From Acidobacteriota bacterium (GTDB taxonomy: Bacteria > Acidobacteriota > Terriglobia > Acidiferrales > UBA7541): a DNA stretch of 64,000 nucleotides. Shown piece by piece: positions 1 through 64,000 of the stretch (positions are counted from its first letter, which is position 1; each line of letters starts with the position of its first letter). The stretch lies in contig QHYI01000103.1 in the NCBI GenBank assembly GCA_003223245.1, positions 1-64,000 of the forward strand. The letters run 5' to 3'. A model generated the notes under the pieces. The model was not told the DNA's origin. It saw only the letters and a list, made by a program, of their open reading frames with translations, and searched no databases. Position numbers and translations under genes: made by a program.

Positions 1-225
1 AATTTCAGCCGACCGTTTGGCGAGTTCCTCGGCTTCTTGGCGGAGGAGCGCAGGGTCCGGGGGTTTTTGCTTGAAGGTCGCCGGCGGCTCAATAGGGGCG
101 TTCGTCTTCTTGTCGGCTTCGCGAACTCCGGGCGGAATGGGTCGGCCCCCCTAGCCACAATCTCCCGAAGGCAAAAACATCAGCCAGCCTGCAAAGAGTA
201 GCGACACTGCCAGAGGCTTGCGCAT
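1..225 (-). pseudogene. Secreted protein interrupted by an in-frame TAG (partial at window edge)
   Basis: Reading leftward from an ATG at 225, preceded by a good GGGAGG ribosome binding site, there are 24 codons of typical signal peptide (MRKPLAVSLLFAGWLMFLP...). An in-frame TAG follows at 153-151. The same frame then stays open to the window edge and encodes plausible protein rich in Pro, Lys, Glu and Ala (GRPIPPGVREADKKTNAP, then FKQKPPDPALLRQEAEELAK). Codon use after the stop looks coding, so the stop probably interrupts one exported protein. It could be a nonsense mutation or a base error. I do not recognise the family. The gene lies downstream of the TonB-dependent receptor but is separated from it by a terminator, so it is probably transcribed on its own. 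Confidence 0.55.
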
Positions 226-333
226 AACAGCCTCCCGCGGAACGAGCTGAGAGTAGCCACTATTCTACACCTCGAAGCCCGGCTGCATTTTATGTGCAAG
301 AAACGCAGAAGATTCCTGCTCGCGTATTGCAGA

Positions 334-367
334 AACAAAAGCGGCGGAGAATTTGGCTCCCCGCCGC
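334..367 (-). terminator. Rho-independent terminator of the TonB-dependent receptor gene
   Basis: On the minus strand, perfect 7-bp arms GCGGCGG/CCGCCGC (361-367 and 341-347) close a 13-nt loop and are followed by TTTTGTT. It begins 28 bp after the receptor stop codon. Confidence 0.8.
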
Positions 368-394
368 CAAGAATCAGACTTGAGCTGGTCCAGA

Positions 395-3300
395 CTAGAA
401 ATCGATCTTCAGCCCGAACTCAAATTGCCGAGGTGCCCCAAGGGCGTACGTGCCCGACTGGAAGCTGGCACGGAATGGCGTGAAACTCGATCCACGGGTC
501 ACGCCGCCAATGGAGTTGGATTGTATGGTTCCATTCGGCCCAGGCACCAGGGTGGCCAGCGGGAGGTTGCCTGGCAGGAATGCATTATCGAAGTTAAACA
601 AGTTGAAGATGCTGACGCTCGGCGTGACTTTCACCCGCTCTCCTTTAACCGGGAGGGGCCAAGCCATCGCGAAGTCAAAGGCCTTCAGCCAGGGGAAGCT
701 TATCGCGCCCGGAGCTACCGAGGGCAACGCGGGCATGACCCAACCCATCGCGGTCATATCCGCTGGAGTCAGAACACCGTTAGCAACGAGTTGCTGGCCG
801 GCTGGAGTTAGCGTACCAGCGTACTTCCCGTTATAAGTGTTGATGACGTTCTGGAGGTTGTCGGCATTGGTGGCGCGCATGAATTGGCCGATCTGGGTTC
901 CCGGCACTGGCTCCGGCGCCGCTCCTGAACCTAGTCCGGAGCCCAGCCAGTCGGTGGCGAAGATTTCACCACCGCTAGTCAATTCGGGAAGTTGGATGCT
1001 CCGTGGAAGCGGACTATAGAAGTGCCCAATGAAGCTCATTTGTGTGTACGGCGGGAGCATAAATGTCCCGCCAAAGGAGATCTGGTGAGTGCGATCCAGT
1101 CCGTTCGGCCCCGTGAACTGAAGGGGATTGTCATTGTTGGTGGCCAAGTTGATGAAGTCCTGGTCCTCCACCTGGCTCACGAACTTCGATAAGGAATAAG
1201 AAAGCTCGAAATTGGCCGACTTGACCCCATGGATGGGATTTGCGACGTTTTGCACCAGCTTCATTTGCAAGCCGTTATAAACGGAGCGGCCGACGGGCGA
1301 AAGCATATCGAGAGCGCCGACTGTGCCGCTGTTGTCACTCACGGGGTTGGTGCCGGGGAAGGCGCAGAAGTTACACGGTGCGCCGCCTGTCACCGCAATG
1401 TTGGAATCTAAGCCTGCAGCTGAATATGCAGACTGAGCACCAGCCTGGCCCAACGCCGTGATCATGCACGCCGCCTGTCCGGAACCCGCCGGGCAACCGT
1501 TCGAGGTCTGTGCCTTGTCGCGAGCGGCGATCGCGTTCGCCTGATTAAAGGACCGCGCCGAGCCGCTGTGATTCATATCGATGGCGAGCAGGTAGTGTTC
1601 GCCGATGTTGCGGATGTAATCGGCGCTGAACACCATCCCGGGGCGGATTTCGTGTTGAAAGCCTACGTTCATTTGCCAGGAGCGTGGTGTGCGGTAATTG
1701 GGGTTAAATATGTCGAAGCCGCTTACGTTCGCAGCGTTCAGGGTAGTCCCGATGAAGTTCGGATTTGGCTGAAGTCCTTTAACGGACGCCGCTGCGGCCT
1801 TGAATGCATTGCTCAGGGCGATAACCGCGCTGCCACTGCTCGCGATTGTGTTACCGCAAAAAGTGGGAGTAACAGTATTGTTTGCGCCAGCGATGCCTGC
1901 TCCCCCGGCGATGGAACTTCCGAGAGTGACAGTGGCAGGCCAAGTGAAGGCATTTGCTAATCCACCAGCGCATACAAGTGGGGTATAGGCAAAAATCCCC
2001 TGTGGAATGCGGGCGGGACTATCGAAGAGCACATTGTTCCAAATGGAATTTTCGTAATAGAGTCCCCCTCCCGCGCGAATAACCGTTTTGCCCTTGCCGC
2101 TTAGGTCCCAAGCAATGCCCACTTGCGGCGCAAAATCGTCGCCTGGTGTGCGAACACGGTTGCCCAGGCCTGTTCCCCAATCATTGAGAACAGGCAGCGG
2201 TCCCAGGTTGCTGTCCACTCGCCCCGTATCGCGCACATAGCGCAATCCTGCAGTCAGCATGAAATTAGGAAGCAATTTCCAGGAATCTCCGAAGTACCAT
2301 TCAAAGCGATTATCCGGGCCCAGGCCGCCGGCAGGGAAACCGAATGCTTTCTCTGGCGTGGAAAAGCCAACGCCGTTGCCAAGGAAGGCAAACTGAATGG
2401 GATAAGAAGTCGGATCGGAGCTGGCTCCTGCAGCCGTCGTGCCCACTTGCGGGAAGTTAAAGAAGGCGGCGAGGCCTCCGCCTTGAATGAGGTTGAACGT
2501 CGCGCCGTAACGAATAACCTGTTTGCCGATGGCTCGGCTGCCATCGTACTTGATTTCGTGGTTGGATTGCAGTGTTTGCTGGGGAGCGAGGAGGTTAGGG
2601 CCGCCGCAGTAGGAGCCACCACCGCTAAGAACGCAGTTTCCGGCGACCGGCGCCCCGATGTTAATGCCAAGCCCGGGGATCGGGTTGTCGGGGCCTGCCG
2701 CAATGCCAGATGTGCCATCCTGAATCGCGTTGTGGAATCGGAGGTATTCAAAGCGAACGCTGTGCGTGAACAAACCGGTATTGAAATCGAGGCCGAGGGC
2801 GTGAGAAGGCGTGTGGTCTACGTTTTTAAAACCTTGTAAGGAACTGGCGGAGCCAAACGGTCGAATCTGGCTGTTTTGGTCAAAATTGAAACGATAAAAC
2901 ATGCGGGCCGAAGTGCGGATGTTCCAGTCCAACCGACCGTCCGTCTGTACTTCGCGGAACGGCTGCGTAAGAGTGGTATTCAGAGTGTCGAATGGTGGAG
3001 CAAACGGCTCTGCAGCGGCCAAATCTTGCTTGGAGCGCTCCACGTCGGCGAACCAGAAAAGCTTATCCTTGATGACTCGCCCGCCTGCGCGCCCCCCAAA
3101 TTGTTCGCGCTGAAACGGCGGCGCCTTCGGCCCGGGAAGCGCAGCGGATGTTTGATTCCCGCGAAACAATCCAAACAGCTCCCCATGCAGGTCGTTGGTG
3201 CCAGAGCGCGTGGTGACGTTCACCGCCCCTGAGGAGGTTAGCTCGGTCGACAAATCCAGGGTGGACTGAGAAAGCTGGAATTCCTGGATGGCGCTGGCAG

Positions 3301-3973
3301 GAATATTCTGCGTCGTCGTGCCTACCGTCTCATCGCTGATATCCACTCCATCCAGCTCAATTCTTGCTGTGCGACCGAATCGCCCTTCAAAAGAGATGGA
3401 AGAAAAGCCGTTCTTGGTCGGGTCGAATGTACTGCCCTCCTGAATTTGCACCCCTGGCTCCAACTGGGCAAGGTCAAGGAAATTTCGGCCATTGACGGGG
3501 AGAGTATCGATCTGGTTGGCGGTTAGGACTCCCTGCACGGTGGCCTGCTCGCTGTTTACCTGTACATTGGAAGCTTGGACTTCAATGCTCACGGAGCCCT
3601 GCCCGATCTGCAGCGCCACGTTCCCATTCGCAACCGTGCCGACCTGCACCACAACCGGCAAGTCGGCGGCCTTGAAGCCCTTGACTTCAACGTGGACTAC
3701 ATAGTCTCCGGGCACAAGCGCACCCGAGGTGTAAGCACCCGCGGCGTTGCTGGTAGTCTTTACGACCTGCCCCGTTTCTTTGTTTGTGATCGTTATGGCT
3801 GCGCCGCTTACAACCGCTCCTGTAGGATCCGTGACCGTCCCTTGGATGCTGCCCGAACTGATTGTCGCCTGCGCTTGTGCTTCCGGCGCGAACGCAAGCG
3901 ACACCACAGCCATACTTGCAAAGCTAAGGACCAGTCCCGCTATCAGGAAGAGCAGACTCCGAAAACGCCGCAT
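395..3973 (-). CDS. TonB-dependent receptor with carboxypeptidase-regulatory-like N-terminal domain
   Basis: A 1192-residue outer-membrane receptor of the large Oar-like/CarboxypepD_reg type common in Acidobacteria. The start at 3973 is chosen for its AAGGGAGG ribosome binding site; the upstream in-frame extension lacks signal-peptide character. Order of parts: signal peptide (to about residue 35, ending ...EAQAQ); a carboxypeptidase-regulatory-like beta domain (SIQGTVTDPTGAVVSGA...); a plug domain (VNGRNFLDLAQLEPGVQIQ, RIELDGVDISDE); then a long beta-barrel ending ...FEFGLKIDF with the terminal Phe typical of BamA-inserted porins. The family usually imports large substrates such as glycans or siderophores using TonB energy; the substrate cannot be read here. 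A tonB gene lies at 23.7-24.5 kb, far from this gene. It is followed by its own terminator. Confidence 0.95.
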   Translation of the reverse strand: MRRFRSLLFLIAGLVLSFASMAVVSLAFAPEAQAQATISSGSIQGTVTDPTGAVVSGAAITITNKETGQVVKTTSNAAGAYTSGALVPGDYVVHVEVKGFKAADLPVVVQVGTVANGNVALQIGQGSVSIEVQASNVQVNSEQATVQGVLTANQIDTLPVNGRNFLDLAQLEPGVQIQEGSTFDPTKNGFSSISFEGRFGRTARIELDGVDISDETVGTTTQNIPASAIQEFQLSQSTLDLSTELTSSGAVNVTTRSGTNDLHGELFGLFRGNQTSAALPGPKAPPFQREQFGGRAGGRVIKDKLFWFADVERSKQDLAAAEPFAPPFDTLNTTLTQPFREVQTDGRLDWNIRTSARMFYRFNFDQNSQIRPFGSASSLQGFKNVDHTPSHALGLDFNTGLFTHSVRFEYLRFHNAIQDGTSGIAAGPDNPIPGLGINIGAPVAGNCVLSGGGSYCGGPNLLAPQQTLQSNHEIKYDGSRAIGKQVIRYGATFNLIQGGGLAAFFNFPQVGTTAAGASSDPTSYPIQFAFLGNGVGFSTPEKAFGFPAGGLGPDNRFEWYFGDSWKLLPNFMLTAGLRYVRDTGRVDSNLGPLPVLNDWGTGLGNRVRTPGDDFAPQVGIAWDLSGKGKTVIRAGGGLYYENSIWNNVLFDSPARIPQGIFAYTPLVCAGGLANAFTWPATVTLGSSIAGGAGIAGANNTVTPTFCGNTIASSGSAVIALSNAFKAAAASVKGLQPNPNFIGTTLNAANVSGFDIFNPNYRTPRSWQMNVGFQHEIRPGMVFSADYIRNIGEHYLLAIDMNHSGSARSFNQANAIAARDKAQTSNGCPAGSGQAACMITALGQAGAQSAYSAAGLDSNIAVTGGAPCNFCAFPGTNPVSDNSGTVGALDMLSPVGRSVYNGLQMKLVQNVANPIHGVKSANFELSYSLSKFVSQVEDQDFINLATNNDNPLQFTGPNGLDRTHQISFGGTFMLPPYTQMSFIGHFYSPLPRSIQLPELTSGGEIFATDWLGSGLGSGAAPEPVPGTQIGQFMRATNADNLQNVINTYNGKYAGTLTPAGQQLVANGVLTPADMTAMGWVMPALPSVAPGAISFPWLKAFDFAMAWPLPVKGERVKVTPSVSIFNLFNFDNAFLPGNLPLATLVPGPNGTIQSNSIGGVTRGSSFTPFRASFQSGTYALGAPRQFEFGLKIDF

Positions 3974-4344
3974 AAGGCCTCCCTTTTGCAAAAAAATACT
4001 CTCTCGTTTCCGCCTGTGATTGCACCACTCAAGGGCCGCGGCTTCCTGGCCTGCCAGCTCACTCAAACCGCGACTAAAGCCATCTGGACCTGGAAGGATT
4101 CCTGGGCCCTTCAAAACGCGATGGCTACGTAAAGGCAGAGAAGCAAATAAAGGGCCAAGAATTTATACGAATAAGCCATGAGAAATGTGAAATTTGGCAG
4201 ATTTATGAGAGCTATTTTCTGTGCGGACTATAAATTTCGAGAAAATAATCCAAAATTATGTAGGTAGATCGGGCTGCGCTGATAGATTCCAGGCTCCTCT
4301 TTTGACCTTGTCGGCGGGAGGCATTTGTAGCCGGGATCTAGGAA
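3974..4344. other. AT-richer intergenic region upstream of the receptor gene
   Basis: About 370 bp without a credible gene. Around 4130-4270 it is clearly more AT-rich than its surroundings (runs such as AAATTTCGAGAAAATAAT), as expected of a promoter region for the minus-strand receptor. I see no clear operator, repeat or terminator in it. Confidence 0.5.
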
Positions 4345-5004
4345 CTATCCTTGGTGCCGGATGCGCTCGGCGAGGGTGCGGGAGCGCTGCCGTGCGATGT
4401 CCACAAACTTCGCGTCAGCGGCGATCTGCTCGAGCATGGGGAGCAGGCGCTTGGGTTCGGGAAGCAGGCTGCGGTTCAAATCCGATTCGAATTGCAATAG
4501 CGCATCATTGACGCCCAATCGGTCGTACTTCATCCGCCGCGAAATCAGGTCCGCGTCTTCCTGTTGCCGCGTCAAACCTTCGAAAATCTGAAGCAGTTGC
4601 GACGCCGCTGGATTCATCGTGTAGTTGAATTTTGTCTCGTGGACTTCCGTACCGCATTCCCAGTGAAGAGTCTTCTCGCCGAGATAGGCAATTCTGCGGT
4701 GAACCTCGAGGTCCTGGCCCTCAAAATGTTTTAGCTCGGCAGCGAGTTCAAACATTTTGCTGCGCAAGGGTGCGCCAACCTGGAACGGCGAAGCCCCGGG
4801 GTCCTCCTCGAGTTGGCGGATTTCATAGGAAGCGAGATCCGAGTCGTCCCGTACGCTGATTTCAATGAATTCCGGAGAACTGCCTTTGAAAACCCGCCGA
4901 AACTTCAGTTTCGCTTCGCAAGCTGCCGGGCCAGGAAAGGCGGAGCAAGCCATCCAGCAGGCTGCTCCAAGCATGAGGAAAAACCGCAAGAAGAAAGTTC
5001 TCAT
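4345..5004 (-). CDS. Exported protein of unknown function
   Basis: 219 residues from ATG 5004. This start begins directly with a basic-hydrophobic signal sequence (MRTFFLRFFLMLGAACWMAC); the longer upstream reading does not. Cys residues near residues 16-28 leave open a lipoprotein, but no clean lipobox is visible. The mature part is charged and mostly helical towards the C-terminus (LLQIFEGLTRQQEDADLISRR). I do not recognise the family. It begins 19 bp after the ruvC stop on the same strand, so it is probably cotranscribed with ruvC, without evidence of a shared function. Confidence 0.8.
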   Translation of the reverse strand: MRTFFLRFFLMLGAACWMACSAFPGPAACEAKLKFRRVFKGSSPEFIEISVRDDSDLASYEIRQLEEDPGASPFQVGAPLRSKMFELAAELKHFEGQDLEVHRRIAYLGEKTLHWECGTEVHETKFNYTMNPAASQLLQIFEGLTRQQEDADLISRRMKYDRLGVNDALLQFESDLNRSLLPEPKRLLPMLEQIAADAKFVDIARQRSRTLAERIRHQG

Positions 5005-5023
5005 CGTTACGTCTACAAATCGC

Positions 5024-5653
5024 TCAATATGCGGGTAGGATGCGCGGCGCCCCGCCACGCGTTGCGCGGCCCATCCGAGCGGGCGTTCCCCCACTTACCG
5101 GTTCCAAGCCCATTGCAAAAGCTCGCGGCCTGGGAAATTCGCCTTCCCGAGGTAACCCGAAGCGTCGCCGCGCCTGTTCCATTTGCAAATGGCACAACGC
5201 TACAGCCAATGCGTCCGCCGCGTCCGGAGGCTCCGGCGTCAGGTTCATCGAGAGGATCGCTCGCACCATGATCTGCATTTGCCGCTTGTCGGCGTGCCCA
5301 TGGCCCGCGATGGCAGCCTTCACTTCCCGCGGCGCGTAGCTACGAACCTCCACGCCATGCTGTTCCGCAGCCAGCAACACCACGCCGCGCACCTCCGCCA
5401 GGCGCAGCGCCGTTTTCACGTTCAGCGCGGAAAAGATGCTTTCCACGGCCATCACGTCCGGAGCAAATTCCTGAATCAACTTACACAATAGCGCATAGAC
5501 CTCCTGCAAGGCCGCGCCATCGCCATCCTTGTGTTTTTTGGCGACGACTTTTAGCGCTCCATAATGCAGCATGCGGCACTGCCGACCGTCGCCCTCGATG
5601 ATCCCGTAACCGGTTGGCCCGGCGGCGGCCGGGTCCACTCCCAAAACGCGCAT
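5024..5653 (-). CDS. ruvC: Crossover junction endodeoxyribonuclease RuvC
   Basis: 209 residues. RuvC is the dimeric Mg-dependent resolvase that cuts Holliday junctions during recombinational repair, normally together with RuvAB. The four acidic catalytic residues fall at the expected places: D7 in RVLGVD, E71 in AVESIF, and D144/D147 in PPDAADALAVAL. The start at 5653 is fixed by AGGAAGG just upstream and by the canonical MRVLGVD beginning; in-frame codons run further upstream but do not belong. The C-terminus is about 40 residues longer than the typical 160-175-residue protein, with a basic Gly/Arg-rich tail. The ruvA and ruvB genes are not in the window; a yebC-family gene lies upstream, as often seen. 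Confidence 0.95.
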   Translation of the reverse strand: MRVLGVDPAAAGPTGYGIIEGDGRQCRMLHYGALKVVAKKHKDGDGAALQEVYALLCKLIQEFAPDVMAVESIFSALNVKTALRLAEVRGVVLLAAEQHGVEVRSYAPREVKAAIAGHGHADKRQMQIMVRAILSMNLTPEPPDAADALAVALCHLQMEQARRRFGLPREGEFPRPRAFAMGLEPVSGGTPARMGRATRGGAPRILPAY

Positions 5654-5835
5654 CCAACCCTTCCTGGTTCCATTTTCGCGCGAAGCTAGTGCGGCGTTCA
5701 TCGCGACAATTTTACGGCGAACATTTCTGTCTTGCCACTTCTTTGTATTCTCGTGAGCGAGCCTTCATGCCGGTCCAGCTCAATAGCGACCAATTTTTGT
5801 GGAACAGCCAGCGGACTCCCGTCTGAAGAGCGCGC

Positions 5836-5873
5836 AAAATTAAAAACGGCCACTGCATTTTGCAAATGGCCGT
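5836..5873 (-). terminator. Rho-independent terminator of the yebC-family gene
   Basis: On the minus strand ACGGCCA (5873-5867) pairs with TGGCCGT (5852-5846), with a further inner TGCA/TGCA pairing, followed by TTTTTAATTTT. It lies 45 bp after the yebC-type stop codon and separates that gene from ruvC. Confidence 0.85.
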
Positions 5874-5917
5874 AACGCACAGAAAATCCGCGAATCGTGC
5901 AACCCGTGTCGCGCCGG

Positions 5918-6673
5918 TTAGTTTGCGCCTACCGCCGCCTGAATCTCCGATTCGTCGATGTCGAAGTTCGCGTAGACGTGCTGCACGTCGTCGTGCTCTT
6001 CGAGCGCTTCGACCAGACGCACCATTTGCACGGCTTGCGGGCCGGTCAGCTTGATGTAATTCTGCGGCACCATGGCGATTTCCGCCGAAGTCGGCTTGAT
6101 GCCCGCCTTCGTCAGCGCATCCTTCACTTTCTCCAGTGCTTCCGGCGGCGTCACGATGTACCAAGAGGAGCCGTCGTCCTTTAAGTCTTCTGCGCCCGCA
6201 TCCAGGACCAGATCCAACAGCTTGTCCTCGCTGGCTGCTTCTTTGGGAATCGTAATTTCACCTTTGCGGTGGAACATCCACCCCACCGCGCCAGCTTCTG
6301 CCAGGTTCCCGCCGTTCTTGCTCATCAAGTGGCGGAATTCGCCCACCAAACGGTTGCGATTCGTGGTCACCGCCTGAATCAGCATGCCCACGCCGCCCGG
6401 GCCGTAGCCTTCGAAGGTCACCTCTTCGTACTGTTCGCCTTCGAGTTGGCCGGTACCGCGCAAAATGGCGCGCTCGATGTTGTCGTTCGGCATGTTCTCG
6501 TTCTTGGCCGCGAGGATGGCTGTCCGCAATCGCGGGTTGGAGTTGGGATCCCCTCCGCCGATGCGCGCCGCAATGGTGATTTCTCGGATGATTCTGGTGA
6601 ACACGCGGCCGCGCTTTGCGTCGGTGGCCGCTTTCTTATGCTTAATGGTGGCCCATTTCGAATGCCCAGACAT
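5918..6673 (-). CDS. yebC: YebC/PmpR/TACO1-family protein
   Basis: 251 residues starting with the family signature MSGHSKWATIKHKKAATDAKRG, which fixes the start at 6673. Three-domain family, about 240-250 residues, so full length. Other conserved blocks are visible: GGGDPNSNPRLR, NMPNDNIERAI, EGYGPGGV and NGGNLAEAGAV. Members have been described both as DNA-binding regulators and, more recently, as translation factors acting at difficult proline-containing stretches; which role applies here cannot be read. Followed by a strong terminator, so it is a single-gene unit on the minus strand with ruvC next in the same direction. Confidence 0.95.
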   Translation of the reverse strand: MSGHSKWATIKHKKAATDAKRGRVFTRIIREITIAARIGGGDPNSNPRLRTAILAAKNENMPNDNIERAILRGTGQLEGEQYEEVTFEGYGPGGVGMLIQAVTTNRNRLVGEFRHLMSKNGGNLAEAGAVGWMFHRKGEITIPKEAASEDKLLDLVLDAGAEDLKDDGSSWYIVTPPEALEKVKDALTKAGIKPTSAEIAMVPQNYIKLTGPQAVQMVRLVEALEEHDDVQHVYANFDIDESEIQAAVGAN

Positions 6674-6893
6674 AACAAATCCTCGTTTTTCGCGTGACCC
6701 GGCCTGGCCTGGGCCATCGATGAATGTAATTTCGCGCCGCAATGGCGTCGCACAAAGCCGCCCATCCACGGTCGCGCAAAGGAAACGACACCAGTGCGGA
6801 ATCTTTCGGTGAACCGCAAACCCCTGCGGAACTGCCTTAGTCTAGCATACCCGCCTTTCCTAGGAAACGGGTAAGTCAGCAGTATGTCAGCCT

Positions 6894-7180
6894 TTAGAAC
6901 AGGTACGGCCCGAATGCTGGGTGATTAATCGCCGTGCCGCTTTTCATCAGGAACTTCACATACTGTTCCGCAATCGCGCTCCAGGAAAAATAACGTTCCT
7001 GCGCACGGCGGCTGCGTTCAGCAAGCGACTCGCGATAGGCATCGTCGGTCAACACGCGAACCAGGGCCGGACCGAACTCGTTCCTGGCATCGGCGGGGAG
7101 CAGCAGGACACCGGCTTCAGTGATCGGCGTCCCCGTTTCCGGACCCTCGGGGCTATGACGGCTCAGCCAAACATGTAATT
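6894..7180 (-). pseudogene. C-terminal remnant of a glycosyltransferase (GT4-like)
   Basis: The last about 90 codons resemble the C-terminal end of a GT-B glycosyltransferase: ETGTPITEAGVLLLPAD, then LVRVLTDDAYRESLAERS and ERYFSWSAIAEQYVKFL. These match the nucleotide-sugar-binding half and the final helices of that family. The N-terminal 250-300 residues are missing: upstream of about 7180 the sequence becomes the control region of pstS. No plausible start with a ribosome binding site exists. It is therefore a truncated leftover, probably non-functional. Confidence 0.55.
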
Positions 7181-7214
7181 GGCGACTACCCGATTCAAAC
7201 AACTCTCTCGGATT

Positions 7215-7232
7215 TGTAACAATCCCGTAACA
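7215..7232 (+). promoter_or_regulatory. Pho-box-like direct repeat upstream of pstS
   Basis: TGTAACA at 7215 and CGTAACA at 7226 are direct repeats with an 11-bp period, the spacing used by PhoB/PhoP-type response regulators. They lie about 58 bp before the pstS start. The position and spacing are seen; binding by a Pho regulator is inferred. Confidence 0.5.
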
Positions 7233-7289
7233 CCCGGGAGACAAGCTGTTCTTGTACCTAAAGATGAATCTGAGGCGTGGAGACTAGCG

Positions 7290-8321
7290 ATGAAGCGACT
7301 CCCTATAACCGTCGTGCTGGCCATCTTGGGTTTTGCCGGGTTGGTCTGGGCCGATAGCACGCTTTCCCTCACGGGGGCGGGTGCGACCTTCCCTTATCCC
7401 ATTTATTCAAAATGGTTTGACGAATACCACAAGAAGGACGCCAACATTCAAATCAACTATCAATCCATTGGCTCGGGGGGCGGCATCAAGCAGATAACTG
7501 AGGGCACAGTGGACTTTGGCGCTTCCGATGGCCCCATGACGGACGCGCAACTCAAGGCCTATCAGGACAAACATGGGTTCCCCATTCTGCACTTTCCCAC
7601 GGTACTCGGTGCCGACGTGCCCACCTACAACATCCCGGGCGTTTCCGCCGAGCTGAACTTCACCCCGCAAGCGCTGGCCGGAATTTTTCTCGGCAAAGTG
7701 ACCAAATGGAACGATCCCCTCATCACCGGCCCGAATAAGGGTGTGAATCTTCCCGCCAACGACATCCTCGTCGTTCACCGCTCGGAGGGCAGCGGCACTA
7801 CGTACATCTGGACCGATTATCTTTCGAAAGTCAGCGAAGAGTGGAAGACCAGAGTCGGCAAGGGCACGGCGGTTAACTGGCCGGTGGGGCTCGGCGGACA
7901 GGGGAATGAAGGCGTCGCCGGCCTGGTGAAGCAGACTCCCAACTCCATCGGCTACGTCGAGCTGATTTACGCCATTCAGAACAAGATGCTTTACGGCCGC
8001 GTGCAGAATAGCTCCGGCGCATTTATCAAAGCGGACCTTGCCAGCGTAACGGCTGCGGCCGCTAGCGCCGCCGAGAACATGCCTGCGGATTTCCGAGTTT
8101 CTATTACCAATGCTCCGGGAAAAACCGCCTACCCGATCTCCAGCTTCACTTGGTTGCTGATTCCTTCAAAAATCCCCGACGCCTCGAAACGGGATGCTAT
8201 CAAGGGTTTCGTAAGCTGGATGCTCGGGCAAGGACAGAACTACACCGAAGCGCTTTCTTACGCACGGCTGCCGAAGGAAGTCGTCGCAAAAGAGAAGAAA
8301 GCCCTCACGGAAGTTCAATAG
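7290..8321 (+). CDS. pstS: Phosphate ABC transporter, periplasmic substrate-binding protein PstS
   Basis: 343 residues from ATG 7290, which has GGAG 8 nt upstream and begins directly with a signal peptide (MKRLPITVVLAILGFAGLVWA). The mature protein opens with the PstS hallmark LTGAGATFPYPIYSKWFDEY. Phosphate-contacting motifs are recognisable: SIGSGGGIKQI, FGASDGPM and VHRSEGSGTTYIW. Family length is about 330-350 residues, so complete. It captures inorganic phosphate in the periplasm and delivers it to PstCA. First gene of a five-gene operon (pstSCAB-phoU), 1 bp before pstC, with a Pho-box-like repeat upstream suggesting induction by phosphate limitation. Confidence 0.97.
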   Translation: MKRLPITVVLAILGFAGLVWADSTLSLTGAGATFPYPIYSKWFDEYHKKDANIQINYQSIGSGGGIKQITEGTVDFGASDGPMTDAQLKAYQDKHGFPILHFPTVLGADVPTYNIPGVSAELNFTPQALAGIFLGKVTKWNDPLITGPNKGVNLPANDILVVHRSEGSGTTYIWTDYLSKVSEEWKTRVGKGTAVNWPVGLGGQGNEGVAGLVKQTPNSIGYVELIYAIQNKMLYGRVQNSSGAFIKADLASVTAAAASAAENMPADFRVSITNAPGKTAYPISSFTWLLIPSKIPDASKRDAIKGFVSWMLGQGQNYTEALSYARLPKEVVAKEKKALTEVQ

Positions 8322-8322
8322 C

Positions 8323-9312
8323 GTGGCCGCCACCACCACTACGGTACCGGGCACGGGTCCTGTCGCGGGCTCGCGCTCATGGCTATCCGGTCTCCGCGAG
8401 GGCGACGAAATTGTCCGGTTGATCACGTTTCTATTTGCCGCTTTCGTGGTCTTCCTTACCGTTTTGCTGGTTTTTGAGCTGTGGCAAGGTTCGGTCTTGC
8501 CCCGGCACAAGTTCGGGTTCAACTTTTTGCGAACCTCGGTATGGGATCCCGTTAACGAGCAGTTCGGTGCGTTGCCCTTTATTTATGGAACCGTAGTTAC
8601 CGCTGCTGTTGCTTTGCTTATCGCCGTTCCCCTTGGCCTCGGAGCAGCGATTTTTCTTGCCGAGTTGGCGCCGGTTAGGCTCTCCGATAATCTGGAATTC
8701 TTTATCGACCTCCTCGCCGCCGTGCCGAGCGTGATTTATGGATTACTCGGAATCTTTATTGTCATCCCGCTCATGCGCCAGTATATTCAGCCGGCTCTCA
8801 AAAGCACGCTCGGTTTTCTGCCGTTCTTTCAGGGTCCCGCGTACGGTCTGGGATTCTTGACCGCAGGCGTGGTGCTCGCGATCATGCTTCTTCCCTACAT
8901 CATCTCGGTATCACGCGAGGTGCTCCTTTCCGTGCCCCGCGATCAACGGGAGGCCGCGCTGGCGCTGGGGGCTACGCGGTGGGAAGCGACCTGGAAAGTG
9001 GTTGTGCCCTTCGCCCGCAGCGGCATTCTTGGCTCCATCTTCCTCGCACTGGCCCGCGCGCTTGGGGAAACCATGGCGGTCACCATGGTTATTGGAAACA
9101 CACCGGTCATCAGCGCCTCTCTGTTCTCGCCGGGAGATTCCATCGCTTCGGTTATTGCCAGCCAATTCAAGGAAGCTACCGGCGACCTGTACTTGCAATC
9201 GCTCATCGAGCTTGGTCTGGTGCTTTTCCTTCTGACTTTCATTCTCAATGGGCTTGCCCGCTTGCTGATCCTGGCAACGTCCGAGCGCGGCGGCGGAATG
9301 GCGCACCTATGA
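8323..9312 (+). CDS. pstC: Phosphate ABC transporter permease PstC
   Basis: 329 residues from a GTG start one base after the pstS stop, with CGGAAG upstream. Six-helix inner-membrane permease: first helix about residues 31-53, then the PstC block GTVVTAAVALLIAVPLGLGAA and the cytoplasmic EAA-type loop (QREAALALGATRWEATWKVVVP) that contacts PstB. The family motif ARALGETMAVTMVIGN is present. It forms the transmembrane channel with PstA. It overlaps pstA by 4 bp (ATGA), indicating translational coupling. Confidence 0.96.
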   Translation: MAATTTTVPGTGPVAGSRSWLSGLREGDEIVRLITFLFAAFVVFLTVLLVFELWQGSVLPRHKFGFNFLRTSVWDPVNEQFGALPFIYGTVVTAAVALLIAVPLGLGAAIFLAELAPVRLSDNLEFFIDLLAAVPSVIYGLLGIFIVIPLMRQYIQPALKSTLGFLPFFQGPAYGLGFLTAGVVLAIMLLPYIISVSREVLLSVPRDQREAALALGATRWEATWKVVVPFARSGILGSIFLALARALGETMAVTMVIGNTPVISASLFSPGDSIASVIASQFKEATGDLYLQSLIELGLVLFLLTFILNGLARLLILATSERGGGMAHL

Positions 9313-10160
9313 GCCTTGGGCTAGGCTGGCGAAAATTTGTGAGTGGCTTCATGCTCACCATGACGGGCATTTGTGCGGTTGTCGCCGTATCCGCCCTTTT
9401 CCTGATCCTCGGTTATTTGGTCTTCCATGGCGGAGCTTCAGTGAACTGGAACTTCTTTACCAAGCTCCCGGTTCCTGTGGGGGAAACCGGCGGCGGCATG
9501 GCCAACGCCATTGTTGGCAGCGGCAAGCTGCTTTTGCTGGCCACTTTGATCGGCGTGCCGATTGGTTTTTTGGGCGCTATCTATCTTGCGGAATTCAGCG
9601 GTACGACCACCGCTTTCATCGTGCGCTACGCGGCGGACCTTCTCAACGGCGTGCCTTCGATCGTCATCGGCATTTTTGCCTACAGCCTGGTGGTCCTGCC
9701 TTTTAAGCATTTTTCGACTTTGGCCGGGGGATGCGCGCTGGGCGTCATGATGATTCCCATCACGCTGCGTAGCACCGAAGAGTTTCTGCGCTCCGTTCCG
9801 AATGCCCTGCGCGAAGGAGCTATGGCTCTTGGCGCGAGCAAATGGAAAGCCATCGCCACGGTCATCGTGCCGTGCGCTTATCGCGGCATCCTTACCGCAA
9901 TTCTGTTGGCCTTCGCCCGTGTGGCTGGCGAAACAGCCCCACTGCTGTTCACCGCTCTTGGAAACAGCTTTTGGAGCCCCGGCTGGAACCAGCCCACCGC
10001 TTCGCTGCCCGTCGTGATCTATAACTATGCTATTTCTCCCTATGAAGATTGGCATCGCCAAGCATGGGCCGCCGGGCTTGTATTGCTGAGCCTGATTCTT
10101 GTCATTAATATTGTTGCCCGCGGGGTGCTTGCCCGTGGCACTCCGCTTTCGAGGTCCTGA
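9309..10160 (+). CDS. pstA: Phosphate ABC transporter permease PstA
   Basis: 283 residues. The start is the ATG overlapping the pstC stop (ATGA at 9309-9312); the same frame is open further upstream but that part is an out-of-frame image of pstC. Shows the PstA features: GETGGGMANAIVGSGKLLLLATLIGVP and the EAA loop LREGAMALGASKWKAIATVIVP, followed by ARVAGETAPLLFTALGN. Typical length is 280-300 residues. Partner of PstC in the membrane channel. pstB begins 3 bp after the stop. Confidence 0.96.
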   Translation: MSLGLGWRKFVSGFMLTMTGICAVVAVSALFLILGYLVFHGGASVNWNFFTKLPVPVGETGGGMANAIVGSGKLLLLATLIGVPIGFLGAIYLAEFSGTTTAFIVRYAADLLNGVPSIVIGIFAYSLVVLPFKHFSTLAGGCALGVMMIPITLRSTEEFLRSVPNALREGAMALGASKWKAIATVIVPCAYRGILTAILLAFARVAGETAPLLFTALGNSFWSPGWNQPTASLPVVIYNYAISPYEDWHRQAWAAGLVLLSLILVINIVARGVLARGTPLSRS

Positions 10161-10163
10161 GCT

Positions 10164-10991
10164 ATGCACGCATCCGTGAGGCCCGCCGTGTCCCTCAACA
10201 TTCCGCCAACGGGTTCCAACGCCGAGACCCGCGAGCCAGCGACGGCTCTCACCATGAGCATGTGCGTCTCCAAGGTGAATTTCTTTTACGGCAGCAAGCA
10301 GACCCTTTTTGACATCAACCTAGAAATTGCCGCAAACAAAGTTACGGCCCTCATTGGTCCTTCGGGTTGCGGCAAGTCCACGCTTCTTCGGACGCTTAAC
10401 CGCATGTATGAAACGCTGCGCGACGCTCGTCTCGAAGGTGAAATTCTTCTCGATGGCAAGAGCATCTTCAACCAGGACGTCACTTCGCTTCGCCGGCGGG
10501 TAGGCATGGTGTTCCAGAGGCCGAACCCGTTTCCGAAGTCCATATTTGACAACGTCGCCTACGGCCCGAGAATCAACGGTTCCAAAGTTCCTATCGCCGA
10601 TTGCGTAGAAAAAAGCCTGCGCCGCGCCGCTCTGTGGGATGAAGTGAAGGACCACCTCCATAAATCCGCTTATGAGCTTTCTGGTGGCCAGCAGCAGCGC
10701 CTGTGCATCGCGCGTGCGCTGGCCGTGGATCCGGAAGTGCTGCTGCTCGACGAGCCCTGCTCCGCACTGGACCCCATCAGCACGGCAAAAATCGAGGAAC
10801 TCCTCGTGCAACTGAAGGAGTTTTGCACCATCGTGACCGTGACGCACAATATGCAGCAGGCCGCTCGGGTCAGCGATTTCACCGCTTTTCTACTGATCGG
10901 ACAGCTCATCGAATTCAGCCCGACGGCGCAGCTGTTTACCACGCCCAAGGATCCGCGCACGGAGGCGTACATCACCGGGCGCTTCGGATAA
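10164..10991 (+). CDS. pstB: Phosphate ABC transporter ATP-binding protein PstB
   Basis: 275 residues. ATP-hydrolysing subunit of the Pst importer: Walker [10 protein letters not shown] (residues 65-73), Q-loop [21 protein letters not shown] (the PNPFP segment is characteristic of PstB), signature [15 protein letters not shown], Walker [14 protein letters not shown], and switch His in [10 protein letters not shown]. The ATG at 10164 has GAGG upstream; the first 30 residues are a non-conserved extension and internal ATGs at 10254/10260 are possible alternatives. Its place in the operon leaves no doubt about phosphate as substrate. Confidence 0.97.
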
Positions 10992-11122
10992 CGCGCCGAT
11001 GGCCGAGGCGCATCACTCTTCTCGTCGGAAGGCTTTCTCCAAACATACCGATAGGCACGCAGGGGGGGCTGCCCAGGTTCAGGAATCAAGTTCAAGTACT
11101 TGCACTCGGAAAAGAGAACGGC

Positions 11123-11788
11123 ATGGAACGCCACTTTGAAAAGGATTTGAACGAGCTAAAAGAGCGGCTCTTGTGGATGGGCAGCCTCGTCGAACGCGCC
11201 GTGCATCAGGCGGTTCACGCGGTATTGGAATCGGACGAAGCCATGGCCAATCGGGTTCTCGAAGAAGAGGACGCCATCAACGAACTGCAAATGGAAATTG
11301 ATGACCGCGTCGTCCAGCTTCTCGCGCTCCACCAGCTCATGGCCACGGATCTGCGCTTCGTTCTGGCGATCTCGCGGATCAACAACGATCTCGAGCGCAT
11401 TGGCGACCAGGGAGTGAACATTGCTCAAGGGGCGCTGCGCATCCTGCGCCATCCGCGCGTGAAGCCCTACGTCGATCTCCCGCGCATGAGCGACCTGGTC
11501 GAGGAGACGGTGCGCAACGCGCTGAACGCGGTGGTGCGCCGCGACGTCGAGCTGGCACACAAAGTTCTCGCTACCGACGACCAGGTGGACCATTACCGCG
11601 ACCAGATTTTCCGCGAACTGCTCACGTACATGATGGGCGATTCCAGCGTGGTGTTTCCCGCGTTTGAGCTGATCCTGGTCGCGAAGAATCTCGAGCGCAT
11701 CGGCGATCACGCCACGAATATTGCGGAAGACGTGATCTACATTGTGCAAGGGCAGGACGTGCGGCATCCCACCGTCGACCGGCGGTGA
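11123..11788 (+). CDS. phoU: Phosphate transport system regulatory protein PhoU
   Basis: 221 residues from ATG 11123. Two repeated three-helix bundles with the PhoU metal-binding signatures: ISRINNDLERIGDQGVNIA in the first and LVAKNLERIGDHATNIAEDV in the second, both with E-R-I-G-D. PhoU links the Pst transporter to the PhoR sensor kinase and represses the Pho response when phosphate is plentiful. It lies 131 bp after pstB on the same strand, so it is probably the last gene of the operon. No phoR/phoB genes are in the window and I see no clear terminator after it. Confidence 0.96.
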   Translation: MERHFEKDLNELKERLLWMGSLVERAVHQAVHAVLESDEAMANRVLEEEDAINELQMEIDDRVVQLLALHQLMATDLRFVLAISRINNDLERIGDQGVNIAQGALRILRHPRVKPYVDLPRMSDLVEETVRNALNAVVRRDVELAHKVLATDDQVDHYRDQIFRELLTYMMGDSSVVFPAFELILVAKNLERIGDHATNIAEDVIYIVQGQDVRHPTVDRR

Positions 11789-11869
11789 TGTCTCCGCTCG
11801 CTAATTCCATTCATTGCGGTGCGATCATCTTTTAGGCTCAGCCCGCCTCTTCGTGACGGGAGTCGCTCT

Positions 11870-13514
11870 TTATGTTGTTCTTTGTCTGGCCCGCCTTTTC
11901 GAGAGAAGCAGAACCGCAGCAAGGAGGCTCAATAGAGACACACAGCCGCCAAGGATACGATCTGTCGTGCGTACGAATTTTATTTGGATATGGTGGGTTC
12001 CGGGGGAGAGCGGCAGAATCATTTGCGCGGTTGTTTCGGGGGACTGCGGCTTCACACTACGGCCGTTCACTTCGACACGCCATCCCGGGTAATCGAGCAA
12101 GCGAATGGCAATTCGCAGCGGCTGAGGCGATGTAATGCTAAGTTCTTTCTCCTCGGCGGTCCACCTCAGAGTGCGAATTTCCGCCTTTGGGCCCGGCGCT
12201 TGCGCCCCTTTTGCGAGCAGGATTTCGACCGGCGGCGCTTTTGCGGGCAGATCGGTGTGATCGTCCTTGGCCGGATCGTATTCGTCGGTTCCGTCGAAGC
12301 CCTGGCCATTCGCAATCGCATCCTGCAGCGCGGGAATATCGTCGGAATCCCACCAGGCTTTGCGAACCAGGAAAGTGGCCGTTCCCGCAGCCGCGAGGAT
12401 CACCACACCAATCCAGATCCCGCCCGCGCGACGCCGCGTAAACGTCGCTTGGGCAAAGTAGGCGTATGGCACAGCAAGGATGCCCGTCCACCGCCCTGGG
12501 ACGAAGCATCAAAATCGTGGCTGCCGCGCCGAGCATCACCATCACCGGCCAAATTCTTCTGGCAACTTTTTCGTTTTCCGGATTCTCGGTGGTACGCCTG
12601 GCCAGCAGCGCGACAATGGCAGTCATCCCGACCAGCAGCACCGCCACGCTCGAAGCGATCCAGTTGAAGGCGTTGTGTTCGGGATCTGCAGTCGCTGTGT
12701 AGAGAAAGTTTTGTACGGGCTGCAATCCCGAGGAAAGCGCCTGACCGATGTTCACCCAGGGCTGCTCGTACGCCGCGGGGAACAGATAAAATCCTGCCAA
12801 CGCGAACCCCAGCGCCAGACCGCCAGCGCCCCGCCACAAAGGAGCTAACGATTTTTCCGCGAGTGCGGCGTACACCAACAGAAGCGTCAGGCTGTAGCTG
12901 GCGACCACTCCTGCCGGAGCGTTACAAAGCCACACGCCCGCAAAAAGCAGCGCGAAGATGGCCGTCACGCGAGTCCCCGAACGCCAGTGGTTCTCGAGGA
13001 GACCGCACAACTGAACCGCGGCAAGCAAAAGCAATGGCAGAAGCGCGCAGGCCAGTTCCTCGGCGAAATCACTGCGCATGTACACCAGGAGAAGCGCGTA
13101 GGGATTAGCGGCGTAGCAAGCTGCGCCAAACAGGGCAGGGCCCGCTGAAAAAAAACGCCGCCCCAGTACGAACATGGAACTCCCCGCCAGTGTTTGCGCC
13201 AGCACTACGAAGATGCCGGGCACCGCGTTCCACGGTGCGACCAGCCCCAGTGCCGCCCCCAGCATCCAGGAAAGCGGTGGATAAAAAATGAAACGCGGTT
13301 CGCCAAAACCGTTATTCGCCCACTCGCACCAGCGCGGAAAAACAATGCCTTCCTTCCACTGCCCAGCGACATCCAGCCAGGATGACGCATGAAAGGCGAT
13401 GTCGTGTCCCGATGCGTTTCCCCGCCAGAAAAAGGGCGAAACCACGAGAAACGCTGTGGCTAAAGAAACTCCGAGCGCGGACAGCCATCCTCGAACGCTT
13501 TTTGAGTTCAGCAC
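11870..13514 (-). pseudogene. 6-pyruvoyl-tetrahydropterin-synthase-related membrane protein, broken by an internal deletion
   Basis: Tandem paralogue of the intact gene at 13564-15402. From GTG 13514 the first frame matches it closely (GHDIAFHASSWLDVAGQWKEG, GFGEPRFIFYPPLSW) down to ...AAATILML. There it loses the frame. A second frame resumes with PGRWTGILAVPYAYFAQ and runs to 11870, matching the last 200 residues of the paralogue (RWTAEEKELSI against KWTAEDREVQV). Comparing the copies, about 17 residues are missing near 12500, equivalent to a net loss of about 50 nt, which causes the frame change. The product would be a truncated polytopic membrane protein. The family is annotated by similarity to the PTPS_related membrane domain; its function is unknown. 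Two separate truncated proteins are possible but unlikely to work. Confidence 0.7.
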
Positions 13515-13563
13515 GATGTTTGGATGTTCCGCAGGAGGTCACACCGCGTTATCATGCCTTATG

Positions 13564-15402
13564 CTACGGCGCCTGGTCACCTGAATAGGAGGAAAATGAC
13601 GTCGGCTCGATGATGCCGCGGTCGACATTCCAGACGGTCTTTTTCTCAAACAGCCAGGCAAAGAGCAAGATGGCCGTAACGGTCAGAAAAATCACCAAGG
13701 ATAAAACAATTCCCGCAAGGCGATCCGGCGTGCGCCTGAAACTCACGCGGATGTCGGCCACGCCTGCAGGCACGGGAAGAACGATTTGATTTAAAGCCCT
13801 GGAACGCTCCGGTGTCGTCACTCTGCCATTCAGTTCGACTTGCCAAGCCGGATACCGAAGCAGCCGCAGTGCGAGCTGCACGGGTTCCTGTGCGTCCACT
13901 TGCACTTCCCGGTCCTCCGCGGTCCATTTTTCTATATGGAATTTCGCCTTCGGCGAGCCTCCCCTCGACCCTTCCGCCGGCAAAATCTGCACGCGCGGCC
14001 TTTGCGCAGGGAGGTGCGAAGAAAAATAACTCTGGTACCGCGCGCCCCCGGGGAAGTATTCAGGAGTCCCGAGGAAGCCGTTATCATCGTCAATAAAGTC
14101 TTGGTGCATGGACGGAGTCACGTCGACTCCGACCCAGCGGCCCTCGGAGCGGCCGCTATGCACGATGTAAGCCGCTGACCCGCCGGTGAGAACGATAAGG
14201 GTCGCTGCAGTCCAGACCCCGCGGCGGCGGCTCCGCTCAATCGCCAGGGCCAGAAAAAATGCGTAAACCAACGCAAGAACGGCGAGCCAGCGCCAGGGAA
14301 ACTGGACAAAGGCAAGTTTGGGCAGGTATTGCCAAAGAGGCCAGCTTAGGTGCAGAAGCAGAAACGTTGCGGCCGCCGAAAGCGCAAGCAACGTGTGCCA
14401 GAGCGCTCGCAGGTCGCTGTTCTGTTCGTCTCTAGGGAGTCTTCGCCGCACGGCGATGGCGGCAATCACAACAACGACCAGGATCAGGATGCCGACGGTC
14501 GAAGCTGTCCAATTGAAAGAAACCATTTTGGGGAAGTCCACATCCCAGTAGGGCTGCGCGTACAGGAAATGCTTTGTAGGAACCGCTCCTTCAGGAATTA
14601 GAGTTCTCGTGTTGATCCAGTGTTGCTCATAAGCGACCGGCAGGAGATAAAATCCTGCCAATCCAAAACCCAGGGCCAGTCCCGCTGCGCCACGCCATAG
14701 CGGCTCCCAAGCCTTTTTCACGATCGCGCCCCACACAAAAATAAGCGCCACCGCGTAACTCGCCATTACGCCGACGGGCACGTCGGAAGCCCAAATCGCT
14801 GCAAAGGCCAAGGCGAAGAACGCGGCGGTCCGCAATTTGGGACGCCGATGATCGGCAGCGAGCCCGGCTAACGGCAATGCCCCCAGGACCGCGAGCGGCA
14901 GCCAGGCACAGGCAATTTGCTCTCCGAAGGCGCTGCGCAAATAGATATCGAGGAAAATATACGGATTCGCGGCATACAACACGGACGCCAGCAAGGCTCC
15001 GCCTTGAGAAAGAAAGCGCCTAGCGACGGCGTACATGGAAACCCCCGCCAGAGCTTGCACCACAACAACAAACAAGGCCTCGACACCCTTCCACGGAGCC
15101 ACAAAACTCAGCGCCGCTCCTAGCAGCCACGATAGCGGCGGATAAAAGATGAACCGCGGTTCACCAAATCCACCGTTGGCCCATTCCGTCCAACGCGGAT
15201 AGCAGATTCCTTGTTTCCACTGCTGCGCCACATCCATCCAGGAAGTCATGTGAAACGCGAAATCGTGCCCCACCATGATTCCCATTCGGAAAAAGGGCGC
15301 AGCTACAAGCAAAGCAATCGTCAGCGAAAGACCCGCGGCCTGCAGCCATTCGCGAGCGCTTGCCCAGGTATCCAGTCTCTTTGTGTAGGGCTCTTTAAAC
15401 AT
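13564..15402 (-). CDS. 6-pyruvoyl-tetrahydropterin-synthase-related integral membrane protein
   Basis: 612 residues. A polytopic inner-membrane protein with about 10-12 hydrophobic segments: a first helix at about residues 20-40, then the conserved periplasmic loop GHDFAFHMTSWMDVAQQWKQG with GGFGEPRFIFYPPLSW, and a series of helices. A soluble beta-rich C-terminal part follows (about residues 440-565, FHIEKWTAEDREVQVDAQEP), then a final helix near 570-590. The architecture resembles membrane glycosyltransferase-like proteins (GT39/YfhO style), and I place it in the PTPS-related membrane family by its loop motifs. No catalytic role is established. It sits immediately upstream (49 bp) of its damaged duplicate. 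Confidence 0.8.
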   Translation of the reverse strand: MFKEPYTKRLDTWASAREWLQAAGLSLTIALLVAAPFFRMGIMVGHDFAFHMTSWMDVAQQWKQGICYPRWTEWANGGFGEPRFIFYPPLSWLLGAALSFVAPWKGVEALFVVVVQALAGVSMYAVARRFLSQGGALLASVLYAANPYIFLDIYLRSAFGEQIACAWLPLAVLGALPLAGLAADHRRPKLRTAAFFALAFAAIWASDVPVGVMASYAVALIFVWGAIVKKAWEPLWRGAAGLALGFGLAGFYLLPVAYEQHWINTRTLIPEGAVPTKHFLYAQPYWDVDFPKMVSFNWTASTVGILILVVVVIAAIAVRRRLPRDEQNSDLRALWHTLLALSAAATFLLLHLSWPLWQYLPKLAFVQFPWRWLAVLALVYAFFLALAIERSRRRGVWTAATLIVLTGGSAAYIVHSGRSEGRWVGVDVTPSMHQDFIDDDNGFLGTPEYFPGGARYQSYFSSHLPAQRPRVQILPAEGSRGGSPKAKFHIEKWTAEDREVQVDAQEPVQLALRLLRYPAWQVELNGRVTTPERSRALNQIVLPVPAGVADIRVSFRRTPDRLAGIVLSLVIFLTVTAILLFAWLFEKKTVWNVDRGIIEPTSFSSYSGDQAP

Positions 15403-15515
15403 AATGCGTCCTTAATAATTGAAATTGACTTGAATTGGTGATTGCTGGGGAAGCGCTACGCGCCGATTACCGTGGGGTGCTGCTACTTGGCAGTTGAGGG
15501 ATAATACCTACGCTC

Positions 15516-16838
15516 ATGAGCACCGCGGACACCGCTCGAACGGTACCCATCATTGAAGCGCGCAAGCTCGAGAAATTCTACCAGCACCCGGAGGGCGGGC
15601 GCATTCAGGTAATTGCCCCAATCGACCTTGCAGTGTTTCCCGGACAGATTCTTGCGCTTCTTGGACCTTCCGGTTGTGGGAAGTCCACCCTGATGCGGAT
15701 GCTCACCGGCCTCTCCCCTGCCAGTGGCGGAACAATCTACTGGCACGGCCACCCGGTCGACGGAAAATTTCCCAACGTTGCGATCGTTTTCCAGAGTTTC
15801 GCGCTTTTTCCTTGGCTTACGGTGATTGAGAACGTTGAAGCTCCCCTGGAGGCGCGCGGCATCGCTCCGATTGAGCGTCACAAGCGCGCGTTGCGCATTC
15901 TGGATGCAGTGGGGCTGGATGGTTTCGAATCCGCCTATCCCAAGGAACTTTCCGGCGGCATGAAGCAGCGCGTCGGCGTGGCCCGCGCGCTGGTGGTCGA
16001 ACCGGAAGTGCTGTTCATGGACGAGCCCTTCTCCGCGCTGGACGTGCTCACTGCAGAAACGCTGCGCGGCGAACTCCTGGAACTCTGGCTCGAGCATAAG
16101 GTTCCTACGCGCGCCATCTTCATCGTCACGCACAACATCGAGGAAGCGGTCGTCCTTGCAGACCGCATCATCGTTCTCGGCCGCAACCCCGCGCACATTC
16201 ACGCGGATTTCCCCGTTACTCTTCCGCAGCCCCGTGACCGCAAGAGCCCGCAATTCGTCGAACTGGTGGATTCCATTTACCGCGTGCTGACCCAGCCGCA
16301 TCACAAGGATGATCTGGCGCCCGCGCGCACGCAGGCGCCCGGCGCCGCCCCCAAGCCCAAGCCGGTCATGCTGCCGCACACGCGTCCCGGCGGTTTGGCC
16401 GGTTTACTGGAAATCCTTGTTGACCGCGGCGGGCGAGTGGACTTGCACCGCCTTGCGGAGGACCTCAGCCTGGACCTCGAATCGCTGCTTCCCACCATCG
16501 ACACCGCCGCTATTTTGGGCTTCGTGCGTGCGGAGGAAGGCGACGCCATCATCACCCCGGAAGGCCACGAGTTCGCGCAGGCCGACATCCAAGCCCGCAA
16601 AGCCATCTTCCGCAAAGCCGCCCTCGCTAACATTCCCCTGCTTCGGCAAATGGAACAAGCCCTTCGGGCCAAGTCAAACCGCACTCTCAGCGAAGAATTT
16701 TTCCGCGACTTGCTCGAAGAGCACTTCAGCGAAGAAGAGTCGCGCCGCCAGCTCGAAACCGCCATCCAATGGGGGCGCTACGCCGAGATTTTTGAGTACG
16801 ACGCCGGGTCCGGCAAGCTGACCCTGACCGAGTCCTGA
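15516..16838 (+). CDS. NitT/TauT-type ABC transporter ATPase with C-terminal AAA-associated domain
   Basis: 440 residues. Residues about 10-255 form an ABC ATPase of the nitrate/sulfonate/taurine class: Walker [11 protein letters not shown]-loop IVFQSFALFPWLTVIENVE, signature LSGGMKQRVGVARAL, Walker B VLFMDEPFSALD and switch His in IVTHNIEEAV. The remaining about 150 residues are the AAA-associated C-terminal domain seen in some of these ATPases (RPGGLAGLLEILVDRGGRVDLHRLAEDLSLDLESLLP and following), probably a winged-helix-like regulatory module. The start at 15516 has a GATAATAC -10-like box about 25 bp upstream and little room for a leader. The permease starts 7 bp after the stop. No substrate-binding protein gene is adjacent, so the substrate is unknown. 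Confidence 0.9.
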   Translation: MSTADTARTVPIIEARKLEKFYQHPEGGRIQVIAPIDLAVFPGQILALLGPSGCGKSTLMRMLTGLSPASGGTIYWHGHPVDGKFPNVAIVFQSFALFPWLTVIENVEAPLEARGIAPIERHKRALRILDAVGLDGFESAYPKELSGGMKQRVGVARALVVEPEVLFMDEPFSALDVLTAETLRGELLELWLEHKVPTRAIFIVTHNIEEAVVLADRIIVLGRNPAHIHADFPVTLPQPRDRKSPQFVELVDSIYRVLTQPHHKDDLAPARTQAPGAAPKPKPVMLPHTRPGGLAGLLEILVDRGGRVDLHRLAEDLSLDLESLLPTIDTAAILGFVRAEEGDAIITPEGHEFAQADIQARKAIFRKAALANIPLLRQMEQALRAKSNRTLSEEFFRDLLEEHFSEEESRRQLETAIQWGRYAEIFEYDAGSGKLTLTES

Positions 16839-16845
16839 GGCGACT

Positions 16846-18621
16846 GTGCCGGCTGCTACGCTTTCCGCCGCTCATCCCGCGCCGCTTCCTCCTGCCGCGA
16901 AGCGCCCTGCGGGTTCCCGAAAGAGTTGGGCTTTTCTGATCGACAGTGCCGTGTTTCTTTTTGTGTTCGCCATGATCTTCGGGATTTACGCCATTGGACG
17001 GACCTGGCTCGGTCCGGCTCATCCCCAGGCACACATTTCGCAGAATCCCCGCGATCTTCCTCTTTATGCTTTCTATTCCCTGGTTCGCATGGTCATCGCT
17101 TATGCGATCAGTCTCCTCTTTGCTTTGGCTTTTGGCTACGCGGCGGCCAGCTCCCGCCGCGCCGAAATGATCATGATTCCGCTGCTCGATATTTTGCAGT
17201 CGATTCCGGTGCTCAGCTTTCTTCCCGGGGTAATGCTGGCAATGGTCGCTGTTTTCCCGCACAGCCAGCTGGGCATCGAGTTTGGGTCCATTCTGCTAAT
17301 CTTCACCGGCCAGGCTTGGAATATCGCTTTCAGCTTCTATTCTTCTCTGAAAACCATTCCACGCGACCTCCGTGAGGCTGCCATCATTTATCGCTTTAGC
17401 CGGTGGCAGCGATTTGTCGAGTTGGATCTTCCGTTCTCCACGATTGGCCTCGTTTGGAACTCCATGGTTTCCGTCGCTGGCGGGTGGTTTTTTCTGATGG
17501 CCTGCGAAATGTTCGTGCTTGGCAAACGAGACTTCCGTCTGCCAGGGCTGGGTTCGTTTTTGCAAACCGCCGCAAGCCACGGCGATACCCGCGCCATCCT
17601 GTGGGGCGTCGCCGCCATGATCGCGCTCGTTGTTCTGCTGGATCAGTTTGTGTGGCGTCCCATCATTCTCTGGGCAGACAAATTTAAGTTTGAGCAGGTC
17701 GAGAGTTCCAGCACGCCGCATCCTACTCTGCTTCATCTCATCGGGCGCACTTCTGTTCTCGTGCGGCTGTACCGCCGCCTCTTTCGTCCCGTCGTCAATC
17801 GCCTCACGCTTCTCTTCACGGTCAGCGCCCGCCGCGCCGCCAAAACCTTTGCTGCGCCCAAGCAGCATCGACTGCGCCAGCGCATGGCCTACCTGTTGCT
17901 TGCCGGAATCTTGGTTGGTCTCGGTTTCACGGTCTTTCACGCTATCCGCGAGCTTTCTGACCTTCATCGCGAAGACTACGTTGAACTCTTCCGCAGTGCC
18001 GCGCTTACTTTTCTGCGCGTCAATTCCGCACTTCTTCTGAGCGCACTCTGGACTGTCCCGGTCGGCGTGGCCATTGGCTTCAGCCCGCGTCTCGCTCGCA
18101 TGGCCCAGCCGTTTGTTCAAATGGCCGCCGCGGTCCCGGCGACCGCGCTTTTTCCCATTATTCTGCTGTTCTTCCTCCGCTTCCGCGGTGGTATGGAGTT
18201 TGCGGCTATGCTGCTCATGCTGCTGGGCACGCAGTGGTACATCCTGTTCAACGTCATCGCGGGGGCCATGGCCATTCCTAGCGACCTGAAGGAAGCCGCG
18301 CAAATCTTTCATTTTGCTTCCTGGGACCGCTGGCGCTTTCTGATCCTGCCGGGCATTTTCCCGTATCTCGTGACCGGCCTAGTTACCGCTTCCGGTGGCG
18401 CCTGGAACGCCAGCATCATCGCCGAGTATTTTCACTTTCAAGGGCGAACGGTCTCCGTTCCGGGCCTCGGCAGCACCATCAGCAGCGCCAGCGATGCGGG
18501 GCGGTTTGACATGCTGCTCGCCTCCACGCTCATCATGGCCACCATCGTCGTGCTCATCAACCGCCTGGTATGGCGCCGCCTCTACCGCCTGGCTTCCTCG
18601 CGCTTCAAGCTGGAAACGTAG
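16846..18621 (+). CDS. ABC transporter permease with two fused BPD_transp_1 domains
   Basis: 591 residues from GTG 16846. Two homologous permease halves in one chain, each with about six helices and an EAA loop: first half EAAIIYRFSRWQRFVELDLPF, second half EAAQIFHFASWDRWRFLILPG. A charged linker near residues 285-350 joins them. Single-domain permeases of this class work as homodimers; here one polypeptide would supply the whole channel. It pairs with the upstream ATPase (7-bp gap). The NitT/TauT assignment rests on the ATPase and the loop motifs; import direction is inferred from family. Confidence 0.9.
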   Translation: MPAATLSAAHPAPLPPAAKRPAGSRKSWAFLIDSAVFLFVFAMIFGIYAIGRTWLGPAHPQAHISQNPRDLPLYAFYSLVRMVIAYAISLLFALAFGYAAASSRRAEMIMIPLLDILQSIPVLSFLPGVMLAMVAVFPHSQLGIEFGSILLIFTGQAWNIAFSFYSSLKTIPRDLREAAIIYRFSRWQRFVELDLPFSTIGLVWNSMVSVAGGWFFLMACEMFVLGKRDFRLPGLGSFLQTAASHGDTRAILWGVAAMIALVVLLDQFVWRPIILWADKFKFEQVESSSTPHPTLLHLIGRTSVLVRLYRRLFRPVVNRLTLLFTVSARRAAKTFAAPKQHRLRQRMAYLLLAGILVGLGFTVFHAIRELSDLHREDYVELFRSAALTFLRVNSALLLSALWTVPVGVAIGFSPRLARMAQPFVQMAAAVPATALFPIILLFFLRFRGGMEFAAMLLMLLGTQWYILFNVIAGAMAIPSDLKEAAQIFHFASWDRWRFLILPGIFPYLVTGLVTASGGAWNASIIAEYFHFQGRTVSVPGLGSTISSASDAGRFDMLLASTLIMATIVVLINRLVWRRLYRLASSRFKLET

Positions 18622-18766
18622 CAATGCGCTATAGCCTCACAAGCATCCCTAGCAGACCAATTTGGAAACCCATCCTTCCCCCGGGGTGCCCGGATTCCTC
18701 GCTTCGAACGGGAAACGTGATACACTAACAGAAGTTCGCATCTCACTTTCCCGATACCAAACTAAC

Positions 18767-19219
18767 ATGACGGAAGCCGATTCCGGCTCGGGCGTTCGCG
18801 CCTGGAGCGACGAAGACTTTTTGCGCGCTTTTGAAGACCTGTCCTTCCCGGCAGAGGAGTTTCATCACCGGGAACATTTGCGCGTCGCCTGGCTCTATCT
18901 CGCATCCTCGGACGCCACCCGTGCCGCCGAGCGCATGACCACCGGCATTCGTCGCTTCGCCAATCATCATGGCGCGACGCAGAAATACCACCACACCTTG
19001 ACTTTGTTCTGGATGCGCCTGGTGGGGGCCGCTTTGGTCGAAACGCCGGAACATCGTGCGTTTCAAGAATTTCTTGCCGCTCATGCTGAACTCGGGGACA
19101 AGGATCTTCCGGCAAAATACTATTCTCGGGATCTCCTCGAAAGCCCGGCCGCGCGCGAAGGCTGGGTCGAGCCCGACCTCCAGCCTCTTCCCAGTCTACG
19201 GGTTTACCGCTGCTGTTGA
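18767..19219 (+). CDS. Conserved protein of unknown function with His-rich motif
   Basis: 150 residues from ATG 18767; a GATACACT -10-like box lies about 45 bp upstream. Helical, soluble, no signal peptide. The recognisable pattern is WSDEDFLRAFEDLSFPAEEFHHREHLRVAWLYL followed by YHHTLTLFWMRLV, a layout I have seen in small conserved hypothetical proteins; the clustered His residues could bind metal. I know no assigned function. Its last 24 bp overlap tail-to-tail with the S9 peptidase gene on the other strand. Confidence 0.75.
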   Translation: MTEADSGSGVRAWSDEDFLRAFEDLSFPAEEFHHREHLRVAWLYLASSDATRAAERMTTGIRRFANHHGATQKYHHTLTLFWMRLVGAALVETPEHRAFQEFLAAHAELGDKDLPAKYYSRDLLESPAAREGWVEPDLQPLPSLRVYRCC

Positions 19220-21304
19220 TTTCTTTTCGTCTTTGGTCGGCTCAGCGGGTTTCGGCTCCTCGGGCTTTTCACCCCAAATGTATTGCCCGAACCACTTTTC
19301 ATTTTCTTCCATTACCGCGCGCTGCTGCTTTGGTTTATTGATGCCGTGCCCGAAGCCTTTGTATACCACCATCTTCACCGGCACACCGCGATCTTCCAGC
19401 GCCTCCCTCAGTTCGTAGGCATTGGGAATCGGTACGCGCTTATCGTTCTCTCCATGCTGGATGAGCGTGGGTGTCTGCGCTTTGGCGATATGGCTGATGG
19501 GCGACGTCTTCCAGTAAACCTCGGGGTCGTCCCACGGCGTTGCGTGCAGATATTGCCGCGTGAAGGGCGTGATGTCGGTGTTCACGTAGTAGGTCATCCA
19601 GTCGGAAATTCCGGCGCCTACCGACACCGCTTTGAAGCGCTCGCTGAAGGTCGTGATGTACGCCGAAATGTAGCCACCTTCGCTCCAGCCCATCGCGCCC
19701 ACGCGATCCTTGTCCACAAATCCTTTCGCGATCAGGGCATCCACGCCGGAAATCACGTCGGCATAATCGCCAATACCCAAGTTGCGCACGTTCAATGCGC
19801 GGAACTTTTCTCCATAACCCGCTGAGCCGCGATAGTTCGGCCGCAGTACCAGCGCACCCTTGGCTACAAACCGCTCGATCGGATAGTAACGGTCGGCGTT
19901 TATGACCGGCTGATCCACACCCGTTGGGCCGCCATGAATCACCACCAGCAACGGATATTTTTTCCTAATATCGAAGTCTCCCGGCGTGTACAGCACTCCT
20001 TCGATGGTCGTGCCGTCGCCCGACTTCCAGGAAACCACTTCCCGCTGCGCGAGCTTAGATCCCTTGAGTTGGTCGCCCATCGCCGTCAGCCTCTTGCCTT
20101 GCCACGGCGCCACGCTGGTCGTGTAGATCTCCCCGTACCGATTATCGAGCGCCGCTCGATAGGCCACCGTTTTGTAATCCTTCGAGAAGGAAAAGCCGAA
20201 GGCCACCATTCCTTCCGGCGCGCTCAGCTTCTCCACGTTTCCGTTCGCCGGATTCAGCCTGAACAGATGCGCCGCAGTTTTCTCGAACGCGCCAAAATAA
20301 ATCCCGTCCGGTCCCCAGCCGATCAGCGATGGATCTTCGTCAAACGACTCCGTCAGGATTTGCACTGCCCCGCCCTCGGCTGGTACCACGCCAATCCTAC
20401 TATCCGTGTAGAAGAAGTATTGCGACCCCGCGGCGGTTTCGAAGGCGATTTTCTTGCCGTCCGGCGACCAGCGCGGGTTCCGGTCCGGCCCCGGCGTGCT
20501 AACAATTTTCCTCACCGCCTTGTCGTTGACATTGCCGACGTACAGGTCCGCGGTCCCGATCGAAATGAGGTCCGGGTCTCTCTGCGCGCTGAACGCGATG
20601 TGCGTCCCGTCGGGCGACCAAGAAAAATCTCCCACGCTGAACTGGTCTCCTTCGGTCAGACGTTTTGTTTCCGGCGGCGTTACTCTGCCGCTGGAAAACT
20701 CCACGATCCAGAGATGGGCCATCCGGTAATCGCCATGCACCACGGAATATTCTCCGTATTTTTCTTTCCGGTCCTTCATGGCTTGGGTTTCAGGATCCGT
20801 CACGGAAAAAGCGATGCGTTTCGAATCCGGCGCCCAGTCGAAGTCGCTCACGTCATTTTCTACTTTTGTGACCTGCTCGGCTTCGCCCCCTTCCCCCGAG
20901 ATCACGTACAGTTGCTTCTTGCCTTCTGGCGTCCCCGCGATTTGTCCCGGCCGGTCGGAGAGAAACGCGATCCACTTGCCGTCGGGCGACCATTGCGGAT
21001 TCGTGCTCGATTTCTTGGCGGTAGTCAGTGCGTGGGTCTCCCCGCTCGCGATGTCCCCAATCCACAAATTCCGTTCGAAGGCGTTCTCTTCCCAGTTGGT
21101 CTTCTGCAGTTCATAAACCACTCGCTTCCCATCGGGCGAAATCTTCGGATTGGACGCGCTTTGCCATTCCAACGACTGCTCAATCGTGGGGACCGTGGAT
21201 GCCGCTGCTTGCGGCTTCTTCGCCGCCTCCTCGGCCACCGCCAGAGCCGCAAACATTCCGCACCACGCCACTGCAAAACCGCTCAAAGACAGTTTTCGCA
21301 TCAC
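19196..21304 (-). CDS. S9-family prolyl oligopeptidase-like peptidase, exported
   Basis: 702 residues with a signal peptide (MMRKLSLSGFAVAWCGMFAALAVAEE). Residues about 40-420 carry WD40-like/TolB-type beta-propeller repeats (ISPDGKRVVYE, WSPDGKWIAFLSDRPG, WSPDGTHIAFSA). The C-terminal alpha/beta hydrolase has nucleophile Ser in GAMGWSEGGYIS, Asp in QHGENDKRVP and His in GFGHGINKP. This is the dipeptidyl/acylaminoacyl peptidase architecture, acting on short peptides outside the cytoplasm. Length is usual. It is the last gene of a minus-strand run (DinB-like, small membrane protein, this peptidase) with short gaps. Confidence 0.93.
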   Translation of the reverse strand: MMRKLSLSGFAVAWCGMFAALAVAEEAAKKPQAAASTVPTIEQSLEWQSASNPKISPDGKRVVYELQKTNWEENAFERNLWIGDIASGETHALTTAKKSSTNPQWSPDGKWIAFLSDRPGQIAGTPEGKKQLYVISGEGGEAEQVTKVENDVSDFDWAPDSKRIAFSVTDPETQAMKDRKEKYGEYSVVHGDYRMAHLWIVEFSSGRVTPPETKRLTEGDQFSVGDFSWSPDGTHIAFSAQRDPDLISIGTADLYVGNVNDKAVRKIVSTPGPDRNPRWSPDGKKIAFETAAGSQYFFYTDSRIGVVPAEGGAVQILTESFDEDPSLIGWGPDGIYFGAFEKTAAHLFRLNPANGNVEKLSAPEGMVAFGFSFSKDYKTVAYRAALDNRYGEIYTTSVAPWQGKRLTAMGDQLKGSKLAQREVVSWKSGDGTTIEGVLYTPGDFDIRKKYPLLVVIHGGPTGVDQPVINADRYYPIERFVAKGALVLRPNYRGSAGYGEKFRALNVRNLGIGDYADVISGVDALIAKGFVDKDRVGAMGWSEGGYISAYITTFSERFKAVSVGAGISDWMTYYVNTDITPFTRQYLHATPWDDPEVYWKTSPISHIAKAQTPTLIQHGENDKRVPIPNAYELREALEDRGVPVKMVVYKGFGHGINKPKQQRAVMEENEKWFGQYIWGEKPEEPKPAEPTKDEKKSTAAVNP

Positions 21305-21332
21305 TCTCCGCCCCCATTCCTCAAAAGAATTT

Positions 21333-21557
21333 TCAGGATTCGCGGTTCCCGAGGAGGAATCCGATGAGAATTGCTAGCCCCACAATGGCAAATCCCAGGT
21401 AGACGTGCCATCCATGCAGCTCCGTTGCCGACACCACCGCCCCGACCGCCGACAACACCAGCAAAAGGGCAGCCTTGCCCTTCGTCAGTTTCTTCTGATC
21501 GACCACTCGCGGCCCACTTCGCACGCCTCGACGCCACTCTGCGCCCAGGCGAAGCAT
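21333..21557 (-). CDS. Small two-helix membrane protein
   Basis: 74 residues. A basic N-terminus precedes two predicted transmembrane segments, AALLLVLSAVGAVVSATEL and WHVYLGFAIVGLAILIGFLL. It sits 10 bp after the DinB-like gene and 28 bp before the S9 peptidase gene, all on the minus strand, which supports its being real and cotranscribed. Function unknown. Confidence 0.6.
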   Translation of the reverse strand: MLRLGAEWRRGVRSGPRVVDQKKLTKGKAALLLVLSAVGAVVSATELHGWHVYLGFAIVGLAILIGFLLGNRES

Positions 21558-21567
21558 CTTCCCGGCC

Positions 21568-22035
21568 TTAAGTTCTCGCCAACTCTCGGCTCAGATAAAT
21601 AATCTGCCCCACGTGATGATACGCATGCCCCGCGCACCTCACGAAAATCTGGAAGCGGTTTTTCGCTTCCGGCTCGCGTTCCGCTGTGTACCTCTTGCCC
21701 CAGTCCCCCTCGCTTTGTTTTCGAATCGTCGCCACCACCATGGCCACGGTGCGGTCAAAAGCTCCTAGCGCCTCGTCCTTGTGCGGCGGATTCGGATCGG
21801 TGAACTCGCGGTCCCGGTTCCGCACATATCCCGTTTCCGCAACGCGTGCCCCGATGTAATAGCTCAAGTTACCGGTCAAGTGCAGCACCAGGTGCCCCAC
21901 GCTGTTTCCGTAGGGATACGGTTTGCGCCAGAATTGCTCGTTTGTCAGCGGATCCACCCACTTGTGCAGGTGCTCGGCCACGTACTCGTAATATGCCCCG
22001 AGCCCGCTTGCAACCGTTTCATTCAGCGCCGCCAC
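21568..22035 (-). CDS. DinB-like (DUF1572-type) four-helix-bundle protein
   Basis: 155 residues from GTG 22035, preceded by GGGAGGCGTAG. Shows the DinB/YfiT layout: a first His in NSVGHLVLHLTGNL and the terminal pair in CAGHAYHHVGQIIYLSREL, which would form the metal site of this superfamily. Members include thiol-dependent transferases and many uncharacterised proteins; no substrate can be named. It heads a three-gene minus-strand cluster. Confidence 0.85.
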   Translation of the reverse strand: MAALNETVASGLGAYYEYVAEHLHKWVDPLTNEQFWRKPYPYGNSVGHLVLHLTGNLSYYIGARVAETGYVRNRDREFTDPNPPHKDEALGAFDRTVAMVVATIRKQSEGDWGKRYTAEREPEAKNRFQIFVRCAGHAYHHVGQIIYLSRELART

Positions 22036-22279
22036 CCTACGCCTCCCGCGCGTTCCGCTCTTCTTTCTGACGCCGACAATATCGCGCTCCGCGCAAAAGT
22101 CAAGCGAATGACCGCAGCGTATTGCCCCTGCCGAGCGTCCCGAGACAGAAAAGGAACGCCACTTTTTAATTTGTTCTCCGTTCTCGACAGCTTTTCCGCA
22201 CCCTTTCCACGAATCAACCGGGGGGAGACCTTTCGTACTATTGCACCTGTTACTAGCAGATGACGAAACTAGGGACGGT

Positions 22280-22657
22280 ATGGCCCGCTACTCGTCCTTT
22301 CTTGGTCGGCGTGTGGAAGTGCAGTATCGCGCTGGCGATATTCTGCTGCCGGCTTCCGGAATTTTCGTCGCTGATTCCGGCCGCTCCATCTTCCTTGAGC
22401 AACATTTCGAGCAGCGCGGCAAGCACGGACACTTCCGCTGGGAAATTCCTTATCAGTGTCTCGTTCGCATTGAAGAAAAACCCGACTCCGGGACTACTGC
22501 AAACGCCCCTTCTGTCGCCGTGAAGCCTGCCGGCGCTTCGGAATCCGCTGTAGCTTCGAATTCCGACGGTGAACCTCAAGCCGCCCTTGCCGCTGCTGCT
22601 TCCGCGGACAGCGCCGCCGGTATCCTTCCCCTCAGCCACCGCCCCAAAACCGCCTGA
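22280..22657 (+). CDS. Conserved protein of unknown function
   Basis: 125 residues from ATG 22280 with AGGGA upstream. The first 70 residues look like a small beta-rich domain (MARYSSFLGRRVEVQYRAGD, GIFVADSGRSIFLEQHF, WEIPYQCLVRIEEK). The rest is a low-complexity Ala/Ser/Pro tail. No signal peptide and no family I can name. It stands alone, 107 bp before the dehydrogenase gene. Confidence 0.65.
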   Translation: MARYSSFLGRRVEVQYRAGDILLPASGIFVADSGRSIFLEQHFEQRGKHGHFRWEIPYQCLVRIEEKPDSGTTANAPSVAVKPAGASESAVASNSDGEPQAALAAAASADSAAGILPLSHRPKTA

Positions 22658-22764
22658 AAATTTCGCAAAAACGCAGCCGCCGCTTCCTCTGGAGCAGAAT
22701 TCGGCTAAAATGATCTTTTTTAGCGGCAACTTGCCCGCGCTCTGAAACGTCGAGGAGGCCTCTC

Positions 22765-23640
22765 TTGAATCCCACCGCAAAACAGATCGGACTCATCGGT
22801 CTCGGCCTGATGGGCCGCCCTATGGGCATGAATCTCATCAAGGCCGGCTATTCGCTCACGGTTTGGAACCGCACCGCGTCGCGCGCCAACGAACTCGTCG
22901 CCGCCGGAGCCAGACTCGCGAAATCTCCGCAAGAAGTCGCCGCAGCTTGCGATTTTTTCCTCACTATCGTCAGCGATCCCCCCGCGGTCGAAGAGGTTCT
23001 CTGGGGCAATTGCGGGGCCATGCAGGGGCTCAAACGCGGGAGCATTTATGTCGACTCGAGCACCGTCTCGCCAGCGCTTGCCCGCAAGGTTGCTGCGGCT
23101 TGCGCCCAACGCGGCGTCGGTTACCTCGATGCTCCCGTCACCGGCGGTGATTGGGGCGCCAAAAAGGGCGAACTCGTTTTCATGATCGGAGGCGACGCGG
23201 AAACGCTGAAACAGGCCGAGCCCATCCTCAGCGTCATGGGCAAGAAGTTGTTTCATCTCGGCCCAAGTGGCGCGGGCCAAACCGTCAAGCTGGCCATGAA
23301 CTTGATCCTCGCCCTTCAGGTCGACGCGCTTGCCGAAGGCCTCGCGCTTACCACGCGAGCAGGCATCCCTGGCGAAAAGCTCGTCGAAGTCATGCAATCG
23401 AGTATGGCGCGGTCCGGCGTCCTCGACGTCAAAGCGCCCAATCTCCTCAAGGGCGAGTATGTGCCGAGCTTCCCTTTGCGCCTCATGCACAAAGACCTCA
23501 GCCTGGCACTCGACCTGGGCAATCAGCTAGGAGTGGCTCTACCGGCAACCGCCGCTGCCCGCGAGACCTACAACGCCGTCAAAGGCGCCGCCAAGGAAGA
23601 CCTCGATTATTCCGCGGTCATGCAATTCTGGAAGCGTTGA
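22765..23640 (+). CDS. 3-hydroxyisobutyrate dehydrogenase-like NAD(P)-dependent oxidoreductase
   Basis: 291 residues. The TTG start at 22765 is decided by GAGGAGG 5 nt upstream. N-terminal Rossmann fold with GLIGLGLMGRPMGMNLIKAG (residues 9-28); substrate motif LDAPVTGGDWGAKKG (121-135); catalytic Lys175 in GQTVKLAMN; then the all-helical C-terminal domain. The beta-hydroxyacid dehydrogenase family oxidises 3-hydroxyisobutyrate, tartronate semialdehyde and similar acids; the exact substrate is not readable. A diverged paralogue lies at 24939-25823, on the other side of tonB. Confidence 0.92.
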   Translation: MNPTAKQIGLIGLGLMGRPMGMNLIKAGYSLTVWNRTASRANELVAAGARLAKSPQEVAAACDFFLTIVSDPPAVEEVLWGNCGAMQGLKRGSIYVDSSTVSPALARKVAAACAQRGVGYLDAPVTGGDWGAKKGELVFMIGGDAETLKQAEPILSVMGKKLFHLGPSGAGQTVKLAMNLILALQVDALAEGLALTTRAGIPGEKLVEVMQSSMARSGVLDVKAPNLLKGEYVPSFPLRLMHKDLSLALDLGNQLGVALPATAAARETYNAVKGAAKEDLDYSAVMQFWKR

Positions 23641-23659
23641 ATGTTTTGATCGCCTCGGC

Positions 23660-24517
23660 TCACGAATTTTGACCCAGCGTGAAGTGCAGGGTCACGAGCA
23701 TATCTACCGCCACCGGCTGCCCGTTGAGGAGCGTCGGTTCATACCTCCACTGCTGCAGAGCTTGCTCCGCTGCTTCGACGAGCAACGGGCTTCCTGACAC
23801 CACCTTCATCTCGGTGACTCTTCCCCGCGTGTCAATCACGCTTTCAATCACCACATCGCCCTGAATCCTCGCCTGCTTCGCAAGAGGCGGATAGATAGGC
23901 TCCACCTTCTCAATCAGACGCGGTGCTTGGACTCTGCCGCCCACGCGGTAAGGCCCCTGGTGTACGGGTTTCGGCGGCGGCGGCGGTGCCGGCCCGTTAC
24001 CACTTCCCCCGAGAATGCCGCCTAGCACGCCTCCCATTTGCCCGCCCGGCACCCCTCCGACGACACCACCCGCCACTCCGCTGGCCTCGGCGGGAGGTGG
24101 AGCTTGCTCTTTGATCTGCTCGACCTTTTTGGGGATGAATTTCGGGGCCATCAGCTTTCCCGCGTTGAAGAAGGATTTTGGCGGCTGTTTGATCATCTGC
24201 ACCGCTGCCGGGGGCGGCGGCGGGGGCGGTGGAGGAGGAGGGGCCACCAGCAGGGTCTTCTCGAATTGCGGCATATTAATAGCTTGCGTGAAATACAGGG
24301 GCAACAGGATGAGCAATGCCACGACGAAACTGTGTCCTAAAATCGAAACGAAAAAATCCACCCAAGTCCGGGGCTTTTGCATGTGAGCGGTTCCCACCAT
24401 GCCACCTGCGAGATTCGCTTCGACTTTCTTTTCCGGCAGCCAAGGCGTTTTGTTCGCCTTCTTGCCTTGAGAACCACCGGGCGTTTCCATGACCAGCCCT
24501 TCCAGCTCTTTGTACAT
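23660..24517 (-). CDS. tonB: TonB-type energy transducer
   Basis: 285 residues. A cytoplasmic N-terminus of about 50 residues is longer than usual. One transmembrane helix follows (FFVSILGHSFVVALLILLPLYF), then a run of 11 prolines and a Gly/Pro-rich periplasmic linker. The C-terminal TonB domain (about residues 195-285) contains VEPIYPPLAKQARIQGDVVIE and ALQQWRYEPTLLNGQPV. It couples the proton-motive force, through ExbBD, to TonB-dependent receptors such as the one at 395-3973. exbB/exbD are not nearby. ATG 24517 is taken as start; ATG at 24490 is possible. Confidence 0.92.
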   Translation of the reverse strand: MYKELEGLVMETPGGSQGKKANKTPWLPEKKVEANLAGGMVGTAHMQKPRTWVDFFVSILGHSFVVALLILLPLYFTQAINMPQFEKTLLVAPPPPPPPPPPPAAVQMIKQPPKSFFNAGKLMAPKFIPKKVEQIKEQAPPPAEASGVAGGVVGGVPGGQMGGVLGGILGGSGNGPAPPPPPKPVHQGPYRVGGRVQAPRLIEKVEPIYPPLAKQARIQGDVVIESVIDTRGRVTEMKVVSGSPLLVEAAEQALQQWRYEPTLLNGQPVAVDMLVTLHFTLGQNS

Positions 24518-24769
24518 ACCATCTCCTTTTTTGCGCCGCGCTGGTGGTCTTGGGCAATGGCTGAGCGTGCGGCGCAGAATGCCGCCGGGCCTGCGGGTCG
24601 GCTTGGAGTTTCCGGGAACTTTCGAGAGCGAGCGGCGGGTGAAGATTCGCCTGAAGGGTAAAAACTTTTCTACGGGCCGTCTGGACTCGTTACGGGATGC
24701 TCTGGTTCCCGGTCGAACTTCTCGGCCATTTCTGGTCGGCCCGGCCCGAGGCGCGGGCTCACCTATAGA

Positions 24770-24788
24770 TATATCGTACTACGATATA
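24770..24788. promoter_or_regulatory. 19-bp dyad operator candidate TATATCG-N5-CGATATA
   Basis: A perfect inverted repeat (even the 5-bp centre TACTA leaves ATATCGTA-C-TACGATAT symmetric) in the gap between tonB and the 24939 dehydrogenase. The right arm runs into CGATATAAAT, which could be a -10 box. The same dyad occurs at 35110-35128. The symmetry suits a dimeric repressor; a PadR-type regulator is my guess only. Confidence 0.55.
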
Positions 24789-24789
24789 A

Positions 24790-24942
24790 ATGTCCAGTCA
24801 GCCTGCCGCATGCCTTTCTGCAATCGCCTCCCTGGCCTTGGGCACAAAAAATTCGGCGCTTGGCGCCCCCCTCCGTTACTATCTCCACGATCTCCGTCAC
24901 GTTTTATCCCCGTTACTCGATGCAAAGAGAGGTGCTTCGTGA
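24790..24942 (+). CDS. Possible 50-codon leader ORF
   Basis: ATG 24790 follows directly on the dyad and opens a 50-residue frame (MSSQPAACLSAIASLALGTK...) whose TGA overlaps the GTG start of the dehydrogenase (GTGA at 24939-24942). It has no ribosome binding site and no recognisable product, so it would have to be leaderless. The overlap is suggestive of coupling but may be chance. Confidence 0.2.
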   Translation: MSSQPAACLSAIASLALGTKNSALGAPLRYYLHDLRHVLSPLLDAKRGAS

Positions 24943-25823
24943 AAATTGGCTTCCTCGGCCTTGGCGACATGGGACAGGCCATTGTTCCCCGGCTGCTCGC
25001 CGCCGGCCACACCGTCATCGGCTGGAATCGCACGAAAGAAAAAGCCGCGCCTCTCCTCGAGCGCGGTATGCTTTGGGCCGATTCGCCCCGCGAAGCTGCG
25101 CGCGCATCGGAAATCGTGTTCTCGATGGTCACCGACTCCGCCGCCGTTCGCGCGCTCGCTCTTGGCGAAAACGGCGTTATCGCCGGCCTAGGCAAACAGG
25201 CCGTTTACCTGGACATGAGCACCAGCGATCCGGACGCCAGCCGCTCTATCGCTGCCGAATTTGCCAAAGCTGGGCTCACCATGCTCGACGCTCCCATTTC
25301 CGGCACCACGCTCACGGTTAGCCAGGGCCAGGCTTCACTCATGGTCGCCGGTGACCGGGCAGCGTTCGAGCGCGTTCAGCCGGTGCTTCTCGCGATCGGC
25401 CCGAAGGTCAGCTACATCGGCGCCCAAGGCCTCGCCGTCCAACTCAAAGTCGCCATCAACATGACTCTGGTCATCGAAGTTCTCGGCTTCTGTGAAGGCG
25501 TGGCGCTCGCCGAAAAGGGCGGGGTCCCTCGGGAAGTTGCGGTCGACGCCTTTCTCAAAAGCGTCGTGGCTTCGCCGGTCCTCAGTTACCGCGCGCCGCT
25601 GATTCTTGAAGGCCACCTTTCCGATGCCACGTATGGCAACGTCAATCTCCAGCAAAAAGACATGCTGCTTGCGCTCGACCTCGGCCGCAAAATGGGCGTG
25701 CCCGTTCCGCTGGGCGCTGCGGCCAACGAAATGCTGAACGCTTGCCGCGGCCTCGGCCTCGCACATCGTGATTTTGTTGCCGTCTACGAGGTCTATCGCC
25801 GCCTGGGAGGAATGTGGCAATGA
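24939..25823 (+). CDS. Beta-hydroxyacid dehydrogenase-family oxidoreductase (paralogue)
   Basis: 294 residues from GTG 24939, placed by AGAGAGG 7 nt upstream and by the Rossmann start MKIGFLGLGDMGQAIVPRLLAAG. Catalytic Lys170 is kept (GLAVQLKVAINM). The substrate loop, normally DAP(V/I)SGG..GA..G, reads DAPISGTTLTVSQG, losing the second Gly and the GA pair, so substrate range may differ from the paralogue at 22765. It overlaps the following cupin gene by 4 bp (ATGA), so the two are translationally coupled and probably act in one pathway. A conserved dyad lies 151 bp upstream. Confidence 0.9.
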   Translation: MKIGFLGLGDMGQAIVPRLLAAGHTVIGWNRTKEKAAPLLERGMLWADSPREAARASEIVFSMVTDSAAVRALALGENGVIAGLGKQAVYLDMSTSDPDASRSIAAEFAKAGLTMLDAPISGTTLTVSQGQASLMVAGDRAAFERVQPVLLAIGPKVSYIGAQGLAVQLKVAINMTLVIEVLGFCEGVALAEKGGVPREVAVDAFLKSVVASPVLSYRAPLILEGHLSDATYGNVNLQQKDMLLALDLGRKMGVPVPLGAAANEMLNACRGLGLAHRDFVAVYEVYRRLGGMWQ

Positions 25824-26227
25824 AAATGAAACCCTACCGCACGAATCTCCGGGATGTTCCCTGCGTCAGCGGACTCAAGCGCGACGAAGGCTGGATTGAT
25901 ATGCAGGTCCGGTTTCTGATCGACCAGAAATCCGCCGGCTCGGCGAAGCTCCTTGTCGGCTGGACCATCCTTCCTCCCGGCGCCCGCCACGACAAGCATC
26001 GCCACCCCAACGCCGACGAATTCTTCATCGTCGTTCAAGGCAGCGGCTTCATTTATACCGACACCGGCCGCGCGCCCTCCAGCCAAGGCGATGTGGTTTT
26101 CACGCCGCGCGGTCATTGGCACGGTTTCGACAATACCGGCAGCGAAGATGTTGTCCTCGTCTGGGGCTGGAGCGGTGCCGGGTCGCTCGAAGCTGCGGGC
26201 TACGAAATCCCGCCCGAAGGCTACTGA
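25820..26227 (+). CDS. Cupin-domain protein
   Basis: 135 residues; ATG 25820 overlaps the dehydrogenase stop and has GGGAGG 8 nt upstream. A single cupin barrel: motif 1 GARHDKHRHPNADEFFIVVQGSGF gives the His/Glu metal ligands and motif 2 GDVVFTPRGHWHGFDNTG the last His. Such proteins range from small-molecule isomerases/dioxygenases to binding proteins. Coupling to a beta-hydroxyacid dehydrogenase suggests a shared sugar-acid or keto-acid substrate, which is inference. Confidence 0.88.
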   Translation: MKMKPYRTNLRDVPCVSGLKRDEGWIDMQVRFLIDQKSAGSAKLLVGWTILPPGARHDKHRHPNADEFFIVVQGSGFIYTDTGRAPSSQGDVVFTPRGHWHGFDNTGSEDVVLVWGWSGAGSLEAAGYEIPPEGY

Positions 26228-26302
26228 TTCCACATGGCCGCCGGCCAACCTCCGTCGACTTCGTCCCGTAATCAGCGGGCCGCGTTTGATATACTTCCGC
26301 TC

Positions 26303-26707
26303 GTGAAGAAATCGAAATCTGGCAAAGGCAGTTCTCCCCTAAAACGCAAAGGCCCTCCGAAGACCGTCGGGGAGTACCTGCGGCGTGTTTCAGAACCGGC
26401 CCGCAGCAGGTTGAACAAAATGCGCGCGGTGATTCGCTCCCTAGTGCCGCGCCAAGCCACTGAAACCATTAGCTATGGGATGCCTGCGTTCAAGCACAAC
26501 GGCATTATGGTGTGGTTCGCGGCATTTTCCGATCATTGCAGCTTGTTCCCCACCGCGAGCATTATTGCGAAGTTCAAAAGCCAGTTGAAAGGCTTCTCCA
26601 CCTCCAAGGGAACCATCCACTTCCCCTTGGACAAGCCTCTTCCCATTCCCCTGATCAAAAGAATTGTGAAGGCCCGCGTCACTCAACTCCAGAAGCGGCG
26701 CCCTTGA
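26303..26707 (+). CDS. DUF1801 / YdhG-like protein
   Basis: The core PKTVGEYLRRVSEPARSRLNKMRAVIRSLVP, ETISYGMPAFKHNGIMVWFAAFSDHCSLFP and FSTSKGTIHFPLDKPLP matches the small DUF1801 (YjbR/YdhG superfamily) fold. I prefer GTG 26303, 14 nt after a TTTGATATACT -10-like element, giving 134 residues with little or no leader. ATG 26234 would add 23 poorly conserved residues and also lacks a ribosome binding site. Function unknown for the family. Confidence 0.75.
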   Translation: MKKSKSGKGSSPLKRKGPPKTVGEYLRRVSEPARSRLNKMRAVIRSLVPRQATETISYGMPAFKHNGIMVWFAAFSDHCSLFPTASIIAKFKSQLKGFSTSKGTIHFPLDKPLPIPLIKRIVKARVTQLQKRRP

Positions 26708-26858
26708 CCCCGTGGCCAGGCTTTCCCTTTAGCGGCTTTCTTCCCGCGCAACCTCCCAATCCGCCTCGCCTTGGCATTCCTCTAAGGGCCTGCTGCAATC
26801 GTTCTACTCCCGCGGTGATTTCACGCATGTCTTCTTCGCTGAACTCGCGCTGCACCAT
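26679..26858 (-). CDS. Possible small protein
   Basis: A 59-codon frame whose first 30 residues look like a helix (MVQREFSEEDMREITAGVERLQQALRGMP) and whose remainder is a basic Gly/Lys tail. The frame is open further upstream with no better start and no good ribosome binding site. It could be a fragment of an older gene. No family recognised. Confidence 0.25.
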   Translation of the reverse strand: MVQREFSEEDMREITAGVERLQQALRGMPRRGGLGGCAGRKPLKGKPGHGVKGAASGVE

Positions 26859-26961
26859 TGCCGCTCTGGCATTCAAGAGCGGGCGGCGTGCGTTTCCAAG
26901 CAGATGCTCCGGCTTGTCGGCGGGAGGCGAAGCAGACCGGGGCCCTGAGGCCCTCCACGCG

Positions 26962-28629
26962 CTAGTCGCTCTTGCTCGGGTTGCCGCCGGGATTGGCAAT
27001 GAACCTAGGCGGCGTAGTCTCATTGGCGAATTGGTAGCCTGTCAGATAGGCGAGCCGCAGAATCTTGGCCATTTTCCCGTAGTTGATTTTGTCCGCCGTG
27101 TCGGTGGTGTGGTGGTAATCGGGGTGAAAGCCCGTGAACCACCAAAACGCCGGAATGTTGTCGAGCACAAACGGGAACTGGTCGCTGCGGAAGAAAATGT
27201 TGAGCGCATAGTCGTGGTCGAAGCGGTAGTCCAAGTCCAGGCCCACGTACTTGTTCTCTTGCACCACCGTCCGATTGTAGTCCGGGCTGTAGGACGCGCC
27301 GATGAGGTTGAGCCGGTTGGTGGTATCAGCGGGAATGTCAAGGAGCCCCTTGGTCTGGTCGCTTTCGGTTTCGTTGCGCCCAATCATGTCGAAGTTGAGG
27401 ACGGCGCGTGTCGTCTCGAGCGGCCGCACGGGATGCGCGGCCAGATAAAAGGATCCAAGCAGGCCGCGCTCTTCGGCGGCGTAAACGACAAAGAGCAGCG
27501 AGCGCTTCGGTTTCTGGCCATGCGCCGCGTTGGCGGCAAAGGCGCGCGCCAGGGCAACCACGCCCACGGTGCCGGAGCCGTTGTCGTCGGCGCCGTGCCA
27601 GATTTCCGTACCGCTGATGCCATTGTGATCGTGGTGCCCGGAGAACAGGATCGTTTCCGCCTTGAGTTTCGGGTCGCTGCCTTCGAGCAACCCGGCAACG
27701 TTGTAGCTCGTGCCCGTGCGCACGAACAAGTTGCGGTAGTGCAGCGTGACCTGCGTATCCGGCAGCGCGCGCGATTGCGGCTTCAAGTCGCGATCAATGG
27801 CCGCTTGCAACTCGGAAGGAGTTGCTGCGGCCGTGGCGAAAAGCTCCTTGCCGACGGCGTCGGATATGATGGCAGCGGGCGTGTGCAGCGCGTCCTCGGC
27901 AAGCGCTTGCGAAGGGAGGGGCGCGGCTCGCGTTTCCGATCCGCCAATGCGCGCGACGCGCTCCTGGTTCGACGGATGCTTGCGATTCGGTTCCGCAACG
28001 ATCAGCACACCTACGGCGCCGTGCTCCTGCGCGTTTAGGATTTTCACGCGTCCCGTGGCGTAGCGCGTGTTACCCGTACCGTTGAAGACGGAGTTGGGCT
28101 CGGTCTCTTGCGGCTCGTGGTCGAAAATCAGCACAACTTTCCCGCGCGCGTCGATGCCCTGATAATCGTCGTAGTGCAGTTCCGGCGCGGTGATGCCGTA
28201 GCCCGCAAAAATCACTTCCGCGGTCACATCCACGTCCGAGTGGTACGAGCCAAAAGCATCGGGAAACTTCCACCGCGTTTCGCTCCCTCCGCGTCTGAGC
28301 GCCACGTAGCTGTTCTCGCGATCCCCGCGGTATTCGATGAGTGGCACCGGCTGCAATAAGCTGCCATTCGCGGCGGGTTGCAATCCGGCCCTGGCAAATT
28401 CCGAAGCGATCCACTGGATGGCTACTTCGTCCCCATTCTGCAAGGACATGCGGCCTTCGAGCGCGTCCGAAGCCAGAAAGGTCAGGTCCGCGCGCAAGGC
28501 GTCTTCTCGGATGTTGTTGAATCCAGTCGCCAAGCTGGCTGGCACCGGCTGCTGCGCTTGTAATAGCGCCCCGATGCTGACGCCGGCAGCACATACAAAA
28601 ACGATGAGCGAAATTTTTGTCGTTTTCAT
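26962..28629 (-). CDS. M28-family zinc metallopeptidase, exported
   Basis: 555 residues from ATG 28629 with a signal peptide (MKTTKISLIVFVCAAGVSIGALLQAQQ); ATG 28641 is equally possible and neither has a strong ribosome binding site. A protease-associated-like insertion follows the N-terminal region (ELHYDDYQGIDARGKVVLIF). Zinc ligands of the M28 aminopeptidase fold are visible: His in SGHHDHNG, bridging Asp in WHGADDNGSG, Glu pair in VYAAEERGLLG, Asp in LNFDMIGRN and the late His in GFHPDYHHTTDT. It would release amino acids from peptides in the periplasm. An inverted repeat precedes it at 28666-28685. Confidence 0.92.
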   Translation of the reverse strand: MKTTKISLIVFVCAAGVSIGALLQAQQPVPASLATGFNNIREDALRADLTFLASDALEGRMSLQNGDEVAIQWIASEFARAGLQPAANGSLLQPVPLIEYRGDRENSYVALRRGGSETRWKFPDAFGSYHSDVDVTAEVIFAGYGITAPELHYDDYQGIDARGKVVLIFDHEPQETEPNSVFNGTGNTRYATGRVKILNAQEHGAVGVLIVAEPNRKHPSNQERVARIGGSETRAAPLPSQALAEDALHTPAAIISDAVGKELFATAAATPSELQAAIDRDLKPQSRALPDTQVTLHYRNLFVRTGTSYNVAGLLEGSDPKLKAETILFSGHHDHNGISGTEIWHGADDNGSGTVGVVALARAFAANAAHGQKPKRSLLFVVYAAEERGLLGSFYLAAHPVRPLETTRAVLNFDMIGRNETESDQTKGLLDIPADTTNRLNLIGASYSPDYNRTVVQENKYVGLDLDYRFDHDYALNIFFRSDQFPFVLDNIPAFWWFTGFHPDYHHTTDTADKINYGKMAKILRLAYLTGYQFANETTPPRFIANPGGNPSKSD

Positions 28630-28665
28630 GGGAAGCAACATACGCAATGTCGCGATGATACGCAA

Positions 28666-28685
28666 CAACGCGTTGATTCGCGTTG
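28666..28685. promoter_or_regulatory. Inverted repeat upstream of the M28 peptidase gene
   Basis: CAACGCG (28666-28672) and CGCGTTG (28679-28685) form a 7-bp inverted repeat with a 6-nt spacer, in the short gap between the divergent M28 and TPR-protein genes. Position suits an operator; the regulator is unknown. Confidence 0.3.
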
Positions 28686-28771
28686 CTGCACTATTCTCCA
28701 GCACACCTCCGTGTAAAGAAGGGTATGATTCATCTAATCCATCGGGGCCTTGCACAGAGCGAGGACCACTT

Positions 28772-30421
28772 TTGTTCATCGCAGCCCAATTCGTTTTTGC
28801 TTATTTTTGTATTGCCGGCGTCTTTCCGGGTGAGCTCGCTTGGGTTCAACAACTCACCTCGAACTTGCCGGCAGCTGTCGCAGGCACGCTTAGATCGACC
28901 GAGCCAAGTCAGACCAGTCCCTCCCTGGACCTGTACATTTACGTCCTAAAACCTAACAACGGAACTGCGGAGGATCCCGCCGTGGTGATGGTATTCGACC
29001 GCACCGTCCAACAGGTGGACGCCCGCGGCACAGCCGAAGTCCGGGTTAATGTTCAGCTGCGGCCCCCGTCCGGCGCGGACAAGTCCTATCCCCCGGCTTC
29101 TTCCGAACCAGAGTGAATTACATTTTTGGCCTGTACGCTTCGCGCTTGGGAGATTGGGAGCAAGCCAAATCTTACTGGACAAAAGTCCTCGAGCTTCTTC
29201 CCGATCATGTTCCGGCAACGGTCTCGATGAGCGAAGCTCTCCTGAGGGAAAACAAAGCTTTGGAAGCCATGGAGTATCTTGTCCGCGCGGAAAAGTTAGA
29301 TCCGTCCTATTGGCGAACCCCAGCCGTACTTGCGGAAATCGCCTTGCGCGCGGGATCCGCGGAGGAGGCTGTCCTTCACGCGCAACGTGCCATGGAATTG
29401 GGTCACGACGAGGCCGCCAGCGTTTCCCCGCTTTTGGCGCGTGCCTTGGTGGCAAGAGCCACTGAAGTGCTCCGTAGCTATCTGAAGGACCACCCGGAAG
29501 ACCTGGCTGCCAGAAAGCAGTTGGAAGGTTTGAACGCGCCCCTCGGAGCTCCGCACCTCCGAACAGCCGAGCGCCGATTCCCGGGAATTAGGCTCTACCA
29601 GTGCTTCTGCCAAGCGCGCTCCGCGATCGAACGATAGCCGCTGGCTTCCTCCTGATGTGGATGAAAATGTTCCGCCGGTCGAGGGCGGCGCCGCATGTAA
29701 TCTCGCGGAAGTGCTGGAAAGAGCAGGCAAGAGAATGCAGGAATTTGTTGGGAATGTGGATCGTTTCACGGCTACAGAATCCTTGGTGCATGAAACACTC
29801 AATAGCTCGGGCAATGTTTTCCGAAGCGAGAAACGAAAATACGACTACGTAGTCTCGATCGAAGAAATCCGGCCCGGGATTCTCGACTTGGAAGAATATG
29901 AAAGGAGCGGTTCTGCTCCTCGAGACTCACCCGGAGGGATGACCACGAGAGGATTGTCGGCGCTCCCTCTTATTTTCCACCCCTATTACTCAGGCGCCTT
30001 TTCCATGCGCTGCGAAGGTCTTGCAACCTTCAATGGCAAACGGGCCTGGCAGATTTAGTTTCGCCAGAGAAAAGACAAGCCGAACCAAATTCGATCCTAC
30101 CGAATCGGCTTGAACAAGTCTTACCCGGTCGACCTGAAGGGCAGAGCCTGGATTGTCGCCGACGGCTATCAAATCGTGGGCCTGCAGACGGATCTGATTG
30201 ACGCCATTCCGGACATTCGGCGGACTGCCGAACACACCGCTATCCAGTATGGTGCGGTTCAATTCAGCAGCCCGGGCTTGGACATGTGGCTTCCCCAAAC
30301 CGCCGAGGTTTACATGGAGGTGCGAGGAAAGCGTCTTCACCGGCGCATCAGCTTCAACAACTACCTGCTGTTCGCGATAGACGACAAGCAACAAATCTCG
30401 GCACCCAAGAGCAATCCTTAA
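28772..30421 (+). pseudogene. TPR-repeat exported protein, broken by two frame changes and a TAG
   Basis: Starts at TTG 28772 (GAGG upstream) with a signal-like hydrophobic stretch. The first frame stops at 29116. The TPR part lies in another frame (from about 29050 to 29540: LYASRLGDWEQAKSYWTKVLELLPDHVPA, YLVRAEKLDPSYWRTPAVLAEIALRAGSAEEAV). Coding then returns to the first frame (LPPDVDENVPPVEGG, VLERAGKRMQEFVGNVDRFTATE, EKRKYDYVVSIEEIRPG) and meets an in-frame TAG at 30056-30058 within AWQI-stop-FRQRKDKPNQIRSYR. It ends at 30421 with WLPQTAEVYMEVRGKRLHRR. I recall this C-terminal domain from acidobacterial TPR proteins. Three lesions in one gene make it a pseudogene unless the sequence is wrong. 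Confidence 0.65.
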
Positions 30422-30435
30422 TCTTGTTGAACTCT

Positions 30436-31710
30436 CTATTCGTAACGCAGCGCTTCGACGGGGTCGAGGCGCGCGGCTTTGATGGCGGGATACATGCCAA
30501 AAAAGAGGCCCACGCTCATGGACACGGCCACGGCCATCACGATAGCCCATAGCGGGATGGACGACGGCAGTTTCGGCAGGAGCACATTGATCAGCAAGCT
30601 GATGCCGCCGCCGAGCAGCACGCCAATGACGCCTCCCGCTCCGGTCAGCACCATGGCTTCGGTAAGGAATTGCCAAATGATGTCGCGGCGTCGCGCGCCA
30701 ATCGCGATGCGCACACCGATTTCGCGGGTCCGCTGCGTGACCGACATCAACATGATGTTCATCACACCCACGCCGCCAACGAGCAAACCAATCGAGCTGA
30801 TCACCGAGATCAAAAGCGCTACCGAAGACGTGATTTGCCGGAACTGATCGGCAATACCCGTGGCGCTCGAAATGCCAAAATTGTCCGGCTTGTCGAAAGG
30901 AACGTTTCTTCGCCGGCGCAAGACGCCGCGAATTTCGTCCTCGGCTTCCGCCATGCGGCCGGGATAGGCGACGGCCCCGATCAGATTCTCGTCGTCCATG
31001 GGCCGGTGCTTTTGGTAGGTGCGGTAAGGAACGAGGACCGCTTTCTCGGTCTGGTCCCCTTTCATCAATTGGCCCTTGCGGCGCGCCATCACCCCGATGA
31101 CTTGGTACGACACGCCATCCACAAGAATGTCTTTGCCAAGCGGATCTTCGTCAGGAAACAAAGCTTTCGCCAGGTCCGGGCCAATCAGCGCCACGTCCGA
31201 GCGGTGAAGGTTTTCCGCCTCGGTAAGATAGCGCCCGCGCGCGGCGTGCGAATTGAACACGATTTCGTCTTCCGGCAGCACTCCGTGATAGTCCACTCCG
31301 GCCACCTCTTTATTCTTGTGGCGCGCAGTCTGAATCTGGCCCCGGCCGGATTCGTCGATACGCTGGAGCACGGCGGCGGAAACGGCTTGCACGTCCGGAC
31401 AAAGCTCTTCAATCGCCTTGGCATCCTCGAGCGCCAAAGGCTTTCGCGCGAGTTCCTCCCGCGATAAACGTCCCGAGGTGTGGATCCCCGGGTCGAACTT
31501 GAAAATGAAAAAAGTATTCGGCCCGAAGTCACTCAAAAATGCATTCATGTCGCCATAAACGCCCATCAGCACGGCCACCACAGAGAGCAATGCGGTGATA
31601 CCGATGACCACCCCCAGCACGGTGAGAAAGGACCGCATCTTGTTCTCACGCAAGGTGGTCAGCGCCATTTGCGCGTTCTCTCCCAAGTGCATGTGCATGG
31701 CGATCTTCAA
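30436..31710 (-). CDS. MacB/FtsX-type ABC permease (second gene of a duplicated pair)
   Basis: 424 residues. N-terminal helix (MRSFLTVLGVVIGITALLSVVAVLMG), a long periplasmic MacB_PCD domain (about residues 50-280), then three FtsX helices beginning SSVALLISVISSIGLLVGGVGVMNIMLMSVTQRTREIGVR and ending FGMYPAIKAARLDPVEALRYE. MacB permeases use mechanotransmission to drive export or envelope processes and need a MacB-like ATPase, absent here. It starts 5 bp after the previous permease gene. Closest relative in the window is the 54092-55333 product; they share the RRRRNVPF/RRRNVPYG..DNF.I segment. Confidence 0.9.
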   Translation of the reverse strand: MKIAMHMHLGENAQMALTTLRENKMRSFLTVLGVVIGITALLSVVAVLMGVYGDMNAFLSDFGPNTFFIFKFDPGIHTSGRLSREELARKPLALEDAKAIEELCPDVQAVSAAVLQRIDESGRGQIQTARHKNKEVAGVDYHGVLPEDEIVFNSHAARGRYLTEAENLHRSDVALIGPDLAKALFPDEDPLGKDILVDGVSYQVIGVMARRKGQLMKGDQTEKAVLVPYRTYQKHRPMDDENLIGAVAYPGRMAEAEDEIRGVLRRRRNVPFDKPDNFGISSATGIADQFRQITSSVALLISVISSIGLLVGGVGVMNIMLMSVTQRTREIGVRIAIGARRRDIIWQFLTEAMVLTGAGGVIGVLLGGGISLLINVLLPKLPSSIPLWAIVMAVAVSMSVGLFFGMYPAIKAARLDPVEALRYE

Positions 31711-31715
31711 GTGCG

Positions 31716-32966
31716 CTAAACCTCCTGCCTCAAGGCTTCAATCGGCTGCAAGCCCGCAGCTTTCTTGGCGGGATACACGCCGAAAAAAATTCCCACCGCT
31801 GCGGAGATCCCTTCCGCGAGCAGTACGGCCCCGAAGGGCACGTTCATAGGGACGGAAGTCGTTGCTCTTGTCAGCACGGCGATTCCGTAAGCCACAGCTA
31901 CGCCGATCGCTCCACCCGCGGCGGCCATCACCGCCGCTTCAATCAAAAACTGCAGCAGGATGTCGCCGCGGCGCGCTCCGAGCGCCTTGCGAATCCCGAT
32001 CTCCCGCGTCCGCTCCGTTACCGTGGCCAGCATCACGTTCATGATCACCACGCCGCCGATCACCAGAAACACGGAGACGATGCCGACCATCGCTGTCGCG
32101 ATGACTCCCGTCAAATTCTTCCAAAGCTGCATCAGTGTCGCGGAATCCAAAATGCCAAAGTTGTCCGGCTCATTGGGCGCCAGGTGCCGCCGCGCCCGCA
32201 TGATCGCGCGCGCTTCGTCCTGCGTCCGCTCCATCCACTCCGGGCCGTTCGCCTGGATGTTCACCCAGATCGTGTCGTTCGCGCCGTACATCTTGAAGTA
32301 CGTTTGAATGGGAATGTAGGCGAAGTTGTCTTGCGATTGGCCAAACGCGGTTCCGATGGCTTTGGCGATCCCGACCACCTGGAAGGGCCGCCCGTTGATC
32401 AAGATTTCGCGCCCAATGGGATCCACGTTGGGAAAAAGTTTGGTGGCCAGGTCATTGCCGATCATTGCTACAGCGGCGCGGCTCTGATCGTCGCCTTCGG
32501 TAATGTAGCGCCCATCGCGGACCGTTTCGGTATTGATGTCCACCATATTGGCGGTGACCCCGCGAATGCTGGTGTCCTCCAACCCCTGCGCACCCACGCG
32601 CACTCTTGCGCCGGTGCGCTGTTCCACGCCCAGACGAAGCGGAAGCTTCATGTTGTCGCGCAGCGCTCGGTAGTCTTCCCAGGTCACTTTCTTGTTGCGT
32701 CGCTCCGCCTTGACCAATTCCTCGACGTCCGTGATGAGCGGGAAGCGCGTGAGCAGAAATACGTTCGAGCCGAGATTGGCCACGCGGTCAGCGATGTATT
32801 TATTGACTCCCGAAATCAGCGAGATCACCACGATCAGCGTGGAAACAGAAAGGATAATACCAAGCAACATCAGGAAGGAACGCATCTTGTGCTGACGCAG
32901 CGTCTCGAGCGCTACGCCGACCGGCTCACGAAACAGCACGCCACGCTTCAATACACCCCGCTTCAT
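31716..32966 (-). CDS. MacB/FtsX-type ABC permease (first gene of a duplicated pair)
   Basis: 416 residues with the same layout: N-terminal helix (MRSFLMLLGIILSVSTLIVVISLISG), periplasmic MacB_PCD domain and C-terminal FtsX block (VSVFLVIGGVVIMNVMLATVTERTREIGIRKALGARRGDIL). The segment AFGQSQDNFAYIPIQTY matches AFGQSQDNYMIIPLNTY in the 52759 product, its counterpart in the second copy. Cotranscribed with the 30436 gene (5-bp gap). Two different permeases per unit suggests a heterodimer, with the ATPase encoded elsewhere. Confidence 0.9.
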   Translation of the reverse strand: MKRGVLKRGVLFREPVGVALETLRQHKMRSFLMLLGIILSVSTLIVVISLISGVNKYIADRVANLGSNVFLLTRFPLITDVEELVKAERRNKKVTWEDYRALRDNMKLPLRLGVEQRTGARVRVGAQGLEDTSIRGVTANMVDINTETVRDGRYITEGDDQSRAAVAMIGNDLATKLFPNVDPIGREILINGRPFQVVGIAKAIGTAFGQSQDNFAYIPIQTYFKMYGANDTIWVNIQANGPEWMERTQDEARAIMRARRHLAPNEPDNFGILDSATLMQLWKNLTGVIATAMVGIVSVFLVIGGVVIMNVMLATVTERTREIGIRKALGARRGDILLQFLIEAAVMAAAGGAIGVAVAYGIAVLTRATTSVPMNVPFGAVLLAEGISAAVGIFFGVYPAKKAAGLQPIEALRQEV

Positions 32967-33090
32967 TTGAACACACGCTCTGTTGCTATTCTACGCGCAG
33001 GGGCCAGGATTGTTACGTCCGGGCGCAGGAAGAGCCTGCAGAAGCAAAGCAGGGAAGAACAAACCAACGCCATCGCCAAATGCGGGCCCC

Positions 33091-33131
33091 AAAAAGAAAG
33101 GGCGACGGCAGCCCCACAGCGGCCATCGCCC
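33091..33131 (-). terminator. Rho-independent terminator of the OmpA/PEGA gene
   Basis: On the minus strand GGGCGATGGC (33131-33122) pairs with GCCGTCGCCC (33109-33100) with one G-T wobble, followed by TTTCTTTTT. It lies 64 bp after the stop codon. Confidence 0.8.
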
Positions 33132-33194
33132 CCTCGCTTTTCAAGGACTACTTCGGGCTTTGTTGTGAAGTCGTTTTCACTTCCCTTGCATCAC

Positions 33195-34961
33195 TCACTT
33201 GCCCACGGGATTGCTGTGGACCTGCGCGACGCTCACGGAAGTTTTTGCGGCTTCCTCAACTCGTTTCAGACTGGGTTCCTTGCGGGCCCAGAGAATGCGC
33301 GCATCCGGCGCATTGTCGGGATAGACTTCCGCGGACTGCTGTCCCTGTGGTTCGAGCACGATGTCCACGCGGCGGTTATAAGCTAGCCAGGTGGCGCGCT
33401 TGTCGCGCTTCATCCACTTTGCCGGCTTGTGTGGGTCCTTGGCCAGGAGCTCCGCCACTTTTTTCATCGAGAGTTGCTGTTCCTTGCCGAGCGCTTCAGT
33501 GCTGATCAAGTTGGCGGAAAGGCCGTGGGCTTCCAGATAATCCTTCACCGCTTCGGCGCGCCGCTCACTAATAGTTTTGTTGTATCTCTTCGAGCCGCGA
33601 ACGTCCGCGTGCCCCACTAGGGTGAGCTTGGCGTTCTTCTCGTACTGCGTATAATTCTCGAAGTTCTTGGCGAGGTCGCTTAGCGTTCGCTCTTCGCTCG
33701 CGACCAGGCCGACCTTCGGGTGCCTGGGCCGCGGATAGTTCGTCGGATAAAAAACGCTGGCAATCGTGATCGGAGGAGGCGGGTCGATCGAACCGCTTAC
33801 GTGCAGCGTAGCCGTTTGCGTGGTGGTTCCACCGCAGGCATTGCTGGCGGTCAAGGTATAGGTGATGTTTTCGTTGACCGGTCCGACGGTCGTTTGCTTC
33901 GGCTTGACCTCCACGGGTTGGCTTCCCGTCATTAGGTGGCTGTTGATGGGCTCGACCTCAACGGAATTTGCGTCGGAGGCAGACCAGTTCAGCGTGTCCG
34001 AACCGCCCTCCTCCACCTTGTCGCCCACCCGGTGATAGTGCACTTCCGGCTGACTGAGGGAGATGGTGGCATGGGGTTGCGAGTTCACGTCCACGGTCAC
34101 GTCCTGCGTGGCCTTGCCTCCCGGACCCAGCGCGGTTAGCTCATAGGTTGTCGTTTTCGTCGGACTGACGGAACGGTCTCCTTGAGCCTGCACGTCGCCG
34201 AGATTCGTAATCGAGATGCTCGCGGCGTCCGTGGTCTTCCAATTCAAGTCCGTCGACTGTCCGCAAGCCAGGTTCTTGTTCTGTGCCGAAAGCTGCGCCG
34301 TCGCGGGGGCAATCGGAATGGTCGCGCTCGCAACACCAGCATGGAAGCGCGGCTGCGGTCCCAGGTTCAAGCCTTGTTTCCAATCTTTGGTGGTGATGGC
34401 TCCCTTGCGGTCCAAATGTACAATCACTTTCTGCCCGGCCTTGGCGGTTACCGGCCCGGACCAGATGGGGTTGCCTTCGCGAGTCACGGTCACCTGGTAC
34501 GTTCCGGGTTTCACCAGCAACCGCTGATGCCAGATCCAGTCCCAGTCGAATTCGTCTAGGTGTCCGACGAAATAATCGGGCGTGGTGCCGTTCAACAGCA
34601 CGGCGGCTCGCGGGTCTCCCTTGAACTCGATGTCCGCGAACGGTCCGGCAACTTTGTCTCCGTTCGGCTGCAGGGTAACGCTTAAATCCGTTTTCTTTCC
34701 GCTTTCGATCTGGACGTCTTGAACCTTATCGATATATCCGTAGTTGTATACGCCGATTTTGTACGACCCGGCAGGCAACTCGATGGTCTGGCTGCCGTCG
34801 CGGACGGCCTTACCGTCCACAAACACGTAAGCCTGTTTGGGGCTGACGTGGATTTGCAATTTGCCGTTGTTCGTGGAGGACTGCGCGAAAACAGGCGCCG
34901 CCTCGAACAGCAGGGCGGCGGACGAGAACATTGCCGCTGCAAGGACCAGCCTCATTCGCAT
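33195..34961 (-). CDS. OmpA-family envelope protein with PEGA-like and Ig-like domains
   Basis: 588 residues from ATG 34961 (AAGGAGA, 9 nt upstream), with signal peptide MRMRLVLAAAMFSSAALLFEAAPVFAQ. Order: a PEGA-like domain (about 30-110, KQAYVFVDGKAVRDGSQTIELPAGSYKIGVYNYGY); a second beta domain with a DWDWIWHQRLLVKPGTYQVTV stretch; two Ig-like modules (about 230-410, LACGQSTDLNWKTTDAASISI and TYTLTASNACGGTTTQ); and a C-terminal OmpA peptidoglycan-binding domain (LVGHADVRGSKRYNKTISERRAEAVKDYLEAHG). It probably anchors the outer membrane to the cell wall. Single-gene unit with its own terminator; the dyad at 35110 is 149 bp upstream. Confidence 0.9.
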   Translation of the reverse strand: MRMRLVLAAAMFSSAALLFEAAPVFAQSSTNNGKLQIHVSPKQAYVFVDGKAVRDGSQTIELPAGSYKIGVYNYGYIDKVQDVQIESGKKTDLSVTLQPNGDKVAGPFADIEFKGDPRAAVLLNGTTPDYFVGHLDEFDWDWIWHQRLLVKPGTYQVTVTREGNPIWSGPVTAKAGQKVIVHLDRKGAITTKDWKQGLNLGPQPRFHAGVASATIPIAPATAQLSAQNKNLACGQSTDLNWKTTDAASISITNLGDVQAQGDRSVSPTKTTTYELTALGPGGKATQDVTVDVNSQPHATISLSQPEVHYHRVGDKVEEGGSDTLNWSASDANSVEVEPINSHLMTGSQPVEVKPKQTTVGPVNENITYTLTASNACGGTTTQTATLHVSGSIDPPPPITIASVFYPTNYPRPRHPKVGLVASEERTLSDLAKNFENYTQYEKNAKLTLVGHADVRGSKRYNKTISERRAEAVKDYLEAHGLSANLISTEALGKEQQLSMKKVAELLAKDPHKPAKWMKRDKRATWLAYNRRVDIVLEPQGQQSAEVYPDNAPDARILWARKEPSLKRVEEAAKTSVSVAQVHSNPVGK

Positions 34962-35109
34962 TTTTGATTTCTCCTTCCCTGAGATCACCTGGAGAGCCTT
35001 CCGCACGATGGCGAGCTGGTGGCAGGGTCGGAGAGCAGGGGCTCGGCGGCCCGGCTGCACCCTTGGTGGCCACTCGCGGCAGGCCGGCCAGGTGCGCATG
35101 CACGCCTAA

Positions 35110-35128
35110 TATATCGTGATGCGATATA
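35110..35128. promoter_or_regulatory. 19-bp dyad operator candidate, second copy
   Basis: TATATCG-TGATG-CGATATA: the 7-bp arms and 5-bp spacer are the same as at 24770-24788. It lies between the OmpA/PEGA gene and the cupin gene, both minus-strand. A further CGATATAAATG half-site follows at 35150-35160, identical to the right flank of the first copy. No other feature is seen in 34962-35257. Confidence 0.55.
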
Positions 35129-35257
35129 ATTTCCAACGGTTGCGTATTCCGATATAAATGAACATGGGTAGCGGGCCTGGCTCGCCGGGAGAGCTTTTGG
35201 CTGGGGCCTGTCACCCCCCGGGACGCTTTTTCGCGGTCATGGTGCTCGCGGCCTCTT

Positions 35258-35623
35258 TCACTTCTTCTCTAGGTCGGCGTAGGCTTCGGCGCCCAGAAAA
35301 TGCAGCGAAACGTAGGGCTCGTTTCCGACCACCCAACTGTCGTGCCCCGGCGCAGTGTAGAACACGTCCCCTGCTTTCATTTCGATCACCCGACCGTCAT
35401 CCATCGCCGCGGTCGCGCAGCCCGAGAGCACCATGCCAACATGCTCCACGGCACAGCTGTTAGCGCCGGTCGCCCGCCCCACATGCACCGACCATTTCCA
35501 TCCCGGCTCGTAGGTCGCGCGGCCAATGGTCATGCCGCCTAGCTTGACGACTTCGAATCTTCCCTTTTCAAAAGTCCGCACTTCGTCGGGCTTTTCAAAA
35601 CGTTTCACAAGGACTTCGAGCAT
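35258..35623 (-). CDS. Small cupin-fold protein
   Basis: 121 residues from ATG 35623, which has AAGGAGA upstream; in-frame codons before it are not part of the protein. Cupin features: beta-strand core GGMTIGRATYEPGWKWSVHVG, then VEHVGMVLSGCATAAMDDGRVIEMKAGDVFYTAPGHDSWVV, where the final His of the metal site is kept but the first motif has only one clear His. It resembles regulatory or binding cupins. Function unknown. Confidence 0.8.
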   Translation of the reverse strand: MLEVLVKRFEKPDEVRTFEKGRFEVVKLGGMTIGRATYEPGWKWSVHVGRATGANSCAVEHVGMVLSGCATAAMDDGRVIEMKAGDVFYTAPGHDSWVVGNEPYVSLHFLGAEAYADLEKK

Positions 35624-35830
35624 GGGCGTCTCCTTCTCAAGCTCAAGGCAACGGAATTTGGCAGAACGCACCTATTAGAAAAGATCTGCCTTCGCAAAGT
35701 GACATCCAAATTGGGCTCCGGCCGCGCTAATGCCATTCCCCAGCCTGACAATTTGGCGCTCCTTCTAACCGCAGGCCTCGTGGACGCCATCGCTGACCCC
35801 CTTCACCGTGCTTCCAAGTAGAATCAAGCC

Positions 35831-36427
35831 ATGGCCTTCAACCTGATTGCCCAGCCGTGGTGGGTCAACGCGCTCGTTTTGGTTCCGCCGGTAGCGTACT
35901 TTTCCTGGAAACGTGGCGGAGGCGTTTCTCTCGCTTCACGGCAACTGCTGACCAGCGGCGTGTTTGCGGCGGCGTTCGGCTTCGTCGAAGCCACCGTGGT
36001 GGTCTACCTCCGTGCGGCCACGGGATTGCTCCCCGGCTACCAAGGGACACTTTCCGACGTCATACGCAGGTCCGGCGAGTTTTACCAGCAGTCGCAAGCA
36101 ATCACACAATTTCCGCAAAGCTTGCTGACGCTCGAGGTATTCCGCGAAGCCGCCACAATTCTGATGCTGCTCAGCGTGGCGCTTCTCACAGGAGCGCAGA
36201 GCAGATCCCGGTTTGCGGCATTCCTTTGGACTTTCGCCATTTGGGACATTACGTATTACGCGGCGCTTTGGGCCACGGTGCGCTGGCCCATGTCGCTCCG
36301 AGACGCGGATGTTCTATTTCTAATTCCGCGGCCGTGGATTTCGCCGGTATGGTTTCCGCTGTTAGTGAGTATTCTCGCAGTACTTGCGGTGCTCTTCGCG
36401 CGCACAGGTCCAAAAAAAAGCGGGTAA
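35831..36427 (+). CDS. Integral membrane protein of unknown function
   Basis: 198 residues with about four to five hydrophobic segments (WVNALVLVPPVAYFSW, FAAAFGFVEATVVVYL, AATILMLLSVALLTG, FAAFLWTFAIWDITYYAALWATV, WFPLLVSILAVLAVLFA). No catalytic motif or family recognised. It is followed after 96 bp by the FAD oxidoreductase gene in the same direction. Confidence 0.7.
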   Translation: MAFNLIAQPWWVNALVLVPPVAYFSWKRGGGVSLASRQLLTSGVFAAAFGFVEATVVVYLRAATGLLPGYQGTLSDVIRRSGEFYQQSQAITQFPQSLLTLEVFREAATILMLLSVALLTGAQSRSRFAAFLWTFAIWDITYYAALWATVRWPMSLRDADVLFLIPRPWISPVWFPLLVSILAVLAVLFARTGPKKSG

Positions 36428-36523
36428 CCGAGAGAAGGGTGAACCGCGGAAGGGTTTGCGGCAACAGAAATTTCTCCTGCCCCTCATGTGTCGATCGAGC
36501 GCCCTTCGCATCAAACAGGTGCC

Positions 36524-37711
36524 ATGTCCCCCAAATCACATCCCTGGGGAGCGCCACCTTGGTCCCCGGATTTCCGGCCGGCCCCTGGTTCTGTTCCGGA
36601 TCAGGTCGATTTTGCGATTGTAGGCGCGGGCTTCACGGGACTATCCGCTGCAGCGCGGCTATGCAGGTTAGCGCCAAAAAAATCTGTTTTGGTGCTCGAA
36701 GCGAGCTCGCTTGGCGAAGGCGCAAGCGGGCGCACCGGCGGGCTGGCGCTGGCGGACACTGCCGCCGGACCGCTGCCGGGGCTTGGCGACGTGCTCGCAA
36801 GTTACCAGGAAATCTTGCATGAGCTCGCCATCGTTGGCGACTTGGAACTTCCGGGTGTTTTCGAGGTGGGACGTTCGAATCCCGCAAAGGATTCACCAAT
36901 CTGCTGGAACGATGCCGGCAATTTGAAGGTGGTCCGCAGCGTGCCCGGAGGCGCCGTCGATCCCGGCAAGGTGGTCGCGGGATTGGCGCGGGCGGCAGAA
37001 AAAGCTGGCGCCTCCATCGTCGAGCACGCCGAGGTTCAGACCGTTGAACCTTCCAGCCCTCCGCGCCTGCGCGTTTGCCACAGGGTTCGCGGGCGAATCC
37101 AACGGAAGGAAGTCCGCGGCGGCCAGGTTCTTCTCGCGACCAACGCCTTCTCCCTCGAACTGTCCGGTCTCAATGATGCTGCCCAGCCGAAACTCACTCT
37201 TGCACTGGCCACCGCGCCGCTCACGGCCACGCAGCTCAAAGCCATCGGCCTGGCCTCACGAAGACCCTTCTACACCGTAGACCTTCCTTACTTGTGGGGG
37301 CGCCTGCTCCCATCGAACGGCATGGTTTTCGGCGCGGGTCTTGTCCCGATGCCAACCTCAATCGCTTCCCTTTTCGAAAGGCCCGCCCGCAAGGGCGCTC
37401 AGCGATTCGCTCGGCCCAATTTGTATCGCTTCGATGTTCGCAAGGGCCAAGCCGCGGAGAGTTTTCGCTGGCTTGAAAATCGCGTGCACCATTTGCATCC
37501 CGCGCTGAAGTCCGTGCGCATCACACACCGCTGGGCCGGACCGATTCTCTTCACCGAAGGAATGCGACCCATTTTTCGACTCCATCCACGCAGCAAAAAT
37601 GTAATGGTCCTTGCCGGCTACAACGGTCACGGCGTCGCACTTTCCGTGTACCTCGGCCAATGGGCGGCCGAAGCTCTGCTTGGCCGCCGGTCACTGCCTC
37701 CCTGGGGCTAG
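36524..37711 (+). CDS. FAD-dependent oxidoreductase (DAO family)
   Basis: 395 residues from ATG 36524 (AGGTG upstream); a GTG at 36488 would add 12 residues. FAD-binding Rossmann motif DFAIVGAGFTGLSAAARL near the N-terminus, the second FAD contact SLGEGASGRTGG, and the C-terminal NVMVLAGYNGHGVALSVYLGQWAAE that closes the flavin site. This matches the glycine/D-amino-acid oxidase fold (DAO/PuuB type), oxidising amines or amino acids. The substrate cannot be named. Confidence 0.88.
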   Translation: MSPKSHPWGAPPWSPDFRPAPGSVPDQVDFAIVGAGFTGLSAAARLCRLAPKKSVLVLEASSLGEGASGRTGGLALADTAAGPLPGLGDVLASYQEILHELAIVGDLELPGVFEVGRSNPAKDSPICWNDAGNLKVVRSVPGGAVDPGKVVAGLARAAEKAGASIVEHAEVQTVEPSSPPRLRVCHRVRGRIQRKEVRGGQVLLATNAFSLELSGLNDAAQPKLTLALATAPLTATQLKAIGLASRRPFYTVDLPYLWGRLLPSNGMVFGAGLVPMPTSIASLFERPARKGAQRFARPNLYRFDVRKGQAAESFRWLENRVHHLHPALKSVRITHRWAGPILFTEGMRPIFRLHPRSKNVMVLAGYNGHGVALSVYLGQWAAEALLGRRSLPPWG

Positions 37712-37780
37712 TTTCACTTTCTTGACCTGGTATTTCGCCCCTATAGTGCTACAATGCGCGGCACTCGATTGGGGGCCAGC

Positions 37781-38734
37781 ATGAACAAGATAATGCGGAT
37801 AGCGATGATTCTTGCCGTGGCCGCGACGGCCCTCCTCGTGAGCCGAACGATGTCGGCGCAGCAACAGGATTTTTCCAAAGTCGAGATTAAGGTCACCAAA
37901 GTTTCCGGAAACATCTACATGCTGGAAGGCGCGGGCGGAAATATCGCCGCCTCGGTGGGCGAAGACGGCATCGTGCTGATTGACGACCAGTTCGCGCCGC
38001 TGGCCGAGAAAATTCAGGCGGCGCTCAAAAACATCGGGGTCACGGACAAGCCCGTGCGTTTTGTGATCAACACCCACTATCACGGTGACCATACTGGCGG
38101 CAACGAGCCTTTTAACAACTCGGGCTCCACCATCATTGCGCACGACAATGTGCGCAAGCGCCTGGAGTCTGGGGGCACGGCGGGCAACGGCGGCTCAGTC
38201 AAGGTCGAGAACAAGCCGGCTCCGAAGGCCGCGCTGCCGATCATCACCTTCGACCACGACGTGACCGTGCACTTAAACGGCGAGGACATTCGCGCGCTGC
38301 ATTTTCCTTCGGGCCACACCGACAGCGACTCCATCATTTTCTTCCCGAAGAATAATGTCGTACACCTGGGCGACGATTTCGTGCGCTACGGCTTTCCGTT
38401 TATTGACGTGGCTAGCGGCGGCAGCGTGCAGGGCATCATCGACGCCATGGAAAAAACCACTCGACAGCTTCCTGGCGACGTGAAAGTGATCCCCGGACAC
38501 GGCGCGCTTTCCAATATGGACGACGTGCGAGCGTACACGAAAATGCTCAAAGAAACTTCCGCGGTGATTCAGAAAGCCCTCGATGACCACAAAACGCTCG
38601 ACCAGATGAAGCAGGCCAAGATTCTCGCGCCCTGGGAGACATTTTCCGGCAGCTTCATCAACTCCGACGCCTTCATCGAGACGCTCTACAATTCCCTGAC
38701 AGGCCACAAGGGCGAATTCCTCAAGCACAACTGA
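37781..38734 (+). CDS. Exported MBL-fold metallo-hydrolase
   Basis: 317 residues from ATG 37781 (GGGGGCC upstream), with signal peptide ending MSAQQQ. The metallo-beta-lactamase zinc motif NTHYHGDHTGGNE is intact (H-x-H-x-D-H), with later ligands in FPSGHTDSDSIIFF, the bridging Asp in LGDDFVRYGFPF and the final His in VIPGHGALSN. This subclass includes many secreted hydrolases of unknown substrate; beta-lactamase activity should not be assumed. It ends at a hairpin shared with the convergent gene. Confidence 0.9.
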   Translation: MNKIMRIAMILAVAATALLVSRTMSAQQQDFSKVEIKVTKVSGNIYMLEGAGGNIAASVGEDGIVLIDDQFAPLAEKIQAALKNIGVTDKPVRFVINTHYHGDHTGGNEPFNNSGSTIIAHDNVRKRLESGGTAGNGGSVKVENKPAPKAALPIITFDHDVTVHLNGEDIRALHFPSGHTDSDSIIFFPKNNVVHLGDDFVRYGFPFIDVASGGSVQGIIDAMEKTTRQLPGDVKVIPGHGALSNMDDVRAYTKMLKETSAVIQKALDDHKTLDQMKQAKILAPWETFSGSFINSDAFIETLYNSLTGHKGEFLKHN

Positions 38735-38738
38735 TTCC

Positions 38739-38786
38739 GAAATTCGAAAATCGAAATTAGAGTCCGATTTTCCATTTTTGAATTTC
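38739..38786. terminator. Bidirectional hairpin between convergent genes
   Basis: GAAAATCG (38746-38753) pairs with CGATTTTC (38765-38772), extended by outer arms GAAATTC (38739-38745) and GAATTTC (38780-38786). It lies between the MBL stop and the convergent dehydrogenase stop in an AT-rich gap and could terminate transcription from both sides. Confidence 0.6.
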
Positions 38787-38802
38787 TGTTTTCTATTCCG
38801 GA

Positions 38803-39819
38803 TTAGGGCTTGGCGTTCGGTGAGAAGAATCCAATGGGCAGGTCGCGCGAAGTGCGCAAGCCCGCCGGCGCGTCAAGAATCACCGGAATAGAGTTCACCA
38901 CCACAGAAGCCGTAGCGATGTCGCCGTGCGAACCACCCGGAATCGTGAGGCTGATGTTCGGGTGGCCGGTAAGGATGATCGTGTCGGCGGGATCTTTTGC
39001 GCCCACGTACATTTGCAGTTCGAGATAGACGAGCTCGTTGCCGTCTTTCGAGAGCCCGCGTCCGATTTGATGAACTCCCGCAGCTTGTCCCTTCTCGACC
39101 GTCAGGTATTCCGTCTTCACATGTTCTGTCGCCACTTTTGGCTCAATGGTTTCGGTGATGGTTTCGACCGGCAGATTCAGGGAGTCCGCGACCATGGCGA
39201 CGGACTCCGGCAAGCCCACGTGCTTGATCACGCCGGCTTTCACCTGCTCGTGAAACTGCTCGACGGTCATGCCCGCGCCGATTTTCTTCTGCAGCGGCAG
39301 CCGGCGCTTGGAAGCGTCCACGATGCGCAGCGCCTTGGCGTGCTCGATGCGCTGGGCTACCGCAGCCAGCGTCACCACCAGCTTGTCCATGACAAAACCG
39401 GGATTCACGCCGGTACCCACCAGCGCCACGCCCCATTCCTTGGCGGCGGCATCCAGCTTCGCAGCAAGATCCGGATAGGTGCGAAACGGATACGACAATT
39501 CTTCGCAAGTCGAAACCACGCAGGATTGCGCTTCGAGACAAGCCATCAGCTGATCGATCACCTTTGGCAGAGAGGAAGACGTGGAGTGGATCACTACGTC
39601 CGGGTTTAGGTCCAGAGCTTCTTTCGCATCGGCGAAGACCTTGACGCCCCAGGGGGCGTCCGCCCCGCCCGCCACTTCGCCGAGGTCGCGTCCGGCCTTG
39701 GCAGGATCCAGATCGATCGCGGCGATGATCTCAATGGCTTGCTTTTCGCGCATTAATTTCGCGATGGATGCGCCGATGGGGCCGACACCATATTGGACGG
39801 CGCGAATCTTCTTTTTCAC
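38803..39819 (-). CDS. NAD(P)-dependent dehydrogenase of the dihydrodipicolinate-reductase-like family
   Basis: 338 residues from GTG 39819, fixed by GGAGA upstream; the longer reading adds a meaningless basic stretch. N-terminal Rossmann motif RAVQYGVGPIGASIAKLM, then AAIDLDPAKAGRDLGEV; conserved segments VIHSTSSSLPKVIDQL, STCEELSYPF and GTGVNPGFVMDKLVV. These match the family that includes 2,4-diaminopentanoate dehydrogenase and related amine dehydrogenases annotated as dapB-like. The exact substrate is unknown. Confidence 0.85.
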   Translation of the reverse strand: MKKKIRAVQYGVGPIGASIAKLMREKQAIEIIAAIDLDPAKAGRDLGEVAGGADAPWGVKVFADAKEALDLNPDVVIHSTSSSLPKVIDQLMACLEAQSCVVSTCEELSYPFRTYPDLAAKLDAAAKEWGVALVGTGVNPGFVMDKLVVTLAAVAQRIEHAKALRIVDASKRRLPLQKKIGAGMTVEQFHEQVKAGVIKHVGLPESVAMVADSLNLPVETITETIEPKVATEHVKTEYLTVEKGQAAGVHQIGRGLSKDGNELVYLELQMYVGAKDPADTIILTGHPNISLTIPGGSHGDIATASVVVNSIPVILDAPAGLRTSRDLPIGFFSPNAKP

Positions 39820-39908
39820 GAATGTCTCCGTATTGTTGCGGCGCGACCGTCTACCGCCTGTTTTGGCTGCTAACGAAACCCCTACAATAGTGGATTTTGC
39901 GTGCGCAT

Positions 39909-40240
39909 TCAACGAAGAAGAGCGCGGGTGCGGGTCGGCTTCTCGAGCGACTGGCGCTCCACTCGCGGTTTTGTTGGTTCGCAAGAGCTAATCCCTGGGA
40001 TAGCATTTCCATTGGCGATCCGCGCGGCCACCGGCCACCCCACGTCGACGACGATCAGGGTGATGTCGTCCTGCCGAGGTGTACACGGCGGTTGCCAGTT
40101 GCGAATCTCCGTAAGCAGTTGCTCGGCCAGCTGCGAAGGCGCGCGCCTGATTGTTGCGGACAACTTGTTCGAGCATGCCGCCGCCAAAGAGCTCGCCTTT
40201 GACTCTGGAGCGAATAAAGAAGGGGCCGCTGTCCGAGCAG
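39909..40240 (-). pseudogene. C-terminal remnant of a SpoIIE/PP2C-type phosphatase
   Basis: Two overlapping minus-strand frames together match the end of a SpoIIE-like Ser/Thr phosphatase: GELFGGGMLEQVVRNNQARA in one frame, then QLAEQLLTEIRNWQPPCTPRQDDITLIVVDVG in another. The latter holds the D-D-I-T-L metal-site signature of the family. The N-terminal part is absent and the two pieces are out of frame. This fills most of the gap between the 38803 dehydrogenase and phhB. Confidence 0.55.
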
Positions 40241-40381
40241 AAGCGGAGTAGATGGGGTGCTGTGCTTCCGAAACTTCGGTGAAGCTTCAAAAACCGTCAA
40301 CCCCCCGCCAAGAACGTTGCTGCCGGCTCAGTTGCGCCGCATAATGGCACCAATGATTCGAACGGTACGGAGGACACAATC

Positions 40382-40672
40382 ATGCCCGCAAAGAAACTGA
40401 GCGAAGCGGAAGTCCAAGCGCTGCTGCCGAAAACGAAGGGCTGGAGCGTGGTGAACGGCAAGCTGCACCGCGAGATCACCTGCAAGGACTTCGTGACCAC
40501 TTTTGGCAATATGACGCGCGTGGCGCTGGTGGCCGAGAAAATGGATCACCATCCGGAGTGGTTTAATGTGTGGAATAAGGTCGTCATCGACCTGACCACG
40601 CACAGCGTAAGCGGCATCAGCGATTACGACTTCAAGCTGGCGGAGAAAATCAACGACATTTTCGGCGCATGA
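40382..40672 (+). CDS. phhB: 4a-hydroxytetrahydrobiopterin dehydratase (PCD/PhhB)
   Basis: 96 residues, full length for the family. The signature [39 protein letters not shown] carries the two catalytic His (MDHHPE) and the later T-H-S. The enzyme dehydrates the carbinolamine formed by aromatic amino-acid hydroxylases and can also act as a moonlighting regulator. No phenylalanine hydroxylase gene is in the window, so its role here is open. Confidence 0.93.
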
Positions 40673-40865
40673 CGCGCTCTAGCACGAAGCAGCCACCCGG
40701 GAACGCGACCCAGTAGCGGCTCATCGAACTCCGCGTCCTTTAGGACGCCAAATGCGGGAGATCCTGGATCAGCTCAAGAGCCAAAGGGCAATCAAGTGAG
40801 GCCATTCGGTCTGCTTGAGGCGCCTTGCTTGTTCCGTGGAAGCGTCGTTCAGACAGCAAACTTTG

Positions 40866-40883
40866 TCCTGTACATGTACAGGA
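40866..40883. promoter_or_regulatory. 18-bp perfect palindrome
   Basis: TCCTGTACATGTACAGGA is perfectly symmetric with no spacer. It lies 99 bp upstream of the -35 box of the candidate non-coding RNA at 41018. It could be an operator for a dimeric regulator or, if transcribed, a hairpin; no T-tract follows. Confidence 0.45.
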
Positions 40884-40981
40884 GGGATGCGGTCGGCTCC
40901 GCGGTTCCTGAAGCGTTTCAACTTTTGAACTGCTCCTTTCCCCGGGTCAAAAACCAATGCAAAACTGAACGATTTTTGCGG

Positions 40982-41010
40982 TTGACAGGCGCGGTTGGCG
41001 GTGCTACAAC
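40982..41010 (+). promoter_or_regulatory. Strong sigma70-type promoter
   Basis: TTGACA (40982-40987), a 17-bp spacer and TACAAC (41005-41010). The -35 matches consensus fully and the -10 in four of six positions. The predicted start of transcription is near 41018, in a stretch with no credible coding frame. Confidence 0.7.
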
Positions 41011-41017
41011 GCGCTGC

Positions 41018-41190
41018 AAGAGAAGCTCTTTGGCGGCGAGTCTCCTAACGAATTGCTAAGAGCAACCCGCGAGTGAGGCCGCAGACCTGCCTGGCAGGGC
41101 AGGCCTGCTGAGCCACCCGAGGGCTCCAACATGCAACACCCCACCCACCCCGGGAGGTGAAAACGCGGTTGTTTTCACCTCCTTTTTATT
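41018..41190 (+). ncRNA. Candidate structured non-coding RNA, about 170 nt
   Basis: Bounded by the promoter at 40982-41010 and the intrinsic terminator at 41153-41192. Predicted local helices: AAGAG-AAG-CTCTT at the 5' end, or alternatively GCTCTT with AAGAGC further on; CCTGCC-TGGCAG-GGCAGG; GAGCC-ACCCGAG-GGCTC; then the terminator stem. The terminator's descending arm reads CACCTCCTTT, like the 3' end of 16S rRNA, so its exposed form could contact ribosome binding sites; that is speculation. I do not recognise it as tmRNA, RNase P, SRP or 6S RNA. The acidobacterial Rfam family Acido-1 is one thing to test against. With flanking sequence it explains the 700-bp gene-free gap. Confidence 0.55.
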
Positions 41191-41192
41191 TT
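41153..41192 (+). terminator. Strong Rho-independent terminator
   Basis: Perfect 12-bp stem GGAGGTGAAAAC / GTTTTCACCTCC around the loop GCGGTT, then TTTTTATTTT. A second, smaller hairpin, GCGGCG-GCTTGG-CGCCGC, follows at 41222-41239. Confidence 0.9.
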
Positions 41193-41369
41193 GAGCGATT
41201 CTTCAACGCTTTTTTTGGGGTGCGGCGGCTTGGCGCCGCTTTGCCTTTCTTTTAGCCGCAACCTCGCCTCTTTCCCGCCGGGTAGACGCGTTTGGCTTCG
41301 GCTTCCCCTCAGTTAAGATGACCTTGCGACATTTCCGAGCATGCGTACTCGTCCGACGGAAGGAGTCCT

Positions 41370-42149
41370 GTGGCCCCACCGCTTCTCTCGCTCAAGAACG
41401 TGACCGTCATGCGCGGCGATTGCGCCGCTCTGCGGGATGTGAACCTGGAAATTGCCGCCGGGGAGCATGTGTGCATTTTGGGCCCGAACGGCTGCGGCAA
41501 GTCCACGCTCATCAAGACCATTACGCGGGAGTGCTATCCTCTGGCAGCCGACCGCTGCTCGATCTCGATTCTGGGGCGCGAGCGCTGGAACATTTTTGAG
41601 CTGCGCTCGCTGCTGGGAATCGTCTCACCGGATTTGCTCGCCTCCTGCACCACGGAAGCGACCGGGCGGGATGTGGTGCTCTCCGGGTTTTTCAGCAGCA
41701 CGCGTATTTTTCCGCACCATCATCCTGAACCGGAGCTCTTGGCGCGCGCCGAGGCCGCGCTGGAGCGGCTAGGCATCGCGCATCTTGTCAATCGGCCGGT
41801 GGCGCACATGTCTTCCGGCGAAGCCAAGCGCACGCTGATTGCGCGGGCGCTGGTTCACGGGCCGAAAACTCTTTTGTTCGATGAACCGAGCAATGCGCTG
41901 GACATCGCCGCGCAATTACAGCTTCGGGAAACGTTGCGCGAGCTGGCGCAATCGGGTCTTGGGATTTTGCTCGTAACGCACCACGTGTCCGAAATCATTC
42001 CCGAGATCGAGCGCGTGGTCTTGTTGCGCGAAGGCCGGATTCTCGCCGACGGCCCCAAGGCCACCTTCCTCACGGAAGAAACCCTGTCCAACCTCTTCCA
42101 GGCCAAGGTGCGCTTGGGCCAGCACGACGGGTATTTTCACCTTTATTGA
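41370..42149 (+). CDS. ABC transporter ATP-binding protein
   Basis: 259 residues from GTG 41370, with GGAAGGAG 5 nt upstream. Single ABC ATPase domain: Walker A GPNGCGKST (residues about 38-46), signature in modified form MSSGEAKRTLIARAL, Walker B TLLFDEPSNALD and switch His in LLVTHHVSEII. It resembles stand-alone ModF/iron-type ATPases. No permease or binding protein is adjacent, so it is an orphan subunit here and the substrate is unknown. Confidence 0.9.
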   Translation: MAPPLLSLKNVTVMRGDCAALRDVNLEIAAGEHVCILGPNGCGKSTLIKTITRECYPLAADRCSISILGRERWNIFELRSLLGIVSPDLLASCTTEATGRDVVLSGFFSSTRIFPHHHPEPELLARAEAALERLGIAHLVNRPVAHMSSGEAKRTLIARALVHGPKTLLFDEPSNALDIAAQLQLRETLRELAQSGLGILLVTHHVSEIIPEIERVVLLREGRILADGPKATFLTEETLSNLFQAKVRLGQHDGYFHLY

Positions 42150-42252
42150 GCGGGAAGACGGGCCGGATCGCCGTTTTGCGTAGAATCACCAACTGCCGCC
42201 AAGACCGGGCCTTGCCATTTCGTCTAGACCGCGTTTGACGAAGGTGGAGGAT

Positions 42253-43377
42253 TCAGGGCTTGGCGGAGGCCTCGAGGGCGGCGCTGAGGCGCTCCAGGCC
42301 GACGCGCAGGCTCTCGGTATCGCCACCGATGCCCATGCGGAAATGGCGCGGCAGTTCGAAGAAGCTGCCGGGAACAACGGTGGTTTCATATTTCTCGCGG
42401 AGCAATTGAAAAAAGGCTTCGGGATCGCGGTGTGTGAGGCCGAGTCGGGGAAAAACCACGGTGCCGGCGGGGGGACGAAAGCATTCGAGGTCGCGGCGCG
42501 AATCGAGGAACGAATCGAGCAAAGCGCGATTTGTGGCGAGAAGCAAGCGGGCACGTTCGCGAAATTGCGCGAGATGGTCGAGGGCCATTACGGATAGACG
42601 TTCGGCAGGATGCGCGGCGGTGGCGGCAAACAAATCATTGAGGAGCCACATGCGGCGGGCGAGGTCGGGAGCGGCGAGGATCCAACCGCAGCGCAGGCCG
42701 CTCAAGCCGTAAACTTTGGTGAGGCTGCTCGTAACGATGAAAGGATTTTCGTTGGCGCTCGCGATGGCATTGCCAATGGGAAAGCAAAACGGCGGGTGCT
42801 TGTCAAAAAGCATTTCGAGATAGACCTCGTCGACCAAGACATGGACACGAGCGCGATGGGCCAGTTTGCCGATGGCTTGAAGCACTTCCTCGGAGAGAAG
42901 CGCGCCGCTAGGATTGTGCAGATTGGTGAGCACGATAAGCCGCGTGGCGGGAGTGATGGCGCGCTGAAGTTCGTCGAGGCCGACGGCAAAGCGCGCCTCG
43001 AAGCGGCGCGGAAGGCGCTTCACACGCGCGCCGAGATAGTTCACTACATCGAGCAGCGGGCCGTAGGCGGGCTGCTCGAAGAGCACTTCGTCGCCGGGCT
43101 CGAGAACGGCGGCCATGGCAAGGTGATTGGCCATGGAAGTGCCCGCGGCAGCGACGACGCATTCTTCGGGTACGCCTGCGTGCCGAGCGAGACGTTGCTG
43201 CAGCGGCCGATAGCCGTAGCCGCCGGGAGCGGTGATTTCAAGTTCGTCGAGGTTGATGGGAAATTCGGTGCGCGGAACGCCAATGAGGCCGCTGGTGGCC
43301 AGATTGTATTTTGCGTGCGAATGCGTCTTGGCCCATTCCATGTAGAGCGAGCGTTTAGTGCGAGCGGAGCTGCTCAT
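42253..43377 (-). CDS. PLP-dependent aminotransferase, class I/II
   Basis: 374 residues from ATG 43377, which overlaps the permease stop by 4 bp (ATGA); the frame runs further upstream only as an image of the permease gene. Fold-type I features: YNLATSGLIGVP, PLQQRLARHAGV, LTNLHNPSGALLSEE (Asn contacting PLP), LVDEVYLEML (Asp to pyridine N) and the Schiff-base Lys in SSLTKVYGLSGLRCGW. It catalyses amino-group transfer between an amino acid and a keto acid. Coupling to an amino-acid permease and a dipeptidase suggests peptide or amino-acid catabolism. Confidence 0.92.
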   Translation of the reverse strand: MSSSARTKRSLYMEWAKTHSHAKYNLATSGLIGVPRTEFPINLDELEITAPGGYGYRPLQQRLARHAGVPEECVVAAAGTSMANHLAMAAVLEPGDEVLFEQPAYGPLLDVVNYLGARVKRLPRRFEARFAVGLDELQRAITPATRLIVLTNLHNPSGALLSEEVLQAIGKLAHRARVHVLVDEVYLEMLFDKHPPFCFPIGNAIASANENPFIVTSSLTKVYGLSGLRCGWILAAPDLARRMWLLNDLFAATAAHPAERLSVMALDHLAQFRERARLLLATNRALLDSFLDSRRDLECFRPPAGTVVFPRLGLTHRDPEAFFQLLREKYETTVVPGSFFELPRHFRMGIGGDTESLRVGLERLSAALEASAKP

Positions 43378-44750
43378 GCGGTGGTGGCCTCCCGGTTTTT
43401 GGCGCGCCAGAAAAAGTATACGGGCAAACCGGCAAGAGCGATGGCCAGACCAATGGAGGAGCGACGAGGATCGCGGACAAACGTGCTGATGACCACGAGC
43501 CACTCGGCAGCAATGAAGAGCAGCGTGGTCCAAGGATGGCCGGGGACGCGGTAGTCGATGGCTGAGGGGAGAGACGGCGCGTCGCGGCGACGCAGCATCA
43601 GAAGACAAACGCCGGTGAGGCCGAAGAAGACCGAATCCATGGCGACCACGTAATTGACGACTTGCGCGTAAGTGCCGGTGAGAGCAATCACGATGGCCCA
43701 GACGCCTTGCAGCGCGATCGCGACGACCGGAACGCGGGTTAGAGGATGGACCCAGGCAACGCCGCGAAAAAAAACGCGGTCTTCGGCCATGGCGAAGTAG
43801 ACCCGCGGGGCCGTCAACATGGATTGGGCGAGAAAGCCGAAAGCGGAAAAGGCGATGCCTGCGGCGATGAGTCGACCGCCGCTAGGGCCAAGCGCGGCGC
43901 GCATCACCGCAGAAGCCGGAGTAGTTGTTGCCGCGAGCCCGGCGGGGCCGAGCGCACGCACGTAAACAAAATTCACCGATGTGTAGACGGCGATGACGCC
44001 GAGAACGCCGAGCACGAGGCCCCGCGGAAGTGTCTTGCGCGGGTCGCGGACCTCGCCGCCGAGGAAGCTGGAGGTTTGCCAGCCGCCGTAAGCAAACAGG
44101 ACGGGAGTCATGGCAGAAAGGAAAGCGAGCGCGAGGTTCAGCGACGGCGGCTGATCAAGAATCGGGCGAAACGAAACTTGTGATGGGCCGCCATGAAGAA
44201 AACTGAAAAATTCGAGCACACCGATAGCCGCAATCGCGGTGAGCGTCATGGCAGACTGCACGCGGCTGCCGGCGCGGACCCCGAAGCAGTTGATAGCGGT
44301 GAGGAAGGCCAACGCGGCGGCGGCGATGAGCGAATCGCTGAGGGAGGAATGCGTGAGCTCCAGGAAGTAGCGCGCGAAGGTGACCGCCACAGCGGCCATG
44401 CCGCCTGTTTGAATCACCAGAAGCAGGACCCAGCCATAAAGAAATGCGACGCCCGGATGAAGCGCTTCGCGGAGGTAAGCGTACTGGCCGCCGACGACGG
44501 GCAAGCGCGCGGCGAGTTCGGCGTAAATGAAGCCACCGAGAAGAGCAACCACACCGCCGGCGATCCAAACAGACAGGATGAGGAACGAAGTGTGGACGCG
44601 CTCGGCGACAAGATAGGGATTGATGAAGATGCCCGCGCCGATGATGCCGCCCATCACGGCCATGGTAGTGCCGAACAGGCCGAGATGGCGCGCGAGACCG
44701 CTCGTTGGCGAAGACGAGCCGCTGGGAATTGCTGGCCAAGGTTCCGTCAC
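43374..44750 (-). CDS. APC-family amino-acid permease
   Basis: 458 residues from GTG 44750, about 12 transmembrane helices. First helix motif GLFGTTMAVMGGIIGAGIFINPYLVAE is the Gly-rich unwound segment that binds the amino-acid backbone in the APC superfamily. It lies 10 bp after the M20 peptidase gene and overlaps the aminotransferase gene by 4 bp, so the three form one operon. The substrate specificity cannot be read. Confidence 0.92.
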   Translation of the reverse strand: MTEPWPAIPSGSSSPTSGLARHLGLFGTTMAVMGGIIGAGIFINPYLVAERVHTSFLILSVWIAGGVVALLGGFIYAELAARLPVVGGQYAYLREALHPGVAFLYGWVLLLVIQTGGMAAVAVTFARYFLELTHSSLSDSLIAAAALAFLTAINCFGVRAGSRVQSAMTLTAIAAIGVLEFFSFLHGGPSQVSFRPILDQPPSLNLALAFLSAMTPVLFAYGGWQTSSFLGGEVRDPRKTLPRGLVLGVLGVIAVYTSVNFVYVRALGPAGLAATTTPASAVMRAALGPSGGRLIAAGIAFSAFGFLAQSMLTAPRVYFAMAEDRVFFRGVAWVHPLTRVPVVAIALQGVWAIVIALTGTYAQVVNYVVAMDSVFFGLTGVCLLMLRRRDAPSLPSAIDYRVPGHPWTTLLFIAAEWLVVISTFVRDPRRSSIGLAIALAGLPVYFFWRAKNREATTA

Positions 44751-44760
44751 GAGGCGGTGC

Positions 44761-46332
44761 TCAGCTCACTTGCGCCAGTTCGTAAAGATATTCAACGTGA
44801 GAGAGCGCGGCGCCGTCCATGCCCTGCACTTTAGGATTGCTGGACTCGATGACGTAATACTCATCGGGCGCGTGCGCGCCGTTGCCATGGCCGAGCCCAA
44901 AATGGCCAGCGGGCAGGCGCAGCGGCTCGCCCGTGAAAACGTAACCCGGCCAGGAACCGGCCAAGCGCGGAAGAATCACGGGGTCGATGCCATTCTTCTT
45001 GTACACGGCAGTCGCGGCGCGAATCACCGCCGAATCGGCGGGCGTGGAAGTGGGATCGTAGCCGCCGGTCATGTTCACCTCGATATCGTCGAAGCCCTTC
45101 TTCGCGAAATGGGCCTTGAGCAGCGCGAGAGATTCAGCCGCGGTCATGTCCGGAACCAGGCGCAGATCAAGCTTCGCTACCGCTTTGCCCGGAAGAATGG
45201 TTTTGCCCCCGGGACCGGTGTAACCGCCAACGAGGCCTTCGATGTTGACCGTGGGACGAGAAACGAGCAGCTCGAGCGACTGCTCCCAGCTCACATCGTG
45301 GACCCAATGCTGCACGCCGAGAAGTTTTTTTGTGTCCGCTTCATTCATGCGGCGCGCGGCCTCGGCGACCATTTTCTTCTCGGCATCGGAAGGCGCCCTG
45401 ACTTTTGCCGTGTAGCCTTCGATGGCGGGATCGTTGCCGTCGGAAGAGACGAGCGAAGCAAGCGCTTCCACGAGATGCCACGCAGGACTGTCGAGGCGCG
45501 CCTTGTTGCTCGAGTGTACGTCCTTGCGCGGGCCGCGGCCCCAGCGTTCGCCGCTGGAGGTCAGTTCGCACTCGATGACGCCCTTGGCGCCGAGGAACAT
45601 CGAAACTTCGCCGTCGAGTCCTTGCGAGGCGAAAGGCATGAACACGCCGCTGCATTTTTTTAGCGCGGCGGCTACTTCCGGGCTGTGAACAACTTGCGGA
45701 AAATGGGGCGAGCCGATTTCTTCTTCGCCTTCGGCGACAAAAACGAGATTGATGGGCATTTTTTTGCCTGCGCCGCGAATGGCGTGGAACGCCGCGAGCA
45801 ATGTGGCTTCCGGCCCCTTCTGATTGACCGCGCCACGCCCCATGATGATTTTTCCGAGGCCGGGTTTGTCGAGCAGCGCGGCTGCGAACGGGGGAGAAGA
45901 CCATTCCGCGGGATCGGCCTGCTTCACGTCGTACATGAAATAGAGACCGAGGGTTCTGGGCGCGCCCGCATCCAGCGTGGCAAAGACGCCGGGCTGGCCG
46001 TCGGTGGGCATTTTCTTGACGCCGCTGAAGCCCGCTTCGCGGAGCATCTCGATCATCAGCTCGCAACCTTCGTTCATACCGCGATTTTCCGCGGCGATGG
46101 AAGGCTGGCGAATCCAGGTTTGTAGCCGCTTCACGGATTCGTCGTGGCGCTTCTCGATTTCCGCGCGAATGGCGGAGAAATCGTCAGGATGCGCCTGCGC
46201 CCAGCGGGGCAAGGCGGAGAGCGCAGCGGCGGCCGCGACACCTTCAAGAAAAGAGCGGCGACCGGTGGATGGAAAATTTTCCCCGCGTCCCCGCGGGCCT
46301 TTGCTGTTTTGGATTTCCGGTGAATCGGCCAT
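44761..46332 (-). CDS. M20-family peptidase-like protein with altered metal ligands, Tat-exported
   Basis: 523 residues with a twin-arginine leader (TGRRSFLEGVAAAAALSALPRWAQA). M20 dipeptidase fold with conserved VFVAEGEEEIGSPHF and C-terminal GHGNGAHAPDEYYVIES. The usual first metal motif (G-H-x-D) reads LYFMYDVKQ, so the His is Met133, and the bridging Asp of R-G-x-x-D-x-K-G is Asn170 (GRGAVNQKGP). Catalytic Asp135 and Glu204 remain. It may bind metal differently or have lost peptidase activity. I believe related sequences share this form, so it may be a subfamily rather than damage. First gene of the peptidase, permease and aminotransferase operon. Confidence 0.88.
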   Translation of the reverse strand: MADSPEIQNSKGPRGRGENFPSTGRRSFLEGVAAAAALSALPRWAQAHPDDFSAIRAEIEKRHDESVKRLQTWIRQPSIAAENRGMNEGCELMIEMLREAGFSGVKKMPTDGQPGVFATLDAGAPRTLGLYFMYDVKQADPAEWSSPPFAAALLDKPGLGKIIMGRGAVNQKGPEATLLAAFHAIRGAGKKMPINLVFVAEGEEEIGSPHFPQVVHSPEVAAALKKCSGVFMPFASQGLDGEVSMFLGAKGVIECELTSSGERWGRGPRKDVHSSNKARLDSPAWHLVEALASLVSSDGNDPAIEGYTAKVRAPSDAEKKMVAEAARRMNEADTKKLLGVQHWVHDVSWEQSLELLVSRPTVNIEGLVGGYTGPGGKTILPGKAVAKLDLRLVPDMTAAESLALLKAHFAKKGFDDIEVNMTGGYDPTSTPADSAVIRAATAVYKKNGIDPVILPRLAGSWPGYVFTGEPLRLPAGHFGLGHGNGAHAPDEYYVIESSNPKVQGMDGAALSHVEYLYELAQVS

Positions 46333-46481
46333 GGCTACCTCCGATCTATGAGGAACAGAATTTTGGGATTGCCAGGCAACGCTTTGGGCACGCGAGAGAC
46401 TATACCTTTCCTGTGCTCGTCGGCAACGGCTGATGAGGGATTTGAAGCACGGTCAAGAAAATGACGGTAGCTAATTCACGT

Positions 46482-46625
46482 TTACCATAACTGAACCTCG
46501 GCGCCCCGCGAGCGAAGACTGCGGTCAAAAGTGACAAGCTTCAAACCAGCCACAGAAGAAAACGCCAGCAGATACCCATCTACCCACACCTTTGGGGAGG
46601 AACTGCGAATCCACCGGAGCCCCAG
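46482..46625 (-). pseudogene. C-terminal remnant of a VapC-type PIN-domain toxin
   Basis: A minus-strand frame ending at TAA 46484-46482 reads SSPKVWVDGYLLAFSSVAGLKLVTFDRSLRSRGAEVQLW. This matches the end of VapC toxins (usually W-x-D-A-Y-L-A-A-F and L-V-T-F-D-R-x). Asp of VDGYL and Asp of TFDRS are the last two acidic active-site residues. The N-terminal two thirds and any antitoxin gene are missing. It occupies most of the gap between the M20 and amidohydrolase genes. Confidence 0.55.
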
Positions 46626-46654
46626 CGGCAGGCCGGCTTCGGTCCTTCGGGCGC

Positions 46655-47929
46655 TTATTTGGCTTGCCCGGTCACCTGATTCACGAAGATTCGCCCGCCT
46701 CTCATCACAAAAACGACGTGGCGCACGACGGTGATGTCCTTGAGGGGATCGCCATCGAGCGCGATGATGTCCGCGTCAAGGCCGGGAGCGATCGAACCGG
46801 TGCGATTCTGGAGCCCGAGGGCCTCGGCGGCCAGCGAGTTGGCGGAAACCATAGCGTCCATGGGTTCCTGACCGCAGGTCTGCACGCGATAGATAAATTC
46901 CTCGGCGTTGCGGCCGTGAGCGCCGGCAACCGCGTCGGTGCCGAAAATAACCTTGAGCCCTCGGGTGGTAATGGCTTGGCGGAAGAGTTGTTGAAACTCG
47001 GGCAGGACTTTTCGCATGGTCTCAAACGCTGTTTCCGTGTAATTGCCGAAGCCGAGATAGCGCGCTTTGTTATCGAGATAATTCTGAATCACCAGGCCGG
47101 CCTGCGGATCGAAATAGGTGCCGTGCTCGGCAAGAAAGCCGAGGTCGCCCTCGGTGGCGTACAGGCCGTGCTCGATTTCCGTGCAGCCGGCCTGCGAAGC
47201 CATGCGCACCGACGGACCGTAAGCATGCACGACCGTGCGCAGGCCAGCTTTCTTGGCCTCGCCGCAAATGGCGTCGAGCTGCTCTTGCGAAAGCGTGGGC
47301 TTGCCGCCTTCGCGGATGCTGCCGGAAGCAAAAACCTTGATGACGTCCGCGCCATCTTTGGCGTGTTGCTGAACGATGGCACGAAGTTCATCGGGCGTGC
47401 CGGTGGCGTCACCGCGGCCGAAGATCGGCTCGAGCGAAGTGAGGATTCGGGGGCCGGGCAAGCCCTGCCGGTCGATGGCGTCCTTCAGGTCCTTGTCAAG
47501 CGGAGAGCCAAGACTCTGCACGGTAGTAAAGCCAGCGGCGAGCATCTTCCAACTGTTCGCGGCGCCGGCGAGAGCGGTCTGCTGCTTTGGCTCGTTCTCT
47601 CCCGTGGGTCCGGGGGGTACGCCGGCAAGACGGCCATTGGCATCGAAATGCCACGTTGGATGAACATGCACGTCGATCCAGCCCGGCAAGACCGTCAGCC
47701 GCGTGAGATCGTAGGTAAGGGCACTCTTCGGAACGTTTCCGCCGACGCGGGCAATCTTTCCGCCCGCGACGACGATGATCGTGTTGTGGAGGACTTTCCC
47801 CTTGCCATCGAGAAGGGTCGAGGCTTTCAGAACGATAGGCGGTTCCTGCGCGGCGGCGAATCGAACCGCAAGGAACAGAGCAAGGACACTCCAAAAAGTC
47901 ACGAATCTCGAGCGGGACGTCATGGGCAT
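46655..47929 (-). CDS. Exported amidohydrolase
   Basis: 424 residues from ATG 47929 (GGGGAG upstream), signal peptide MPMTSRSRFVTFWSVLALFLAVRFAAAQ. Amidohydrolase-superfamily TIM barrel: VLPGWIDVHVHPTWHF supplies the H-x-H pair; carboxylated Lys is probably in ADVIKVFASGSI; later His in RTVVHAYG and TEIEHGLYA; Asp in VIFGTDAVAGAHG. The C-terminal small beta domain is GSIAPGLDADIIALDGDPLKD. These are prolidase/imidazolonepropionase-like hydrolases of unknown substrate. It lies upstream of the M20 operon on the same strand but separated by 320 bp. Confidence 0.92.
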   Translation of the reverse strand: MPMTSRSRFVTFWSVLALFLAVRFAAAQEPPIVLKASTLLDGKGKVLHNTIIVVAGGKIARVGGNVPKSALTYDLTRLTVLPGWIDVHVHPTWHFDANGRLAGVPPGPTGENEPKQQTALAGAANSWKMLAAGFTTVQSLGSPLDKDLKDAIDRQGLPGPRILTSLEPIFGRGDATGTPDELRAIVQQHAKDGADVIKVFASGSIREGGKPTLSQEQLDAICGEAKKAGLRTVVHAYGPSVRMASQAGCTEIEHGLYATEGDLGFLAEHGTYFDPQAGLVIQNYLDNKARYLGFGNYTETAFETMRKVLPEFQQLFRQAITTRGLKVIFGTDAVAGAHGRNAEEFIYRVQTCGQEPMDAMVSANSLAAEALGLQNRTGSIAPGLDADIIALDGDPLKDITVVRHVVFVMRGGRIFVNQVTGQAK

Positions 47930-48249
47930 GGCAACTCCCCGGTTGGTGGATAAAGTACGCCGTGATCACTCGCCGCACGTGGGCCGCGGCCACCGAGCAG
48001 GCGAATGAAATTTTCGCGCGCCGCATCATAGCGCCGGGCGGGAATACCTGCAATGGCGGTCGCTAGAGTGGCTAGAGTGATCGAGGGCCAGCCGCTCCTT
48101 TACGCCGCTTTTTTCAAAACTCAGCTGCAAAAAACTACTCCTTTGCAGTAGGATTCTGCGGGCTTAGACTTGCGCGTGGCTCGATGAGCGGTAGTTTGGC
48201 AGCAGGGGTGAGCGCTCAAGATTAGCGCTGAATTCAGGAGAAAGCAGAA
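47930..48249. promoter_or_regulatory. Divergent promoter region with small repeats
   Basis: 320 bp without a gene between the divergent amidohydrolase and PQQ-dehydrogenase genes. It contains a tandem GCTAGAGTG repeat (48062-48070 and 48071-48079) and two AGCGCT hexamers (48211-48216 and 48224-48229), the latter just upstream of the dehydrogenase ribosome binding site. No gene or terminator seen. Confidence 0.35.
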
Positions 48250-50339
48250 ATGCTTCCAAAAGTAAGAAAGACGGCTCTGCAGTGGGTGTGTTTGATCGTG
48301 ATGTGCAGTCTGATTCCTGCTATTGCTTCTGCGCAGTACCATGCGAAAGACACCGAGTGGCCTTCTTACGCCGCAGACACCGCCGGCACACGCTATCGGC
48401 CGCTGGACCAAATCAACGCGTCCAACTTCAACGACCTCGAGATTGCCTGGCGCATCAAGACCGATAATTTCGGCGACCGACCGGAATATAAGCTCGAAGG
48501 AACGCCGTTGATGGTGAACGGCGTTCTTTATGCGACCGCAGGCTCGCGGCGCGCGCTCATCGCGCTGGATCCGGAGACCGGGGAACTTTTGTGGATTCAC
48601 GGCGAGCACGAGGGCAAGCGCGGCGGAGCGGCTCCGCGGCAGCTTTCCGGCCGCGGCCTAGCCTACTGGTCTGACGGCAGGGACGAGCGCATTTTTTATG
48701 TGACGCCCGGTTTCCGGCTGATTTGCCTGGACGCCAAGACCGGCCAGCGCGTTCCTTCTTTCGGGGCAGATGGGATTGTGGACCTGAAGCTCAACGATGA
48801 TCAAACCATTCGGCGTGGAACAACGGCGAATGGGTGCCCGACCTCGAGACCGGGGAAATCGGCATTCAGTCGGCGCCGGTCGTCGCGAAAGACACGGTCA
48901 TCGTTGGCGCAGCGTTTCGCGAAGGCATGACACCGCGAAGCATGCGCAACAACAAGGGCTACGTGCGCGGCTTCGACGTGCGCACCGGCAAGCGGCTCTG
49001 GATTTTCCACACCATTCCGAAGAAAGGCGAGTTCGGCTACGACACATGGCTCAACAACTCAGCGGAATTCACGGGCAACACCGGCGTATGGACGCAGATC
49101 AGCGTGGATGAACAACTTGGGCTCGCGTATTTGCCGGTGGAATCGCCGACTAGCGATTTCTACGGCGGTCATCGCCCAGGAAATAATTTATTCGGCGAAA
49201 CGCTCGTTTGTGTGGACCTGAAAACCGGCGAGCGCAAGTGGCACTTTCAGTTGGTGCACCATCCACTCTGGGACATGGATATTTCCTCCGGGCCGATCCT
49301 TGCGGACATCACGGTAGACGGCAAAGCGGTCAAAGCCGTAGCACAGCCGTCCAAGCAGGGCTTTCTTTACGTTTTCGATCGCCTCACCGGCAAACCGATT
49401 TGGCCCATGCCCGAAAAGGCGGTCGAAGTCGGCAACGTTCCCGGCGAATGGTATTCCCCGACGCAGCCCATGCCTTCGAAGCCGCCCGCGTACAGCCGCA
49501 ACGGCGTCTCCATCGACGACCTGATTGATTTCACTCCGGCGCTGCGCGAACAAGCGAAAGCAATCGCCTCGAAATATCATCTGGGGCCGGTTTTCACGCC
49601 GCCGACGGTGAGCAAACTCGAAGGCCCGCTCGGGACGCTCACGATGGGCACAGCTTCCGGCGGAACGAACTGGCCCGGAGGATCCTACGATCCCGAAACG
49701 CATATTGCTTATCTGTATGCGTGCAACTCGTGCATCGAACCGATCGGCCTGGTGCCCGCGCCCAAGGATGTCTCGGACATGAACTACGTTGCCGGTGTCG
49801 CGGGAAGAGAGGTTCAAATCATGCGCGGGCCCGGCGAAAATGCTGGCGCCGATTCGCCGAAGCCGCCGAAGAAACGGGCTGCCAGCCAGTATGTGCGCTT
49901 GGATGTGGACGGCTTGCCCTTGGTCAAGCCGCCTTACGGAACCATCACGGCCATCAATCTTGATAAAGGCGAAATCGTCTGGCAAATCGCGCACGGCGAA
50001 ACGCCGGACGTGGTGCGCAATTCGGACCTTTTGAAGGGCATGAACATTCCGCGGACCGGCCAGGAAACGTACAACGTCGGGACGCTGGTCACAAAGACGC
50101 TGGTCATCGCGGGCGAAGCGCAGGTGACCACGACGGCCGATCATCCGCGCGGCGCGATGCTACGCGCTTACGACAAGGCCACGGGGAAAGAAGTGGGTGC
50201 GGTGTATATGCCCGCCCCACAAAGCGGCTCGCCGATGACCTACATGATCCACGGCAAGCAATACATCGTTGTGGCTACGAGCGGCGGGCCGTCCTCCGGC
50301 GAATATATTGCCTACACGCTGCCGTCGGCGGGCGAATGA
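48250..50339 (+). pseudogene. PQQ-dependent dehydrogenase, frameshifted
   Basis: Begins at ATG 48250 with AGGAGA upstream and a signal peptide (MLPKVRKTALQWVCLIVMCSLIPAIASAQ). The first frame carries WPSYAADTAGTRYRPLDQINASNFNDLEIAWR and tryptophan-docking propeller blades to about 48812. There coding shifts by one base into NNGEWVPDLETGEIGIQSAP and continues to 50339 (VRGFDVRTGKRLWIFHTIPKKGEFGYDTW, HHPLWDMDISSGP, FLYVFDRLTGKPIWPM, GGTNWPGGSYDPETH). Together they give about 695 residues, normal for a periplasmic quinoprotein alcohol/glucose-type dehydrogenase. A single missing base explains it; a sequencing error is as likely as a true mutation. The cytochrome c gene is coupled by a 4-bp overlap. 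Confidence 0.8.
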
Positions 50340-50779
50340 GAAAACTGTTGGTCCTGTCGAGCTTCGCGCTTATGGCATCTTCGTTTTGCTTGTTGCGCGC
50401 TCAAGAGGCCTCAGAGACACGCTCGGTTTGGGACGGCGTTTATACCGAGGAGCAAGCCAAGCGCGGTGAAGAGGTCTACCGCAAGGAGTGCGCTGCCTGC
50501 CACGGTGACATGCTCACGGGTGGGGAGTCCGCGCCTCCCTTGACGGGCGGCGCGTTCCAGGCGAACTGGAATGGTTTGACGCTTGGCGATCTTTTCGACC
50601 GCATTCGCAAAACCATGCCGCTCAGCAAGCCGGGCCGCTTGACGCGCCAGCAGGACGCTGAGGTTCTCGCTTTCATGCTCAGCATCAACAAATTTCCTGC
50701 TGGCAAGACGGAGCTTTACCGCCAGTCGGAGATGCTCAAAGAAATCCGCTTCGAAACCAAAAAGCCGGCGAAGAACTGA
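50336..50779 (+). CDS. Cytochrome c, electron acceptor of the PQQ dehydrogenase
   Basis: 147 residues; ATG 50336 overlaps the dehydrogenase stop (ATGA). Signal peptide MRKLLVLSSFALMASSFCLLRAQ, then a single haem c site C52-A-A-C-H56 in YRKECAACHGDML and the probable axial Met94 in KTMPLSKPG. A class I cytochrome of normal size. The overlap and family precedent make it the likely carrier of electrons from the quinoprotein to the respiratory chain. Confidence 0.92.
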   Translation: MRKLLVLSSFALMASSFCLLRAQEASETRSVWDGVYTEEQAKRGEEVYRKECAACHGDMLTGGESAPPLTGGAFQANWNGLTLGDLFDRIRKTMPLSKPGRLTRQQDAEVLAFMLSINKFPAGKTELYRQSEMLKEIRFETKKPAKN

Positions 50780-50811
50780 TGTATTTGCAAATTGAAGGCT
50801 GCCTGGCGAAA

Positions 50812-51342
50812 TCACGGAAGCTCGCCAGAGGCGACTCCTTTCTTCCTCGCCTGGTCATAAAGCGCATCGAGCTTCGATTGGAGGCCCATCTTCTTTCTCT
50901 CAAGGGCGCGGATCCGCACCTCAACAGGTTCCCTTTCATACCTTCTGTCCATCTCTACCCCGCTCGCGTTGGTGGTAGGCTCACCGGCTTTGAAATTCCT
51001 CAGATCCGTAATCTGTTTATCCAAGTCCACGATTTGCTTTAGCAAGTTTTCGATTTGGCTCCGAACGGAAGCCACATAACGCGGGCTCACCGGCTTGGGA
51101 GAAAGGGCTTTCGGCTTGTCCGCCGTATTGTCTTTCGCGTTCCCCACCACAGAGATTTTTCCGCTTGATTTGGAAAGGTCTTCATTCGTCAGCACCTTCT
51201 TGCCTTTTTTCGTGTCCGTGGAAGACGCGGAATCCTGCCGCTTTGAAGCAGCCGGAGCCGGGTTCGGGTCCGTAGTTTGCGCGATGGCGGGGATGGCCGC
51301 TAGAACGAGCGCAAGAACAGGAATAGAGAGTGAGCGGAGCAC
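50812..51342 (-). CDS. Exported coiled-coil protein of unknown function
   Basis: 176 residues from GTG 51342 (GGAGG upstream). Signal peptide MLRSLSIPVLALVLAAIPAIAQ, a charged Lys/Ser-rich stretch, then a helical region with heptad character (VASVRSQIENLLKQIVDLDKQITDLRNFKAG, and RIRALERKKMGLQSKLDALYDQARKKG). No family recognised. It lies 64 bp downstream of the next gene on the same strand and may be cotranscribed with it. Confidence 0.75.
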   Translation of the reverse strand: MLRSLSIPVLALVLAAIPAIAQTTDPNPAPAASKRQDSASSTDTKKGKKVLTNEDLSKSSGKISVVGNAKDNTADKPKALSPKPVSPRYVASVRSQIENLLKQIVDLDKQITDLRNFKAGEPTTNASGVEMDRRYEREPVEVRIRALERKKMGLQSKLDALYDQARKKGVASGELP

Positions 51343-51406
51343 GGGTTCCTCCAGTTCTTCCGAGTGCGGGGCCTATCTTGTGGCTATCAGTTTAAGGGGA
51401 AAGGTC

Positions 51407-52321
51407 TCAGGGATCCGCGGCGGTCGAGCCCGCTTTGTTCAAGTCGGCACGGGCTAATTCTTTTCGAATAACCTCGAGGGCTTGGCTGGGCGGGCCGATG
51501 TAGTGGTAGTTCGAATAAAATGACCGTTCGTGGATGGAAAATCCCGAAAAAAATTTGCGGCCATCATAATCGTATTGCGAAAAGGTCGGCAGCCAGAGCC
51601 CCGGCTGAACTTCGTACCGTTCTTGCATGAAGTGGCTGCCTTTATAAATCTTCCCTAGGAACAAACCAAAAGAAATGTCCTCGGTGACCTCGCATTCTAT
51701 GCGGGCGAGTTCCGCGGCATCTTCATCGATCCAGACGTATCCGTGCACCTTAGGGAGAATGGAGGTGAAGCGCGAGGTGGGTTTGAACGCCGGATTGGGC
51801 GTCAGCTCATATTTTGTCAGCATACGATCGCCGCGCGGCTCGCGGCCGACAAAAGTGAAAAGAAACGCGTTGTGCGCGGAATCCATAAGCTCGTTGCGGT
51901 CCTTGCGGCGCTTCGCATATTTTTCCAAGGCTTCGCGCTGCGAGCGGCTGTTGTTCACGATTAGTGTCAGCGCGTGTTCCAGACCTTCCAGACGCTCGCG
52001 GTAGGCTGCCGGGTCAGGGGGAATGCCATCGCCATTCACGGGAATTTTGTCCATCCCTGTGCCGGAAGGAATGACGCGGCTAATCTTTACCGAGGAGGGC
52101 ACTCGATCGTTAGGGTTTTTCCGGGTTTCCACCCGCTCGATGCGTTCGTAGACCTCAAGCGCCTGTTCGTCCCTTTTTTGATTGGCGATGACGCGGTCGA
52201 GCAGCCCGGAGGGGTTGGCCGCTACGGCCGGGTCGGACACGGGCACGGCCGACTGGGCCGCCGAGCCAACAGGTACAGCGAGAAGAAGCGCCGCAATGGG
52301 TGTGAATCTAGGGAGATACAT
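51407..52321 (-). CDS. Exported protein, acidobacterial conserved hypothetical
   Basis: 304 residues with signal peptide MYLPRFTPIAALLLAVPVGSAAQ. Helical N-terminal half (LLDRVIANQKRDEQALEVYERIERVETRKNPND), then a beta-rich part with KVHGYVWIDEDAAELARIECEVTEDISFGLFLGKIYKGSHFMQERYEVQPGLWLP, reminiscent of the LolA-like lipoprotein-carrier fold. I have no firm family name. No clear operator beyond the hexamer cluster shared with the divergent permease genes. Confidence 0.75.
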   Translation of the reverse strand: MYLPRFTPIAALLLAVPVGSAAQSAVPVSDPAVAANPSGLLDRVIANQKRDEQALEVYERIERVETRKNPNDRVPSSVKISRVIPSGTGMDKIPVNGDGIPPDPAAYRERLEGLEHALTLIVNNSRSQREALEKYAKRRKDRNELMDSAHNAFLFTFVGREPRGDRMLTKYELTPNPAFKPTSRFTSILPKVHGYVWIDEDAAELARIECEVTEDISFGLFLGKIYKGSHFMQERYEVQPGLWLPTFSQYDYDGRKFFSGFSIHERSFYSNYHYIGPPSQALEVIRKELARADLNKAGSTAADP

Positions 52322-52423
52322 TGTTTGAAAGCCCGGAAGCTCCGCCCCACCCAGCTATAGAAGGTTGGATTCGCCGAGCCTACTCTATTGTTGTACACCT
52401 TTGCGGGCCGAAACATGGAGGTT

Positions 52424-52587
52424 GGGCACCAATAGGGCACTCCCTCCCTAGTAGCCGCCGGAGCCATATATCGTAACTCACAGAAAAGAAATGGTATTGC
52501 CCGGTGCCCTAGGAGTCTTTGCGCGCGAATTCCGACTTGTTGGTTAGACTACAGCGAACCTGTTTGGTGCCCCGGGCACGGTACAAT
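52424..52587. promoter_or_regulatory. Cluster of GGGCAC/GTGCCC hexamers with a -10-like box
   Basis: Five copies of GGGCAC or its complement at 52424, 52435, 52504, 52567 and 52574 (first base). The last two form GTGCCC-C-GGGCAC directly before TACAAT (52582-52587). A TATATCG half of the 19-bp dyad found elsewhere lies between them at 52467-52473. It lies in the 437-bp gap between the divergent exported-protein gene and permease genes, where I see no gene. Confidence 0.4.
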
Positions 52588-52758
52588 AGATGTGCGTTTA
52601 AATGACCTTCCCTCCCTGCCGTGCGGCTTTCCTAAAATACCCAGGACGCCCGGCATAGCAAAGGGGCTGTTTACCCGTCTAAAAGAAGGAAGTCTCGGGT
52701 GTCTCTGGAACGAATGGCTTAGGTGAAACGTAGTACAGAGTGAGGTCGGAGGCCGGTT

Positions 52759-54081
52759 TTGGGCGTTACGCCGATTGACAGGTTTATGGGAATTCCGCGA
52801 GTGATTCCGTCCCCGGCGGATGCTGCCAGCAAGCAGGGCAGAGTCCGCCGGGCCGCCGTCACTGTTGGGGAGACCTTGCGTCTCGCCGTTGACTCCCTCC
52901 GCGCTCACAAGCTGCGCAGCTTCCTAACGCTTTTCGGCGTCATTATGGCGGTCACCACGCTCGTCGTGGTCATGAGTGCGATCGCGGGCCTGAACCTGTA
53001 CGTGGCCAACCGCGTTGCCAACTTAGGTGCCAACACTTTCATTGTCGATCGCTTCGGCATCATCACCAGCATGGACGAATTCCAGAAAGCGCAGAAGCGC
53101 CCTCTGATTACCTTCGACGACTACATGCGCTTGCGTGAGTCCATGCAAACGGCCAACGCCGTGGCCGCCATCGATGACCGCAACGTGCAGACGCGCAGCG
53201 GCGACATCAAGATGGAAAACACCGACGTGATGGGGGCCAGCGCGAATTTCGCACAAGTGCGCAACATCGACGTTGCGCAAGGAAGATTCATTACTCAGGC
53301 CGACGACGAGCACCGCTCGGAAGTCGTCTTTATCGGCGCCGACCTGGCGAAAAAGTTCTTTCCCAACGTGGATCCGATCGGTAAAACCATTCGCGCAGAA
53401 ACCCACACTTATCAGGTCATTGGCGTCGCCGAGCCCTTTGGCAGCGCTTTCGGGCAATCGCAAGACAATTACATGATCATTCCCCTGAACACCTATAGGA
53501 AGGAGTGGCACCGCCAGAGCGACTGGCTGACCATTTTCGTGCAGTCTCCGAGCGCGGAGATGATGCAAGCCTGCGAAGATGAAGCGCGCATGCTCATGCG
53601 CGCGTGGCGCAAAGTCCCTTACGACGCCAAGGACAATTTCGCGATTCTGGGCTCGGATTCCATCATGGCCTTGTGGCACGAGTTGACCGGCAATCTGGCT
53701 TTTGTGGCCATGGCGCTGGTTAGCGTATTCCTGGTGGTCGGCGGCATTGTGATCATGAATATCATGCTGGCGAGCGTGACCGAGCGCACGCGCGAAATCG
53801 GGCTCCGGCGCTCGCTCGGCGCGCGCAAAAAGCACATCGTTTTGCAATTTATGACCGAGTCTGCGGTGCTCGCGGCGGCCGGCGGATTGATTGGAATCTT
53901 GTCGGCCTACCTCGTGGTTTACGCAATTCGGGCGTTGTCCTCCTTTCCCATGAGTACGCCCATTAACTCCGTGATTTTGTCCCTTGGGGTGTCGACCTCC
54001 GTAGGGCTTTTCTTCGGGATTTACCCGGCGACGCGCGCCGCGAAGCTCGACCCCATCGAAGCGCTGCGGGCCGAGGGATAA
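52759..54081 (+). CDS. MacB/FtsX-type ABC permease (first gene of the second pair)
   Basis: 440 residues from TTG 52759, supported by GGAGG 6 nt upstream; ATG 52786 would shorten it by nine residues. N-terminal helix LRSFLTLFGVIMAVTTLVVVMSAIAG, periplasmic MacB_PCD domain, and FtsX block VSVFLVVGGIVIMNIMLASVTERTREIGLRRSLGARKKHIVLQF. Counterpart of the 31716 product (both have AFGQSQDN). Coupled to the next permease gene by a 10-bp gap. No ATPase gene nearby. Confidence 0.9.
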   Translation: MGVTPIDRFMGIPRVIPSPADAASKQGRVRRAAVTVGETLRLAVDSLRAHKLRSFLTLFGVIMAVTTLVVVMSAIAGLNLYVANRVANLGANTFIVDRFGIITSMDEFQKAQKRPLITFDDYMRLRESMQTANAVAAIDDRNVQTRSGDIKMENTDVMGASANFAQVRNIDVAQGRFITQADDEHRSEVVFIGADLAKKFFPNVDPIGKTIRAETHTYQVIGVAEPFGSAFGQSQDNYMIIPLNTYRKEWHRQSDWLTIFVQSPSAEMMQACEDEARMLMRAWRKVPYDAKDNFAILGSDSIMALWHELTGNLAFVAMALVSVFLVVGGIVIMNIMLASVTERTREIGLRRSLGARKKHIVLQFMTESAVLAAAGGLIGILSAYLVVYAIRALSSFPMSTPINSVILSLGVSTSVGLFFGIYPATRAAKLDPIEALRAEG

Positions 54082-54091
54082 GGCGGCGGAT

Positions 54092-55333
54092 ATGGCGCAA
54101 GCACACGGTGAAAATCTGAAACAAGCCATGGACACGCTTCGCGCGCACAAAATGCGCAGCGCGCTAACCGTATTCGGGGTGGTCCTGGGAGTGAGCGTGA
54201 TTATGCTTGTCGCCGGGATACTCTCGGGCTTCGACCAGAAGATTGAAGAGCAAATCAAGCAGTTCGGCGCGGATACGGCGTTTGTCTCGAAATGGGACCA
54301 GGGGCGGCACAACGGCCCGCCGCCGCTCGAGGAACGGCAACGCAAGCCCCTCACCATTGAAGACGAAAAAGCACTCCAAGACAGTTGTCCCGCGGTCAAA
54401 AACGTTACTGCCTTCATCATGGCCCGCTGGGACCAGGCCCATTCGGTTCGCACAAAAGCCGGTGAAGTGACGGCCATTGATTTTCGCGGAGTGCAGCCCA
54501 ATTTCGGCCAGGTCTACGCCAATGCTACCACCGTTGAGGGCCGATTCATCAGCGAAGGCGATGACCTGCACCGGGAAAAGGTCGTGATGCTGGGAGAAAA
54601 CGTGGCGCCCGTGCTGTTTCCCGAAGGCCATCCTATCGGAAAAGATGTCATGATCGACGGTTCCCCCTTTATGGTCGTCGGTGTTGTGGAGAAGCCCAAA
54701 GGCGGGTTTGGCATGGGAGACGAAGACCGCCGTGTGCTCATTCCCTTCAGTACCTTCCGCAAGGTCTATCCGTACGCCGACGAACTCAACATGCGCATTC
54801 AGGCAAAGCCGGGAATGGTAGATCAGATGGTGGATCAAGTGCGCGAAGTGCTGGAACGGCGCCGCAACGTCCCGTATGGGGGCAAGGACAATTTCTCCAT
54901 CGAAACTGCCGAGCAACAGGTCCAGGAATTTCACTCCATCATGCAGATGACCTACGTTGTTACGATCGTCATCGCCTCAATTGGGTTGCTCATCGGCGGG
55001 GTGGGCGTGATGAACATCATGCTCGTCAGCGTGACCGAGCGCACCCGCGAAATCGGCGTGCGCAAGGCTATCGGCGCAAAACGGAGCGACATCACCTGGC
55101 AGTTTCTCCTCGAGGCCATGACGTTAACCGGCGCCGGCGGCCTCATTGCGCTCGTCATTGTGAATCTCGTGATTCTTCTGATCCGATGGGGTTTGAACTG
55201 GCCGAGCAAAGTGCCGGCATGGGCCGCGGTCACCGGCGTTGCCGTGAGCGTCTCGATCGGCTTGGTATTCGGCGTGTGGCCGGCCATCAAGGCCGCGAAA
55301 CTGGATCCTGTCGAAGCGCTCCGCTACGAGTAA
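54092..55333 (+). CDS. MacB/FtsX-type ABC permease (second gene of the second pair)
   Basis: 413 residues. N-terminal helix MRSALTVFGVVLGVSVIMLVAGILSG, periplasmic domain with VTAIDFRGVQPNFGQVYANATTVEGRFISEGDD, then IASIGLLIGGVGVMNIMLVSVTERTREIGVRKAIGAKRSDITWQF and the C-terminal GVWPAIKAAKLDPVEALRYE, which ends identically to the 30436 product. Same order of the two permease types in both copies shows duplication of a bicistronic unit. Confidence 0.9.
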   Translation: MAQAHGENLKQAMDTLRAHKMRSALTVFGVVLGVSVIMLVAGILSGFDQKIEEQIKQFGADTAFVSKWDQGRHNGPPPLEERQRKPLTIEDEKALQDSCPAVKNVTAFIMARWDQAHSVRTKAGEVTAIDFRGVQPNFGQVYANATTVEGRFISEGDDLHREKVVMLGENVAPVLFPEGHPIGKDVMIDGSPFMVVGVVEKPKGGFGMGDEDRRVLIPFSTFRKVYPYADELNMRIQAKPGMVDQMVDQVREVLERRRNVPYGGKDNFSIETAEQQVQEFHSIMQMTYVVTIVIASIGLLIGGVGVMNIMLVSVTERTREIGVRKAIGAKRSDITWQFLLEAMTLTGAGGLIALVIVNLVILLIRWGLNWPSKVPAWAAVTGVAVSVSIGLVFGVWPAIKAAKLDPVEALRYE

Positions 55334-55423
55334 ATCATAACCCTTTCAGGGCCACAACTAGCGCGCACCTTCTCCTTTCAATCAGAAATTAGGCTCTCTT
55401 CAGTGTCTGCCTGCGGCGAAGCC

Positions 55424-56653
55424 TCACTTATTCCCAGTAGGTGTTTGGGAGACGTGGAGAACGTCAGGGGATTGCTTGGAGGTCGAACTTGGTGAGCTCG
55501 TTGGGCGACGATTCAGGGTGGCCAGGGCAATTTTCTGCGAATGAATCATTCGCGGCGAGGTCTGCTGTTTCTCCGTTTGCTTTGGCTGCTCGTCCGGAAT
55601 CTCCGCCTCTGGCTGTGGTTCCATGCTTGAAGGTTGCCTGGTATAGCGGAGCGCTTCATAGGGAGCGCCCGGATGATAGTAGAAACGCGTCGGCGCGGGA
55701 GGATTTCGAAACCGGGTACGCAGCACTTGCGGAAACTGAAAAGCAGCCGCCAGGAGGAACGCGCCCGCAGCAACCAGCCAAATCTCCCTTTGTTTCGAAG
55801 GCTGCATCCACCAAGAGCGCTTCCCTGTTCGCAAAGCCGGGGGGCGCGGCCGCGAGCGCGTGTAAGGATAAAGGAAGGTGACCAATTGCTCGAAAGAGTC
55901 GAATCGCTCCAGCGGATTTTTTGCCAGGCAGCGCGCGATTACGCGATCGAGTTCGCGAGGCACCGCAGGATTCCGTTTCGACGGCGGCACCGGCTCCGCG
56001 TAGAGAATTTCCGAGCATACCGCCCCGACGGAATTTCCTTCGAACGGACGAGCGCCCGTCAGCAGTTGATAGAACACGATCCCGAATGAGAATTGGTCCG
56101 AACGCTGGTCCTGCCGCGCGCCAAGAATCTGCTCGGGCGCCAGGTAAGCGGGCGTGCCCTTCACCCGCTCGGTGACGGAAGCCTGCGTTGCCAGGCGCGC
56201 AATGCCGAAGTCACCCAGCTTCACCTTTTCTTCCGGCGTCACAAAAATGTTCCCCGGTTTGATGTCGCCGTGGATGATTCCCGTGCGGTGCGCCAGCGCC
56301 ATGGCGCGGGCCAGGTCAGCGGCCCAGGCGCAAGCTCGCTGCAAAGTGAGCGTGTTCGACTCGAGGTACTCTTCCAAAGTTCTCCCGGCGATGTATTCCA
56401 TTACCAGGAACGGCCTGCCTTCTTCGTTGATGCCTACGTCGTAGAGTTGCACGATGGCCGGATGCGAGAGCTGGCCCACCAGTTGCGCTTCGCGGAGAAA
56501 TTGCTCTTCCAGATCGTCGCCGAAATTATGGATGAGAGTTTTCAGGGCCACGGCCCGGCCGATGACATTGTCCCGCGCCCGTTCCACCGAGCTCGTGGTT
56601 CCCGACCCGATGCACTCCAGCGCTTTGTAACGGCCTTTTTGCAGGGTAAGCAT
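55424..56653 (-). CDS. Membrane-anchored Ser/Thr protein kinase (HGD type)
   Basis: 409 residues. Hanks-type kinase domain about residues 8-265: Gly-loop IGSGTTSSVERAR, Lys38, Glu54, catalytic HGD (128-130) in IIHGDIKPGNIF, DFG 148-150 and APEQ. The usual Arg before the catalytic Asp is Gly. A transmembrane helix at about 290-308 (EIWLVAAGAFLLAAAFQF) is followed by a Pro/Ser/Gln-rich extracytoplasmic tail of about 100 residues with no sensor domain I know. Its ATG follows directly on the stop of the upstream kinase gene (TAA-ATG), so both are made together. Confidence 0.92.
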   Translation of the reverse strand: MLTLQKGRYKALECIGSGTTSSVERARDNVIGRAVALKTLIHNFGDDLEEQFLREAQLVGQLSHPAIVQLYDVGINEEGRPFLVMEYIAGRTLEEYLESNTLTLQRACAWAADLARAMALAHRTGIIHGDIKPGNIFVTPEEKVKLGDFGIARLATQASVTERVKGTPAYLAPEQILGARQDQRSDQFSFGIVFYQLLTGARPFEGNSVGAVCSEILYAEPVPPSKRNPAVPRELDRVIARCLAKNPLERFDSFEQLVTFLYPYTRSRPRPPALRTGKRSWWMQPSKQREIWLVAAGAFLLAAAFQFPQVLRTRFRNPPAPTRFYYHPGAPYEALRYTRQPSSMEPQPEAEIPDEQPKQTEKQQTSPRMIHSQKIALATLNRRPTSSPSSTSKQSPDVLHVSQTPTGNK

Positions 56654-57544
56654 TTAAGCTGAGCGCAAAAGCCGGCCAGCGCGGTCGCGTAAGCTGTTCC
56701 CGTTACCGTTGCTGCTGGCCTGCGCCGCGGGACCCGGAAGCGGCGTGTGCCGCGCGAGAGGGAAAAGTTCCTGCGCTAGAGCTTCCCCGTCTGCGTAACG
56801 GCCCGCCGGATCTTTTGCCAAGCAGCGCGCCACAATGTCATCGAACGCCGCCGGCAGCGAACGATTCGCGTGCGACGGCGGAAGCGGCGTCGAAGAAAGC
56901 ACGCGGGTGCAAACACCTTGCAGCGAATCCGCGTCAAACGGCCGCTGTCCGGTCACCATTTCATAAAGAACGATGCCCAGAGAAAACATGTCGGAACGCG
57001 CATCCTGCGGTTTGCCCACAATTTGCTCCGGGCACCAATAAGCAGGCGTTCCTGCGAGAGCCGTCGTTTTCGTATCATGACTGGCGAGCCTCGCCATGCC
57101 AAAGTCCATTAGCTTCACGCGTCCGTCCTCGGTGATCAGCATGTTTGCGGGCTTCACGTCGCCGTGAATCACGCCCTTGCGGTGCGCCACTGCCAGCGCG
57201 CTGGCCACTTGCCCGGCCCATGCGCAAGCCTTCTGAAATGGCACGCTGCGCTTGTCCAGAATGCGATCGAGCGGCTGGCCCTCGAGATATTCCATCACCA
57301 AGTAGGGCGTATGGCCGGCCTCGTCGATCCCCATATCGTGCAACGTGATGATTGCCGGATGCGAAAGCTGCCCCACCACGCGCGCTTCTTGAATGAACCG
57401 TTGCCGCGCTTCTCCGTGCGCCAATTCCTTGGGGAAAAGCTTGATGGCCACCAAACGGCCGATGAGCGGATCGTGCGCCCGTGCCACTCGCCCGTGGGCT
57501 CCCGAACCGATGATTTCTAGAATTTCGTATCGTCCAACCTGCAT
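56654..57544 (-). CDS. Soluble Ser/Thr protein kinase (HGD type)
   Basis: 296 residues from ATG 57544 (GGGGAGAGA upstream); in-frame codons before it are not conserved. Kinase domain about 5-265: Gly-loop IGSGAHGRVARAH, Lys35, HGD 127-129 in VIHGDVKPANML, Asn133, DFG 147-149. No transmembrane helix; the C-terminal 30 residues are Gly/Asn/Ser-rich and then basic. It resembles its neighbour throughout (GQLSHPAI, CAWA, CLAK), so the two arose by duplication. One could phosphorylate the other; this is inference. Confidence 0.92.
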   Translation of the reverse strand: MQVGRYEILEIIGSGAHGRVARAHDPLIGRLVAIKLFPKELAHGEARQRFIQEARVVGQLSHPAIITLHDMGIDEAGHTPYLVMEYLEGQPLDRILDKRSVPFQKACAWAGQVASALAVAHRKGVIHGDVKPANMLITEDGRVKLMDFGMARLASHDTKTTALAGTPAYWCPEQIVGKPQDARSDMFSLGIVLYEMVTGQRPFDADSLQGVCTRVLSSTPLPPSHANRSLPAAFDDIVARCLAKDPAGRYADGEALAQELFPLARHTPLPGPAAQASSNGNGNSLRDRAGRLLRSA

Positions 57545-57765
57545 ACCGTCTCTCCCCTCCGAAGAGGTTTTGCCATCAAGGGACTCAAGAGTAAGGAAGT
57601 CGGACGAGGGGCGAAATGAAGCGAGGGTAATGTTTTTCCGGGGTACGTCAGTACTAGGAAAAAACGCCAGTACAGGTCCTAACCTTTTCATAATAAATGG
57701 GGTTCCAAGAGCTAGTCGAGGAAGTACAGGCGTTGCTCGAGAGTTTAAGACTGCCGCGGTTCACT

Positions 57766-58396
57766 CTAAGGCGGGGCAGCCTCAACCAGCCCTCGGCGCC
57801 CCGTCACGGAACGCATGTGCGCTGGAAATCCGCGGATGAACTTCTTCATCGAGGGGTGCCAGAAGCCGTTGAAGCCGAAGAAGCGCATCTCCCCCAAGGC
57901 TTGTTCAGCCGACCATTTGTCCACCGCCATCCGGTAAGCGGCGACAAACACTCCGGTGCGGTCGTGCCCAAAGTGGCAATGCACAAAAACCTTTTGTTTC
58001 GGATTATCGCGAAGCAATTCCAGAAACTCGGCCACCTGCTCTTCGCTCGGCGGCGCCCATCCGCTCACCGGAGAATGTGTACAACCTGGATTCCGAGAGC
58101 GGCAGCGGCGCGGAGCTCCCTCGCGAATTTGTCGTGGTCTTCGCTTCGCAGGTCAAACCATGGTTGTGATGCCCAACTTTTTCAGCTCTTTAAGTCCTGC
58201 TTGTTCGGGCTGCGCCCCGCGGTAAAGCACATCGTCAATTTTTCCTGCGTTGTGAATTCCTGTGAGGTGCAGTTTTTCGCCGTAAGCGGGCAGCATGGCC
58301 GCAGGAGCGGCCGGTTGCGCGGCAGTTTTTTCTTGCGCAAGTTAGTTGCGAAGCAAGCAGTCCCGAGAAAAGCAGAAAGAAAAAAGTTCGCTTCAT
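57766..58396 (-). pseudogene. Exported tyrosine/dual-specificity phosphatase, broken by three frameshifts
   Basis: Starts at ATG 58396 with a signal sequence (MKRTFFFLLFSGLLASQLT). The coding thread then needs three frame changes: into QEKTAAQPAAPAAMLPAYGEKLHLTGIHNAGKIDDVLYRGAQPEQAGLKELKKLGITTMV; into DLRSEDHDKFARELRAAAALGIQVVHI; and into VSGWAPPSEEQVAEFLELL. It ends at 57766. The last piece holds the phosphatase P-loop VHCHFGHDRTG (H-C-x5-R-T) and the family's WHPSMKKFI. Next to two Ser/Thr kinases it may once have been part of the same signalling group. Three lesions suggest decay rather than error. Confidence 0.65.
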
Positions 58397-58532
58397 CAGG
58401 GGTTGGATGCCAGTAAGTGTAGCGCGAGGAGAAACTGTGCAAAAAGTGTGGATGCCCCAGAAGTTAGCCGGAAAATGGACCACTACAAATAGACGTGGTG
58501 CCAAAAGATTCGCCACATTTTGCGTTTTTCTC

Positions 58533-58561
58533 TTGACAGACTTGGCGCATCGGTTGATACT
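58533..58561 (+). promoter_or_regulatory. Sigma70-type promoter
   Basis: TTGACA (58533-58538), 17-bp spacer, GATACT (58556-58561; four of six consensus positions). Predicted transcription start about 58568, in the gene-free region before nrdJ. Confidence 0.6.
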
Positions 58562-58567
58562 GCCTTT

Positions 58568-58802
58568 CCAGATTCGGGGGATGTGGAAGCACCAAAGGGA
58601 CCGAGTCGAGTCGCACGGAAGGTTCCTGGGCCCACGGAAGGCCACCCGGTTCTTAGCGAAAAAATCCAGCGCGAAGGGATGTCTGCGAGCCCCGTCTGCT
58701 GCGGACTTGTCTGCTGTTAGGCCGAGTGCCGTTTGCCGGCCAGCGGCAGAGCATGGTCTTTCGCGCAAACCGTCTTGCGACTGCTCGGCAGTCGTCTTTT
58801 TT
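58568..58802 (+). ncRNA. Candidate non-coding RNA or attenuated leader upstream of nrdJ
   Basis: About 235 nt between the promoter at 58533-58561 and a perfect intrinsic terminator at 58778-58802, in a 550-bp stretch without a credible gene. Visible helices include GGCC-CACGGAA-GGCC and GGCCG-N12-CGGCC (around 58722-58742) before the terminator stem. As it lies 145 bp before the start of a B12-dependent enzyme gene I looked for a cobalamin riboswitch, but the B12 box and the core G-rich elements are not there. It could be an independent small RNA or an unknown leader with attenuation; nrdJ would then need read-through or its own promoter, perhaps the TAAAATACT near 58893. Confidence 0.45.
58778..58802 (+). 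terminator. Rho-independent terminator upstream of nrdJ
   Basis: Perfect 7-bp stem CGACTGC-TCG-GCAGTCG followed by TCTTTTTT. Confidence 0.85.
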
Positions 58803-58946
58803 CGCTCGCGCCTTCCAGGAAGCCCCGCATCGCCTTGGGTTTGCTTCAGACCCAGCCCTTGAAGCGAAGCATGGCCCCCGACAGGGGAGTAAAATACTAA
58901 GGGTCCCCCCGTACGCTGGCGGGATCCCATGGCGCGGGAGGGACAT

Positions 58947-61757
58947 ATGGCAACCATGAAACAGGCTCTGAGCGGAAATTCGCCGGCGACGGATGCGGCT
59001 CGAGAGAAAACTTCGGCACGCGCGGGGAAAGGTCTGGCTTTTTCGCGCTACTTTACCGACGGCAAGAAATCTCCTTTCGCCGCCGTCGAGTGGGAAAAGC
59101 GCGTCGCCCTGATCGGCAACGAAAAGGGCGCGACCATCTTCCGCCAGGAAGATGTCGAAGTCCCCAAAACCTGGTCGCAAACCGCCACCAACATCGTCGC
59201 CAGCAAGTACTTCCACGGCAAAATGGGCGCTCCCGACCGCGAATCGTCGGTCCGGCAGCTCATCAGCCGCGTGGCCAATACCATTGTCCGCTGGGGCGAA
59301 GCGGGCGGCTATTTCGCCGATGCCGCCTCCTGCGATGCTTTCCGCGATGAACTGACTCACCTGCTGGTCGAGCAGAAGATGGCCTTCAACTCCCCGGTGT
59401 GGTTCAACGTTGGCGTCCAGCCCAAGCCGCAGTGCTCCGCGTGCTTCATCAACTCCGTGAAGGACGATATGGGCTCGATCATGGATTTGGCGAAGACCGA
59501 GGGCATGTTGTTCAAGTGGGGCTCGGGCACGGGTACGAATTTCTCTACTCTCCGCGGAAGCAAAGAAACGCTCTCCGGCGGCGGGATCGCTTCTGGCCCC
59601 GTCAGTTTCATGAAAGGTTTCGACGCTTTCGCCGGTGTCATCAAGAGCGGCGGCAAAACGCGCCGCGCCGCGAAGATGGTCATCCTCAACATCGACCATC
59701 CGGACATCGTCGAATTCATCGAATGCAAAATGAAGGAAGAGCGCAAAGCCCATGTGCTGATCGAGCAGGGCTACGATAGCTCGATTGACGGCGATGCCTA
59801 CGGCTCCATTTTCTTCCAGAACGCCAACCACTCCGTGCGCGTTACCGACGATTTCATGCGCGCAGTCATCGACGACAAGGATTGGTGGACGAAGAACGTG
59901 CACGATGGTCAGCCCGTGGAAAAGCTGCGCGCGCGCGACCTGATGATGAAGATTGCGGGCTCCACCTGGCACTGCGGCGACCCGGGCATGCAGTACGACA
60001 CCACCGTGAACCGCTGGCACACCTGCAAGAACACGGCGCGCATCAACGCCAGCAATCCCTGCTCGGAATACATGTTCTTGGACGACACGGCATGCAACCT
60101 CGCGTCGTTGAATCTCCTGAAATTCGTCACACCTGGCGGCCAGTTCGATGTCCCGGCCTTCCAGCATGCCGTGGACGTGACGATCACCGCGCAGGAAATC
60201 CTGGTTGACAACGCCAGCTACCCCACGCCGAAGATCGCGGAGAACTCCCACAATTTCCGCCCGCTCGGGCTCGGTTACGCCAACCTCGGCGCGCTGCTCA
60301 TGTCCATGGCGTTGCCCTACGATTCCGTCGAAGGCCGCGATATGGCCGGCGCCATCACGGCGTTGATGTGCGGCGAAGCTTACGCGCAGTCGGCGCGAAT
60401 TGCCGAGCGCATGGGCCCATTCCCCGGATTCGAAGTCAACCGCGAGCCGATGCTCGAGGTCATCCGCATGCATCGCGAAGCCATGCGCGGCATCCCGCCC
60501 GAACATGTCCGGCAGGAATTGTTCTTGGCGGCCCAGGAAGCTTGGGAAACGGGGTTGCATCACGGCGAAAAGTTTGGCTTCAAGAATTCTCAGGTCACCG
60601 TGCTTGCCCCTACTGGCACCATTGGCTTCATGATGGATTGCGACACCACGGGCATCGAGCCCGATTTGGCGTTGGTGAAGTACAAGAAACTCGTCGGCGG
60701 TGGGCTCATCAAGATCGTCAACAACATCGTGCCGCAGGCGCTAATGAAGCTCGGCTACACGCCGGAGCAGTCCAGCGAAATCGTTTCTTACATTGATAAG
60801 AACGCCAAAATTGAAGGCGCGCCCTACCTCAAAGAAGAGCATTTGCCGGTGTTTGATTGTTCGCTCGCGCCTGCGGGCGGCGGGCGTTCGATCAGTTGGA
60901 CGGGCCACGTCAAGATGATGGCCGCCGCGCAGCCGTTCCTCTCCGGCGCAATCTCCAAAACCATCAACATGCCCGAACAGTTCACCGTCGAAGACATCAT
61001 GAACGCCTACATCGAATCGTGGCGGCTGGGCCTGAAAGCCGTAGCCATCTACCGCGACAATTCCAAGCGGTCGCAGCCCCTCAGCGCCGCTAAGGACGCC
61101 AGGAAGGAAGAAAAGAAAGCTGAGCCCGCACCGGCGATGGCAGCAGCCGAGCCCGTGCAACGCGAACTTTTCGCTCGCGCCCAGCGCGAGAAAATGCCCT
61201 ACGAGCGCGCTTCCGTCACCCACAAATTCAGCGTGAGCGGCCACGAGGGCTACATCACTGTGGGCATGTATGACGATGGGCGTCCGGGTGAAGTGTTCAT
61301 CAAGATGGCCAAGGAAGGTTCCACGCTCTCTGGCGTGATGGACGGCCTGGCGCTGACCATCTCGCTCGGCCTGCAATACGGCGTTCCACTGAAAGCTTTT
61401 GTGGACAAGCTGCTGAATACGCGCTTCGAGCCTTCCGGTATCACCTCGAATCCCAACATCCGCTTCGTTTCTTCCGTGCTGGATTACATCGCGCGGTGGC
61501 TCGGCGGGCGGTTTATCTCTTCCGATTACCTTAAGCTGAGCGGGGAGCACGGGACAGCAACGCCGGTTTCCGCTCATCCTGTTGCGGTATCCCCGGCAAT
61601 ATCTGCCAGCTCGGGAGTCAACTGGACGCCCGAGCCTCTCAAGCCGACCAACGCCCATGAAGGCGCACCTACCTGCAGCGAGTGCGGCATGCTGATGGTC
61701 CCGAACGGCGCTTGCTACAAATGCGAAAACTGCGGCAGCACCAGCGGCTGTAGCTGA
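58947..61757 (+). CDS. nrdJ: Adenosylcobalamin-dependent (class II) ribonucleoside-diphosphate reductase NrdJ
   Basis: 936 residues from ATG 58947, chosen because GGGAGGGAC lies just before it; an in-frame ATG at 58929 lacks a site. Class II reductases make deoxyribonucleotides without oxygen dependence, using B12 to generate the thiyl radical. Motifs: FNSPVWFNVGV, QCSACFINSV, GSGTGTNFSTLR, the catalytic-barrel NPCSEYMFLDDTACNLASLN (radical and redox Cys), APTGTIGFMMDCDTTGIEP, and a second-half domain VTHKFSVSGHEGYITVGMYDDGRPGEVFIKMAKEGSTLSG. The C-terminus is a zinc ribbon (CSECGML...CYKCENCG) with the reducing Cys near the end. Full length. It is the only ribonucleotide reductase seen here; a terminator hairpin follows. 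Confidence 0.97.
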   Translation: MATMKQALSGNSPATDAAREKTSARAGKGLAFSRYFTDGKKSPFAAVEWEKRVALIGNEKGATIFRQEDVEVPKTWSQTATNIVASKYFHGKMGAPDRESSVRQLISRVANTIVRWGEAGGYFADAASCDAFRDELTHLLVEQKMAFNSPVWFNVGVQPKPQCSACFINSVKDDMGSIMDLAKTEGMLFKWGSGTGTNFSTLRGSKETLSGGGIASGPVSFMKGFDAFAGVIKSGGKTRRAAKMVILNIDHPDIVEFIECKMKEERKAHVLIEQGYDSSIDGDAYGSIFFQNANHSVRVTDDFMRAVIDDKDWWTKNVHDGQPVEKLRARDLMMKIAGSTWHCGDPGMQYDTTVNRWHTCKNTARINASNPCSEYMFLDDTACNLASLNLLKFVTPGGQFDVPAFQHAVDVTITAQEILVDNASYPTPKIAENSHNFRPLGLGYANLGALLMSMALPYDSVEGRDMAGAITALMCGEAYAQSARIAERMGPFPGFEVNREPMLEVIRMHREAMRGIPPEHVRQELFLAAQEAWETGLHHGEKFGFKNSQVTVLAPTGTIGFMMDCDTTGIEPDLALVKYKKLVGGGLIKIVNNIVPQALMKLGYTPEQSSEIVSYIDKNAKIEGAPYLKEEHLPVFDCSLAPAGGGRSISWTGHVKMMAAAQPFLSGAISKTINMPEQFTVEDIMNAYIESWRLGLKAVAIYRDNSKRSQPLSAAKDARKEEKKAEPAPAMAAAEPVQRELFARAQREKMPYERASVTHKFSVSGHEGYITVGMYDDGRPGEVFIKMAKEGSTLSGVMDGLALTISLGLQYGVPLKAFVDKLLNTRFEPSGITSNPNIRFVSSVLDYIARWLGGRFISSDYLKLSGEHGTATPVSAHPVAVSPAISASSGVNWTPEPLKPTNAHEGAPTCSECGMLMVPNGACYKCENCGSTSGCS

Positions 61758-61774
61758 GATATGACTGTTTTCCT

Positions 61775-61797
61775 AGCAGCGGCTTTGCGCCGCTGCT
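61775..61797 (+). terminator. Hairpin terminator after nrdJ
   Basis: Perfect 9-bp stem AGCAGCGGC-TTTGC-GCCGCTGCT, 18 bp after the stop; the following T-tract is weak and interrupted. Confidence 0.55.
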
Positions 61798-61892
61798 CTT
61801 CGTGATGGGTCTTATCTTTTATCCTTGAGCATCTGCTCTGGCCGAATTCGCGAAAGGAAACTTCAGGCAAGCAAAGTGAGACCGCAAACACG

Positions 61893-62231
61893 ATGAGCGC
61901 TCACGCCTCCGGTTCAGGTGTAGCAGCGCGGCTCGCCCCGGCCCAGCCCAAAACCCGTGGCTTCCTTCACATTGACCGCCACGGTGCCGGCCCCCGGGCC
62001 ATTTACGTTGTTACTTACCACCGCCTGAACCCCAACGGTACGCGCCCGAAACCCGTTGAAGCTGTGGGCGCCCAGGCGTTGATCGAATTGCTCGAGCGCA
62101 TCGGTGTCGATTTTCATCTCCGCGAAGTGCGCGGCGCCCTGGAAGACATCCTTCGCCTCGGCTCCGCCAACATCCCGGATCTGTGGCTCACCGACGAAGA
62201 GATGCTCGAAAAAGGCCTCGTCGAGAGCTAG
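61893..62231 (+). CDS. Small conserved protein downstream of nrdJ
   Basis: 112 residues. Basic N-terminal 25 residues, then a compact alpha/beta region (IYVVTYHRLNPNGTRPKPVEAVGAQALIELLERIGVDFHLREVRGALEDILRLGSANIPDLWLTDEEM). No signal peptide or membrane segment. I do not recognise a family. A hairpin separates it from nrdJ, so cotranscription is uncertain; the shared direction and closeness hint at a link with nucleotide metabolism only weakly. Confidence 0.7.
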   Translation: MSAHASGSGVAARLAPAQPKTRGFLHIDRHGAGPRAIYVVTYHRLNPNGTRPKPVEAVGAQALIELLERIGVDFHLREVRGALEDILRLGSANIPDLWLTDEEMLEKGLVES

Positions 62232-62412
62232 CCGTCACCACCCTGCTATGCTTCTCGTCCTCGTCTTGTTGTTTGGGAATCGCTGGCCGCCTCAAAGCGA
62301 ATCAAACGGACAGGTCGGTCCTGCGCTGTCTGCAAAAATCGAGAGTCTGTTCGAAACCGTTCTAACCACGGACGATCGACGGATCTGTCCGCCAGCTAAA
62401 ACGAAGAAGTAG

Positions 62413-62634
62413 TCACCGCGGACGAGGCCGAAGCGGCGGACGCGCCGCGAGCGAACGAGGCCGCATGCGGAAGTGCGGGCCGAGCGGCGGCGGCACGTTG
62501 CGAAGAAAGTCCCCACAGGAAGGGCAACGGCCGTCGTTAGCAACGGGGCCTGTCGCGTCCACCCGCAGCCAGTGGCCGCGCGCTTTGCACGAAGGATTGA
62601 TGCATTGCACCGTCAAGCCGGGCAGGTATTGCAT
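62413..62634 (-). CDS. Small zinc-ribbon protein
   Basis: 73 residues from ATG 62634 with GGAGAAG upstream. Four Cys in C-INPS-C and C-PS-C (VQCINPSCKARGHWLRVD...GRCPSCGDFLRNVPPPLGP) would bind one zinc. The C-terminal 25 residues are basic and Arg/Pro-rich, suggesting nucleic-acid contact. No named family. It reads opposite to its neighbours and is convergent with the gene at 61893-62231; no terminator is obvious between them. Confidence 0.6.
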   Translation of the reverse strand: MQYLPGLTVQCINPSCKARGHWLRVDATGPVANDGRCPSCGDFLRNVPPPLGPHFRMRPRSLAARPPLRPRPR

Positions 62635-62913
62635 CGCTTCTCCTCAAAGGCCACAAAGCTCGGCCCATCGCGCCGCGACATGCTCCCGTGGCCAGCCTGC
62701 TCCGAAGCCAGGCTTTATACCCTGCTTCGTCCCGTAACGGCCGCGCACGCCCGGAATTACCGGAGGCCAAGCTGCTCGCCGCGTTCCCGCGAACCCGAGA
62801 GCGCTTGGCCCGAGCATCCGTGGCCGGAAGCCACGGACCCGGGACCGCGCGGGAACAGCGCCCTTGATGGCGCGCATTTTGCCTTGAGCAAAGTTTGGTG
62901 TCAAGAGGAAAAC

Positions 62914-62931
62914 ACCACAAGATATTGTGGT
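62914..62931. promoter_or_regulatory. 18-bp inverted repeat resembling a NrdR box
   Basis: ACCACAA-GATA-TTGTGGT is a perfect inverted repeat. Its 16-bp core matches every strongly conserved position of the NrdR-box consensus acaCwAtATaTwGtgt. NrdR boxes normally lie before ribonucleotide-reductase genes, often in pairs; this single copy lies 200 bp before an SPFH gene and over 1 kb after nrdJ, so its role is doubtful. Confidence 0.4.
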
Positions 62932-62952
62932 AAGGTTGCAGCTGTGAAAATC

Positions 62953-62992
62953 GTGGCTTGCGCCACAAGAAGCTTTCGCGGGCGCAAGCCAC
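62953..62992 (+). repeat. 12-bp stem hairpin with a competing inner hairpin
   Basis: GTGGCTTGCGCC (62953-62964) pairs perfectly with GGCGCAAGCCAC (62981-62992) across a 16-nt loop. The left arm can instead fold on itself as GTGGC-TTGC-GCCAC (62953-62966). Two mutually exclusive helices upstream of the SPFH gene could act as a switch or simply be a repeat; no T-tract follows. Apart from these elements I see no convincing gene in 62635-63126; a 52-codon frame from GTG 62944 to 63102 is possible but unsupported. Confidence 0.45.
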
Positions 62993-63126
62993 ACGCGGAC
63001 GGGCGAGCGCTGCACCATTCGCTCGCGGAAACGGTCAGAAAATCCGAGGGAATCGTTTGCGTAATAACCAATGAGAGTAGCGCGGCTCGAGCGGGTGTGT
63101 GAACAAGCCGCGAAATGGAGGAAGAA

Positions 63127-63981
63127 ATGCCGAATCCGACAGGGAATGAACTCGGTGGTGGTTTGCCGTCAATGCCAAACTTGAGGGGCGTGGGAAAACG
63201 AATCCTGCAGCTTGCGATCCTGCTGCTGGCGATTATTTTCCTAATGTCCAGTACGACATCGATTCCCACGGGCAACGTGGGTGTGTTGACGCTGTTCGGC
63301 AAAGTGACCGGCGAAACTCTTCAGGAAGGGATTCATCTGCTGAATCCTCTCAAGTCCGTGCAAAAGCTCTCGATCCAGACGCAGTCCGTAAAAGAGAGCG
63401 CCAACGTGCCTTCCAACGAAGGGCTTATTCTGGCGCTCGACACTTCTCTCCTTTTTCATCTGGACAAAAACATGGCGGCGCAGGTGTATCAATCCATCGG
63501 CGAGAATTACGCGGACAAGATCATAGAGCCCACGCTGCGCGCTGCCATTCGCGCGTCCACTTCGGCGCACACCGCCAACGCGCTCTACACCAACGCGCGC
63601 GAATTGGTCCAGCAGCAGATTCAGGACGAACTGACCAAGCAGCTTTCTCCGCGCGGAGTCATTGTGGAAAACGTGCTGCTCCGCGATGTCCAACTGCCCG
63701 CCATGCTGAAGGGTTCGATCGAAGCGAAGCAGCAAGCCGAGCAGGATGCTCTGCGCATGAACTTCATCCTGCAGAAAGAAAAACAGGAGGCGGAACGCAA
63801 GCGCATCGAGGCCCAGGGCATCGCCGACTTCCAGAAGATCGTGGCTGCCGGGATCAGCCCGCAATTGCTCGAATGGAAAGGCATCGAAGCCACGGAGAAG
63901 CTGGCCTCCAGTTCCAACGCCAAGGTGGTCATCGTGGGCAACACCAAGAACGGCCTGCCCCTAGTTCTTGAGCCCAAGTGA
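63127..63981 (+). CDS. SPFH/prohibitin-family membrane protein
   Basis: 284 residues from ATG 63127, chosen for GGAGGAAGAA just upstream (an ATG at 63115 has none). A short cytoplasmic N-terminus, one transmembrane helix (ILQLAILLLAIIFLMSST), then an SPFH domain (VGVLTLFGKVTGETLQEGIHLLNPLKSVQKLSIQTQSV) and a coiled-coil tail (SIEAKQQAEQDALRMNFILQKEKQEAERKRIEAQG). Prohibitin-like proteins form large ring assemblies and often regulate membrane proteases such as FtsH. The C-terminus is hydrophobic (KVVIVGNTKNGLPLVLEPK). Confidence 0.93.
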   Translation: MPNPTGNELGGGLPSMPNLRGVGKRILQLAILLLAIIFLMSSTTSIPTGNVGVLTLFGKVTGETLQEGIHLLNPLKSVQKLSIQTQSVKESANVPSNEGLILALDTSLLFHLDKNMAAQVYQSIGENYADKIIEPTLRAAIRASTSAHTANALYTNARELVQQQIQDELTKQLSPRGVIVENVLLRDVQLPAMLKGSIEAKQQAEQDALRMNFILQKEKQEAERKRIEAQGIADFQKIVAAGISPQLLEWKGIEATEKLASSSNAKVVIVGNTKNGLPLVLEPK

Positions 63982-64000
63982 ACAAAACCACACCGATGGA

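Follow-up and report, generated by a model that had tools for sequence, protein, structure and literature searches.

A candidate stand-alone small RNA family with a conserved C-rich linker in one family of Acidobacteriota

Acidobacteriota form a phylum abundant in soil. Within a 64,000-nt stretch of DNA from one of its members (hereafter the window), a first-pass annotation had singled out a segment running from promoter to terminator as a candidate structured RNA with several helices. Such a unit raises a simple question: is it an RNA gene in its own right, the leader of a neighboring gene, or a promoter and terminator whose transcript is a by-product, and which of its parts are conserved? 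Broadly speaking, the start signal, the end signal and a C-rich stretch are kept in relatives, which suggests a real, uncharacterised regulatory RNA, and comparison of sequences gives strong support to a small-RNA family with a candidate transcript and function.

The promoter originally read here (TTGACA, 17 bp, TACAAC) was confirmed and found to carry an extended −10 TG as well, and the perfect 12-bp intrinsic terminator likewise held up (41153–41182; all features are listed in Table 1). A generic promoter scan listed no promoter at this place, as it required the −10 box to end in T. In a set of 63 distinct RNAs drawn from eight genera, TTGACA occurs in 61 and TGnTA in the −10 zone in 60, at −35/−10 spacings of 17 (43 RNAs), 18 (12) or 16 (8), promoters and spacings being those picked by a script at most 230 nt upstream. 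A full-length covariance model (R2) scored the RNA of the window at 192.5 bits (41017–41193), this copy being one of the sequences from which the model was built. Judged by sequence only, the RNA has both its own promoter and an intrinsic terminator, as a trans-acting small RNA would. Two further elements lie upstream. A T-rich stretch (GATTTTTGCGG and variants, 40970–40981) abuts the −35 box, is kept in many loci of the same genus (g1) and resembles an UP element; a perfect 16-bp palindrome, CCTGTACATGTACAGG (40867–40882), stands between a kinase remnant and the RNA promoter as a possible operator site, and is missing from all other loci compared except copies of the same place.

Table 1. Features of the candidate RNA gene, in window coordinates.
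Feature	Position	Strand	Description and basis
Promoter	40982..41010	+	−35 TTGACA 40982–40987, 17-bp spacer, extended −10 TGC-TACAAC 41002–41010 (by sequence reading, TG at 41002–41003 and TACAAC at 41005–41010); aligned in relatives
RNA gene	41017..41191	+	~175 nt; start inferred 7 nt past the −10 box, end in the U-tract
Helix P1, 5′ strand (GCUCUUUGGCGGC)	41025..41037	+	12 pairs, 89.1% of cells paired in 29 sequences (A1); two pairs with two-sided changes
Variable hairpin 2 within P1, ending in conserved CGCGAGUGAGG	41038..41080	+	Predicted fold; a 3-pair helix in this region is 94.3% paired with no two-sided changes, hence weakly tested
Hairpin P3, GCAGACCUGCC-UGGCAG-GGCAGGCCUGC	41081..41108	+	10 pairs, 94.1% of cells paired (A1); two pairs with two-sided changes
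Helix P1, 3′ strand (GCCACCCGAGGGC)	41112..41124	+	g1 alignment and predicted fold
C-rich unpaired linker GCAACACCCCACCCACCCC	41133..41151	+	Alignments; predicted unpaired at 0.99 in the RNA of the window
Intrinsic terminator	41152..41191	+	Stem GGAGGTGAAAAC (41153–41164) / GTTTTCACCTCC (41171–41182), 12 perfect pairs plus G41152-U41183; loop GCGGTT (41165–41170); U-tract 41183–41191, TTTTTATTTT; stem 98.8% of cells paired (A1)

To begin with its relatives, a BLAST search with positions 40940–41200 against 61 genomes matched 32 of them, namely the genome of the window and 31 of 35 others of the same genus, and 0 of the 25 genomes outside g1. Across 30 oriented g1 loci, the alignment holds from the promoter through the body to the terminator, if poorly in L030 and in the rows that diverge most, and breaks down in the flanks, which argues for more than chance. 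Genus g1, part of family f1, includes Candidatus Acidiferrum typicum, and NCBI places Candidatus Acidiferrum in the Terriglobia, Acidobacteriota. A pattern made of the C-rich stretch and terminator retrieved 36 contigs from a named genome collection (29 titled Acidobacteria, 3 Terriglobia, 2 Candidatus Acidiferrum typicum and 2 other), eleven of them new with respect to the first set and several with a very different 5′ body and the same 3′ end. The two other titles, Betaproteobacteria (L033) and Bacillota (L034), are probably wrong: these contigs fit a same-genus genome (G006) and a same-family genome (G277), respectively, and likely come from mislabelled metagenome bins. Across 399 genomes of the class, the exact 3′ pattern was present in 40, all from one family and with a maximum of one per genome, and the reversed-pattern control gave zero among the matches listed.

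We then turned to a covariance model of this 3′ module (linker plus terminator; R1, 37 sequences), which matched 67 of the 89 genomes of family f1 at E ≤ 1e-4, 66 of them strongly (49–85 bits) and with one strong copy each. Strong copies were found in g1 (33/36), g26 (15/20), g29 (6/6) and g25 (4/4), and among the small genera in g28, g30 and g78 (2/2 each) and g2 (2/3); they were absent from g24 (0/5), g27 (0/5), g76 (0/2), g23 (0/1) and g77 (0/1). One g1 genome scored as a miss (G021) carries a copy cut at a contig end, and three of the 23 new strong loci (in G084, G308 and G316) are not among the sequences compared below. In 329 genomes of the class, R1 matched 62 at E ≤ 1e-6, 61 of them family members and the remaining one, at 35 bits, from elsewhere in the class; in 396 genomes of the phylum it matched 32 at E ≤ 0.01, the copy of the window scoring 83.5 bits and the next 35.0, with the genome of the window the sole f1 member among the matches listed. 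Outside f1, no R1 match exceeded 35 bits in the class and phylum samples searched, and of eight such stray loci judged by eye out of nine (L127 left out), seven (L125, L126, L128–L131, L133) look like terminators right after a stop codon and L132 is ambiguous. Weak matches within the family are of a similar kind: four (L206, L207, L208, L210) look by eye like gene terminators, L209 is ambiguous, and L211 is the true copy of its genome (G002). The locus L208 (G019 C22, ~141401–141461, minus strand) holds a look-alike of the 3′ module (CTAACACCCCGGGAGGAGGTGG...CCTCCTCC) past the apparent end of a coding sequence, which may reflect chance or a related terminator style. A phage or viral origin was rejected, phage records giving no match to the RNA and viral contigs no exact match to the pattern. 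Overall, the RNA family is limited to one acidobacterial family in the genomes sampled.

Does the transcript code for a short protein? The frames around the RNA are all short (e.g., 41004–41144 on the minus strand, 46 aa, and 41157–41255 on the plus strand, 32 aa). The RNA itself contains one complete frame of at least 10 codons (12 codons), found in the same columns in 15 of 29 g1 rows, and the next best-shared g1 frame of that minimal length has common start and stop columns in 7 of 29. Complete frames of at least 20 codons of some kind exist in 31 of the 63 RNAs. No open reading frame is conserved across the 29-row g1 alignment, and the earlier reading of a segment with no credible coding frame is borne out.

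In terms of structure, the 211-nt segment of the first-pass annotation, promoter included, folds more stably than dinucleotide shuffles (z −3.63, 0 of 200 as stable), and the transcript up to the terminator, taken without promoter and terminator stem, gives a z of −2.39. The predicted organization is a helix P1 enclosing two hairpins, followed by an open linker and then the terminator. In alignment A1 (29 of the 30 g1 loci, L030 left out), five pairs of the whole structure changed on both sides, in 15 cells (0 of 500 shuffles as high), and the number of further pair types was not above that of shuffles (301 of 500 as high). Sliding the structure along the alignment left 44–55% of cells paired, with 1–4 two-sided pairs and 1–5 such cells. 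In a second alignment (A2, 37 sequences; of 43 loci, five duplicates and the truncated L021 were left out), 98.5% of the terminator-stem cells are paired. Three of the stem pairs changed on both sides, a number reached by 45 of 500 shuffles, and the 12 cells concerned were matched by 0 of 500. A third alignment (A3), from which L025, L026, L027 and L029 were dropped, enters none of the results. RNAalifold, when unaided, recovered P3 and the terminator along with a few further pairs; P1, which it did not return, is a proposal from manual reading of the alignment. The covariation term of this prediction was small (−0.93 kcal/mol). We consider this covariation support for the g1 fold modest, since related sequences can exceed shuffles without any structure. 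The homologous regions that the first-pass annotation had proposed to align thus exist, with modest covariation of their pairs, and its idea of a structured RNA with several helices gains support in the form of P1, P3 and the terminator within g1.

The most conserved element is one absent from that annotation, the C-rich stretch before the terminator. Together with the adjoining stem base, the linker reads ACCCCGGGAG in 62 of 63 RNAs, a count inflated by members found through an exact pattern, and in 20 of 20 loci from the R1 search, a model itself trained on this sequence. Its mean unpaired probability is high in g1 (0.90, 33 RNAs), g78 (0.97, 2) and g25 (0.75, 4), and lower in g29 (0.65, 6), g26 (0.63, 12), g28 (0.54, 2), g2 (0.33, 2) and g30 (0.33, 2); the length of the tract varies by several nucleotides even within g1. 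Predicted RNA lengths outside g1 span 109–208 nt, and the linker and terminator are kept while the body changes between genera, even in the two RNAs of ~110 nt, which come from two g29 genomes. Conservation of the body between genera was rejected, R2 scoring 36–70 bits on the 25 other-genus loci searched, in each case below the R1 score for the same copy; on five further g1 copies R2 was higher than R1 on three and lower on two. Also rejected, as a general feature and with g2 and g30 as possible exceptions, was a lock in which a 5′ GGUGG would pair with the C-rich linker: body-linker complementarity is not above shuffles overall (mean z +0.42 in g1, +0.83 in g26, +1.75 in g78, +0.11 in g29, +0.21 in g25, −0.17 in g28, −1.39 in g2 and −1.62 in g30), and of the five lock pairs in A1 two are invariant and none has a two-sided change, so that they say little.

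It is tempting to speculate that the RNA is a modular regulator, in which the C-rich linker and the terminator form a 3′ effector that stays fixed throughout the family and the 5′ domain is rebuilt from genus to genus, a reading that we put forward tentatively and would hold doubtful as it stands. The 5′ domain is a three-way fold in g1, two hairpins in a short closing stem in g26, and almost nothing in two g29 genomes. If this modular reading were true, the 5′ part may serve a global translational regulator as a sensor or stabiliser that can be exchanged.

A more striking string had drawn attention at first, one within a terminator arm that is identical to the anti-Shine-Dalgarno end of 16S rRNA. 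The string CACCTCCTTT is indeed present in the terminator of the window as one stem arm; it is not conserved in the family, where it occurs in 23 of 63 RNAs and CACCTCC in 38 (the truncated L021 scored as lacking both). In both g2 copies it is replaced by GCGCUCCC, and in the g2 terminator GGAGGUG becomes GGAGCGU with the partner strand changing too, so that pairing is kept. The invariance of GGAGG in A2 is partly built in, as several members were found by exact pattern, a bias from which the BLAST-found g1 members are free. An anti-Shine-Dalgarno mimic in the terminator was therefore rejected: because the stem changes with its pairing kept (98.5% of cells) and the string is not conserved, the likeness is best seen as a by-product of the stem sequence.

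Could the unit instead belong to its neighbors? A gene for an ABC-transporter ATPase (PF00005) lies downstream on the same strand (41370–42146), and a cis-acting 5′ leader or attenuator of this gene, akin to a riboswitch, would have the usual layout, with a terminator between aptamer-like helices and the gene. A same-strand ABC ATPase is found within 1.5 kb downstream in 24 of 29 g1 loci, as such a leader would have it, but is missing from the other five and was not found in any of the 30 other-genus loci (0/30, with L167 among them lacking downstream DNA; L120, which had no pattern match, was left out of the neighbor table). At several loci the next ORF downstream is encoded on the opposite strand, and the DNA past the terminator is not conserved in the aligned stretch. 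The leader or riboswitch of the ABC gene was thus rejected on synteny, no constant same-strand downstream gene being found, and we regard this explanation as strongly disfavoured and very improbable; since the downstream gene is not constant and at several loci is on the opposite strand, a cis leader of any general kind is disfavoured too. A single inspected locus in each of g25, g28, g29 and g78 has an MglA-like ORF (identified by eye) 1–3 kb downstream, and the occurrence of these ORFs in four genera suggests one ancestral place. On the other side, 26 of 59 loci (g1, g26, g28, g29) have the end of an ORF resembling a hybrid sensor histidine kinase no more than 1.5 kb upstream, with HisKA, HATPase_c and Response_reg domains in the case of L018; kinases are a large family, and these matches need not all be the same gene. 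In the window, positions 40728–40799 appear to be a remnant of a hybrid histidine kinase C-terminus that is intact upstream in relatives (TGCGGGAGATCCTGGAT..., compare L043). Taken alone, the protein match is weak (18 aa, 50%, E 0.27); the DNA of L042 and L043 was compared as well, and this locus has apparently lost the kinase gene. Such kinase ends, and a body that is not conserved between genera, would fit a scenario in which promoter and terminator alone have a function, for instance where the upstream kinase gene ends, and the transcript between them is a by-product. We find this improbable given that the g1 body is conserved with some covarying pairs, that the linker, dispensable for a terminator, is kept in every genus having the RNA, and that a dedicated promoter precedes it.

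The RNA also has no counterpart among known families, in line with the first-pass view that it matched no familiar house-keeping RNA. Rfam gave no family at gathering score in the window, nor in 13 loci whose members come from eight genera, and around the locus at E up to 10 just five chance-level matches to families eukaryotic by name. Acido-1 (RF01686) and Acido-Lenti-1 (RF01687), candidate non-coding RNAs of Acidobacteria (PMC2864571), were rejected, with no match at gathering score in the window or the 13 loci, nor near the locus at E up to 10. A divergent 6S RNA overlooked by Rfam would fit the similar length, the stand-alone gene, and the lack of an RF00013 match in the window (gathering score), around the locus (E up to 10) and in the genome of the window (E ≤ 0.001). 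Yet 8 of 12 same-genus genomes, the genome of the window being counted in the 12, have a 6S match elsewhere (two over the Rfam cut-off, G035 and G019, and six below), on the same contig as the RNA in three of the eight (G010, G022, G035) and then at least 50 kb away, and the predicted fold differs from a rod with a central bubble. That the RNA is the 6S gene of its genome was accordingly rejected, and a divergent 6S seems to us extremely improbable. RF00013 gave no match in four large g1 genomes (G000, which is that of the window, G017, G018 and G030), probably a limit of sensitivity.

These comparisons point to a unit with its own promoter and terminator, a fold within the genus, a conserved C-rich stretch, independence from neighboring genes and no entry in Rfam. 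The reading we prefer, and consider somewhat probable, takes it for a small RNA gene that stands alone, is inherited vertically within one Terriglobia family and acts in trans by pairing through its linker. An RNA of ~175 nt here would be started by its own sigma70-type promoter and ended by the intrinsic terminator; the C-rich linker beside the terminator, constant in the form AACACCCCACCC(C)ACCCC and its variants, would offer a surface for pairing with G-rich segments of mRNAs, probably close to ribosome-binding sites; the terminator with its U-tail would stabilise the RNA and may be held by a divergent Hfq-like protein, and the variable 5′ domain may tune stability or accessibility. Action in trans is what we infer by analogy with IsrR and Yfr1, which together with Yfr10 are precedents for C-rich or single-stranded motifs that serve in pairing (PMC9410917, PMC6778093). 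Of the 89 family genomes, 76 have an Hfq-family match, which passes the Pfam cut-off in 45; that of the genome of the window is divergent and falls below it (24.4 bits). In addition to the divergent version, one g1 genome (G034) appears to have another Hfq of canonical type (L183, C118:69–251; 95.5 bits).

Pairing is the step of this mechanism that we would word most carefully, and its main rival is a role in protein binding, by which conservation of the linker could equally be explained: a stand-alone RNA would bind a protein, Hfq-like or other, via the C-rich linker and terminator, and serve as a sponge or scaffold rather than pair with mRNAs. A constant C-rich tract and terminator base beside a changing body fits a protein site, and no mRNA target emerged from a complement search in 23 same-genus genomes or from start-codon k-mers in the genome of the window and a g30 genome. 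The perfect 12-nt complement GGTGGGGTGTTG occurred, besides the RNA gene itself, in 4 places in the 23 genomes vs. 9 for the reversed-pattern control. Start codons, a weak test given crude and under-called genes (473 in 967 kb), gave complementary vs. reversed 6-mer counts of 19 vs. 12 in the genome of the window (967 kb) and 20 vs. 18 in the g30 genome (398 kb), 7-mer counts of 4 vs. 3 and 8 vs. 6, and mid-gene control 6-mer counts of 10 vs. 28 and 10 vs. 13, respectively. Also against the pairing reading are the lower predicted openness of the linker in g29, g26, g28, g2 and g30, the Hfq match below the cut-off in the genome of the window, and the look-alike AACACCCCGGGAGG before a stem at what appears to be an ordinary gene end (L208), which implies that terminators can give rise to part of the motif. 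Against the protein-binding alternative, no C-rich-binding partner was identified, and a tract whose length varies within a genus is odd for a tight protein site; we judge it rather unlikely.

The small RNA reading gives one candidate small RNA of Acidobacteriota its coordinates, a covariance model and 66 strong copies in the family, with the linker as the obvious element to mutate, and separates the conserved parts (linker, terminator base, promoter) from the merely striking anti-Shine-Dalgarno string. Literature searches, judged from titles and the opening of abstracts, found no paper describing such an RNA and none devoted to small RNAs of Acidobacteriota. As for comparable systems, the motif of the cyanobacterial Yfr1 and Yfr10 presumably differs from that of this RNA. 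These RNAs resemble it in a conserved motif, single-stranded in their case and predicted to be largely so in g1 here, that is shared by otherwise dissimilar RNAs (PMC6778093, where Yfr1 is a short RNA with such a motif between stem-loops and the Yfr10 motif is common to RNAs otherwise unlike in sequence, structure and synteny). They differ in belonging to another phylum and, for Yfr1, in having tested targets, and the relation was compared by Rfam scan only. Among small RNAs with C-rich regions, RoxS/RsaE of Bacillota are of the same type as IsrR and FsrA. The latter two, also from Bacillota, are presented in PMC9410917 as having unpaired C-rich stretches and a Rho-independent terminator and as pairing with Shine-Dalgarno regions; our RNA resembles the type in combining a Rho-independent terminator with a C-rich stretch, the latter predicted to be mostly unpaired in g1. 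G-rich decoys should be commoner in its GC-richer genome than in the hosts of IsrR and FsrA, and unlike in that type the C-rich element here is a single longer, CA-punctuated C tract that abuts the terminator.
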